Positions 1 to 42,763 of a DNA stretch of 42,763 bases are shown here, piece after piece (within the stretch, counting starts at the first letter, position 1; each line of letters begins with the position of its first letter). The stretch is from Embleya hyalina (GTDB lineage: Bacteria; Actinomycetota; Actinomycetes; Streptomycetales; Streptomycetaceae). The notes below the pieces were generated by a model. The model saw only the letters and a list, made by a program, of their open reading frames with translations, ran no database searches and had not been told where the DNA came from. The DNA lies in assembly GCF_003967355.1 (NCBI RefSeq), contig NZ_BIFH01000020.1:338819-381581 (forward strand), written 5' to 3'. Made by a program: the position numbers and the translations under genes.

Positions 1-21
1 CCGGCGGCCCACCACCGACTC

Positions 22-143
22 CGACCGGCCCCGCACCGGCCACCCGCAGCCCAAGGCGCGACGCCCGCCGAAATAGACCCGGCCCACTCGGGAAGGCCCC
101 CCGGGGAACCCGACCCGACCGCCCGCCCTGTCCGCCGCTGCAG
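22..143. repeat. Intergenic repeat, copy A
   Basis: About 120 nt that align almost without gaps to 234-355 (copy B, about 70 percent by eye). The part from about 50 to 120 also aligns, in inverted orientation, to the last 71 nt of the window, including an identical 19-mer at 78-96. The whole stretch 1-461 has no supported gene: no ORF with a recognisable product or ribosome binding site. It may be the spacer downstream of degV. Confidence 0.6.
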
Positions 144-233
144 GCTGGTTTTCGCCGACCAACACACCCGTCTCGCCGAGAACTTCAAGCCTCGGGCCCC
201 GCACGCCGCCGCTGGCGGCACACACCACGACCC

Positions 234-355
234 GGACCGGCCCCGGACCGGCACTCCGCAACCAAAGGCGCATCATTCGCCGAAAACACCCCAACCTACC
301 CGGAAAGACCTCCAGGCAGACTCAACCCGAGCGCCCGCTCACCCGCCGCCGCAGG
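234..355. repeat. Intergenic repeat, copy B
   Basis: Second, more diverged direct copy of the element at 22-143. Shared blocks are the opening GACCGGCCCCG, the AAGGCGC core and the closing GCCGC-GCAGG. A weaker partial copy may follow at about 365-410, sharing GCAACGCACG and GCGCCCGGC with the inverted copy at the right edge. No coding potential is evident. Confidence 0.5.
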
Positions 356-461
356 CCGCCGCCTCGCCACGCAACGCACGGCGACCACGAGCGCCCGGCA
401 CCCGGCACCTACGCCTAGCCCCCACCCCCGGCCCCGCCCCCAGCCCCGGCCCCGGCCCGCG

Positions 462-1316
462 TCAGCGCGGTGACACCACCACCGCCAGCAGCCCCGGGCC
501 CGCGTGGGCGCCGATTACCGCGCCCACCTCGCTTACGTATATCTCCCGCAGGTTCGGGAGGCGCTCCTCGAGGTGTGAGGCCAGGGCCTCCGCTCGGTCC
601 GGGCTGGCCAAGTGGTGTACGGCGACGTCGACCGGGCCCGCGCCCGCGTGTTCCACCGCCAGTTCCTCCAGGCGGCTGATCGCGCGCGCCGATGTGCGGA
701 CCTTTTCCAGTGGGCCGACCAAGCCGTCGCTCACGTGCAGCAGCGGCTTCACCGCCAGCGCCGTGCCCATGAAGGCCGCCGCCGCCCCGATCCGGCCGCC
801 TCGGCGCAGGTATTCGAGGGTGTCGACGTAGAAGAGGGCCGAGGCCGCCTGGGCCCGCTTCTCCGCCGCGATCGCCGCCTCCTCCAGGGTCGCGCCGTCC
901 CGGGCCGCCTCGGCCGCCGCCAGTACGGCGAAGCCCATCCCCATCCCGAGCGTGCGCGAGTCCACCACCCGCACCGGCACCTCGGCGTCCCGTGCGGCCA
1001 GCAGGGCCGCCTCGTACGTGCCGGACAGCTCGCTGGAGAGGTGGATCGAGACGATTCCCGTCGCGCCCTTCTCGGCGAGTTCGCGGTAGGTCTCCGCGAA
1101 CGTCTCGGGCGCCGGCCGCGAGGTGGTCACGATCCGGCGCTGGCGCAGGGCGTCGGCGAGCTGGGCCGGCGTGGCCTCGATGCCGTCGTCCAGCGGCCGC
1201 CCGCGCAGGACGACCTTGAGCGGGACCACCACGAGGCGGTGCCGCTCCACGAGCTCCTCGGGCAGGTAGGCCGTGGAGTCCGTGACCACGGCGAGATCGG
1301 TCGGCATCGTCGGCAT
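462..1316 (-). CDS. DegV family fatty-acid-binding protein
   Basis: The 284-residue product has the DegV hallmarks in order: TDSTAYLP at the N-terminus, the TSRPAP loop, the SSELSGTY segment, VDSRTLGMG, the YLRRGGRIG helix and a C-terminal GAVIGAHAGPG. DegV/FakB proteins bind one fatty acid in a two-domain cleft, and in Firmicutes they present it to the kinase FakA. No FakA-like kinase is visible here, so the partner is unknown. I chose the ATG at 1316, which has GGTGG about 10 nt upstream. A second ATG at 1307 is possible, and the open frame up to 1406 has no family similarity. It is cytosolic. In Streptomyces relatives degV often lies close to leuS, as here. Family assignment is firm; the ligand is inferred from the family. 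Confidence 0.9.
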   Translation of the reverse strand: MPTMPTDLAVVTDSTAYLPEELVERHRLVVVPLKVVLRGRPLDDGIEATPAQLADALRQRRIVTTSRPAPETFAETYRELAEKGATGIVSIHLSSELSGTYEAALLAARDAEVPVRVVDSRTLGMGMGFAVLAAAEAARDGATLEEAAIAAEKRAQAASALFYVDTLEYLRRGGRIGAAAAFMGTALAVKPLLHVSDGLVGPLEKVRTSARAISRLEELAVEHAGAGPVDVAVHHLASPDRAEALASHLEERLPNLREIYVSEVGAVIGAHAGPGLLAVVVSPR

Positions 1317-1359
1317 GAGCGGGCAACCACCCGGATGTGAGACGACAGGGGGGCGGGTC

Positions 1360-1402
1360 GGTGTCCCGGCTACCCGGGGTCGGGTCGCCGATTCGGGACA
1401 CC
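1360..1402 (-). other. Inverted repeat in the degV leader
   Basis: GGTGTCCCG (1360-1368) and CGGGACACC (1394-1402) form a 9-bp dyad upstream of degV. A separate perfect 14-nt palindrome, GTGGCGCGCGCCAC, lies at 1444-1457. The spacer 1317-1507 has no gene. The dyad could be a 5' UTR hairpin or an operator; its function is not known. Confidence 0.35.
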
Positions 1403-1507
1403 ACAATCAATTTTCGGTCACCATGCCACGCCCCGGCACGCGGGTGGCGCGCGCCACGGTGCGGCCGACGCGTCCCGTCGTGGGGGCTCGCCGCCGGCAC
1501 CACATGT

Positions 1508-2275
1508 TCAGGTCAGCCGCTTGCTTTCGGGTCGATCGGAGCGGCCGCGCCGATCGGAGCGGCCCGGCCGATCCGACGAGTCGGACGCACCCGAGCCCCC
1601 CGACGGACCCGGCAAGCCCGACGGGCCCGGCAGCCCCGACGGGCCCCGACCGCCGGCTCCACCCGCCCCGCCCTCCTCTGCGTACGCCCGCAAGGCCGCC
1701 GCCTCGCGCTCGACGTCGGTGCCGAGGCGGTCCAACTCGTCCTCGCCCAAGTGGCGTTCGCGGTCCTGGACGGCCCACCGCAGGGAGGCCGCGGCGTGCT
1801 CGATGCGGTCCGCGCGGTCCTTGAGGCCCGGCAGTTCGCGGTCGACCCGGGTCCGGTCCGGCTCGCGTTCGAGCAGCTTCAGGTCGGTGTCCAACGCCTT
1901 GGCGAAGTCGTCCAACCGGCGCAGCAGCGCGACCGCGTCGGACAGCTGGGCGTCCTGCGCGTAGCCCGCCTCCAGCACCCGCCGGGTCTGGTCGAGCGAA
2001 CGGCGCACCGAGCCGCGCATCCGGGCCGCCTCGCCGGCGCCGCCGGTGAGCGTGTACGAACGGGCCTTCGACGCGGCGTCCTCCACCATGCCGCGCACAC
2101 GCGGCGCGTGCCGCTCGATCCGGCGGTGCACGGCGCGGCGCATCATGGCGATCAGGCCCACCACGACGCCCACGAGGACCAGACACGCGACCACGCCGAC
2201 GCCCAGCACCACGCCCAGGGTCTCGGCGCCATCGGCCAACGAGTCGGTGGGCGCGGGAACGTCGGCGAGGGCCAC
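1508..2275 (-). CDS. Membrane protein with coiled-coil-like tail, unknown function
   Basis: This 255-residue product is not a family I can name. It has a short outer N-terminus, one hydrophobic segment at about residues 20-44 (LGVVLGVGVVACLVLVG region), then a long charged cytoplasmic domain rich in Arg, Glu and Leu. That domain is probably helical or coiled-coil (about 50-200). The last about 45 residues are Gly/Ser/Pro/Arg-rich, with GPSGLP repeats. I prefer the GTG at 2275 because AGGAG lies 7 nt upstream; the GTG at 2314 has no comparable site and adds 13 Arg-rich residues. It lies between leuS and degV, all on the same strand, and could be co-transcribed. A structural or division-related role is only a guess. 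Confidence 0.7.
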   Translation of the reverse strand: MALADVPAPTDSLADGAETLGVVLGVGVVACLVLVGVVVGLIAMMRRAVHRRIERHAPRVRGMVEDAASKARSYTLTGGAGEAARMRGSVRRSLDQTRRVLEAGYAQDAQLSDAVALLRRLDDFAKALDTDLKLLEREPDRTRVDRELPGLKDRADRIEHAAASLRWAVQDRERHLGEDELDRLGTDVEREAAALRAYAEEGGAGGAGGRGPSGLPGPSGLPGPSGGSGASDSSDRPGRSDRRGRSDRPESKRLT

Positions 2276-2383
2276 GAGGCGTCTCCTGCCTGGTCGGGGC
2301 CGGAAGGTACTCACTCACACTAACCCCGCCGGGAGGCTCCGCTACGCACGCGCCGGGAAAACCCCGTCTTCCGGGTCGATCGT

Positions 2384-2418
2384 CACCGACCGGAAACACC
2401 CCCGCCACCGACCGGAAA
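2384..2418. repeat. Direct repeat of a 13-mer
   Basis: CACCGACCGGAAA occurs at 2384-2396 and again at 2406-2418, 22 bp apart, i.e. about two helical turns. It lies in the gene-free spacer between leuS and the membrane protein gene. It could be a binding site or a chance low-complexity repeat. Confidence 0.35.
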
Positions 2419-2449
2419 TCGCCACACCGAAGCGCCACTCGCCCGAGCC

Positions 2450-2529
2450 GAGCAGCCGAGAAGCCGAGCAGCCGAGCAGCCGAGCAGCCGGACGGCAGGG
2501 AAGCCGGGCAGCCGAGAAGCCGGACGGCA
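2450..2529. repeat. Tandem 8-bp repeat array, about 10 units
   Basis: Ten consecutive 8-nt units follow the consensus GAGCAGCC, with variants GAGAAGCC, GGGCAGCC, GGGAAGCC and GGACGGCA. The order of variants suggests a higher-order duplication: GAGAAGCC followed by GGACGGCA recurs at the end. It fills much of the 2315-2625 gene-free spacer downstream of leuS. Eight is not a multiple of three, which argues against a coding repeat. Confidence 0.7.
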
Positions 2530-2585
2530 GGGCCGCCCCACACGGGAGCGACCGACCGACCCACCTCCGCCCGGCCCGGCAGCCC

Positions 2586-2615
2586 GGTCGGCCGCCCCAC
2601 CCGGAGCGGCCGACC
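2586..2615 (-). terminator. GC-rich hairpin downstream of leuS
   Basis: GGTCGGCCGC (2586-2595) and GCGGCCGACC (2606-2615) form a perfect 10-bp stem with a 10-nt loop, 11 nt beyond the leuS stop. There is no U-tract, as is common for actinomycete terminators. Confidence 0.55.
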
Positions 2616-2625
2616 CACCAACCCC

Positions 2626-5526
2626 CTACGCCGGAACCACGTTCACCAGCTTCGGCGGCTTCACGATCACCATCCGCACGCCCGCCCCGTCCAGCGCCGC
2701 CACGATCGCCGGATCGGCCAGCGCCAGCGCCTTCAGCTCGTCCTCGCCGATCGTCGGCGGCACCTCCAGCCGGGCCCGCACCTTGCCCTTGACCTGCACC
2801 ACGCAGGTGACGGTGTCCTCGACCAGGTAGGCCGGATCCGCCTGCGGGAACGCCTCGTAGGTGACCGTGTCGCCGTGCCCCAGCCGCGACCACAGCTCCT
2901 CGGCCACGTGCGGCACCAGCGGCGCGACCATCAGGACCAGCTTCTCGGCGATCTCGCGCGGCACGGCCGGCAGCTTGACCAGCGCGTTGTTCAGCTCGAT
3001 CGCCTTGGCGATGGCGGTGTTGAAGCGCAGCGCGTCCATGTCCCGCCGCATGCCGTCGATCGCCTTGTGGGTGGCGCGCAGCGTGGCCTCGTCGGCCGGC
3101 TCGTCGACCACGGTCGGCATGCCGGTGTGCTCGTCCACGATGTTGCGCCACAGCCGCTGCAGGAAGCGGTACGAACCGACCACCGCGCGGGTGTCCCACG
3201 GCCGGGAGATCTCCAGCGGGCCCATCGACATCTCGTACAGCCGCAGCGTGTCCGCGCCGTACTCCTCGGCCATCTGGTCGGGAGTCACCGAGTTCTTCAG
3301 CGACTTGCCCATCTTCCCGTACTCGCGGCTGACCGCCTGCTCACCCAGGAAGAAGCCGCCGTCGCGCTCGTCGACCTCGCTCGCCTCGACGTAGACGCCG
3401 CGCTCGTCCTTGTACGCGAACGCCTGGATGTAGCCCTGGTTGAACAGCTTGTGGAACGGCTCGAACGAGGACACGTGGCCCAGGTCGAACAGCACCTTGT
3501 GCCAAAAGCGCGAGTACAGCAGGTGCAGCACCGCGTGCTCGACTCCGCCGACGTACAGGTCCACGCCGCCGGTGTGGCCCTCGTGCCGCGGCCCCATCCA
3601 ATACTTCTCGACCTCGGGGTCGACCAGCACCTCGGAGTTGGTCGGGTCCAGGTAGCGCAGCTCGTACCAGCACGAACCGGCCCAGTTGGGCATGGTGTTG
3701 GTCTCGCGGCGGTAGCTCTTGGGCCCGTCGCCCAGGTCCAGGGTGACGTTCACCCAGTCGGCGTTGCGCGACAGCGGCGTCTCGGGCTTGGTGTCCGCGT
3801 CGTCCGGGTCGAAGGTGCGCGGGCGGTAGTCGTCGATCTCGGGCAGCTCGACCGGCAGCATCGAATCGGGCAGCGCGTGCGCGACGCCGTCCTCGTCGAA
3901 GACGATCGGGAACGGCTCGCCCCAGTAGCGCTGCCGGGAGAACAGCCAGTCGCGCAGCTTGAAGTTGACCGTGCCCTCGCCGATGCCGCGCTCGGTCAGC
4001 CACTCGGTGATCGCCTTCTTGGCGTCGGCCACGCCCAGCCCGTCCAGGGCGATGCCCTCGCCGGTGCTGTTCACCAGCGCCGCGTCGTAGGACACGAACG
4101 CGTCGGCCCAGTCGGTGGTGTCCTCGACCGAGCGGTCGTCGCTCGGCCGGACCACACACCGGATCGGCAGCTCGAAGGCCCGCGCGAACTCGAAGTCGCG
4201 GTGGTCGTGCGCCGGGACCGCCATGATCGCGCCGGTGCCGTAGCCCATCAGCACGTAGTCGGCGATGAAGATCGGCACCCGCTTGCCGTCGACCGGGTTG
4301 GTCGCGTAGGCACCGGTGAACACGCCGGTCTTGTCCTTGCCCTCGCTCTGCCGCTCGACGTCGCTCTTGGACTGGGCGAACCGGCGGTACGCGGCGATCG
4401 CCTCGGCCGGCGTGGCCGCGCCGCCCGTCCAGACCGCCGGGACGCCCTCGGGCCACGCGTCGGCCACGATCGTGTCGACCAGGTCGTGCTCCGGCGCCAG
4501 CACCATGTAGGTGGCGCCGAACAGCGTGTCGGGGCGGGTGGTGAAGACCTCGATCGGCGCGGCGTCGGTGGCGAACGAGACCCGCGCGCCCTCGGATCGA
4601 CCGATCCAGTTGCGCTGCATGATCTTGATCGGCTCGGGCCAGTCCAGCCGGTCCAGGTCGGCCAGCAGCCGGTCGGAGTACGCGGTGATCCGCATCATCC
4701 ACTGCCGCAGATTCGCCTTGAACACGGGGAAGTTGCCGCGCTCGCTGCGACCGTCGGCGGTGACCTCCTCGTTGGCCAGCACGGTGCCCAGGCCCGGGGC
4801 CCAGTTGACCGGGGCCTGCGAGACGTACGCCAGGCGGAACTCGTCCAGCACGGCGGCACGCTCGGTGTCGGTCAGGTCGGCCCACGCGCGCCCGTCCGGG
4901 GTGGGCCGCTCGCCCTTCTCGAACTGCTCGACCAGTTCGGCGATCGGCCGCGCCCGACCGACGCCGCCGTCGGCGCCGGGCGCCTCGGGGTCGTACCAGG
5001 AGTTGAAGATCTGCAGGAAGATCCACTGCGTCCAGCGGTAGTACGCCGGGTCGGTGGTGGCCACCGACCGGCGCTGGTCGTGGCCCAGGCCCAGCCGGCG
5101 CAGCTGGCGGCGCATGTTGGCGATGTTCGCCTCGGTGGTCACGCGCGGGTGGGTGCCGGTCTGGACCGCGTACTGCTCGGCGGGCAGGCCGAAGGCGTCG
5201 TAGCCCAGCGTGTGCAGCACGTTGTGGCCGGTCATGCGCTTGAACCGGGCGTAGACGTCGGTCGCGATGAAGCCCAGCGGGTGTCCGACGTGCAGGCCCA
5301 CACCCGAGGGGTACGGGAACATGTCCATCACCATCATCTTGGGCCGCCCGGCGACCTTCTCCGGCTCGGCCAGCGGGCCGGCCGGGTTCGGCGCCTCGAA
5401 CGTGCCGTCGGCCTCCCAGCGGTCCTGCCACCGCGCCTCGATGTCGCCGGCCAGGACTGCGGTGTAGCGGTAGGGCTCGGTCGGGGCGTCGGTGTTGCCG
5501 GCAGGGCCCTGCGTCATCTCGGTCAT
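2626..5526 (-). CDS. leuS: Leucyl-tRNA synthetase
   Basis: A class I synthetase that charges tRNA-Leu with leucine; cytosolic and essential. The 966-residue product has the HIGH signature as HVGHPLG after PYPSGVG near the N-terminus. It has the large CP1 editing insertion in the middle ([12 protein letters not shown] and the [15 protein letters not shown] segment are editing-site hallmarks). KMSKS appears as KMGKSLKNS, the form I associate with actinobacterial LeuRS, followed by the anticodon-binding domain. Length fits bacterial LeuRS with an actinobacterial N-terminal extension. I chose ATG 5526; ATG 5517 is the alternative, since GAGG sits only 3 nt before 5526 and 12 nt before 5517. Expression is probably controlled by the leader peptide and terminator immediately upstream. 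Confidence 0.97.
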
Positions 5527-5610
5527 CGTCCTCAACCATCGGGGTGTGGGCAGCCGTCGACTGCTTCTCCGGTTACGGCCGCTTCCGCGAAACGGTCGGT
5601 TCTGGAAACG

Positions 5611-5636
5611 AAAAGACCCCTCGCTCAGGAGGGGTC
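5611..5636 (-). terminator. leuS leader attenuator terminator
   Basis: On the minus strand GACCCCTC, loop CTGAGC, GAGGGGTC form a perfect 8-bp stem (5615-5622 with 5629-5636). It is followed directly by TTTT and then CGTTT. It sits between the Leu-rich leader peptide stop and the leuS start, where a transcription attenuator should be. A second dyad just upstream (CGGGTGG/CCACCCG) lies between leader and terminator and could take part in alternative folding. Confidence 0.85.
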
Positions 5637-5677
5637 GCCGCGCCGAGTCGGGTGGGAGTGGTCTCCACCCGGCCTGC

Positions 5678-5713
5678 TCAGCGCGGCCCGGTAAGCAGCA
5701 GTACGGCACGCAT
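5678..5713 (-). CDS. leuL: leuS leader peptide (attenuation)
   Basis: An 11-codon ORF reads [11 protein letters not shown] then stop. Three consecutive Leu codons (CTG CTG CTT) sit at positions 5-7. It is followed within about 40 nt by an intrinsic terminator ahead of leuS. In classical attenuation, ribosome stalling at the Leu codons when charged tRNA-Leu is scarce would favour an antiterminator and let transcription reach leuS. Attenuators have been predicted upstream of leuS in some Streptomyces. The ATG has no Shine-Dalgarno, but TAACCT lies 6 nt upstream, so the leader is probably translated from a leaderless transcript. The peptide itself needs no function. Confidence 0.85.
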
Positions 5714-5719
5714 GGCCCC

Positions 5720-5725
5720 AGGTTA
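5720..5725 (-). promoter_or_regulatory. -10 element of the leuS leader transcript
   Basis: TAACCT on the minus strand, a TAnnnT -10 match, ends exactly 6 nt before the leader peptide ATG. Transcription would begin at or next to that ATG. No convincing -35 box is seen. Confidence 0.55.
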
Positions 5726-5770
5726 CCGCAGGACGCGGTCGGCCCGGGGGCAGCACCCGGGCCGCATCGC

Positions 5771-6415
5771 TCACAATCCCGGGGCGGGCCCGGTGGACAG
5801 CGACAACACCAGCAGGATCTGGGCGAGATGGTAGGCGCCGGCGATCAGCACCGGGGCGTACGGCGTCGGGGCGCGGAACCGGTTCCAGGCGACGAGGGTG
5901 TCGGAGACGTAGAACAGGAACGCGCCGGCCACCGCGCTCGGCCGGCCGGTGGCCGCGGCGGCGACGACCATCACCGACACGACGCCGACGTAGACCGGCA
6001 CCATGCCGGTGTAGGCGGGCGCGGTCTCGCGCGCGCCGGTGACCAGCCGGACCGCGTACGCCCCCGCCGCGAACAGCACGACCACGATGCCCGCGGCGGC
6101 CCACAACCAGGACCAGCCCATGCGCTGGAAGCCGCCGACGTAGACGCCGTGCGCGAGCAGCGAGGCGGCCACGGCCCCGGCGAACCAGCGGGGCGCGAGC
6201 ACGTCCCGCGCCAGCGACAACGCGAGCGCGACGCTGAACAGCGCGCGCAGTGCCCCGTCGACGTCGTCGAACGACCAGACGACCACGATCAGGGCACAGA
6301 TCACCGCGGGTTTCAGGAGACGATCGAGCGGGAGTCGTTCCCGGGCGACGGCCACCCAGTCGGCGATCGCGAGCAGGCTCGCGAGCACCAGCACGAGTAC
6401 GGCGGTGAAGGTCAC
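5771..6415 (-). CDS. YhhN family membrane protein (lysoplasmalogenase-like)
   Basis: A polytopic membrane protein of about 214 residues with roughly seven or eight hydrophobic segments. YhhN/TMEM86 hallmarks are the RLLKP motif after the first helix, [13 protein letters not shown] in the penultimate region and a C-terminal [12 protein letters not shown]. Animal TMEM86B hydrolyses the vinyl-ether bond of lysoplasmalogens; the bacterial substrate is uncertain. The start is unclear. I chose GTG 6415, just before the first helix, with TAGTGT 8 nt upstream (leaderless pattern). GTG 6457 is also open and would add 14 residues, but a hairpin at 6466-6487 sits right upstream of it and no Shine-Dalgarno supports it. 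Confidence 0.8.
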
Positions 6416-6465
6416 GTCCGGCGACACTACTGGCCGGAAACCGGACCATTCGCCCACTCGTTCGA

Positions 6466-6487
6466 CCCGTCACGCAACCGTGACGGG
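6466..6487 (-). terminator. Hairpin downstream of the WYL regulator gene
   Basis: CCCGTCACG and CGTGACGGG form a perfect 9-bp stem with a 4-nt CAAC loop, between the WYL regulator stop and the YhhN-type gene. It has no U-tract. It may terminate the regulator transcript or fold in the leader of the next gene. Confidence 0.5.
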
Positions 6488-6549
6488 AAAGACCCCAATC
6501 GTGATCACCGATGCCGACCGGGGGCGACAAACCGACCCGGCTCGCCGCC

Positions 6550-7536
6550 TCATCGCGCTCGTGGCCCCGCCGACTCGGGGGGCGTCGAGCGGGCGTAGCG
6601 GGTGGTCAAGGCGCGCAGGTGGGCGACCAGTTCCGGCGGCTCGGTGACGTCGAAGTCGTGGCCGAGCAGGCCCAGGTGCACGGCCAGGGTGTCGAGCGAG
6701 TCGGCACCGGTGTCCAGCACGCAGGTGTGCGCGTCGACCACCTCGACGGTGCCCACGGCCGGGTTGATCCGCTCCAGCACCTCGGCGGCGGGCGCGTGCA
6801 CCAGCACCCGGGCGCGGTATCGCCAGGCGGCGGCCGAGACCTTGCCCGCGACGTACCGCGCCGCGTCGCCCTCCGGATCCTCGCGCGGCGCGAACCTCGG
6901 CCCGGTCGGGGTGCGCGGGGTGAGCCGGTCGACCCGGAAGGTGCGCCAGGCGTCGCGGTCCACGTCCCAGGCGACCAGGTACCAGCGGCGCCCCCAGTTG
7001 ACCACCCGCTGCGGCTCGACCGTGCGCCGCGTGGCCGCGCCGGTGTGGTCGCGGTAGTCCAGGCGCAGTCGCTCGCGGTCCCGGCAGGCCGCGACCAGGA
7101 CGGTCAGCGCCTCGGTGTCCACCCTCGTGTCCGGCCGATCCGCGGGCACCGACACCGCGTAGCGCTGCAACGCGCGCACCCGGCGGCGCAGGCGCGCGGG
7201 CAGCACCTGTTCGAGCTTGGCCAGGGCCTGTACCGAGGTCTCCTCCATGCCCGCCATCGCGCCTCGGGCGACGGTGGTCAGGCCGACGGTGACCGCGACC
7301 GCCTCGTCGTCGGTCAGCAGCAGCGGCGGCATCGCGGCACCGGCGGCGAGCCGATAGCCGCCGGTGGAGCCGCGGGAGGCGTCGACCGGATAGCCGAGTT
7401 CGCGCAGCCGGTCGACGTCCTTGCGGATCGTGCGACCGGTCACGCCGAGTCGTTCGGCCAGTTCCGAGCCGGGCCATTCACGGGGGGTCTGGAGCAGGGA
7501 CAGCAGGCGCAACAACCGCGCGGAGGTTTCCAACAT
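6550..7536 (-). CDS. YafY-type HTH/WYL-domain transcriptional regulator
   Basis: A 328-residue regulator. Residues 1-60 form a winged HTH (RLLRLLSLLQ, then SELAERLGVTGRTIRKDVDR) of the DeoR-like HTH_11 type. The middle holds a WYL domain with WGRRWYLVAWD (the WYL triad is intact) followed by FRVDRL. The C-terminal about 100 residues match the WCX extension. WYL domains sense nucleic acids or small ligands, and stand-alone YafY-type regulators usually control adjacent genes. It is divergent from the epoxide-hydrolase-like gene, with a 62-bp spacer carrying a dyad, so self-regulation and control of that neighbour are likely. The ATG at 7536 has only a weak GAGAAA ahead of it. Confidence 0.9.
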   Translation of the reverse strand: MLETSARLLRLLSLLQTPREWPGSELAERLGVTGRTIRKDVDRLRELGYPVDASRGSTGGYRLAAGAAMPPLLLTDDEAVAVTVGLTTVARGAMAGMEETSVQALAKLEQVLPARLRRRVRALQRYAVSVPADRPDTRVDTEALTVLVAACRDRERLRLDYRDHTGAATRRTVEPQRVVNWGRRWYLVAWDVDRDAWRTFRVDRLTPRTPTGPRFAPREDPEGDAARYVAGKVSAAAWRYRARVLVHAPAAEVLERINPAVGTVEVVDAHTCVLDTGADSLDTLAVHLGLLGHDFDVTEPPELVAHLRALTTRYARSTPPESAGPRAR

Positions 7537-7557
7537 TTTCTCAGCGTGCCGCCTCGA

Positions 7558-7591
7558 TAGGATCGTAGTGTTCCTAATTCGATCCTAGTCT
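7558..7591. promoter_or_regulatory. Divergent promoter/operator between WYL regulator and hydrolase-like gene
   Basis: TAGGATCG (7558-7565) and CGATCCTA (7580-7587) form an 8-bp inverted repeat with a 14-nt spacer. A related direct repeat is also present (TAGTGTTCCT and TAGTCTTCCT). TAGTCT at 7586-7591 lies 7 nt before the plus-strand ATG and can serve as the -10 box of a leaderless transcript. On the minus strand TACGAT (7562-7567) is a -10 candidate for the regulator. A dimer bound here would block both promoters. Confidence 0.6.
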
Positions 7592-7598
7592 TCCTCCC

Positions 7599-8765
7599 AT
7601 GGAGAACAGCAGCAGCACCGCAGCCGAGACCGTCGCCGACACCACGATCCGCCCCTTCCGGGTCGAGATCCCGCAGGCCGATCTCGACGACCTTCGCGAC
7701 CGGCTGGCCCGCACCCGCTGGGCCGCGGACGTCCCGGGCGTGCCCGCCTGGACGCGCGGGGTGCCGACGGACTACCTCCGGGACCTGGCCGCTTACTGGG
7801 CGGACGGGTTCGACTGGCGCGCGGCGGAGGCACGGCTCAACGCCTTCCCGCAGTTCGTCACCCGGATCGACGGCCAGGACGTGCACTTCGCGCACGTACG
7901 CTCCGACCGGGCCGACGCCCCGGCGCTGCTGCTGATCCACGACTGGCCGGGCTCGTTCGTACAGTTCGTCGACGTGATCGAGCCGCTGTCGCGCGATTTC
8001 CACGTCGTGGTCACCGACACTCCCGGAGTCGGCTTCTCCGGCCCGCTGTCCGGCCCCGGCTGGACCACCGGCCGGATCGCGGGCGCGTTCACCGAGTTGA
8101 TGGCCCGCCTGGGCTACGCGCGCTACGGCGTGCAGGGCAACGGCGGCGGTGCGTGGATCGCGGGCGAGATGGGCCGGATCGATCCGGAGCACGTGATCGG
8201 GATCCACGTCAACGGCCTGGTCACCTTCCCGTCCGAGGACCCGGCCGACTTCGTCGGGCTGACCGACGGCGAGCAGGCCAGGCTCGCCCGGCTCCAGGAG
8301 TTCCGCGACGACAGGATGGGCTTCAACGCGATCCAGTCGACCCGGCCGCAGACGCTCGCCTTCGGGCTGCACGACTCGCCCGTCGGCCAGCTCGCGTGGA
8401 TCGTGGAGAAGTTCAAGGAGTGGACGGACCCCGCGAGCGTGCTGCCCGAGGACGCGGTGGACCGGGACACCCTGTTGACCAACATCAGCGTGTACTGGTT
8501 CACCGGCACCGCCGGATCCTCGGCCAACCTCTACTACGAGATGGCGCACGACCCGGGCGCGTGGGCGCCGAAGGAGCGCGGCACGGTGCCGACGGCGGTG
8601 GCCGTCGCGCTGCCGCAGGACGTGGCGATCCGCCGGTTCGCCGAGCGCGACCATCATGTGGTGCGCTGGACCGAGTTCGAGCGCGGCGGCAACTTCCTGT
8701 CGCTGGAGCGGCCGGAGTCGCTGATCGGCGACGTCCGCGAATTCTTCGCGGACCTGGACCGGTGA
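7599..8765 (+). CDS. Epoxide hydrolase-like alpha/beta-hydrolase, catalytic residues missing
   Basis: A 388-residue product with an epoxide-hydrolase N-terminal domain (about 17-125; PFRVEIPQADLDDL, RTRW) and an alpha/beta-hydrolase fold. The lid is well kept (YWFTGTAGSSANLYYE, 299-314). The active site is not. The oxyanion motif HGxP reads HDWP (114-117). The nucleophile elbow, normally QG-x-D-x-G, reads QGNGGG, so the Asp position is Gly182. The catalytic His of the C-terminal GGHF reads GGNF (Asn365). Codons are unambiguous and the frame is intact, so this looks like a pseudoenzyme or a repurposed fold. The ATG has a pyrimidine-rich upstream and no Shine-Dalgarno; TAGTCT 7 nt before it suggests a leaderless mRNA. 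It is probably controlled by the divergent WYL regulator. Confidence 0.85.
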   Translation: MENSSSTAAETVADTTIRPFRVEIPQADLDDLRDRLARTRWAADVPGVPAWTRGVPTDYLRDLAAYWADGFDWRAAEARLNAFPQFVTRIDGQDVHFAHVRSDRADAPALLLIHDWPGSFVQFVDVIEPLSRDFHVVVTDTPGVGFSGPLSGPGWTTGRIAGAFTELMARLGYARYGVQGNGGGAWIAGEMGRIDPEHVIGIHVNGLVTFPSEDPADFVGLTDGEQARLARLQEFRDDRMGFNAIQSTRPQTLAFGLHDSPVGQLAWIVEKFKEWTDPASVLPEDAVDRDTLLTNISVYWFTGTAGSSANLYYEMAHDPGAWAPKERGTVPTAVAVALPQDVAIRRFAERDHHVVRWTEFERGGNFLSLERPESLIGDVREFFADLDR

Positions 8766-8825
8766 ACGCGGTACGGACCTGAACCGATGAACACGCGGGC
8801 CCGGCGCGCGGGGCCCGAAACGGCC

Positions 8826-8858
8826 GAAGGCCGCCTCCCGGTTCGGGAGGCGGCCTTC
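8826..8858. terminator. Bidirectional terminator hairpin
   Basis: A perfect 15-bp stem: GAAGGCCGCCTCCCG (8826-8840) with its complement at 8844-8858 and a 3-nt loop. It sits between the convergent hydrolase-like gene and tRNA-Ala, and can serve both. Confidence 0.8.
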
Positions 8859-8867
8859 GACGCGGTG

Positions 8868-8940
<73 letters not shown>

Positions 8941-8951
8941 GCGCGAATACG

Positions 8952-9755
8952 TTATGAGTCTACCCGGTCGGTCACCGTGCTCACGACCAAGGGTGGTTTG
9001 AGCGGCGGCGGGGTGCGCAACGGCCCGGCCAGGCGCAGCACGATCGCGGCGGCGAGGCCGCTCATGGCCGCGTACAGGTGCCCGAAGTCCCAGATGCTGT
9101 GGTCCACGATCACCGGCAGGACGACCCAGACGAACATCACCGCGGTGCCGGCCAGGCGGATCCAGCCGGACATGATCAGCACCGCCGCGACGCACGAGCC
9201 GACCTCGACGTAGCTGACTCCCACGTCGGTGGCGAACGCGATCTTCGCCGGCAGCCGCCCCGCCCGGATCGCGCCCTTCTCCACCGCGGCGGTGATCAGC
9301 GAGCCGAACACGTGCGCGCTCGCGCCGATCAGCAACATCCGAGGCGGCCCGTAGCGGCGCTCGGCCCAGGCCACCACGGTGCCGAACACGATCACGTACG
9401 TGGCCAGGCCGGACCCGTGGTCGGCGACCCAGAAGGCGCTGGTGAGCAGCGCTTCCACCGGGTCGTCGCCGAGGCGGAACAGGTTGGTGCTGTTCAGCTT
9501 GGTGAGCAGGTCGATCAGCCGTGGTGGCGACGTGCGTTGCACCACGGTGGACGCGGTGAAGATGGCCATGTAGGTGAAGGTGACGGGTGCGGACAGGACC
9601 CACGCGTGCAGTCGCCGGGTCCACGGACTCAGCCGGTTCACCCAACGCCGCGCCCACCACCACCGGTTGCCGAACCCGCGCAACACGTACCACGCGACGA
9701 CGAGGCCGAGCCCGATTCCGACGATCACGCCGGACCGGTGCCCGAAGCCGATCAC
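8952..9755 (-). CDS. Rhomboid-like multipass membrane protein
   Basis: About 267 residues with six or so hydrophobic segments. The features match the actinobacterial rhomboid-like proteins: a first helix, then [18 protein letters not shown], a loop with [13 protein letters not shown], and later [20 protein letters not shown] and [11 protein letters not shown]. The classical rhomboid GxSG serine motif is not seen, so protease activity is doubtful. I chose GTG 9755 (VIGFGHRSG); the frame stays open far upstream but there it overlaps the regulator. A GTG about 20 nt downstream is also possible. It starts 27 nt after the GlxA-type regulator stop, so the two are probably one operon. Confidence 0.75.
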
Positions 9756-9781
9756 GGCCAATCCCGAGCCCGCCCCGGCGC

Positions 9782-10738
9782 TCAGCCCGTCGTGCTGCGG
9801 AAGCGGGCCCGGTAGGCGGAGGGGGTGACGCCCAGGCGGCGCAGGAACGCCCGGCGCAGCGACTCGTCGCTGCCGAGACCGCTGCGCGCGGCGGCGGCGG
9901 TGACCGTGGCGCCGGCCGCGAGCAGCGCCTGGGCCGCCTCGATCCGCACCGCCTCGACGTACACCGCCGGCGTCGAGCCGACCCGCTCGTGGAACAGTCG
10001 GGTCAGGTGGCGCGGACTGAACCCGCCGAGCCGGGCCAGCGCGGGCAGCGAGTGGTCGGCCGCCGGATCCGCCGCGACCGCGTCGAGCACCGGGCGCAGC
10101 GGGTCGTCGGCGCCGGGCGGGGTGCGCGAGGGCACCGAGAACTGCGACTGGCCGCCCGGTCGGCGCAGGAACACCACCAGGTCGCGGGCCACCTCGCGGG
10201 CCAGGTCGGCGCCCTCGTCGGCCTCGACCAGGGCGAGCGCGAGGTCGATGCCGGCGGTGACCCCGGCCGAGGTGTAGACCGGGCCGTCCCGGACGAAGAT
10301 CGCGTCCGGCTCGACCGTGATCGCCGGGTGGTACCGGGCGAGCAGCGCGGCGTGCCGCCAGTGCGTCACCGCCCGCCGCCCGTCCAACAGGCCGGCCCGG
10401 GCCAGCACGAACGCCCCCGTGCACACCGACGCGATCCGTTCGCAGACCTCGGCGAGCGCGGCCACCGCGTCGAGCAGCGCGAGCGGCGGCGCGTACTGCG
10501 GGAACTCGACCGATCCGGGCACCACGAGGGTGTGCGCGGCGTCGATCTCCGCCGCGGCGGCGTCCACCATGAGCCGGGTGCCGGCCGAGGTGGTCACCGG
10601 CTCACCGGTCGGCGAGCACAGCGTCACGGTGTACGCCCCGCCCATGCGCTCGGCGGTGCCGAACACCTCCAGCGGTGCGCTCACGTCCATCAGCCGTACT
10701 CCGTCGTAGCCGAGCACGGCCACATTCCTGCGTCGCAT
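9782..10738 (-). CDS. GlxA-type AraC family transcriptional regulator
   Basis: A 318-residue regulator. Residues 1 to about 170 are a DJ-1/PfpI (GATase1-like) sensor domain beginning [20 protein letters not shown], with the elbow [13 protein letters not shown]. The C-terminal about 100 residues are an AraC-type double HTH ([21 protein letters not shown], then [22 protein letters not shown]). The ATG at 10738 begins the conserved domain; the open frame further up is not similar. It is divergent from the HD/DUF1348 pair across a 133-bp spacer with a 10-nt direct repeat, so it probably controls that pair. The ligand is unknown. Confidence 0.92.
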
Positions 10739-10761
10739 GACATCCAGGCTAGCCGTCGACC

Positions 10762-10792
10762 GTGTCCGAATCCGAGGGATCGGTGTCCGAAT
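10762..10792. promoter_or_regulatory. Direct repeat, candidate AraC-type binding site
   Basis: GTGTCCGAAT occurs at 10762-10771 and at 10783-10792, exactly 21 bp apart in the same orientation. AraC-family proteins commonly bind direct repeats at about two helical turns. It lies in the spacer between the GlxA-type regulator and the HD-domain gene. Confidence 0.55.
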
Positions 10793-10871
10793 GGACATGG
10801 CCCGGAACGGGCACGGAACGCGAGGCTCGACGCAGACGGAAACCCGCCACCTCCACGAAAGGACCGACGCC

Positions 10872-11510
10872 ATGTCCGAACGCATCGCCGACGTCGACAT
10901 CCCCGACAGCGCGCTCGCCAAGGAGGCGACCGAACTGGTCCGGGACACCGCCGGCCCGCTGCTCTACGACCACTCGCGCCGCGTGTACCTGTTCGGCGCG
11001 CTCCAGGGTCGCCGCCGGGGCCTGGCCTTCGACCCGGAACTGCTCTACGTGGCCGCGCTGTTCCACGACCTGGGACTGACCGCCGAGCACCGCGACTCGC
11101 AACAGCGCTTCGAACTGGACGGCGCCGACGCGGCGCGCGACTTCGTGCTCCGACACGGCCTCTCCGCCGAGCAGGCCCGCATCGTCTGGACCGCCATCGC
11201 CCTGCACACCACCCCCGGGATCCCCACCCGGATGGAGCCCGAGGTCGCCCTGGTGACCGCCGGCGTCGAACTCGACGTGCTCGGGATCGGCCTCGACGAC
11301 CTCTCCGAGCAGGCGCGGGCCGCCGTGGTCGCCGCGCATCCCCGCCCGGACTTCAAGCGGCGCATCCTGCGCGCGTTCACCGAGGGCATCGAACATCGGC
11401 CGCAGACCACGTTCGGCAACGTCAAGGCGGATGTCCTGGACCGGTTCGTCCCCGGCTTCGAGCGCACGAACTTCGTCGACGTGATCGAGCAGTCGGGGTG
11501 GTCCGAGTGA
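10872..11510 (+). CDS. HD domain-containing phosphohydrolase-like protein
   Basis: A 212-residue cytosolic protein with the HD metal-site signature. First His in [11 protein letters not shown] (H34), the doublet in ALFHDLGLT (H65-D66), and a later histidine in ALHTTPG. These residues suit a metal-dependent phosphohydrolase or diamine-type hydrolase. The substrate cannot be read from the sequence. ATG 10872 has AAAGGA about 9 nt upstream. The next gene starts inside its stop codon, so the two are translationally coupled. The GlxA-type regulator is divergent. Homologues in this context are often annotated as cyanamide hydratase/HD family, but that activity is not shown here. Confidence 0.88.
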
Positions 11511-11959
11511 GGCCGCCGCTGCCCCCGTTCACCGAGGCCGACGCCCGCGCCAAGGTGCAGGCCGCCGAGGACGCCTGGAACACCCGCGACCCCGAGCGCG
11601 TCGCACTCGCCTACACCCCCGACTCGGTGTGGCGCAATCGCGACCGCTTCGTCACCGGCCGCCCGGCCATCGTCGCGTTCCTGACCGAGAAGTGGGCCCG
11701 CGAGCAGGACTACGCGCTGCGCAAGGAGTTGTGGTCCTACACCGCCGACCGCATCGCGGTTCGCTTCCAGTACGAGTGGCACGACGGCGCCGGTGCCTTC
11801 TGGCGCAGCTACGGCAACGAGTTGTGGGAGTTCGCCGACAACGGCCTGATGCGGCGGCGCGAGGCGAGCATCAACGACGTCCCGATCACCGAGGCCGACC
11901 GGCGCATCCACGGGCCTCGGCCGGTCGAGGAGCACGGGGTCGGATTCCCGCTCGCGTGA
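11507..11959 (+). CDS. DUF1348 / NTF2-like (SnoaL-fold) protein
   Basis: A 150-residue protein with the nuclear transport factor 2-like fold of the DUF1348 group. Motifs are [60 protein letters not shown] and [21 protein letters not shown], with a [11 protein letters not shown] ending. Members are small, soluble and mostly uncharacterised. Its GTG (11507) overlaps the TGA of the HD gene, with GGGGTGG about 6 nt upstream. I infer the two act in one pathway. Confidence 0.88.
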
Positions 11960-11975
11960 GGGGTCGGGGGTGGTG

Positions 11976-11998
11976 CGGGGACGCGTCGACCGTCCCCG
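11976..11998. terminator. Bidirectional hairpin between convergent genes
   Basis: CGGGGACG (11976-11983) and CGTCCCCG (11991-11998) form an 8-bp stem with a 7-nt loop, in the 89-bp spacer between the DUF1348 gene and the convergent SDR gene. Confidence 0.55.
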
Positions 11999-12048
11999 AC
12001 CCCACCCCCGAACACCACCTCGACCCCGACCGGCCCGACCCGACACCC

Positions 12049-13029
12049 TCAGTCCCCGCGTCCCCCGCACTCCCCCGCCCACGGGTGGGTGAGCTCCTGG
12101 CAGCGCCGCCAGAACCAGGCCCGGTCCGGCCGGCTCTCGCGCGTGGTCGCGCGGTAGTGGGTCGGGCGCGGGAGGCGGTCCTGCCAGAACAGCCCGGTGG
12201 TGCGGCCGGGTTCGTCGGCCGCGCACAACCACACGGCGGTGTCCGCGCCCTCCTCGGGGCTGCGCAGCAGCGGTGCGGTCAGCCGCCGGAAGGTGGGCAT
12301 CGACGCGCGCAGCCCCGGGGTGTCGGTCCAGCCGGGGTGGGTGGCGTGCACGACCGGGCCGCCGTCGCCCAGGTGTTCGGCCCACAGTTCGGCGAGCACG
12401 ACCTGCATGCGTTTGGTCCGGGCGTGGGCGACGGTCGGCCGGTACGGGGCGCGCTCGTACTCGATGTCGTCGACCGGCAGCCGCTGGGTGTACATCCCGC
12501 CCGAGCTCATCCACACCACCCGCGCGCAGGAGGCGGCGTCGGCGGCGAGGAGCCGGGTGAGCAGGTGCGGTCCGAGCACATGCACCGCCAGGCACACCTC
12601 GTGCCCCTCGGCGGTGACCGCACGCTCCCGGGGCAATGCGCCGGCGTTGTGCACGAGCGCGTGCGGCGGACCCTGTTCGGCCCGCAGCTCCTTCGCGAAG
12701 CGGGCCACGTCCGGCAGGCTGCCCACGTCGCAGCGGCGCACGGCGAGGTCGGCGCCGGGCACCAGTTCGGCGACCCGCCGGCCGGCCGCCTCGGCCCGCG
12801 CCTCGTCCCGCCCGACCAGCACCACGGTCGCGCCGAGCCGGGCCAGGCCGGTCACCGCCGCCTCGCCGATCCCGGACGAGGCCCCGGTCACCACCACGGT
12901 GCGCCCCTTGAGCGCGGCCTGCTCGGGGTCGGCCGCGAATCCCGACCGCCGCACCCGGTACCCGATCCGGCTGTATCCGGGCACGATCGCCCGGTCCATC
13001 GCCCGCTCCCAGAACCGACTCTCCGTCAT
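12049..13029 (-). CDS. DHRS12-like short-chain dehydrogenase, catalytic Tyr replaced by His
   Basis: A 326-residue SDR. The cofactor motif TGASSGIG is at 48-55 after an about 40-residue N-terminal extension typical of the DHRS12 group. HNAGAL is at 127-132 and the active-site serine region WMSSGGMYTQ at 173-182. The expected YxxxK appears as HARTK (H202, K206), so the general acid Tyr is replaced by His (codon CAC, one base from TAC). The frame is otherwise clean. Loss of the Tyr normally abolishes SDR activity, though His might partly substitute. ATG 13029 has GGTGAG about 7 nt upstream. It lies between the tRNA-Ala copies. Confidence 0.85.
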   Translation of the reverse strand: MTESRFWERAMDRAIVPGYSRIGYRVRRSGFAADPEQAALKGRTVVVTGASSGIGEAAVTGLARLGATVVLVGRDEARAEAAGRRVAELVPGADLAVRRCDVGSLPDVARFAKELRAEQGPPHALVHNAGALPRERAVTAEGHEVCLAVHVLGPHLLTRLLAADAASCARVVWMSSGGMYTQRLPVDDIEYERAPYRPTVAHARTKRMQVVLAELWAEHLGDGGPVVHATHPGWTDTPGLRASMPTFRRLTAPLLRSPEEGADTAVWLCAADEPGRTTGLFWQDRLPRPTHYRATTRESRPDRAWFWRRCQELTHPWAGECGGRGD

Positions 13030-13139
13030 CGCACGCTCACCTTCGTCGAGATCCCGAAGGGAGAATGCCCGGAACAGGGCTTTCACACTTTTTCCACCGA
13101 TGCCGGATCGAGGGTGAATCGAGGGTGCGTCGAGGACGC

Positions 13140-13177
13140 AAAAAAGACCGCCTCCCGGACGAATCCGGAAGGCGGTC
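13140..13177 (-). terminator. Intrinsic terminator of tRNA-Ala copy 2
   Basis: On the minus strand GACCGCCT-TCCGGA, a CGAA-type tetraloop and the complementary arm form a 14-bp stem with one mismatch, followed by six T. It sits 13 nt beyond the tRNA 3' end. Confidence 0.85.
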
Positions 13178-13189
13178 CCACCATCTCTG

Positions 13190-13262
<73 letters not shown>

Positions 13263-13305
13263 GCTATTCACCTGGGTCGGTGGGCTTGCCCGCCTGACCA
13301 CGAGT

Positions 13306-13335
13306 ACTTTACACGCTCCCCCACACCGCTTCCAA
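13306..13335 (-). promoter_or_regulatory. Promoter of tRNA-Ala copy 2
   Basis: On the minus strand TTGGAA (13330-13335), an 18-bp spacer and TAAAGT (13306-13311) give a vegetative-type promoter. The start point would be about 35 nt upstream of the mature tRNA 5' end. Confidence 0.6.
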
Positions 13336-13420
13336 ACGCCTTTCCCGGCGTCGATCGCGGGTGACCGGGGATGCGCGGAGCGCGCTCGTCGAGGCACACC
13401 GCCCACCCCCGGTCCCGCCC

Positions 13421-14182
13421 CTAGTGGCTGCCGACCGGCCTGACCATCCCGGCCATGGCGCCGCCGTCGACGACCAATTCGGTGCCGGTCAGGTAGGACG
13501 CCGCGTCGGAGGCGACGAACGCCACCACCTCGGCGACCTCCTCCGGGGCGGCGATCCGGCGCAGCGGCACGGACGGGTACTTCCCCGCGCCCCGCTCCAG
13601 CCCGACCGCGGCGATCATCGGGGTGTCGATGGTGCCCGGGTGTACCGAGTTGACCCGGATGCCGTGCTCGCCGACCTCCAGGGCGACGGTCTTGGAGAGT
13701 CCGCGTACCGCCCACTTGGTCGCGCCGTAGGCCGCGTGTCCCGGCATGCCCTCCAGGCCGGCCTGGGACGAGATGTTGACGATCGAGCCGCCGCCGCGCG
13801 CCTTCATCGCGGGCAGCACCGCCTGCATGCCGTGCCAGACGCCGAAGAAGTTGACCCGCATGATCCGCTCCACGCGCTCCGCCGTCTCGTCGGCGAAGCC
13901 CCTGGTCCAGTAGATCGCGGCGTTGTTGACCAGGATGTCGAGGCCGCCGAACGCCTCGACCGCGACGTCCACCACCGCGGCCCAGTCCGCCGGATCGGAC
14001 ACGTCGTGCCGGACGAAGCGCGCGGCGGCGCCCAGTTCGGCGGCCACTCGCTCACCCTCCTCGGTCAACAGGTCGGTGAGCACCACCCGCGCCCCGGAGG
14101 CCACGAACAACCGCGCCTCGGCCGCACCTTGCCCACGGGCGGCCCCGGTGACGATCGCCACCTTGCCGGTCAGATCAGCCAT
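13421..14182 (-). CDS. SDR family oxidoreductase A
   Basis: A 253-residue classical SDR. Cofactor motif TGAARGQG (12-19), NNAA at 86-89, catalytic Ser138/139, Tyr152 and Lys156 (YGATK), and the C-terminal TGTELVVDGG. The family reduces or oxidises hydroxy/keto groups with NAD(P); an Asp after the second strand (VLTD) suggests NAD(H) preference. It closely resembles oxidoreductase C of this cluster (shared AARGQG, TDLL, RFVRHDVS, ADWAAVV) and less so B. ATG 14182 begins the family domain and has GGATGGGG upstream; ATG 14197 would add five residues. It is the last gene of the LLM-SDR unit. Substrate unknown; the cluster suggests catabolism of a hydroxylated alicyclic or steroid-like compound. 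Confidence 0.93.
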   Translation of the reverse strand: MADLTGKVAIVTGAARGQGAAEARLFVASGARVVLTDLLTEEGERVAAELGAAARFVRHDVSDPADWAAVVDVAVEAFGGLDILVNNAAIYWTRGFADETAERVERIMRVNFFGVWHGMQAVLPAMKARGGGSIVNISSQAGLEGMPGHAAYGATKWAVRGLSKTVALEVGEHGIRVNSVHPGTIDTPMIAAVGLERGAGKYPSVPLRRIAAPEEVAEVVAFVASDAASYLTGTELVVDGGAMAGMVRPVGSH

Positions 14183-14281
14183 GCCCACGCACCCCATCCA
14201 CCCCGTCCACGCCGTCCACGGAAACCACGCCGTCCACCGGACCCGCCCCGCCCGTCACCGGACGCGGCACGATCACCCGCC

Positions 14282-15125
<844 letters not shown>

Positions 15126-15171
15126 CGGAATCCGACCGAACGGTTGCCGGCCGGTCCACCCGCTGCCGCCG

Positions 15172-15936
15172 CTACCCCCGCACCGGCGGCACGATGCCCG
15201 CCGTCGAACCGCCGTCGATCACGAACTCGGTACCGGTGATCCACGAGGACGCGTCGGAGGCCAGGAACGCCACCAGTTCGCCGATGTCCTCCGGCTCGCC
15301 CACCCGACGCAGCGGCACGGTGGGGAAGTTGCCCGGCCCGCGCGTGAAGCGGTCGCCGATCATCGGCGTGTCCACGGCGCCCGGGTGCACCGAGTTGACC
15401 CGGATCCCGTACTCCCCCAGCTCCAGGGCGGCGGTCTTGGTCAGACCGCGGACGGCCCACTTGGAGGAGCCGTAGGCCGCGTGTCCCGGGATGCCCTGGA
15501 GGCCGGCCAGCGAGGAGATGTTCACGATCGACCCGCCGCCGTTCGCCCGCATCAGCGGCGCCACCGCCTGGATCCCGTGGAAGGCGCCGAACAGGTTGAC
15601 CTTCAGGATCCGGTCCAGACCCTCCGGCGTCTCCTCCAGGATCGGCTTGGTCCACATGACGCCGGCGTTGTTGACCAGCACGTCCACCGGGCCGAACTCC
15701 CGCACGGCCAGCTCGACCACCGCCGCCCAGTCCGCCGCGTTCGACACGTCGTGCCGGACGAACCGGGCCCGGGGACCGATCTCCCCGGCGACCCGGGCGC
15801 CCTCGTCCTCCAGCAGATCGGTCAGCACGACGCGGGCCCCGCGGCGGGCGAACAACCGCGCCTCGGCCTCCCCCTGGCCCCGTGCCGCACCGGTGACGAT
15901 CGCCACCTTGCCGGTCAGATCGATCGAGTCGCTCAC
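15172..15936 (-). CDS. SDR family oxidoreductase C
   Basis: A 254-residue classical SDR. TGAARGQG (15-22), NNAG (89-92), Ser141/142, Tyr155 and Lys159 (YGSSK), and TGTEFVIDGG near the end. The catalytic set is intact. It is very close to oxidoreductase A, which suggests tandem duplication with B between or subsequently moved. The start is GTG 15936 with GGGAGG about 8 nt upstream, a clear Shine-Dalgarno; the longer open frame merges with the LLM gene in another frame and is spurious. It lies downstream of the LLM gene, separated by a strong hairpin. Confidence 0.93.
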   Translation of the reverse strand: MSDSIDLTGKVAIVTGAARGQGEAEARLFARRGARVVLTDLLEDEGARVAGEIGPRARFVRHDVSNAADWAAVVELAVREFGPVDVLVNNAGVMWTKPILEETPEGLDRILKVNLFGAFHGIQAVAPLMRANGGGSIVNISSLAGLQGIPGHAAYGSSKWAVRGLTKTAALELGEYGIRVNSVHPGAVDTPMIGDRFTRGPGNFPTVPLRRVGEPEDIGELVAFLASDASSWITGTEFVIDGGSTAGIVPPVRG

Positions 15937-15975
15937 GGTAACTACCTCCCAGTCGTCGGGCCCTCGGCCCCGGGT

Positions 15976-16010
15976 CGGCCGGATCCGGTCCTCCGCACCG
16001 GATCCGGCCG
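15976..16010 (-). terminator. Strong hairpin between the LLM gene and SDR C
   Basis: CGGCCGGATCCGGT and its exact complement form a 14-bp stem with a 7-nt loop in the 134-bp spacer. No U-tract follows. It may terminate most LLM transcripts or act as an mRNA-processing or stability element within an operon. Confidence 0.55.
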
Positions 16011-16070
16011 GTCGGTCTCGCTCGGGACACCGGCGCCCACGCGCCGCGTCCCGAACGAAGTCTCGATCCC

Positions 16071-17210
16071 TCAGGCCCCGTACTTCGCGCGGAAGTGCGG
16101 AATGACCTGCTCCCCCCAGATCCGGATCGTCTCCATGCAGTCCGCCTGCGGGACCGTGCCCATCTGGATCAGGCACATGATCTCGTCGGCCCCCGCGTCG
16201 ATCAGCTTCTGGACGTAGCCGATCGCGTCCTCCGCCGTGCCGTACGCGTGGTTCACGTTGTAGGTGGCGGTGGCGTTCACCGTGACCGGGATCTTCGCCT
16301 CGTGCAGCATCGCGACCTGCTGTTCGGCCGCCTCGTGGATGACCGCCACCTCGTCCCGGCCCTCGACCACGGCCTCGTCCGGGATGCCGGACCTGCCGCC
16401 GGAGAACCAGTGCGCGATCGACTGGGCGAAGAAGCGCTGGCCGCGCGCGCCCACCTGGCGGGCCCGGGCGCCGTCCTCGGAGACGATCGTCGGGCACAAC
16501 GCGACCAGGTGGTCGTTGGTCACCGAGGACACGAACCGCTCCCCGGTGCGCTCCTTGATCGCGTCCCGGTAGATCCGGTTGAGGTTGGCCACCTCCTCCG
16601 GGCCGGCGAAGCCGAGCACCAGCGCGCCGACGCCGTACTCCGCCGCCTCGACCAGGCTCGGCTGCTTGCTGCAGGCCAGGAACAGCGGCGGGTGCGGGGT
16701 CTGCACCGGGCGCGGCAGGATCGGGTGCGAACCCTCGATGTCGAGCACGTCGCCGTGCCACTCCAACTCGTCCCGCTGCCACGCGGCGCCGATGATCCGC
16801 AGCGCCTCCTCGACCTGGGCCTTGGTCTGCTCGATGTCCACGCCGCACAACGAGGACTCCTGGAGCGTGCCGCCGCGGGCCGCGCCGACGTCGAGCCGGC
16901 CGCCGGACAGCGTGTCCAGCATGCCGATGCGCTCGGCGACCCGGGCCGGGTGGTTGAAGTTGAACGGCATGCAGACCGCGCCGTGGGCGATCCGGATCCG
17001 GCTGGTGCGCGCGGCCACCCAGGTCAGGAAGATCTCCGGGGCGCTCATGTGCGAGTACCACTTCGTCGAGTGGTGCTCCACGGCCCAGATGCGGTCGAAG
17101 CCCATGCGCTCGGCGTATACGGCCTGCTCCACGGAGTCGAGGATGACCTCACGCTCGTGTTCCGCCGTGGGGTTGGCCATCTGGGCTTCGAAGATCATCG
17201 AGAACTGCAT
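16071..17210 (-). CDS. LLM class flavin-dependent monooxygenase
   Basis: A 379-residue bacterial-luciferase-like protein. It begins QFSMIFEAQMANPT and has ERMGFDRIWAVEHH, the substrate/flavin-barrel strand IRIAHGAVCMPFN, GRLDVGAARG and a C-terminal YGTAEDAIGYVQKLIDAGADEIMC, all family-typical. Such enzymes use reduced flavin (FMN or F420) and O2 to oxidise small organics. Which cofactor it uses is not clear from sequence. ATG 17210 has AGGAG 6 nt upstream. A near-consensus promoter (TTGACC, 17 nt, TCTAAT) precedes it and overlaps an inverted repeat shared with the divergent padR. It is first in a run with three SDRs: oxygenation followed by alcohol oxidation is a sensible pathway, by inference. 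Confidence 0.92.
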   Translation of the reverse strand: MQFSMIFEAQMANPTAEHEREVILDSVEQAVYAERMGFDRIWAVEHHSTKWYSHMSAPEIFLTWVAARTSRIRIAHGAVCMPFNFNHPARVAERIGMLDTLSGGRLDVGAARGGTLQESSLCGVDIEQTKAQVEEALRIIGAAWQRDELEWHGDVLDIEGSHPILPRPVQTPHPPLFLACSKQPSLVEAAEYGVGALVLGFAGPEEVANLNRIYRDAIKERTGERFVSSVTNDHLVALCPTIVSEDGARARQVGARGQRFFAQSIAHWFSGGRSGIPDEAVVEGRDEVAVIHEAAEQQVAMLHEAKIPVTVNATATYNVNHAYGTAEDAIGYVQKLIDAGADEIMCLIQMGTVPQADCMETIRIWGEQVIPHFRAKYGA

Positions 17211-17246
17211 GCCGTACTCCTGGTGCGCGAGGCGTGGAATACTTCA

Positions 17247-17294
17247 ATTAGATGTATGACGACCAGTCAGGTCAATAGCCAACTGACGTAGAAT
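17247..17294. promoter_or_regulatory. Divergent LLM/PadR promoter with operator
   Basis: Minus strand: TTGACC (17270-17275), a 17-bp spacer and TCTAAT (17247-17252), one of the best promoters in the window, would start the LLM mRNA about 30 nt before its ATG. Plus strand: TAGAAT (17289-17294) is a -10 for padR. GTCAG (17266-17270) and CTGAC (17283-17287) form an inverted repeat with a 12-nt spacer, covering the LLM -35 and lying just upstream of the padR -10. A PadR dimer bound there would repress both genes. Confidence 0.7.
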
Positions 17295-17328
17295 CAGAAA
17301 AAGTCGCCGCGTACCGATGGAGGCCACG

Positions 17329-17910
17329 ATGACGGGGGATCCGCTCCCGAAGCTGCCCGCGACCGCGTGGGCCGTGCTCGGCCTCTTGTCGTTCCCGGGC
17401 GAGCGCTCCGGCTACGACCTCAAGAAGTGGGCCGACGCGTCCCTGCGCTTCTTCTACTGGAGTCCGGCGCTCAGCCAGATCTACAGCGAGCTCAAGCGCC
17501 TGGAGCAGCTCGGCTTCGCCGTCTCGCGGATCGCCTCGCAGGACGAACTGCGCAACAAGCGGCTGTACCGCATCACCGACTCCGGCCAGGAGGCGCTGGC
17601 CGCGTGGGCGCGCGAGACCCCGGCGGGGCCGCCCGTGCTCAAGCACGGCGTCGCGCTCCGGGTCTGGCTCGGCCACCTCAGCGAGCCGGAGGAACTGCGC
17701 AAGACCCTGGTCGAGCACCGCGACTACGCGGCGAGCACGCTCGTCGAGGTGCGCGCGAGCGAGGACACCGCGCAGGACCGCTGGCCGTTCCCGGCCCTGG
17801 TGCTCAAGTGGAGCGAGCGCTACTGGCAGGCCGAGCGCGACCTCGCCGACGGCATGCTCGCCGACCTGGAGGACCTGTACCGCAAACGGGAGGGCGAGGC
17901 CGCCGGGTGA
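17329..17910 (+). CDS. PadR family transcriptional regulator
   Basis: A 193-residue regulator. The N-terminal winged helix (about 8-85) has LPATAWAVLGLLSF, GERSGYDLKKW, ALSQIYSELKRLEQLGFAV and KRLYRITDSGQEAL, which are PadR hallmarks. The C-terminal about 90 residues form the helical dimerisation domain (LVEHRDYAASTL, WSERYWQAERDLADGM). PadR proteins are usually ligand-responsive repressors of adjacent catabolic or efflux genes. I chose ATG 17329, whose GGAGG lies 5 nt upstream; ATG 17317 would overlap that site and adds four residues. It is divergent from the LLM monooxygenase. Inducer unknown, likely a substrate of the cluster. Confidence 0.93.
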   Translation: MTGDPLPKLPATAWAVLGLLSFPGERSGYDLKKWADASLRFFYWSPALSQIYSELKRLEQLGFAVSRIASQDELRNKRLYRITDSGQEALAAWARETPAGPPVLKHGVALRVWLGHLSEPEELRKTLVEHRDYAASTLVEVRASEDTAQDRWPFPALVLKWSERYWQAERDLADGMLADLEDLYRKREGEAAG

Positions 17911-17934
17911 GGACCCGGTGGGGATGACGCGAAA

Positions 17935-17974
17935 ACGGTCTCGGAACCGGGTGTGAACCCGGTTCCGAGACCGT
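17935..17974. terminator. Bidirectional terminator, perfect 18-bp stem
   Basis: ACGGTCTCGGAACCGGGT (17935-17952) pairs exactly with 17957-17974 around a GTGA loop. It lies between convergent padR and the histidine phosphatase gene. It is preceded by AAAA on the plus strand, giving TTTT after the stem on the minus strand. Confidence 0.9.
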
Positions 17975-17996
17975 CACATGTCTCGCGTCGCGACCG

Positions 17997-18638
17997 TCAG
18001 TCGTCGTCCCCGATGACCGGTTCCGGCAGCGTCCCCGCGTTGTGCTCCAGCAGGCGCCATCCCCGGGCTCCCGGGCCGAGCACCGACCAGCAGCAGTTGG
18101 ACAGCGCGCCCAGCGCGCCCCAGGTCTCCCGGGGCAGGCCCAGCAGCGCGCCGAGTCCGCAACGGATCGCGCCGCCGTGCGAGACCACCACGAGCGTGCC
18201 GTCCTCGGGCAGCTTCTCGACCGCGAGGCCGATCGCCTCGGCCATCCGCTCGGCGACCTCGCTCTCCAGCTCGCCGCCGCCGCGCCGGACCGGCTCGCCG
18301 CGCCGCCAGGCGGCGAACTGCTCGGGGAAGGTCGCCTCGATCTCGCGATTCGTCAGCCCCTGCCACTCGCCCGCGTAGGTCTCACGCAGCGCCGGGTCCA
18401 GGGCGACGGGGACGTCGACCAGCCGGGCCAGCTCCGCCGCGGTGTCCACGGTGCGGGTCAGGTCGGAGGACACGATCGCGTCCGGGCGCAGCGCCGCGAG
18501 CAGCCGGGCCGAGCGCCGGGCCTGGGCCAGGCCCTCGTCGGTCAGCGGGATGTCGGTCTGGCCCTGGAAACGCCGCTCGACGTTCCACGTGGTCTGGCCG
18601 TGCCGCCACAGCAGGACCCGGCGGCCGGTGCCGCTCAG
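17997..18638 (-). CDS. Histidine phosphatase family protein, apparent CTG start
   Basis: A 213-residue phosphoglycerate-mutase-like phosphatase. The catalytic RHG motif (R12 H13 G14, in LLWRHGQTTWN) is present, followed by SSDLTRTVDTA with the phosphate-binding Arg62, RETYAGEWQG (Glu86) and the second His in VVSHGGAIR (H154). The substrate is unknown. The gene overlaps the rsfS stop as CTGA: CTG at 18638 is the only start-like codon near the domain edge and has GGAGGG about 9 nt upstream. An in-frame GTG exists only about 40 codons upstream, deep inside rsfS. A CTG start is unusual; relatives I know have ATG or GTG. It is coupled to rsfS and likely part of the nadD operon. Confidence 0.88.
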   Translation of the reverse strand: MSGTGRRVLLWRHGQTTWNVERRFQGQTDIPLTDEGLAQARRSARLLAALRPDAIVSSDLTRTVDTAAELARLVDVPVALDPALRETYAGEWQGLTNREIEATFPEQFAAWRRGEPVRRGGGELESEVAERMAEAIGLAVEKLPEDGTLVVVSHGGAIRCGLGALLGLPRETWGALGALSNCCWSVLGPGARGWRLLEHNAGTLPEPVIGDDD

Positions 18639-19057
18639 AGCGCGCCCTCCGCCGCCCCCGCCGCCTCGGCGGCCCTGGCCTGCTCGTTGCCGCGCAGCAC
18701 CGCTTCCGGCAGTTCGATCCGCGGGCAGTCCTTCCACAACTTCTCGAGCGAGTAGTAGGCCCGCTCCTCGGCGTGCTGGACGTGCACCACGATGTCGATG
18801 TAGTCGAGGAGGATCCAGCGCCCTTCGCGCTCGCCCTCGCGGCGGACCGGCTTGGCGCCGAGCCCGCGCAACGCTTCCTCGACCTCGTCCATGATCGCCT
18901 TGACCTGGCGGTCGTTGGACGCGGAGGCGAGCACGAACACGTCGGTGATCGTGACCACCTCGCTCACGTCGTAGGCGACGACGTCGGTGGCGAGCTTCTC
19001 TGCACATGCCACGGCAGCCGCGGTGGCGAGCTCCAGGGCGTGGGGGGTTGCGGTCAC
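18635..19057 (-). CDS. rsfS: Ribosome silencing factor
   Basis: A 140-residue RsfS/YbeB (Iojap) protein. It binds ribosomal protein L14 and blocks joining of the 30S and 50S subunits when nutrients are low. Hallmarks are VVAYDVSEVVTITDVFVLASASNDRQVKAIMDEVE, in which Asp and Ser form the conserved SxxSDxF-like region, then GRWILLDYIDIVVHVQHAEERAYYSLEKLW. GTG 19057 has AGGA 8 nt upstream. The C-terminal Ala-rich tail (about 20 residues) is lineage-specific. It sits downstream of nadD and the LytR_C protein, the usual actinobacterial order, and overlaps the histidine phosphatase start. Confidence 0.96.
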   Translation of the reverse strand: MTATPHALELATAAAVACAEKLATDVVAYDVSEVVTITDVFVLASASNDRQVKAIMDEVEEALRGLGAKPVRREGEREGRWILLDYIDIVVHVQHAEERAYYSLEKLWKDCPRIELPEAVLRGNEQARAAEAAGAAEGAL

Positions 19058-19140
19058 GATTCGCTTCCTGCGGACGACAAGGGGATTACCGTTCAGGGTC
19101 TCACACGCGGGGCGTGCGACGGCGACTCGTTATTTCCCGA

Positions 19141-19168
19141 CCGGCCGGGTCGGAGCCGACCCGGCCGG
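19141..19168 (-). terminator. GC hairpin between the LytR_C gene and rsfS
   Basis: CCGGCCGGGTCG (19141-19152) and its exact complement (19157-19168) form a 12-bp stem with a GAGC loop in the 162-bp spacer. It has no U-tract. It may partly terminate the nadD-LytR_C transcript and set rsfS apart. Confidence 0.6.
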
Positions 19169-19219
19169 GCTCCCGGCCCACCGGTCCACGCGGGAACGGC
19201 GGGCCGAAAAGCGCCGCCG

Positions 19220-21376
19220 CTACGACTTGGGCGCCTCGAACGCGTAGTCCTGACCGAGCGTGACCACCACGTCCGCCAGCATCTCCCCCGTCGCCTTCTT
19301 CACCGAGGTCGGCGGCAGGTGCAGGGTCAGCGCGGCCTGTTCCGCGTCCACCTTGCGGGCGTCGTTGGAGTACTGCACGACCGACGTGGGCTGTGCGCGC
19401 TTGCCCGACGCGCCGCCGGGGACGTAGGTGACGCCCGCGTTCAGCAGTTTGGCGTGCGCGTCCTCCTGGGCGCCGTTCTTGCCGCTCGCGTCCTCGACCA
19501 TCACGCGTGCCGGACCCGCCTCGACCCGGCCCTGGCGTACGGTGCCGCCCAGCAGCTCGCGCACGATCGGGACGGCGGCGTTGATGTCCAGGATGCCCTC
19601 CGGCGACACCGGCAGCGCCCGGACCTGCAACAGCTTCGCCTGGGTCGCCTTCGCCAGGTTCGCCAGGAGCGTGCTGAGCTTGTCGTCCGGCAGCGAGGGA
19701 TCCGGCAGGTTCGCCATGTTGGCGAGCAGCGTCAGGACCGCGTCGGGCTGGGTCGGGAACGCGGTCAGCAGGCCCTGGAGGACCCGGCCGAACCGGTCTC
19801 CGGTCACCGTCGGCGACTCGCCCGGCTGCTTGTACGTGGCGAAGGCCAGCGCCGCGACCCCGTTCGCCGGGTTGCGGCCCTGCCCGACCAGGACCTTGCC
19901 GTCCTGGCCCTTGATCTCGACGTCGGCGTTCAGCTGGATGCCGCCCGCGAGGTCGACCAGGCCCTGCAGGACCGGCTCGGAGACCACCCAGGAGCCGTCC
20001 AGCTTGACCCCGAGCAGGTCGGACAGCGCGTCCCGGGACGCGCCGGGCCCCTCGTCGGCCATCAACTGGCCGAGCGGGAAGGAGCTGTTGTCGGAGTTGA
20101 CGATGGTGACCGAGGACACGCTGACCATGGACGCGGTGTTCTTCGCCGGGTCGACGGTGAGCAGCGCGTTGGCCGAGGCGCGGCCGTCCTTGCCGCGCAG
20201 TTGCACCAGCACGCCGCCGTTCTTGCCCGGCGCGGCGACCTTCTTCTCGTCCCGCAGCCAGGTGTCCCAGGCGAACCAGCCGCCGACACCGAGCAGCGCC
20301 ACCGCGATCACCACGACGAGGGCGATCAGCCGGGTCCGGATCGCCCGGCGCTTCTCGTCCCGGCGCTCGGAACGCGTCTCGGCGAAGGAGAGCCAGTCGA
20401 TGACGTCCTCGGCCTGCTCGCTCTCGTCGTCGACGAAGGCGAACTCGTCCGAGCCGTAGCCGGGTCGTCCCGGCCGCCCCGGACCCGGGCGGCGGGTCCT
20501 CGGCGGCGGCACCCGACCGTCCCCGGTCGAGCCGGCCTCGGCCCTCGCGGCGGGCGGGGCCGACGCGGTCGAGTCGCCCTTCGCCCCCGCGGACCGCGAG
20601 CGCGACGGCCGCACCGGCGTCGACCCCGCCGCGACCCCGATCGAGGCCGGGTCCGTACCGGCCGCCGGCAGCGACGCGGCCGACCCGGGCCGGCTCGCCG
20701 GCACCACGGGCGGCGTGGGCGGCGCGGGCGCGGCGGGGGGCTGCTCGTAGTACGCGGTGGGCTGCTGCGGTTCGGGGCGGCCCTGCGGCGCGTCCGGGTA
20801 TCCGCCCCGGTTGCCCTGCTGCGGATACGCCTCGCCCGAAGGGGCCGCCGGATCATAGGCGTTGGGGTTGTACGCGTTCGGGTCGTACGGGTTCGGGTCG
20901 TACGCGTTGGCGTCGTAGCCGCCGGAGGTGTAGCCGGTGGGGTCGTACGTGCCGGGGGTGTACGCACCCTGCGGGTAGGCGCCGGCGTCGGGGGCGTAGC
21001 CCGTGCCGTAGCCGCCGCTCCCGTCGTACGTCCCGGCGCCCGTTCCCTGGCCGTACCCGTTCGGGTCCGGACCGGGATTCGCCGCCGGGTAGGCCCCGGA
21101 CCCGTACGCGTTCGGGTCGTAACCACCCGCGCCGTAACCGGTGTTCGGGTCATAGGCCGCGTTCGGGTCGTAACCGGCGTTCGGGTCGTACGGGTACTGC
21201 TGCGGCGCGAAGTTCACCGGCTCCAGCCCCTCCGGGCCCGATCCCGCCGGCGGCTGTGCGGGGTATCCCGGGTGTCCGCCGTCGCCCCGCCCCGAGCCGT
21301 ACGGTTCCTGCGTCTGCCCGCCGTCCCCTCGCTCGGTGCCGTAAGGCTCCCACTCGCGCCGGTCGTCGTTGCTCAC
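19220..21376 (-). CDS. LytR_C/LCP-like membrane protein with long YDPN-repeat N-terminus
   Basis: A 718-residue type II membrane protein. Residues 1 to about 310 are disordered and cytoplasmic, with YDPN/NAYDPN repeats at 62-178 and then a Pro/Ala-rich stretch. Acidic [24 protein letters not shown] is at about 307-330, one TM helix at about 349-370, and the rest is extracellular. The outer part resembles an LCP (LytR-CpsA-Psr) domain followed by a C-terminal LytR_C domain. However, the conserved Arg/Asp residues of LCP transferases are not seen: the place of SIPRD reads SVSSVTIV, and the RTR/RQQ region reads ATYKQP and FGRVLQG. Glycopolymer ligase activity is therefore doubtful. GTG 21376 overlaps the nadD stop, with GGGGAG 5 nt upstream. 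Confidence 0.85.
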
Positions 21377-21975
21377 GAAGCTCCCCGGTACAGCCCCCGC
21401 TTGCTGATGTATTGAACGACCCCGTCCGGTACCAGGTACCAGACCGGATCGCCCCCGGCCACCCTTGCACGGATGTCGGTCGACGAGATGGCCAGTGCGG
21501 GGACCTCCACCAGGCTCACGCCGCCGTCCGGGAAACCCGGGTCGGACAGAGTGTGCCCCGGACGGGTGCAACCCACGAAATGCGCGAGCTCGAACATCTC
21601 GTGCGCGTTGTGCCAGGAGAAGATCTGGGACAGCGCGTCGGCGCCGGTGATGAAGAATATTTCGGTGCCCTCGGGCGAGGACTCGCGCAGGTCGCGCAGG
21701 GTGTCGAGGGTGTACGTCTCGCCCTCGCGGTCGATGTCCACCCGGCTCACCGAGAACCTCGGGTTGGACGCGGTGGCGATCACCGTCATCAGGTATCGGT
21801 CCTCGGGCGAGGACACGTCCTGCGCGGACTTCTGCCAGGGTCGACCGGTCGGCACGAACACGACCTCGTCGAGCTCGAACTGGCCCGCCACCTCGCTCGC
21901 GGCGACGAGGTGCCCGTGGTGGATGGGATCGAAGGTGCCGCCCATGACACCGACACGTCTGTTCCGCTCGCTCAT
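21373..21975 (-). CDS. nadD: Nicotinate-nucleotide adenylyltransferase
   Basis: A 200-residue NadD that converts nicotinate mononucleotide and ATP to deamido-NAD in NAD synthesis; cytosolic. The nucleotidyltransferase signature [11 protein letters not shown] is at 12-22, [10 protein letters not shown] follows, and the ISSTDIR motif is at 163-169. All are intact. ATG 21975 has no Shine-Dalgarno; TAGATT on the minus strand (21984-21989) ends 8 nt before it, so the mRNA is probably leaderless. It heads the nadD, LytR_C protein, rsfS and phosphatase unit, the next gene overlapping its stop by GTGA. The trehalose-type importer ends only 42 nt upstream on the same strand. Confidence 0.97.
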
Positions 21976-21983
21976 GGCGCGAG

Positions 21984-21989
21984 AATCTA
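21984..21989 (-). promoter_or_regulatory. -10 element of nadD
   Basis: TAGATT on the minus strand, 8 nt before the nadD ATG. It fits TAnnnT of a leaderless promoter. No clear -35 is seen. Confidence 0.5.
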
Positions 21990-22017
21990 TCGTTCCGCGC
22001 TCCCCGAGCGCGCGCCC

Positions 22018-22851
22018 CTACTCCTTGACCGCCCCCGAGGTGATCCCCGCGACGATCCGCTTCTGGAAGACGAGCACCAGGACGACCACCGGAATGCTCA
22101 CCACGACGGAGGCCGCCGCGATCGCGGCGGTGGGCTGCTGGAACTGCGAGGCGCCGGTGAAGAAGGCCAACGCGGCGGGTACGGTACGGGAGTTGTTGGT
22201 CGAGGTCAGCGACACCGCGAAGACGAAGTCGTTCCAGGCGAAGAAGAACACCAGGATCGCGGTGGTCACCACGGCCGGCACCGCCATCGGCGCGATCACG
22301 TATCGAAACGCCTGCCACGCGGAGGCGCCGTCGATTCGCGCGGCGTCCTCCAGGGCCCACGGGATCTGCTTGAAGAACGAGGTCAGCGTCCAGATCGACA
22401 GCGGCATGGTGAACGACAGGTAGGGCAGGATCAGCCCGATCCAGGTGTCGAACAGGCCGATCGTGCGCCACATGTCGAACAGCGGGCCGACCACCGCGAT
22501 GGTCGGGAACATCGCGATCGCCAACGCGCCGAGCAGGATCAACCGCTTGCCCGGGAACTCCATCCGCACGATCGCGTACGCGGTGCCGGTGGCGCAGGCG
22601 ACCGCGATCGTGGTGGCGATCAGCGAGATGCCGATCGAGTTGCGCAGCGCGTCGGTGAAGAGGTCGTTGCGAAAGACCGTGCGGTAGTTGTCCAGGCTCC
22701 AGGTCCTGGGCAGGAACTGCGCGTTGTTGATGTCGTCGCCGCCCTTGAAGGACAGCGAGAGCATCCAGGCCAGCGGGAGCACGGTGATCCCGATCACCAC
22801 GACGCCGACCAGGGTGCGCACGCCCTCGCGGGCCGGGCTCGGCTGACTCAC
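22018..22851 (-). CDS. Sugar ABC transporter permease (SugB-like)
   Basis: A 277-residue integral membrane permease of the MalG type, six predicted helices. The EAA loop is EDAARIDGASAWQAFRYVIAPMAVPAV. The N-terminal segment after the first helix carries the periplasmic PRTWSLDNYRTVF, typical for carbohydrate permeases. The gene overlaps the upstream permease by GTGA (GTG 22851, GGGAG 6 nt upstream), so translation is coupled. Its partner set (LpqY-like binding protein and SugA-like permease) points to trehalose. It is the last gene of the operon; no ATPase follows in the window. Confidence 0.93.
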   Translation of the reverse strand: MSQPSPAREGVRTLVGVVVIGITVLPLAWMLSLSFKGGDDINNAQFLPRTWSLDNYRTVFRNDLFTDALRNSIGISLIATTIAVACATGTAYAIVRMEFPGKRLILLGALAIAMFPTIAVVGPLFDMWRTIGLFDTWIGLILPYLSFTMPLSIWTLTSFFKQIPWALEDAARIDGASAWQAFRYVIAPMAVPAVVTTAILVFFFAWNDFVFAVSLTSTNNSRTVPAALAFFTGASQFQQPTAAIAAASVVVSIPVVVLVLVFQKRIVAGITSGAVKE

Positions 22852-23780
22852 GCGGGGCTCCCGAGCTTGCTCACGTCGGTACGGAAGAGCTTGATGAACA
22901 GGAACGCGATCAGCAGCACACAGGCGAACAGCAGCACCGAGATGGCCGAACCCAGACCCAGGGCGGTACGGCCGACCAGTTGGCGATAGGCCAGGAACGA
23001 CACCGTCTCGGTGTCGTTGGCGCCGCCGGTCATCACGAAGACCGAGTCGAAGATGCGGAACGCGTCCATGGTCCGGAACAGCAGCGCGACCAGGATCGCC
23101 TGCTTCATGATCGGCAGGGTGACCCGGGTGAGCCGCTGCCACGGCCCCGCGCCGTCCACCCGCGCGGCCTCGTGCACGTCCGGGGAGACCTGGATCAGGC
23201 CGCCGAGCAGCAGCAGCGACATGAACGGCGTGGTCTTCCAGATCTCCGAGAGGGCGATCACGAACAGTGCGGTCCAGCGGTGGTCGAACCAGGCGACGTC
23301 GGTGCCCAGCCAGTCGTTGACGAACCCGGTGGACGGGTCGAACGCGTAGCGCCAGGCGTAGGCGGAGACGACCGTGACGATGCCGTACGGGATCAGCACG
23401 ATGGTGCGCAGCGTGCGCCGCAGGTACAGCGCGCGCTGCATCAGTTGGGCGAGCCCGAAGCCGATCACGAACTCGACCGAGACGGTGACCACGGTCAGCG
23501 CGAGGGTGGTCCACACGTCGGTCCACCACAGCGGGTCCTTGAGCACCACCCAGTAGTTCGACAGACCCGCGAACGAATCGGCGTCCGGGGTGGTCAGCCG
23601 CTTGTGGAAGAGCGAGAGCCACACGGCGTCGACCAGTGGCGCGATCGCGACCGCGAGCATGATCAGCACGGCGGGTGCGGACAGCAGCCAACCGGTGCGG
23701 CGCATGCGCTGCGCGTGGTCGAGCTGTTTCCGGGGCTTCTTGTGCCGAGGCGCGGTGCGGGTCGCGGATGCCGTGCTCAC
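22848..23780 (-). CDS. Sugar ABC transporter permease (SugA-like)
   Basis: A 310-residue MalF-type permease with six predicted helices after a positively charged N-terminus (RHKKPRKQ). The EAA loop reads HEAARVDGAGPWQRLTRVTLPIM, and the C-terminal region ends with DSVFVMTGGANDTETVSFLAYRQ, typical of carbohydrate importers. GTG 23780 overlaps the stop of the substrate-binding protein (GTGA), and the SugB-like gene overlaps its own stop. Substrate inferred as trehalose from the binding protein. Confidence 0.93.
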   Translation of the reverse strand: MSTASATRTAPRHKKPRKQLDHAQRMRRTGWLLSAPAVLIMLAVAIAPLVDAVWLSLFHKRLTTPDADSFAGLSNYWVVLKDPLWWTDVWTTLALTVVTVSVEFVIGFGLAQLMQRALYLRRTLRTIVLIPYGIVTVVSAYAWRYAFDPSTGFVNDWLGTDVAWFDHRWTALFVIALSEIWKTTPFMSLLLLGGLIQVSPDVHEAARVDGAGPWQRLTRVTLPIMKQAILVALLFRTMDAFRIFDSVFVMTGGANDTETVSFLAYRQLVGRTALGLGSAISVLLFACVLLIAFLFIKLFRTDVSKLGSPA

Positions 23781-25066
23781 AGCAGCACCTTGTCGTGCAG
23801 GACCCCGGTGATGAGGTCGTCGGTGGCGCGGGGGGCGGAGTTCGGGTCGACGTCGGCGGGCGGGTGGTACTCGCGCTGCACCGCCGCGGAGACGTCGTTG
23901 TAGTAGGGGGTGCGCGGACGCGGACCGGCCTGGTCGAGGGACTCCTTGATCAGATCCGCCATCGGCAACGCCGCGCGGACGCCCGGATCGTCGTAGGCGG
24001 CGGCTCTGGCCGTGGTCTCCTTCGACTCCAGCATGTAGGTGATCTGGTTCTCCAGGGTGCCCGCGCAGCGCACCGCTCTCACCGCCTCGGCGGGGTGTTC
24101 GCCGTAGCGGCCGACGCCCAGTGAGATCCCGCCGAACGGCGGCTTGGACGGCTTGTCGGGATCGGTCCGCGGGTAGCGGGCCCAGCCGTAGTCGTCCAGT
24201 ACCTCGCGCGAGAGCTCGCCGCCGTCGACCGCCTCGGCCGCGGCGCCGCGCGCGTACGTCCAGTTGATCATGAAGCCGCCGGAGCCGGACTGGAACACGG
24301 TCCGGGTGTCGTCCTCGATCGAGGTGGCCAGGTTGGTCGGTGCGGCGGAGGAGCGGCCGAGGCGGCGCATCACCTCGGCTGCTCGCCTGCCCGCGCCGCC
24401 CTCGCGCAGTGCGGGCGTCAGGTCGACACCCTTCTCCACGTCCCGCACGATCGCCCCGCCGGCGCCGGTGACCAGGCCGTTGACCCACACGGTCAGGCCC
24501 TCGTAGCGCTTGGCGGGCACCGCGACGGTCTTGTGCGTCTTCTCCGCGGCGGTGATCAGGTCGTCCCAGCCGATCGGCCGGGTGAGGTCGAGTCCGGCCT
24601 CGGCGGCCACCGACTTGCGGTACCACAGGAGTTGGGTGTTGGCCCGGAACGGCGCGGCGACCAGTCGGCCCCGCCACCCCGAGGACTCCACGGCGCTGCT
24701 CAGCATGCCGTCGGTCAGCGTCGCGGCCTCGGCCGCCGTGAACGGGCGCAGGAAGCGCGCCTCGGCGAACTCCGGTACGAAGACGGGGTCGAGCGCCATC
24801 ACGTCGATCGAGGAGTCCTTGGCGGCGAGCCGGCGCACCAGTTGCTCGCGCTGTCCGGACGCGTCGGTGGGCAACACCGAGACCTTGACCCGATAGGCGC
24901 CGCCGGACGCCCGGCTGCACCGGTCGGCGAGCTTTTGATAGGCCCCGTTGTCCGGCGGTACGTACCAGTTCAGCTCGGGCGCCCCCGAGCCACCGCCCCC
25001 GCACCCGACGACGACGGAGGCGACCAACGCGAGCGCGACGGCCAGGAGCCCGTGACGACGAGGCAT
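23777..25066 (-). CDS. Sugar-binding lipoprotein (LpqY-like)
   Basis: A 429-residue extracellular lipoprotein. The signal peptide is MPRRHGLLAVALALVASVVV, then the lipobox VVGC with Cys22 as the lipidated residue. The mature part resembles mycobacterial LpqY, the trehalose-binding protein of LpqY-SugABC: an early GGxYRVKVSVLP region, REQLVRRLAAKDSSIDVMALD, and AAPFRANTQLLWYRK. I infer trehalose or a related disaccharide. ATG 25066 has AGGTGA 5 nt upstream; GTG 25075 overlaps that site. An inverted repeat TGATC-N4-GATCA at 25077-25090 covers the upstream region. There is no local regulator. Confidence 0.88.
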   Translation of the reverse strand: MPRRHGLLAVALALVASVVVGCGGGGSGAPELNWYVPPDNGAYQKLADRCSRASGGAYRVKVSVLPTDASGQREQLVRRLAAKDSSIDVMALDPVFVPEFAEARFLRPFTAAEAATLTDGMLSSAVESSGWRGRLVAAPFRANTQLLWYRKSVAAEAGLDLTRPIGWDDLITAAEKTHKTVAVPAKRYEGLTVWVNGLVTGAGGAIVRDVEKGVDLTPALREGGAGRRAAEVMRRLGRSSAAPTNLATSIEDDTRTVFQSGSGGFMINWTYARGAAAEAVDGGELSREVLDDYGWARYPRTDPDKPSKPPFGGISLGVGRYGEHPAEAVRAVRCAGTLENQITYMLESKETTARAAAYDDPGVRAALPMADLIKESLDQAGPRPRTPYYNDVSAAVQREYHPPADVDPNSAPRATDDLITGVLHDKVLL

Positions 25067-25159
25067 GTGGTTCACCTGATCAGCAGATCAAGGAACCAAC
25101 CTCCATCCCGCCAACTCCCCCGAATGGTGGCGTGTCGATGTCGGGTGTCGCAACGAGCG

Positions 25160-25183
25160 GCGGGGGTGCGGGGGTGCGGGGGT
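25160..25183. repeat. Three tandem copies of GCGGGGGT
   Basis: Three exact 8-nt units lie in the 126-bp spacer between the TerD-domain gene stop and the start of the importer operon. The rest of the spacer shows no gene. Possibly a binding site, or simple slippage. Confidence 0.5.
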
Positions 25184-25192
25184 GCCGCCGGG

Positions 25193-26527
25193 TCAGTCGG
25201 GGATCGTGGCCAGGGTCCAGGCGCCGTCGGCTTCGATCTCGATCAGGCAGGGGCCCTTGGGCAGGATCGACTCGCCCTCGTAGTCGCCGATCACGTTGGC
25301 CAGGGTGCCGAGATAGGCCTCGTCGCCGCCGTGTTCGGTGAAGGTGCCGACGATGAAGTTGCTGCCGCCGGCGTGCGTCATCGCGACCACCGTGCGCGGG
25401 CCGGCCCAGCGCACCGTCTCGGGGCCGGTGCCCTCCAGCCGGTCGGTGAGCGGCCGGGCGGCCTCGGGGGTGAGCAGGCGGACGGTCCACGCGCCGTCGG
25501 CCTCGATCTTCAGGCGCGAGGTACGCGTGCCGCGTTCGTCCACCAGGGCCCGGCTCCGGTGCGTGCCGATCGTGTTGGCCAGGAGCTTGTCCGTCTCCAG
25601 GTCGGCGTCCAGCGTCCAGACCACGAAGTTCTCGGTGCCCCGGGCCTCCAACTCGATCAGGAAGGGGCCGGCGTCGACGGGGCGCTCGATGGAGAGGACC
25701 CGGTCGCCGCGGCCCTCGTACTCGACGGCGGGCGCGGGGCGGGGCGAGAGCGGGGCGGCGTCGGCGGGGTCGGGGTCGGGGTCGGGGTCGGGCGCGGCCT
25801 GCGGTTCCGGCAACTGCTCGGCTTGGAGCGGTGGTTCCGGCACGACGTCGGCCGAGGCGGCCGGCGCGGGTTCGGCCTCGGACCCGACCTCGGGTTCCGG
25901 AGCGGGCTCGGGGTCGACCGCGGGCTCGGCCTCGGACACCCGTGCGGGCTCCGCCTCCGACCCCCCGGCCGGTTCCGGTGCCGGCTCGACGTGCGCCGCC
26001 GCGTCCGGTACCACCGGGTCCGCCATCACCGCGGCCGTGAACAGCGCCTGGTCGGGCTCCGCGCCCAGGTCCCGCACCAATTGGTCCAGGCCCGCCTCGT
26101 AACCCTGTCCCACCGCGCCGAACCGCCACCCGTCCCGCCGATAGACCTCGGCCAGGATCAGCGCCCGTTCCCGGGTCGACTCGCCCACCGGCAGCACGAA
26201 TCGGCCGATCTCGCCGTCTGCGCCGAGCAGACGCAGGTGCGACCCGGCACCGAACCCCGGCTCCCGCGCGCCGATCGCGAACACCAGCCGGTCCACCGCG
26301 TCGTCCACGGCGGACAGGTCCACGTGGAACTCGGCGATCCCGGTCCCGCCGGCCACGAGCGCGACCGCGCTCGTCAGCGACGCGGGCCGGGCGGTACAGA
26401 CCACATCCAGATCCGCCGTCCCGAGGCTGAAGCAGTACGCGGCCAGGCCCTCGCCCGACACGTCGAACTCCACCCTGATGGCGGATTCGTCCAGCCTCGT
26501 CTTCTCGCCCATGGCGAATGTACGCAT
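25193..26527 (-). CDS. TerD domain protein with twin C-terminal repeats
   Basis: A 444-residue protein. Residues 1 to about 155 are a TerD domain (LGTADLDVVC, GRFVLPVGESTRERALILAEVYRRDGWRFGAVGQGYEAGLDQL). TerD proteins bind Ca2+ and occur in tellurite/stress clusters. Residues about 165-275 are a low-complexity Pro/Glu/Ala linker. About 275-444 hold two diverged copies of a 65-70-residue domain. In each, a G-P-x2-hydrophobic strand is followed by NFxVxT, LANxIGxY-like and finally IEADGAWT (in both). The protein is probably cytosolic. ATG 26527 has GGAGG 5 nt upstream. There is no ter operon around it, so its role cannot be inferred from neighbours. Confidence 0.85.
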   Translation of the reverse strand: MRTFAMGEKTRLDESAIRVEFDVSGEGLAAYCFSLGTADLDVVCTARPASLTSAVALVAGGTGIAEFHVDLSAVDDAVDRLVFAIGAREPGFGAGSHLRLLGADGEIGRFVLPVGESTRERALILAEVYRRDGWRFGAVGQGYEAGLDQLVRDLGAEPDQALFTAAVMADPVVPDAAAHVEPAPEPAGGSEAEPARVSEAEPAVDPEPAPEPEVGSEAEPAPAASADVVPEPPLQAEQLPEPQAAPDPDPDPDPADAAPLSPRPAPAVEYEGRGDRVLSIERPVDAGPFLIELEARGTENFVVWTLDADLETDKLLANTIGTHRSRALVDERGTRTSRLKIEADGAWTVRLLTPEAARPLTDRLEGTGPETVRWAGPRTVVAMTHAGGSNFIVGTFTEHGGDEAYLGTLANVIGDYEGESILPKGPCLIEIEADGAWTLATIPD

Positions 26528-26662
26528 CGAGCCCTCCCCGGCCTCCCCTGACCTGGCGTCACCTTAACGCGCATGACGAAGCGCCGGGCGGCAACGGGCC
26601 ACCCGGCGGGAACGGGGAGGTTCGGCGAACCGGACGCGGCCGTCCGGGTTCGGACCGCGGGC

Positions 26663-26812
26663 TCAGCGGTCCTTGTTGAAGCGCGTCACGACGAACAGCA
26701 GGATGAGCAGCGTGGCCAGCGCACCGATGCCGGCACCCAGCGCGTTCAGGTTCTCGTGCTTGCCGCTCTCGTTGGCCAGCGTGGTGAGGACGGTCGTGGC
26801 GTGCTGGGTCAT
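26663..26812 (-). CDS. Small single-pass membrane protein, conserved C-terminus TRFNKDR
   Basis: A 49-residue product begins MTQHATTVLTTL and has a short charged segment (ANESGKHENL). It then has one hydrophobic helix at about residues 24-43 (LGAGIGALATLLILLFVV) and ends TRFNKDR. The same architecture occurs in small Streptomyces membrane proteins of this genomic neighbourhood, so I regard it as real although very short. Function unknown. ATG 26812 has AGGG about 10 nt upstream; TACGAT about 45 nt upstream is a -10 candidate. It is divergent from the M48 protease gene. Confidence 0.8.
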   Translation of the reverse strand: MTQHATTVLTTLANESGKHENLNALGAGIGALATLLILLFVVTRFNKDR

Positions 26813-26971
26813 CCGTGGTCAGCCCTTGCGTAGTTTTTGCCGACGTGTGCGGACGACATCGTACGGGCGCGGAGGGTGAGGCGCGCGGCCAGGTTCCAGG
26901 GACGACCCTCGGCCCCGGGGGTCGGATGTGCCTAGGGTGGACGTGGATTGCTCGAGGCTAGGGGGCGCAGC

Positions 26972-28102
26972 ATGCCGGACGACAAGACGGTCGGACCGTT
27001 CGAGGGACGCCGACGATTCCCCGGGATCTCCTCCCGGGCCTACGAACATCCCTCCGACCGCGCCGCGCTGGTGGCGATGCGCCGGCTCAGCGGTTTCGAT
27101 CTCGTACTGAAACAGATGTCGGGTCTGGTGTCCGAGCGGGCGATCCGACTCGCCTTCCTGGCGGGGTCGGTCCGGGCGGGCGAGCAGCAGTTCCACCGCC
27201 TGCACGAGATGGCCCGCGAGTCGGCGTACATCCTGGATCTGCCCACCGTGCCGGAGCTGTTCGTCACCCAGGACCCGCAGCCGAACGCGATGGCGATCGG
27301 CATGGACAAGCCGTTCATCGTGGTCACCTCGGGCCTGGTCGAACTGCTCGACGACGACGAGATGCGCACGGTGATCGGGCACGAGACCGGGCACATCCTG
27401 TCCGGACACGCCGTGTACCGCACGATGTTGCTGATCCTGACCCGGTTCGCCGCCGCGCTGTCCGGGATCCCGCTGGGCACGATCGGCGTGCACGCGATCA
27501 TCACCGCGTTGCAGGAGTGGTTCCGCAAGTCGGAGGTGTCCTGCGACCGGGCGGGCCTGCTGGTCGGCCAGGACCCCGAGGTGTCGATGCGCGCGCTGAT
27601 GAAGGTCGCGGGCGGCTCGCAGCTGCACGAGATGAGCACCGACGCGTTCCTGGAGCAGGCCGCCGAGTACGAGGGCGCCGGCGACCTGCGCGACAGCGTG
27701 CTCAAGTTGATGAACCTGTTGGGCCGTTCCCACCCGTTCCCGGTGGTCCGGGTCGCCGAACTGCGCAAGTGGGCGGACGGGGACGACTATCGGCGGATTC
27801 TGGCCGGCGAGTATCCGCGTCGCGAGGACGACCCGAACGCGTCGGTGCGCGAGGAGGCCAAGGCCTCGGCGAACGCCTACCGCGAGTCCGTACGCACCAC
27901 CACGGACCCGCTGTTCGGCCTGCTGCGCGACCTCGCCGACGGCGCGGCGGACGCGGGCGGCAAGCTCCGGGACCGGTTCGCCGGCCGCCGCGGCGAACCC
28001 GGGCCGACGCCGGACGGTGAGACGCCGCCCGACGGTCACACGCCGCCGTCGAGCGGGGGGAAGCGAGCACCCGAGGGCGGGGCCGGGGGACGGCCCGCGT
28101 GA
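26972..28102 (+). CDS. M48 family zinc metalloprotease
   Basis: A 376-residue protein. The zinc signature HETGH is at 137-141 in MRTVIGHETGHILSGHAVYR, with third-ligand Glu188 in SEVSCDRAG. The catalytic Glu is intact. The HtpX/Ste24-type fold is recognisable, but instead of several TM helices only one hydrophobic stretch (about 152-178) is seen, so it may be membrane-associated. The C-terminal 50 residues are Pro/Gly-rich and disordered. ATG 26972 with GGGGG upstream begins MPDDKTV; the longer frame from 26948 is unlikely. A TAGGGT -10 candidate is at 26933-26938. The substrate is unknown; related proteins clear misfolded membrane proteins. Confidence 0.9.
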   Translation: MPDDKTVGPFEGRRRFPGISSRAYEHPSDRAALVAMRRLSGFDLVLKQMSGLVSERAIRLAFLAGSVRAGEQQFHRLHEMARESAYILDLPTVPELFVTQDPQPNAMAIGMDKPFIVVTSGLVELLDDDEMRTVIGHETGHILSGHAVYRTMLLILTRFAAALSGIPLGTIGVHAIITALQEWFRKSEVSCDRAGLLVGQDPEVSMRALMKVAGGSQLHEMSTDAFLEQAAEYEGAGDLRDSVLKLMNLLGRSHPFPVVRVAELRKWADGDDYRRILAGEYPRREDDPNASVREEAKASANAYRESVRTTTDPLFGLLRDLADGAADAGGKLRDRFAGRRGEPGPTPDGETPPDGHTPPSSGGKRAPEGGAGGRPA

Positions 28103-28116
28103 AGCGGCTCGCTCTC

Positions 28117-28128
28117 CCTATATATAGG
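28117..28128. other. Perfect AT-rich palindrome CCTATATATAGG
   Basis: A 12-nt perfect palindrome, 15 nt after the protease stop, in the 172-bp spacer 28103-28274. Such an AT-rich run is rare in this sequence. It could be a protein-binding site or promoter element. It is too short and symmetric to be a terminator. Confidence 0.6.
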
Positions 28129-28231
28129 CGTCACACAGGCCACACCCGTGGGCACCGGCGATCACGGGGCCGGTGGACCGCCACTGGCAGCACTGCCAAG
28201 TAGTCGGATAGTCACATAAAGCAGCAATGCC

Positions 28232-28260
28232 GGTCCCGCCTCCTCACCGGGGGCGGGACC
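28232..28260 (+). other. Leader hairpin before the repetitive membrane protein
   Basis: GGTCCCGCC (28232-28240) and GGCGGGACC (28252-28260) form a 9-bp stem ending 14 nt before the GTG at 28275. No U-tract follows, so it is likely a 5' UTR structure rather than a terminator. Confidence 0.45.
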
Positions 28261-28274
28261 ACTAATCTTCCCGG

Positions 28275-29090
28275 GTGACTGCAAACGGGGAGCAACCGGA
28301 TCGGGTTCCGTGGGAGCCGTCCCGCGCGAATCCACCACCGGGTCGGCCGGAGCCGCCGGCGTGGCAACAGCACGCGGACCACGCGTACCCGCCGCGCACC
28401 GGCCCCGAGCCGGGCGAGGGTTGCCTGTACACGGTGGTCCGCTGGCCCGCCCGGATCATCGCGCTGGTCATCGTGGTCCCGCTGCGCCTGCTGTGGGAGT
28501 TGGTGCGGCTGATCGGCCGGGGGATCAAGTTCCTGTTCTGGGACTGGTTCCTGTATCCGATCCTGCGGGGGCTGAAGAAGCTGCTGTGGGACTGGTTCCT
28601 GTACCCGGTGCTGAGCTTCGTCGGCCGCCACATCCTCGTCCCGCTCGGCAACGCGCTCGCGTGGGTGTTCACCCGGCTCGTATACCGACCGCTCGCCTTC
28701 CTGTTCCGCCACCTCCTGCTCGTGCCCGGCGCGTGGTTGTGGCGGCACGTGTTGCGGCCGATCGGGCGCGCGACGCTGCTCGCCCTGCGGTTCGCGTGGG
28801 ACGTCTCCACCGCGGTGCTCAACTTCCTGATCGTCCGGCCACTGTCCTGGTTGTGGCGCGCGGTGCTGGTCCCGATCGGTCGCGGCATCGCGGTGGTCTG
28901 GCGGCATCTGGTGGTGCTGCCGGTGGCCTGGGCCTGGCGCAATGTGCTCACGCCGATCGGCAGGGCCATCCGCGCCGTGGGGCGAGTTCTGGTCGTGGCG
29001 CCGTGCCGCTGGGTCGGTCGGGCCGTTCTCCGGCCGATCGGCAGGGCCACCGCCGAGGTGTTCAGAGCCCTCGGAATCGGGGGGCGCTGA
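28275..29090 (+). CDS. Repetitive amphipathic membrane protein, unknown function
   Basis: A 271-residue protein. About 50 Pro-rich residues are followed by a continuous series of W/R/L-rich segments. A 25-27-residue unit recurs: WRHVLRPIGR, WRAVLVPIGR, WRNVLTPIGR and GRAVLRPIGR, with the first two separated by 36 residues. Earlier, FLFWDWFLYPIL and LLWDWFLYPVL form another repeat pair. The helices alternate hydrophobic faces with Arg, so they may lie in or along the membrane. The cytosolic or outer side is uncertain. Homologues exist in Streptomyces as unnamed integral membrane proteins. GTG 28275 has GGG directly upstream but no good Shine-Dalgarno. Confidence 0.8.
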   Translation: MTANGEQPDRVPWEPSRANPPPGRPEPPAWQQHADHAYPPRTGPEPGEGCLYTVVRWPARIIALVIVVPLRLLWELVRLIGRGIKFLFWDWFLYPILRGLKKLLWDWFLYPVLSFVGRHILVPLGNALAWVFTRLVYRPLAFLFRHLLLVPGAWLWRHVLRPIGRATLLALRFAWDVSTAVLNFLIVRPLSWLWRAVLVPIGRGIAVVWRHLVVLPVAWAWRNVLTPIGRAIRAVGRVLVVAPCRWVGRAVLRPIGRATAEVFRALGIGGR

Positions 29091-29161
29091 CCCGACCCGT
29101 CCCATGGCCGTAGTCTTGGAACGACTTCTGTCCATCCCCTTGAGTCGAGGACTGAGCGAAA

Positions 29162-30031
29162 CTGGCACGACGTACGCCCGAGGGACCGCCGCCCGCGCCG
29201 ACGGTCCAGCGACTGCGCCTCCGGTACACCAAGCGCGGCCGCCTCCGGTTCACCAGCCACCGGGATTTCCAGCGCGCGTTCGAGCGGGCCCTGCGTCGGG
29301 CGGAAGTGCCGATGGCCTACTCCGCCGGTTTCACCCCCCACCCCAAGGTCTCCTACGCGGGAGCGGCGCCCACCGGCGTCGCCAGCGAAGCCGAATATCT
29401 CGAGATCGGCGTGGCCACACACTGTGACCCCGCCCGTCTGCGGGATCTGCTGGACGCGTCGCTGCCGAACGGTCTCGACATCGTCGAGATCGTCGAGGCA
29501 CAGGGCGGCAACCTCCCCGAGCGCCTGGAGGCGTCGGTCTGGGAGCTGGCCCTGGACGGGGTCGCTCGCGAGGAGGCCGAGCGCGCGGTCACCGCGTTCC
29601 TGGCCGCCGAGACCGTCGAGGTCCAGCGGATGAGCAAGAACGGGATGCGCACATTCGACGCCCGGGAGGCGGTGATCGCACTGACCGTCACCACCCCCGA
29701 CGGAAACGACGCAGGTCACCAGGGTGTCGATGCGGGTAGTGCCGCACCCTGTGCGATACTGCGACTGGTTGTCCGGCACACCACACCCGCCGTTCGACCC
29801 GACGACGTTCTGTCCGGTCTTCGCACGGTCGCCGAACTTGTGACGCCCACCGCCGCCGCGGTCACCCGCCTGGCGCAGGGGCCGCTCGACGCCGCGACCG
29901 TTTCGGTGACCGACCCGCTCGCGCCCGACCGCGCGACATCGGCGGTGGAGCACACCTCGCAGGGGGACGAGGAACTCCGAACCGGCCCGCAGGGCGGTGC
30001 AGAACCCGTCGTCGAAGCCTCGAATCGGTGA
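29162..30031 (+). CDS. TIGR03936 family (DUF2344) protein, apparent CTG start
   Basis: A 289-residue protein of the family that accompanies a radical SAM protein (TIGR03960) in many bacteria. The conserved N-terminus RLRYTKRGRLRFTSHRDF continues FQRAFERALRRAEVPMAYSAGFTPHPKVSYAG. The family is often encoded next to rne, as here. Its role is not established. The frame has TGA at 29153 and no ATG, GTG or TTG before GTG 29306, which would cut off the conserved region. CTG 29162 (three codons after the TGA) with GAGG about 10 nt upstream is the best start. TAGTCT at 29111-29116 is a -10 candidate. The C-terminal tail is variable. The radical SAM partner is not adjacent in the window. Confidence 0.88.
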   Translation: MARRTPEGPPPAPTVQRLRLRYTKRGRLRFTSHRDFQRAFERALRRAEVPMAYSAGFTPHPKVSYAGAAPTGVASEAEYLEIGVATHCDPARLRDLLDASLPNGLDIVEIVEAQGGNLPERLEASVWELALDGVAREEAERAVTAFLAAETVEVQRMSKNGMRTFDAREAVIALTVTTPDGNDAGHQGVDAGSAAPCAILRLVVRHTTPAVRPDDVLSGLRTVAELVTPTAAAVTRLAQGPLDAATVSVTDPLAPDRATSAVEHTSQGDEELRTGPQGGAEPVVEASNR

Positions 30032-30123
30032 CGACCGGGTACACGAGGCCCAAGGCTTGAATTTCCGACAGACTTATCGCCCGGATCACGGCCGCAAGGC
30101 CGGGACCGGCGAGTGAGAGAGAA

Positions 30124-30161
30124 GCTTCCGCGCGGCGCCCTGCGTTGGAGCGCCCGGAAGC
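30124..30161 (+). other. rne 5' leader hairpin
   Basis: GCTTCCG (30124-30130) pairs with CGGAAGC (30155-30161), and inside it GGCGC with GCGCC, giving a 12-bp interrupted stem 20 nt before the rne start. In E. coli, rne mRNA is autoregulated through leader hairpins; a similar role here is only an inference. Confidence 0.5.
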
Positions 30162-30181
30162 GTGACGGGAGACAGACCCGC

Positions 30182-33100
30182 ATGCTCGACACCGAGCCCA
30201 ACGACACGCCTGAGACATCAGGTACTTCCGGGGTTGTAAACCCCGGTACTTCCGACAACGACAACAGTACGAAGGACGACACGGCCACGACGTCGGCACC
30301 CCGCCGCCGTCGGCGCGCCGCGAGCCGTCCGGCCGGACCGCCGAGCGTGCCCTCTCCCGAGGCCGCGCCGGTTCCGGCCGCGGTGACGCCCGAGGCCGAC
30401 GAGGAGGAGCCGGAGGTCGACGAGACCGCACCGGTCGACGCCGCGCCGGAACCCGAGCCGGAGCCGGAGCCCGAGGCGCCGCGACGGACGCGGCGTACCC
30501 GCAAGCGGGTGACCGCGCCGGTGACCGACACGGCCGCGATCGTGGCCGCGCCGACGGAGGCGGTCGAGGCCGCGCCGACGGAGGTCGTCGCCGAGAGCGA
30601 GGCCGCCGCGCCGGCCGAGGAGGAGGCGCCGCGTCGGGTCCGGCGTACCCGCAAGCGCGCGGTGCCGGCCGTCGAGGAGGCCGAGGCGGCACCCGTCGCC
30701 GAGGTCGAGCCGGTGGTCGAGGCCGAGCCCGAGGCGGCCGCCGAGCCGCCCGCCCCGTCGTCCCGGCGCAAGACGCCGCCGCCGGTCTTCCAGCCGCTGT
30801 TCCAGGCCCCGCAGGCCGCGGTCTTCGCGGCGCCGCAGCGTGCCGCCGAACCGGTGGCCGCGCCGGCCGAGGACACCGTCCCGGCCGAGCCGGAGAGCAC
30901 GCCCGAGGAGCCCCGCAGTCGGCGTCGCCGGCGCCGCGCGCTGCCGGCGGACGAGGTGCACGGCGCGGCCGAGGCCGAGCCGCAGGACTCGCGCTACCAG
31001 GACGAGCAGGAGCGGCACGCGGGCCGCCCGGTCGCCGCCGCCGAGCCGGTCGAGCCGACCGAGGAGCCCGAGGGCGCCGAGGCGCACGAGGCGCACGAGG
31101 ACGAGACCGACGGCGACCGCCCGACCCGTCGCCGCCGGCGCGGTGGCCGACGCCGCCGCGGTCGCGGTGACGACGGCGCCGAGGACCACGGTTCCGACGA
31201 GGACGACGAGCAGCGGATCGAGGGCGTCGGCGACGGCCCCGACGAGGACGCGGACCCCGACGACCCGAGCGAGGCCGGCGCGACCACCAGCAGCCGCCGT
31301 CGCCGGCGGCGCCGTCGTCGCGACGGGGCCGCCGACGAGCCCGCCGGCGAGCCGCAGGACGATCCCGAGCGCACCGTGGTCAAGGTCCGCGAGCCGCGCA
31401 AGCGCGACGTGCTCGCCGACAGCCCGACCGACGAGGTGCAGGGCGTCAAGGGCTCGACCCGCCTGGAGGCCAAGAAGCAGCGCCGCCGCGAGGGGCGCGA
31501 GCAGGGTCGCCGCCGGGTGCCGATCATCACCGAATCGGAGTTCCTGGCCCGCCGCGAGGCGGTCGAGCGGGTCATGGTCGTGCGCCAGAACGGCGACCGC
31601 ACCCAGATCGGCGTGCTCGAGGACGACGTGCTCGTCGAGCACTACGTGAACAAGGAGCAGGCCACCTCCTACGTCGGCAACGTCTACCTGGGCAAGGTCC
31701 AGAACGTGCTGCCGTCGATGGAGGCCGCGTTCGTCGACATCGGCAAGGGCCGCAACGCGGTGCTGTACGCCGGTGAGGTCAACTTCGAGGCGGCGGGCTT
31801 CAGCGGTCCGCGCCGGATCGAGGCCGTGCTCAAGCCCGGCCAGTCGGTCCTGGTCCAGGTCACCAAGGACCCGATCGGCCACAAGGGCGCCCGGCTGACC
31901 AGCCAGGTCTCGCTGCCCGGCCGCTACCTGGTGTACGTGCCCGAGGGCACGATGACCGGGATCAGCCGCAAGCTCCCGGACACCGAGCGGGCCCGGCTGA
32001 AGACCATCCTCAAGAAGATCGTGCCGGAGAACGCGGGCGTCATCGTGCGCACCGCCGCCGAGGGCGCGACCGAGGAGGACCTGACCCGCGACGTGACGCG
32101 GCTCCAGGCCCAGTGGGAGGACATCAAGAAGAAGTCCAAGATGATCACGACCAGTTCGCCCTCGCTGCTGTACGGCGAGCCGGACATGACGGTCCGGGTC
32201 ATCCGCGACATCTTCAACGAGGACTTCTCCAAGCTGATCGTCTCGGGCGACGAGGCGTGGAACGTCATCCACGAGTACGTCGGCCACGTGGCCCCCGACC
32301 TGGCCCCGCGCCTGTCGCGGTGGACCAGCGAGGTGGACGTCTTCGCGACGTATCGCATCGACGAGCAGCTGATGAAGGCGCTGGACCGCAAGGTCTGGCT
32401 GCCCAGCGGCGGCTCGCTGGTGATCGACCGCACCGAGGCGATGGTCGTGGTCGACGTCAACACCGGGAAGTTCACCGGTCAGGGCGGCAACCTCGAGGAG
32501 ACCGTCACCCGCAACAACCTGGAGGCGGCCGAGGAGATCGTCCGCCAGCTCCGGCTGCGCGACCTCGGCGGGATCATCGTCGTCGACTTCATCGACATGG
32601 TCCTGGAGGCCAACCGCGATCTGGTCCTGCGTCGCCTGATGGAGTGCCTGGGCCGGGACCGGACCAAGCACCAGGTCGCCGAGGTGACCTCGCTCGGCCT
32701 GGTCCAGATGACCCGCAAGCGGGTCGGCCAGGGTCTGCTCGAAGCCTTCTCCGAGAACTGCGAGCGGTGCAACGGGCGCGGTGTGATCGTGCACATGGAC
32801 GCGCCGGAGACCAAGGGCCACGGCAACGGCGGACACACCCACGGCGGCAACGGCGCGGCGAGCGGCGGTGGGCGGCGCAAGCGCAACAAGGGCAACGCCG
32901 ACCGCAACGGCAGCGGGCCGATCACCGAGATCGTCGAGACGGACGAGTCGGTCGAGCGGGACGTGCCGGAGTTCGACGAGGTCGCGGAGGTCGCCGAGGT
33001 GCCCGCGGTCGCCGAGACGATCGAGGTCGTCGAGGTCGCGGAACCGGTCGAGGTCGCGGAGCCGGTCGAGGTCGTCGAGGCGGAGGTCGTACCGGAGCCG

Positions 33101-33670
33101 GTGGCGCCGGTCGAGGTCGTCGAGGTGCCGGTGGTGGAGGCCCCCGAGGCCGAGCCCGCGGTGACCGAGGGCGCGGACGTACCGGCCGAACCGGTCGTGG
33201 CCGCCGAGGCCGCCGAAGAGGCCGAGGAGGCCCCCGCGCCGGCCAAGCGGGTGCGCAAGGCCGCCGCCAAGAAGACGGCGGCCAAGAAGACCGCGGCCAA
33301 GACCACGGCGGCGAAGAAGACCGCCGCCAAGGCGCCCCGGAAGTCGGCCAAGAAGGTCGCCGCCGAGGCGGCCGAGGCCGAGGCCGTCGAGCAGCCGACC
33401 GAGTCGGCCGCGCCGGAGGCGGCGCCCGAGGCCGCACCCGCCGCGGCCGCCAAGGCGCGCAAGGCCGCCAAGAGCACGCGGGCCGCGAAGACCGCCGCCG
33501 CCGCCGAGCCGGCGACCGAGGCTCCGGCCGAGGCCGAGGCGGCGCCCGCCAAGCCGGCCAAGGCCGCCGCCAAGCCGCGCAAGACGTCGCGGCGGGCGAC
33601 CCGGCCCGCCGGACCGCCGGAGGGTGCCGTGGACGGCGCCGAGCCGGTGCCGGCGGCGAGCGGAAGCTGA
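30182..33670 (+). CDS. rne: RNase E/G family endoribonuclease
   Basis: A 1162-residue RNase E/G, which cleaves single-stranded AU-rich RNA in mRNA decay and rRNA maturation. Order: about 460 disordered residues with Arg clusters (RRRRRAASRP, RRTRRTRKR) alternating with acidic Ala/Glu runs. Then the catalytic core from about 463, with the S1 domain (GNVYLGKVQNVLPSMEAAFVDIG), catalytic Asp758 in DVNTG, DFIDM with Asp802/805, and the zinc-link CERC (860-863). The C-terminal about 300 residues are acidic Val/Glu repeats, then Lys/Ala repeats (KKTAAKKTAAKTTAAKK) like histone H1. Disorder on both sides is the actinobacterial layout. ATG 30182 has GGGAG about 10 nt upstream; GTG 30113 is less likely. 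Confidence 0.96.
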   Translation: MLDTEPNDTPETSGTSGVVNPGTSDNDNSTKDDTATTSAPRRRRRAASRPAGPPSVPSPEAAPVPAAVTPEADEEEPEVDETAPVDAAPEPEPEPEPEAPRRTRRTRKRVTAPVTDTAAIVAAPTEAVEAAPTEVVAESEAAAPAEEEAPRRVRRTRKRAVPAVEEAEAAPVAEVEPVVEAEPEAAAEPPAPSSRRKTPPPVFQPLFQAPQAAVFAAPQRAAEPVAAPAEDTVPAEPESTPEEPRSRRRRRRALPADEVHGAAEAEPQDSRYQDEQERHAGRPVAAAEPVEPTEEPEGAEAHEAHEDETDGDRPTRRRRRGGRRRRGRGDDGAEDHGSDEDDEQRIEGVGDGPDEDADPDDPSEAGATTSSRRRRRRRRRDGAADEPAGEPQDDPERTVVKVREPRKRDVLADSPTDEVQGVKGSTRLEAKKQRRREGREQGRRRVPIITESEFLARREAVERVMVVRQNGDRTQIGVLEDDVLVEHYVNKEQATSYVGNVYLGKVQNVLPSMEAAFVDIGKGRNAVLYAGEVNFEAAGFSGPRRIEAVLKPGQSVLVQVTKDPIGHKGARLTSQVSLPGRYLVYVPEGTMTGISRKLPDTERARLKTILKKIVPENAGVIVRTAAEGATEEDLTRDVTRLQAQWEDIKKKSKMITTSSPSLLYGEPDMTVRVIRDIFNEDFSKLIVSGDEAWNVIHEYVGHVAPDLAPRLSRWTSEVDVFATYRIDEQLMKALDRKVWLPSGGSLVIDRTEAMVVVDVNTGKFTGQGGNLEETVTRNNLEAAEEIVRQLRLRDLGGIIVVDFIDMVLEANRDLVLRRLMECLGRDRTKHQVAEVTSLGLVQMTRKRVGQGLLEAFSENCERCNGRGVIVHMDAPETKGHGNGGHTHGGNGAASGGGRRKRNKGNADRNGSGPITEIVETDESVERDVPEFDEVAEVAEVPAVAETIEVVEVAEPVEVAEPVEVVEAEVVPEPVAPVEVVEVPVVEAPEAEPAVTEGADVPAEPVVAAEAAEEAEEAPAPAKRVRKAAAKKTAAKKTAAKTTAAKKTAAKAPRKSAKKVAAEAAEAEAVEQPTESAAPEAAPEAAPAAAAKARKAAKSTRAAKTAAAAEPATEAPAEAEAAPAKPAKAAAKPRKTSRRATRPAGPPEGAVDGAEPVPAASGS

Positions 33671-33676
33671 GCCGTG

Positions 33677-33716
33677 ACGGGTCCGCTCCGGGGTGCCATC
33701 CCCCGGGCGGACCCGT
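33677..33716 (+). terminator. Intrinsic terminator of rne
   Basis: ACGGGTCCGC (33677-33686) pairs with GCGGACCCGT (33707-33716). CCGGGG and CCCCGG extend the stem inside. The arm ends in TTT, partially a U-tract. It lies 7 nt after the rne stop. Confidence 0.75.
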
Positions 33717-33747
33717 TTGGCCTTCGGCCCCGGGCATCCTGTAACCT
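33717..33747 (+). promoter_or_regulatory. Candidate promoter of rplU-rpmA
   Basis: TTGGCC (33717-33722) and TAACCT (33742-33747) are -35/-10 candidates with a 19-nt spacer; TGTAAC at 33740 gives 17. The leader to rplU would be about 130 nt and gene-free, long enough for an L21-type autoregulatory structure, though no known motif is recognised. Confidence 0.45.
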
Positions 33748-33880
33748 TTGCCCTTGGTGTGCTTAGGCACAGGCTCCTGAGCAACCACCCTCCGGATCGC
33801 AAGCTTCGGAGGAGGCCCCCGATTTCTGTTCGGTGTGGCTGGCTTCAGGGGCTCGGACCCTGCAGAGAGAGAGATCCACG

Positions 33881-34195
33881 GTGTACGCGATCGTTCGCGC
33901 CGGTGGCAGGCAGCACAAGGTTGCCATCGGTGACGTCGTCCAGGTCGACCGCATTCGCGGTGCGGCGGGCACGGCAGTTGAGCTCCAGGCCATTCTCGTC
34001 GTAGACGGTGAAGCCGTGACGAGTGACCCGTGGGTCCTCGCGGGTGTGAAGGTGACGGCCGAGGTCGTCGACCACACCAAGGGCAAGAAGATCGACATTC
34101 TGAAGTACAAGAACAAGACCGGTTACCGCAAGCGCATGGGTCACCGCCAGCAGCACACCCAGCTGAAGATCACCGGCATCAACTCCGGGAAGTAG
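33881..34195 (+). CDS. rplU: Large-subunit ribosomal protein L21
   Basis: A 104-residue bL21. It starts [18 protein letters not shown] and ends with [14 protein letters not shown], both hallmarks. GTG 33881 has GAGAGA 6-8 nt upstream; the 16 codons upstream in frame are not conserved. It binds 23S rRNA. It is followed 12 nt later by rpmA, the universal bacterial order. Confidence 0.98.
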
Positions 34196-34206
34196 GGAGA
34201 AGCGAC

Positions 34207-34461
34207 ATGGCACACAAGAAGGGTGCGTCTTCCACCCGGAACGGCCGTGACTCGAACGCGCAGCGCCTCGGCGTCAAGCGCTTCGGCGGCCAGGTCGTCA
34301 ACGCCGGCGAGATCATCGTCCGCCAGCGCGGCACGCACTTCCACCCCGGCACCAACGTCGGTCGCGGTGGCGACGACACGCTGTTCGCGCTGTCGGCCGG
34401 CGCCGTGCAGTTCGGCACCGCGCGCGGTCGCCGCGTCGTGAACATCGTCCCGGCGGAATAA
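34207..34461 (+). CDS. rpmA: Large-subunit ribosomal protein L27
   Basis: An 84-residue bL27. It begins [16 protein letters not shown] and has [22 protein letters not shown] and [16 protein letters not shown]. The N-terminus reaches the peptidyl-transferase centre. No N-terminal cleavage extension of the Firmicute type is present. GGAG lies 7 nt upstream of the ATG, and it follows rplU closely. Confidence 0.98.
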
Positions 34462-34483
34462 TCACGCCGCGGCATTCGCTTCG

Positions 34484-34523
34484 ACACCCGAGGGCGGACC
34501 CTATTCGGTCCGCCCTCGGGTGT
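34484..34523 (+). terminator. Strong terminator between rpmA and obgE
   Basis: A perfect 17-bp stem (ACACCCGAGGGCGGACC with 34507-34523) and CTATTC loop is followed by TTTGT. It should end most rplU-rpmA transcripts, leaving obgE to read-through or its own promoter, only 47 nt further on. Confidence 0.9.
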
Positions 34524-34570
34524 TTGTCCACAGTGTTCGCTCCCCGCTCGGGAGCCGAGGAGGAATCCAC

Positions 34571-36016
34571 GTGACGACCTTCGTCGACCGCGTCGTGCTG
34601 CACGTCGCGGCGGGTAACGGGGGCCACGGCGTGGCCTCGGTGCACCGCGAGAAGTTCAAGCCGCTCGGCGGCCCCGACGGGGGCAACGGCGGTCGCGGCG
34701 GCGATGTCACGCTGGTCGTCGACGCCAACACCACCACGCTGCTCGAATACCACCACCACCCGCACCGCAAGGCCACCAACGGCAAGCCCGGCGCCGGCGC
34801 CAACCGCACCGGACCCAACGGCGCCGACGTGATCCTGCCCGTGCCGGACGGCACCGTGGTCAAGCGACTGCTCCCCGACGGCGACGAGGAATTCGTCGAG
34901 GACCTGGTCGGCAACGGCGCCAGCTACGTGATCGCCCAGGGCGGTCGCGGCGGCCTCGGCAACGCCGCGCTGGCCTCGCCGCGCCGCAAGGCCCCCGGCT
35001 TCGCCCTCCTCGGCGAACCCGGCGAGGCCGGCGACTTCGTCCTGGAGTTGAAGACCGTCGCCGACGTCGCGCTCGTGGGCTTCCCCAGCGCCGGCAAGTC
35101 GTCGCTGATCGCCACGCTCAGCGCCGCGCGGCCCAAGATCGCCGACTACCCGTTCACCACCCTGGTGCCGAACCTGGGCGTGGTCACCGCCGGCGACGTC
35201 GTCTACACCGTCGCCGACGTACCCGGACTGATCCCCGGCGCGAGCGAGGGCAAGGGCCTGGGCCTGGAGTTCCTGCGGCACGTGGAGCGCTGCAAGGCGC
35301 TGGTCCACGTGCTCGACTGTGCGACGCTGGAGCCCGGCCGCGACCCGATCTCCGACCTGGACACCATCGAGGCCGAACTCGCCGCCTACGGCGGCCTGGA
35401 GGACCGGCCCCGGATGGTCGCGCTGAACAAGGTCGACGTGCCCGACGGCAACGACCTGGCGGAAATGGTCACGGCCGAGTTGGAGGCACGCGGGCTGAAG
35501 GTGTTCCCGGTCTCCGCGGTCAGCCGCGCGGGGCTGCGCGAGTTGTCCTTCGCGATGGCCGCCCAGGTGCAGGGTGCCCGCGACGCGGCGCCCGCGCCGG
35601 AGGCCACCCGCATCGTGCTGCGCCCGACCGCGGTCGACGACAGCGGCTTCACCGTCACCCGCCGCGACGAGGCGTTCATCGTGCGCGGCGCCAAGCCCGA
35701 ACGCTGGGTGCGCCAGACCGACTTCGCCAACGACGAGGCCGTGGGCTACCTGGCCGACCGGCTCGCCCGGCTCGGGGTCGAGGAGGCCCTGTGGTCGGCG
35801 GGCGCGGTCCCCGGCGCCGAGGTGGTCATCGGCGACGACGTCACCGGCGTGGTCTTCGACTGGGAGCCGACCGTCGCGGCCGGCGCCGAGATGCTGGGTC
35901 GACGCGGCGAGGACCACCGCCTGCAGACGCACCGCCCGGCGGTGGACCGGCGCCGCGAGCGCGAGGCGATCGAGACGCAGTACGAGGAGTTCGACCCGTT
36001 CTCGGACGACTCCTGA
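34571..36016 (+). CDS. obgE: GTPase Obg
   Basis: A 481-residue Obg. The Gly-rich Obg fold is at about 1-160 ([35 protein letters not shown]-like). The G domain has GFPSAGKSS (G1), DYPFTTL (G2), DVPGLI (G3), NKVDV (G4) and SAVS (G5). A C-terminal OCT domain is followed by a short acidic tail ([10 protein letters not shown]). It binds GTP/GDP and 50S precursors, and in Streptomyces influences differentiation. GTG 34571 has GGAGGA 6 nt upstream. It is downstream of a strong terminator and upstream of proB. Confidence 0.97.
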
Positions 36017-36027
36017 CGCCTCGCGGT

Positions 36028-36045
36028 CCGGTGGTTCTCCACCGG
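36028..36045 (+). other. Hairpin in the obgE-proB spacer
   Basis: CCGGTGG (36028-36034) and CCACCGG (36039-36045) form a 7-bp stem with loop TTCT. It lies 11 nt after the obgE stop and may be a weak terminator or processing site. Confidence 0.45.
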
Positions 36046-36098
36046 CGCCGCGGTCCGGCGACCTGCTCGAATTTCCCGACCGGAAAGCGGGGCCTGAA

Positions 36099-37235
36099 GT
36101 GCACAGTGGGGCCGACGCGGCGCGCGAGGACGTGACCTCCGCGCGCCGCATCGTGGTCAAGGTCGGTTCGTCCTCGTTGACGACCGCGCAGGGTGGCCTG
36201 GACCCGGATCGGGTCGACGTCCTGGTGGACGTGATAGCGGCCAAGCGGGCCGAGGGGATCGAGGTCGTCCTGGTCTCCTCCGGGGCGATCGCCGCCGGCC
36301 TCGCGCCGCTGGGCCTGGCCCGCCGACCACGCGACCTCGCCACCCAGCAGGCCGCGGCGAGCGTGGGTCAGGGGCTGCTCGTGGCCCGCTACACCGCCTC
36401 GTTCGCCCGCTACGGCCTGCGGGTGGGCCAGGTACTGCTCACCGTCGACGACGTCACCCGCCGCGCGCACTACCGCAACGCCTACAACACGTTGGACAAG
36501 CTGCTGGCGATGGGCGCGGTGCCGGTGGTCAACGAGAACGACACCGTGGCCACGGAGGAGATCCGCTTCGGCGACAACGACCGGCTCGCGGCCCTGGTCG
36601 CGCACGTCGTGCACGCCGACCTGCTGGTCCTGCTGTCCGACGTGGACGGGCTGTACGACGGCGATCCGGCGAAGCCGACGTCCTCGCGGGTTCCGTTCGT
36701 GACCGGTCCGGCCGATCTCGAAGGCATCGAGATCGGCAAGGCCGGCAAGTCCGGGGTCGGCACGGGCGGGATGGTCACCAAGGTCGAGGCGGCGGGCATC
36801 GCCACCTCCGCCGGCATCCCCGTGGTGCTCACCGCGACCCGCTTCGCGTCCGACGCACTGGCCGGCAAGGACACCGGAACCCTCTTTCACCGCACCGGAG
36901 TTCGCACCGCGGACCGGCTCCTGTGGCTGGCCCACGCGAGCACCGCGCGCGGTCGGCTCGCGCTCGATCCCGGCGCCGTACGGGCCGTGGTGGAGCGGCG
37001 CAGTTCGCTGCTGCCGGCCGGAATCACCGGTGTACAGGGCGGTTTCGTCGCGGGCGATCCGGTGGACCTGGTTGACGAAAACGGTCACATCGTGGCCCGC
37101 GGACTGGTCAACTTTGATGCGAAGGAACTGCCGGGCCTGCTCGGGCGATCCACCCGGGACTTGGCCCGAGAGTTGGGTCCGGCCTACGAGCGCGAGGTCG
37201 TCCACCGCGACGACCTCGTGCTGCTGCGCCGCTGA
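36099..37235 (+). CDS. proB: Glutamate 5-kinase
   Basis: A 378-residue kinase that phosphorylates glutamate with ATP at the first step of proline synthesis. The amino-acid-kinase domain has IVVKVGSSSL, LVSSGAIAAG, VVNENDTV and the GTGGMVTKVEAA segment. The C-terminal about 75 residues form a PUA domain (FDAKELPGLLG). The start is not certain: GTG 36099 is taken; GTG 36132 with GAGG just upstream is an alternative that trims 11 residues. It is downstream of obgE. proA is nearby but on the other strand. Confidence 0.95.
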   Translation: MHSGADAAREDVTSARRIVVKVGSSSLTTAQGGLDPDRVDVLVDVIAAKRAEGIEVVLVSSGAIAAGLAPLGLARRPRDLATQQAAASVGQGLLVARYTASFARYGLRVGQVLLTVDDVTRRAHYRNAYNTLDKLLAMGAVPVVNENDTVATEEIRFGDNDRLAALVAHVVHADLLVLLSDVDGLYDGDPAKPTSSRVPFVTGPADLEGIEIGKAGKSGVGTGGMVTKVEAAGIATSAGIPVVLTATRFASDALAGKDTGTLFHRTGVRTADRLLWLAHASTARGRLALDPGAVRAVVERRSSLLPAGITGVQGGFVAGDPVDLVDENGHIVARGLVNFDAKELPGLLGRSTRDLARELGPAYEREVVHRDDLVLLRR

Positions 37236-37280
37236 GCGACGACCACCGAAGATCAGCAGCTCGCCGACGGGAGGCCGGCC

Positions 37281-37685
37281 GTGCCGGAGCGTGGGGACCG
37301 CCCCTGGGGACAGCCGGCGACGCCGGCGCGGACCGAACCGGACGGCGCGGGCCGAATGTGGCACATCACGCTGACCCTGGCCGGCCCACCCGGCGACCCC
37401 GAGGACGTGCGGCGGGCGCTGGAACGCCTCGCCCATGAGCACCCGTTCCTGCTCGCCGGCCGCTACGCCGCCGACCACGCCGAGGTGCGCTACTGGGAGG
37501 AGGCCCCCAACCTCCACGACGCCGCGGCGATCGCGCTGCGCCTCTGGGGCGAACACCGCCAGAGCGCGGACCTGCCCCCGTGGGAGCTGATCGGCCTGGA
37601 GGTCGTCGACCGCGCCACCTACCAAAAACGCGCCGCCGCCCCGGCCCCCCTCCCGATCCAACCGGGCCGCGTACAGCCGTTCTGA
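37281..37685 (+). CDS. Conserved actinobacterial protein, unknown function
   Basis: A 134-residue soluble protein. After about 25 variable residues it has MWHITLTLAGPPGDPEDVRRALERL, HPFLLAGRYAADHAEVRYWEEA, LHDAAAIALRLWGEHR and LPPWELIGLEVVDR. It is a small alpha/beta protein known in Streptomyces downstream of proB, with no assigned function. GTG 37281 has GGGAGG 6 nt upstream. The ATG at MWH would remove the variable part but lacks a clear site. It is probably co-transcribed with proB. Confidence 0.82.
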   Translation: MPERGDRPWGQPATPARTEPDGAGRMWHITLTLAGPPGDPEDVRRALERLAHEHPFLLAGRYAADHAEVRYWEEAPNLHDAAAIALRLWGEHRQSADLPPWELIGLEVVDRATYQKRAAAPAPLPIQPGRVQPF

Positions 37686-37718
37686 GGGCGGTACGACGTG
37701 GGCCGGGCGTGCCGCGGG

Positions 37719-38768
37719 CTACGGCACGGTCGCCATGCGGGCGCAGGTGGTGGGCGCGGTGGGGTGGAAGGGGTCGATCCGGCCGTCCTGGGGTGGGACG
37801 TCGGCCGGGGTGGGGCCGGTGAAGGCGGGGTGGAACCAGGTGGCGTTGTCCGGGGTGCAGGCTTGGGGGCCGGCCACGGTCAGGATGCGACGGACCTGGA
37901 GGAGGCCGTCGTGCAGCATCGACGCGTCGGTGTGGAAGTCCCAGACCCGGTGCACCACGAAGCGGGTCCAGCCCGGGCCGCCGACCTGGGCGACGGCGTA
38001 GACGAACACCACGTCGGCGGTGACCACGAGGTCGCGCCGCGCCTGCTCGGCGGCCATGATCGTGCCGGCCGCCCGGGGTGCCGCGTCCAGGACCCGGATC
38101 TCCGCCGGGTCGAAGCGGGTGATCCAGCCGGTGGGCGCCGACACGTCGTCGTCGCGGGGGGCGGCCAGGGCCGCGCCGAGTTGGTCGCGCTGTTCCCGGC
38201 GCAGCAGCGGCAACGCCGCCCACGGCCGGCCGTTCCCCAGGACGGTCGGGTCGAGCTGGGTGTCGACCACGAACTCGCGGACCAGGTCGATGGCTTGGCC
38301 CACCTGGGTGGCGGAGTAGTGCGCCGTCTCGCGGCGTTCGCCGGTGACGATCCCGGCGGCGCCCCGGGCCCAGCCCGCGGCCGGTCCGCCTGCCATCGGG
38401 TCGGCGGGGAGCGGGCCGGTCGCGTAGCCCACGGGCGGGGTGAGCGAGACCCGTTGCAGGACGGCGGGGCCGACCTCCGGGTGCGATCCGGCGGTGCCGG
38501 CCCGCCGGGCGCCGAGGAAGGTCGCGCCGCCGACCACCAGCAGGACGACCAGCACACCCGCCACGCCGCGCAGCGTGCGCAGCCGGACGCCGAGCACCCG
38601 GCGCTGTCGATGCGGTCGTTTGCCCGCGTGCAGCCGCTCCCGCGCGGAGGGCTCGTGCAGGTCCGCCGCACGGACGAAGGTCGCGTCGAATACGACGGCG
38701 CTGAACTCGTCCTCGCCGTCGGGCCCACCCCTGTTCGGGCCTTCGGGGGGTACTCCCCGTCCGGACAT
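37719..38768 (-). CDS. Single-pass membrane protein with FVRAA motif (long paralog)
   Basis: A 349-residue protein. The cytoplasmic N-terminus has VVFDATFVRAADLHEPSARER (about 25-45), then a basic stretch (KRPHRQRRVLG). One TM helix is at about 68-86 (VAGVLVVLLVVGGATFLG). The outer part of about 260 residues contains LRREQRDQLG and a Cys pair in the last 50 residues (ACTPDNATWFHP and TTCARMATVP). The N-terminal motif recurs in the next gene. ATG 38768 lacks a Shine-Dalgarno; TAAGCT ends 6 nt upstream (38775-38780), so translation may be leaderless. Function unknown. Confidence 0.82.
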   Translation of the reverse strand: MSGRGVPPEGPNRGGPDGEDEFSAVVFDATFVRAADLHEPSARERLHAGKRPHRQRRVLGVRLRTLRGVAGVLVVLLVVGGATFLGARRAGTAGSHPEVGPAVLQRVSLTPPVGYATGPLPADPMAGGPAAGWARGAAGIVTGERRETAHYSATQVGQAIDLVREFVVDTQLDPTVLGNGRPWAALPLLRREQRDQLGAALAAPRDDDVSAPTGWITRFDPAEIRVLDAAPRAAGTIMAAEQARRDLVVTADVVFVYAVAQVGGPGWTRFVVHRVWDFHTDASMLHDGLLQVRRILTVAGPQACTPDNATWFHPAFTGPTPADVPPQDGRIDPFHPTAPTTCARMATVP

Positions 38769-38774
38769 ACCATC

Positions 38775-38780
38775 AGCTTA
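38775..38780 (-). promoter_or_regulatory. -10 element of the long FVRAA gene
   Basis: TAAGCT on the minus strand, 6 nt before the ATG at 38768. It matches TAnnnT. The 131-bp spacer 38769-38899 has no gene. Confidence 0.5.
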
Positions 38781-38899
38781 AGTCGCGCGCGAGCGGGTGG
38801 ATATGCGCCCGGGCGCGGGGTTGCGGCGGGTCCGCGGCGAGGTCGAGGTGCTGTCGACCTTTCGGAACCGGGTCCCGGCGCCGCGCGGGCCCGCCCTCC

Positions 38900-39562
38900 T
38901 CAGCCGGGCCCCGAACGTGCCACCGCCGCTTGGGACGGTGCGGGCGTCGTCCCGCCGGCCGCGCCCGAATCCCCCGGGGCGACGGTGATGCGCACCTGGG
39001 AGGTGTCCTGTCCGGGCGGCGCCGGCACCGGGTTGTTGTCGGTCGTCGCGCTGCGGCCGGTGCCCACCGACGGTTGCCGGGGCGCGGTCGGTCCCTGCGA
39101 GGATCCGCTGCGGTAGACGGCGGTGACCGCCATCGCCACCACGCCGACCCCCATCAGCAGGGCCAGCACCCAGGCCACTCCGCGCCGCCAGCGTGTGGTC
39201 CGCGCGGCCTTGGCCCACGGCTCGCCCGCGAACCAGGCCGGCACGTGCGGCAACATCGGCGCGGTGTCGTGTCCGGGTACGGTACGGGCCCGCCACGGGT
39301 CCTCGCCGTCGGGTGGATACGTCCCGTCGTCGAACCAGTCGGAGCGGTCGGCCTGTTCGGCCGTGCGATCGGTCCGCTCGGGCGCGGCCGCGGTGGGTGT
39401 GGGCGCAGCGTCGATCGCCGCGCCACGCTCGTTCGCCGAGGGTTCGTGTACGCGGGCCGCGCGCACGAACGACTCGTCGAAGACGACGGAGGAGAGCTCG
39501 TCCTCCGAGAACTCGGGAAAGTCTGGGCCGTCCGGGAACTCTGGCCCTGGTGAATCGGGCAC
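38900..39562 (-). CDS. Single-pass membrane protein with FVRAA motif (short paralog)
   Basis: A 220-residue protein. An acidic N-terminus precedes VVFDESFVRAARVHEPSANER (about 26-46), matching the neighbour. A 70-residue linker follows with WFDDGTYPPDGEDPWRARTV and WFAGEPWAKAART, then a basic RWRR and one TM helix at about 128-148. The outer tail is Ser/Pro/Gly-rich and disordered. Unlike its neighbour it has no folded outer domain. GTG 39562 has no proper Shine-Dalgarno; TACTGT (39569-39574) lies 6 nt upstream, again the leaderless pattern. It is downstream of proA on the same strand. Function unknown. Confidence 0.82.
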   Translation of the reverse strand: MPDSPGPEFPDGPDFPEFSEDELSSVVFDESFVRAARVHEPSANERGAAIDAAPTPTAAAPERTDRTAEQADRSDWFDDGTYPPDGEDPWRARTVPGHDTAPMLPHVPAWFAGEPWAKAARTTRWRRGVAWVLALLMGVGVVAMAVTAVYRSGSSQGPTAPRQPSVGTGRSATTDNNPVPAPPGQDTSQVRITVAPGDSGAAGGTTPAPSQAAVARSGPG

Positions 39563-39568
39563 TCCTAG

Positions 39569-39574
39569 ACAGTA
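39569..39574 (-). promoter_or_regulatory. -10 element of the short FVRAA gene
   Basis: TACTGT on the minus strand, exactly 6 nt before the GTG at 39562, the same spacing as the neighbouring paralog. Confidence 0.5.
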
Positions 39575-39636
39575 TTACCGCAGGCACTCCGATGGATACC
39601 GATTCAAGGCACCGGTCCGGGGCCCTTTGCCGCGCG

Positions 39637-39658
39637 GCGCCGGGTCCCGGCCCGGCGC
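39637..39658 (-). terminator. GC hairpin downstream of proA
   Basis: GCGCCGGG (39637-39644) and CCCGGCGC (39651-39658) form an 8-bp stem with a 6-nt loop, 32 nt after the proA stop. It lacks a U-tract. Confidence 0.5.
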
Positions 39659-39689
39659 GCCGTCCCCGGCCGGGTGGTCGCGGAGCCGA

Positions 39690-40952
39690 TCAGGAGCGCA
39701 CGTGGCCGTCGCCGACGACCACGTACTTCGTGCTGGTCAGCTCGGGCAGCCCCATCGGGCCGCGCGCGTGCAGCTTCTGCGTGGAGATGCCGATCTCGGC
39801 GCCGAAGCCGAACTGGCCGCCGTCGGTGAACCGGGTCGAGGCGTTGACCATCACGGCCGTGGAGTCGACCAGGGCCACGAACTCGCGGGCCGCGGCCTGC
39901 GAGGTGGTGACGATCGCCTCGGTGTGGCCGGAGGAGTGCCGGCGGATGTGCGCGACCGCGTCGTGCAGCGAGGGCACCACGGCGGCGGCGATGTCGTAGG
40001 ACAGGTATTCGGTGTCCCAGTCGGCGTCGGTGGCGGGCACCACGTCGGCCGAGTATGCCTGTACCGCGGCGTCGCCGTGCACGGTCACGCCCGCGTCCTT
40101 CAGGGCCGCGAGCGCGAGCGGTACGAAGGCGTCGGCCACGTCGCGGTGCACCAGCAGCGTCTCCGCCGAGTTGCACACGCTGACCCGGTGCGCCTTGGAG
40201 TTGACCAGGATGTTCACGGCCCTCTCCAGGTCGGTGCTCGCGTCGACGTAGACGTGGCAGTTGCCCACGCCGGTCTCGATCACCGGCACGGTCGAGCCCT
40301 CGACCACGGTGCGGATCAGGCTCGCCCCGCCGCGCGGGATCAGTACGTCGACCAGGCCGCGCGCGGTCATCAGCTCCTTCACCGAGTCGTGCGTCTCGCC
40401 CGGCACCAGCTGGATCGTGTCGGCGGGCAGGCCGGCCGCGACGACCGCGTCGCGCATCACCGCGACGATGGCGGTGTTCGAGCGGTAGGCGGACGAGGAG
40501 CCGCGGAGCAGCACCGCGTTGCCCGACTTCAGGCACAGCGCGGCGCCGTCGACGGTGACGTTGGGGCGGGCCTCGTAGATGATCCCGACCACGCCGAGCG
40601 GCACGCGCACCTGACGCAGCTCCAGGCCGTTGGGCAGGGTCGAGCCGCGCAGCACCTCGCCGACCGGGTCGGGCAGCCCGACCACGTCGCGTACGTCGGA
40701 GGCGATCGCGGCGATCCGCTCGTCGGTCAGGGTCAGCCGGTCGATCATCGCCTCGCCGGTGCCGTTGGCCCGGGCCCGCTCCACGTCCTCGACGTTGGCC
40801 GCGACGATCTCCGCCGAGCGGGCCACGAGCGCGTCGGCGAGCGCGAGCAGCGCGTCGTCCTTGACCCGCCGGGTCAGTGGCGCGAGGACGGCGGCGGCCT
40901 CCCGCGCGCGACGGGCGGTGTCGAGGACTGCGGACGCTGCGCTGCTGGTCAT
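39690..40952 (-). CDS. proA: Gamma-glutamyl phosphate reductase
   Basis: A 420-residue NADPH-dependent reductase that makes glutamate-5-semialdehyde from glutamyl phosphate, the second step of proline synthesis. It has the ALDH-like fold: [36 protein letters not shown], catalytic Cys260 in VCNSAETLL, and [19 protein letters not shown] with HARGPMGL near the end. ATG 40952 begins the domain; the open frame up to 41051 has no family match. It lies near but opposite proB. Confidence 0.97.
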
Positions 40953-41076
40953 GCCCGCAAGCCTACCTAGCGACGTGGTGATCGACACGACGATTTCAGG
41001 GGTCGAGACGCTTCCGCCCGACGACCGGGCCGGACACAATGACGCCCCCACCCTTCACCGAGGCGAGGAGCCATCC

Positions 41077-42621
41077 GTGACCGCTGTCCAGGCCCGCCGG
41101 CACGGCATCGCCGACCTGCTCACACGTACCGCCGCCCGACTGCCGGACCGGCTCGCCGTGGTGGACGGCGAGCTGCGGCAGACGTTCGCCGAACTCGACG
41201 ACACGGTCTCGCGCGCCGCCGGGGCACTGGCCGCGCGCGGCATCGGCAAGGGCGACCGGGTGGTGCTGCTCGCCCGCAACTCGCACGGCTTCGTGGTGGC
41301 CTACTTCGCGCTGGCCCGGCTCGGCGCGATCTCGGTCCCGGTGAACTTCATGCTCACGGCGCCCGAGGTCGGCTTCGTCCTGGAGCACGCGGGCGCGATC
41401 GCCGTGCTGGCCGGCCCCGAGCTGACCGCCACCGCCGACGCCGCCCTGGCCGACCGCGAGGCACTGCGCGTGGTGCTCGGCCCGGCGGCTCCGGGGTGGG
41501 AGCCGTTCGCCGAGCTGGTCGCCGAGGGCGGCCCGGTGCCGGACGTGGCGCTCCTGGACGACGACCCGGTACAGATCATGTACACCTCGGGCACCGAGTC
41601 CCGCCCCAAGGGCGCGGTGATGACCGGCCGCAACCTGATCGCCCAGTACGCGACCGCGATCATCGACGGCGGGATGGCCGCCGACGACGTGGAGATCCAT
41701 GCCCTGCCGCTCTACCACTGCGCGCAGTTGCACTGCTTCCTCACTCCGGACGTGTACCTCGGCGCGACGTCGATCATCCTGCCCGCGCCGGACCCGGCCA
41801 CGCTGCTCGCCACCATCGAACGCGAGCGGGTGACCAAGCTGTTCTGCCCGCCGACGGTGTGGATCGCGCTGCTGCGCCACCCCGACTTCGACACCCGGGA
41901 CCTGTCCGGGCTGCGCAAGGGCTACTACGGCGCGGCCGCGATGCCGGTCGAGGTGCTGGGCGAACTGCGGCGCCGGTTGCCGCAGTTGCGGCTGTACAAC
42001 TTCTACGGCCAGACCGAGATGTCGCCGGTGGCCACCATCCTGGGCCCGGACGAGCAGGAGCGGAAGGCGGGTTCGGCGGGACGCGCGGGGCTCAACGTAC
42101 AAACCGCCGTGGTCGACGACGAGGACCGCCCGGTGCCGCCCGGCGAGGTGGGCGAGATCGTGCACCGCGGGCCACACACCATGCTCGGCTACTGGAACGA
42201 CCCGGATCGCACCGCCGAGGCGTTCCGCAACGGCTGGTTCCACAGCGGCGACCTCGGCGTGCTGGACGCCGAGGGCTACCTCACCGTGGTCGACCGCAAG
42301 AAGGACATGGTCAAGACCGGCGGCGAGAACGTGGCCGGCCGAGAGGTCGAGGAAGCCATCCACGCCCACCCGACAGTGGCCGAGGCCGCGGTCTTCGGCG
42401 TCCCCCACCCGTACTGGATCGAGGCGGTCACAGCGGTGGTCGTCCCCCGCCCGGGCGAGCAGATCACCGCAGAGGAGGTGATCGAACACTGCAGGACCCG
42501 CCTGGCGGGCTTCAAGGTCCCCAAGTATGTGGTGATCGCCGAGTCACTCCCCAAAAACCCCAGCGGCAAAATCCTCAAACGCCAACTCCGGGACGAACAC
42601 GCAAAGTTGGCCTCCGAGTAG
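41077..42621 (+). CDS. Acyl-CoA synthetase (AMP-dependent synthetase/ligase)
   Basis: A 514-residue adenylate-forming ligase that activates a carboxylic acid with ATP and forms an acyl-CoA. Motifs: P-loop YTSGTESRPKGAVMT, LYNFYGQTEMSP, FHSGDLGVLDAEGYLTVVDRKKDM, and catalytic Lys in LPKNPSGKILKRQ. All are intact. The sequence resembles medium/long-chain or aromatic-acid synthetases; the exact substrate is unknown. GTG 41077 has GAGGAG 6 nt upstream. It is divergent from proA, with a 124-bp spacer. Confidence 0.93.
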   Translation: MTAVQARRHGIADLLTRTAARLPDRLAVVDGELRQTFAELDDTVSRAAGALAARGIGKGDRVVLLARNSHGFVVAYFALARLGAISVPVNFMLTAPEVGFVLEHAGAIAVLAGPELTATADAALADREALRVVLGPAAPGWEPFAELVAEGGPVPDVALLDDDPVQIMYTSGTESRPKGAVMTGRNLIAQYATAIIDGGMAADDVEIHALPLYHCAQLHCFLTPDVYLGATSIILPAPDPATLLATIERERVTKLFCPPTVWIALLRHPDFDTRDLSGLRKGYYGAAAMPVEVLGELRRRLPQLRLYNFYGQTEMSPVATILGPDEQERKAGSAGRAGLNVQTAVVDDEDRPVPPGEVGEIVHRGPHTMLGYWNDPDRTAEAFRNGWFHSGDLGVLDAEGYLTVVDRKKDMVKTGGENVAGREVEEAIHAHPTVAEAAVFGVPHPYWIEAVTAVVVPRPGEQITAEEVIEHCRTRLAGFKVPKYVVIAESLPKNPSGKILKRQLRDEHAKLASE

Positions 42622-42692
42622 CGCACGGCACCCGACAGCCGGGCACGGGGGCGGGGTCGGGGGCGGGGTGGGTGGCCAGGCCGGGTCGGGTC

Positions 42693-42763
42693 GGGTCGGG
42701 TCGCGTACTCCGGGTGACCTTCCCGAGTGGGCCGGGCGCTTCCGGCGTGCGTTGCGCCTTGGG
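42693..42763. repeat. Intergenic repeat, inverted copy C
   Basis: Reverse-complemented, this aligns with 50-120 of the left-edge repeat with one indel and a 19-nt identical block (42718-42736). It runs to the window edge, so it probably continues. Just inside it GGGTC units recur (about 42682-42703). There is no gene in 42622-42763. Confidence 0.65.

Follow-up and report, generated by a model that had tools for sequence, protein, structure and literature searches.

A leaderless-type leucine leader with abutting hairpins ahead of leuS in Embleya hyalina and its relatives in class Actinomycetes

The leuS leader in the Embleya window

The window, by which we mean the whole 42,763-nt stretch of Embleya hyalina DNA analysed here, carries on its minus strand a gene that scores 886 bits against TIGR00396 (leuS_bact; cut-off 548), which identifies it as leuS, and whose product is 95% identical to the LeuS of Embleya scabrispora, the closest named relative found. 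Upstream of it lie a putative -10 box, a short open reading frame and two hairpins, here called P1 and T:

5720..5725, minus strand: -10 hexamer TAACCT, read from the sequence, 6 nt upstream of the leader ATG
5714-5719, minus strand: spacer GGGGCC between TAACCT and the leader ATG
5678..5713, minus strand: leader reading frame ATG CGT GCC GTA CTG CTG CTT ACC GGG CCG CGC TGA; predicted transcription start at 5713
5693..5701, minus strand: putative Leu control codons CTG CTG CTT, the CTT itself at 5693-5695
5677..5687, minus strand: 5' arm of P1, GCCGCGCTGAG, which includes the stop codon of the leader (from fold and comparison)
5649..5671, minus strand: variable apical hairpin CGGGTGG...CCACCCG within the P1 loop (from fold)
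5637..5647, minus strand: 3' arm of P1, CTCGGCGCGGC (from fold and comparison)
5615..5636, minus strand: terminator hairpin T, GACCCCTC-CTGAGC-GAGGGGTC, 8 bp (from sequence, fold and alignment), with its arms read from the sequence at 5629-5636 (GACCCCTC) and 5615-5622 (GAGGGGTC)
5611..5614, minus strand: U tract of T, TTTT, read from the sequence
2626..5526, minus strand: leuS, leucyl-tRNA synthetase, the presumed controlled gene, directly downstream on the same strand with its ATG at 5526

A first-pass annotation of this DNA had placed TAACCT, a gap of 6 nt, a leader with CTG CTG CTT, a dyad and an 8-bp hairpin with TTTT ahead of leuS, and that description is correct to the base. The intermediate dyad that it mentioned is a real element, the 11-bp stem P1, which adjoins T with 0 nt between the two. 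Folding of the leader yields -55.8 kcal/mol (z -2.99), a value that 2 of 200 shuffles reach. A covariance model built from 40 sequences recovers the site genome-wide at E 8e-17, a score that is high by construction as Embleya's own sequence is among the 40; the rest of the genome contributes one further match, a weak one (E 0.09). None of the covariance models of Rfam 15, whether for T-boxes or for any other leader family, matches a leader in the window at its gathering score; the best match within 5450-5760 has an E value of 0.58, far below gathering, and the only matches in the window are two tRNAs. These two tRNA genes, at 8868-8940 and 13190-13262 on the minus strand, have equal model scores and identical printed sequences, with an anticodon that we read as GGC.

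Conservation and spread in class Actinomycetes

We regard the Embleya leader as more than a chance arrangement because every part of it is kept in relatives. The near set comprises 134 leuS upstream regions, the window's own (L001) included, of which 54 come from a set of 61 genomes and 80 from named genomes; seven of the 61 (G052, G053, G055-G058 and G060) were left out since their LeuS matched only in pieces, and at least three genomes are present twice (L003/L031, L010/L035, L011/L063). Strict parsing, which required an in-frame leader ending in CCGCGCTGA, gave 128 loci. A relaxed parse asked for a start codon with its -10 box and for CTT no more than 14 nt from P1; it yielded a leader and P1 in 133 of the 134 regions (L134 has none). 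Further counts below loosen such conditions one after another. P1 has 10 of 10 pairs in 128 of the 133, 9 in three and 7 in two. All 128 strictly parsed leaders have TANNNT ahead of the start, at 6 nt in 122 and at 7 nt in six, with a parser that favours such starts. Among 40 aligned relatives P1 is paired in 99% of cells, with almost no variation in its coding arm. Immediately outside the stop codon, the pair in columns 40/82 has changes on both sides in 14 of the 40 rows and is either gapped or not paired in 11, and the six pairs of the apical helix all have changes on both sides, with 78% of cells paired and gaps in 9-10 of the 40 rows. The outer pair of T is AU in 9 sequences, UA in 9, CG in 1 and GC in 1, and is unpaired in 19. 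Conservation of the Leu codons and of the stem pairing was the check that the first-pass annotation had set for its proposal of a leuS attenuator with Leu control codons; both are conserved, which supports it.

A mini-ORF, ATGGAGCTTCGAGGGACATGA, was seen by eye to overlap the leuS start codon in several loci, for example L008, L012 and L013; it is absent from the Embleya window.

It might be asked whether the leader peptide itself acts, for example by stalling the ribosome or in trans. The near peptides are certainly alike: 118 of the 128 have 12 residues and the other 10 have 11, three Leu are present in 122, and just two peptides, MRAVRLLLSEPR and MRAVRLLLSGPR, together make up 67. However, peptide length, C-terminus and the position of the stop vary widely over the loci while the RNA stem is kept. 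In L123, L126 and L128 an in-frame TAG ahead of P1 shortens the leader to MRAVTLLLM, with the CCGCGCTGA RNA unchanged, and in 96 distant loci (below) the stop codon falls before the ten-base P1 arm in 16, inside it in 65 and after it in 15. Since the three shortened loci retain CCGCGCTGA and the distant stop shifts around the arm, P1 is kept as RNA and not as peptide, and we find an acting peptide scarcely credible.

The covariance model matches 161 of 394 genomes of class Actinomycetes at E <=0.01, the Embleya genome among them, and by our own count from the listing 147 of these 161 at E <=1e-5; the filters of such large searches lose weak matches. From the 161 positive genomes we took a distant set of 100 matches, excluding Streptomycetaceae, several repeats within a genus and most of the weakest. 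LeuS lies downstream on the same strand in 97 of the 100, and judged by kinship labels the matches fall in 23 families beyond those of earlier reports, which together with three families present only in the near set makes at least 26. The 96 loci that were parsed exclude L178 (a contig end), L231 and L232 (another gene downstream) and L218 (5' end cut); the parser took CTT or CTC exactly 5 nt before P1, in-frame starts, and a P1 sought only 0-4 nt before T. P1 has at least 8 contiguous pairs in 86 of the 96, as chosen by a parser that takes the best stem, with CG/UA and GC/AU swaps and with compensated variants such as CCGCACCGG with CCGGTGCGG and CCGCGTCGA with TCGACGCGG. The synthetases beneath the leader are of two kinds: in 34 loci LeuS is 64-84% identical to that of the window and in 63 loci 32-44%, as measured over the best-matching stretch of the available part of each distant protein. 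Two genomes (G281 and G289) have a second LeuS elsewhere, with one leader match each.

Could transcription instead begin upstream, with the short reading frame incidental and the hairpins a constitutive partial terminator? A single in-frame start (<=14 codons) is possible in 70 of the 96 distant loci, and in 70 of those 70 TANNNT lies 6-7 nt upstream; only two other TANNNT occur in the 60 upstream bases of all 70. So sharp a spacing speaks against an upstream start, as does the report, in the part of PMC8079986 available to us, that the S. lividans homologue is leaderless, and the enrichment of CTT and the fixed register described below both point to translation. We judge this explanation very improbable; the leaderless-type start claimed by the first-pass annotation gains support from the position of the -10 box across loci.

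Control codon, register and hairpin junction

CTT serves as the last Leu codon of 126 out of 128 near leaders. It does so in 88 of the 96 distant leaders as well, the remaining eight having CTC in a parse that admitted only these two. Within leuS itself CTT is rare: it accounts for 0.1% of the 6009 Leu codons counted in the window and 80 relatives, and for 0.8% of 1341 in the distant genes. That CTT is kept for base pairing was rejected by reasoning, since CTC would pair better with the GAG of the terminator. Its use is consistent with the idea, put forward in PMC1183508 as far as that paper was available, that control codons are chosen for their sensitivity to charging.

The distance from the start of CTT to P1 is 8 nt in 132 of 133 near leaders, a set selected for CTT within 14 nt of P1. 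For a register test P1 was placed from T alone, with the reading frame taken from the earlier parsers: 120 of the 122 unique near leaders then have P1 at +12 with CTT (119) or CTG (one) in the A site. Among the distant leaders 60 of 92 have it there with CTT or CTC in the A site, 24 more are off by one nucleotide and eight are placed otherwise. In E. coli the mRNA tunnel of the ribosome has its entrance at +12, +11 being the last base inside, and hairpins of dnaX and HIV 11-12 nt downstream slow the binding of A-site tRNA, according to the accessible parts of PMC8861025 and PMC7282821. As +12 is the tunnel entrance, a ribosome waiting at CTT would just touch P1, within the limit that data from E. 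coli ribosomes set on applying this position to the leuS leader.

The junction between the two hairpins is equally tight. With no limit on distance, 120 of the 122 unique near leaders have P1 and T 0-3 nt apart (12 and 28 nt in the other two), and 91 of the 92 distant ones have them 0-2 nt apart (8 nt in the remaining one); four further leaders in which T or P1 was not found fall outside this count.

In the classical attenuation scheme the antiterminator shares bases with the terminator. The leuS leader would then be a four-segment attenuator in which a stalled ribosome permits an antiterminator that takes bases from T, and the Embleya leader does have a run of Leu codons in its reading frame and an intrinsic terminator before the structural gene. 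Two competing pairings can be drawn, one between the Leu-codon region and the 3' arm of T and one between the 3' arm of P1 and the T loop, and PMC1262725, in the part seen, gives the S. coelicolor and S. avermitilis copies both antiterminator and terminator hairpins. But neither pairing does better than its controls. For the Leu codons with the T arm, the leaders' own value over 137 unique leaders is -10.88 against -10.82 when permuted, with 665 of 2000 permutations as stable; against synonymous resampling (-10.5), 46% of resamples are as stable, or 40% when only the Leu codons are resampled. Nor does this pairing exceed a control with swapped partners. The 25 unique leaders in which the T arm is not GAGGGG lean slightly towards this pairing (-11.98 against -11.56), but 265 of 2000 permutations are as stable and the difference is not significant. 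For the P1 arm with the T loop, the own value of -4.77 compares with -5.03 for permuted and -4.82 for swapped loops, and the T loop varies in both sequence and length. The Leu-codon pairing would moreover have the wrong logic, as a stalled ribosome would cover it. The first-pass annotation overstated the matter in calling this a complete attenuation cassette: as an antiterminator competing with T there are two candidates, and neither passes.

Folding of 222 leaders points in the same direction. When a ribosome occupies the first Leu codon, the best fold includes T and giving T up costs 4.5-17.6 kcal/mol (median 13.0), which counts against the classical scheme; without a ribosome the cost is 0-14.4 kcal/mol (median 7.0), and the best T-free folds mostly pair the 3' arm of T with the Leu-codon region. 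We therefore think a classical attenuator unlikely. The same calculations lend no support to P1 stopping T, which is mostly formed wherever the ribosome stands: mean pairing of the 5' arm of T is below 0.5 in five of the 222 leaders without a ribosome, in none when one occupies the first Leu codon and in 11 with a ribosome on P1, so that the small difference runs the opposite way.

Class I pause hairpins act at a spacing near 12-13 nt. P1 could then act as a pause hairpin, detaining RNA polymerase in the T loop long enough for the ribosome to draw level, with termination set by T and by factors such as NusA/NusG. Of 130 unique leaders, 79 do have TGYG in or beside the T loop, and among the 96 distant loci its Y falls 12-13 nt after P1 in 39; in 43 of those 96, however, TGYG is absent from the stretch searched, and the G that the pause consensus has at -10/-11 is absent in the C run. 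Pausing alone would, besides, yield no response to leucine, and we consider this reading quite unlikely.

A possible mechanism and its relation to known systems

Comparison of the sequences establishes, for this leader, a predicted -10 box, a Leu run ending in CTT, a near-fixed distance from CTT to P1, a T that touches P1, and leuS downstream. That the whole is a leucine-responsive attenuator with a leaderless leader is, on the comparative evidence, very probable. As for how it works, the best explanation, to which we give an even chance, is a ribosome-controlled terminator of leuS transcription that responds to leucine and is read from the leaderless leader peptide. RNA polymerase would begin the transcript with the A of the leader's ATG, and a ribosome would initiate on that 5' end. 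Under a shortage of leucyl-tRNA, the ribosome would wait with CTT in its A site, and in this register P1, at +12 and the tunnel entrance, would stay intact; lying back to back with T, it would impede closure of the lower stem of T within the RNA exit channel, the base of P1 occupying the site where the base of T must close, and transcription would proceed into leuS. With ample leucyl-tRNA, the ribosome would pass CTT, unwind P1 three pairs at a time and come to cover its 5' arm on reaching the stop codon, so that T could close and transcription would stop.

The step in which P1 alone hinders T is the weak link of this model, and we give it slightly less than an even chance. Because no competing pairing stands out and P1 adjoins T, we infer that the role of P1 is steric; plugging of the RNA exit channel is known to prevent termination in the case of the phage protein P7 (PMC6624301, as far as its available text goes). 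Other observations count against the model: the register differs from +12 in 32 of the 92 distant leaders; earlier work cited in the part of PMC1262725 at hand found that replacing candidate control codons in the S. coelicolor ilvB leader had no effect; and, according to the portion of PMC8861025 available, ribosomes that unwind three pairs are slowed no more than 2-3 fold, long pauses needing special hairpins.

The layout is seen at other genes too. In upstream regions of ilvB from the Embleya genome and relatives, searched at 0-5 nt, an Ile/Leu/Val leader with a stem that ends 0-2 nt before a terminator was found in 24 of 30, the last control codon lying within two nucleotides of the leuS register; the remaining six have no leader by the pattern used. 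The 24 include Embleya's own ilvB leader (L268), MQTRILVLEKRVN, in which CTT lies 8 nt ahead of a 14-bp stem and 1 nt separates that stem from the terminator. In L231 and L232, whose leaders MPSQVLIIVRRAG and VPSQVIIIARRAG begin at about position 80 of each, an 11-bp stem sits directly on a 10-bp terminator, and the gene downstream in L231 encodes citramalate synthase (TIGR00977, E 4e-80 over the first 210 positions). The trpS leader of the Embleya genome (L273), MHRVSGTSWWRST, has TGG TGG and, 6 nt ahead of its ATG, TATGCT; abutting hairpins of the leuS type are not present there.

It is tempting to generalize, and we do so only tentatively, to an attenuator that has no base-sharing antiterminator, in which a ribosome waiting at CTT would touch the base of P1 at +12 and P1 would sterically block closure of T, with a layout common to leuS, ilvB and at least one cimA leader, the leuS form occurring in at least 26 families and before two very different types of leuS. 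The fixed spacing of codon, hairpin and terminator offers a sharp and cheap test of the way in which a ribosome could switch a terminator where no antiterminator overlaps it.

The leu leader of Salmonella and E. coli, with its four-segment RNA and Shine-Dalgarno start, is unlike the leuS leader. The two are alike in using rare Leu codons as control codons, CUA in that case and not CTT (PMC1183508, in the part available). Closer in some respects is the ilvBNC attenuator of Corynebacterium glutamicum, in which, according to the accessible text of PMC11857589, the 5' end lies one nucleotide from the leader start codon, CUU is among the control codons, and antiterminator and terminator bases stand side by side; its two hairpins overlap by a GCC trinucleotide, whereas no overlap is seen in leuS.

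The nearest precedents are at leuS itself. The first-pass annotation had mentioned leuS attenuators predicted in some Streptomyces, and such predictions exist for S. avermitilis and S. coelicolor (PMC1262725, Fig. 4), likewise with a leader reading frame, two hairpins and leuS. That paper calls them classical, with an antiterminator, whereas here no competing pairing passes its control, and the term 'leaderless' is absent from its main text. The leaderless start, which the first-pass annotation had thought the less expected part, is already on record: upstream of leuS in S. lividans TK24, where 17% of transcripts are leaderless, leuL2 (MRAVRLLLSEPR) is transcribed leaderless and is followed by a hairpin and a U stretch (PMC8079986, Table 4, as seen in part). 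Given these two precedents in Streptomyces, neither the attenuator nor the leaderless start is new. Like leuL2, the Embleya leader has three Leu, a predicted leaderless-type start, a hairpin with a U stretch and leuS downstream on the same strand, and it is a short reading frame of MRAV(R)LLL..PR type with a -10 box in the 6-7 nt range upstream; its peptide differs in having no Arg ahead of the Leu run and a C-terminal TGPR, from which a functional difference is not evident. In the literature as we could search it, with few subscription papers covered, we found no statement that the leuS leader reaches beyond Streptomyces. The Embleya leader is a further copy of a known element, and as a copy it is ordinary; what deserves a second look is how widely the leader is distributed, its CTT codon and its fixed register. 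By our comparison, a leader described in a few Streptomyces is a common means of leuS control in class Actinomycetes.
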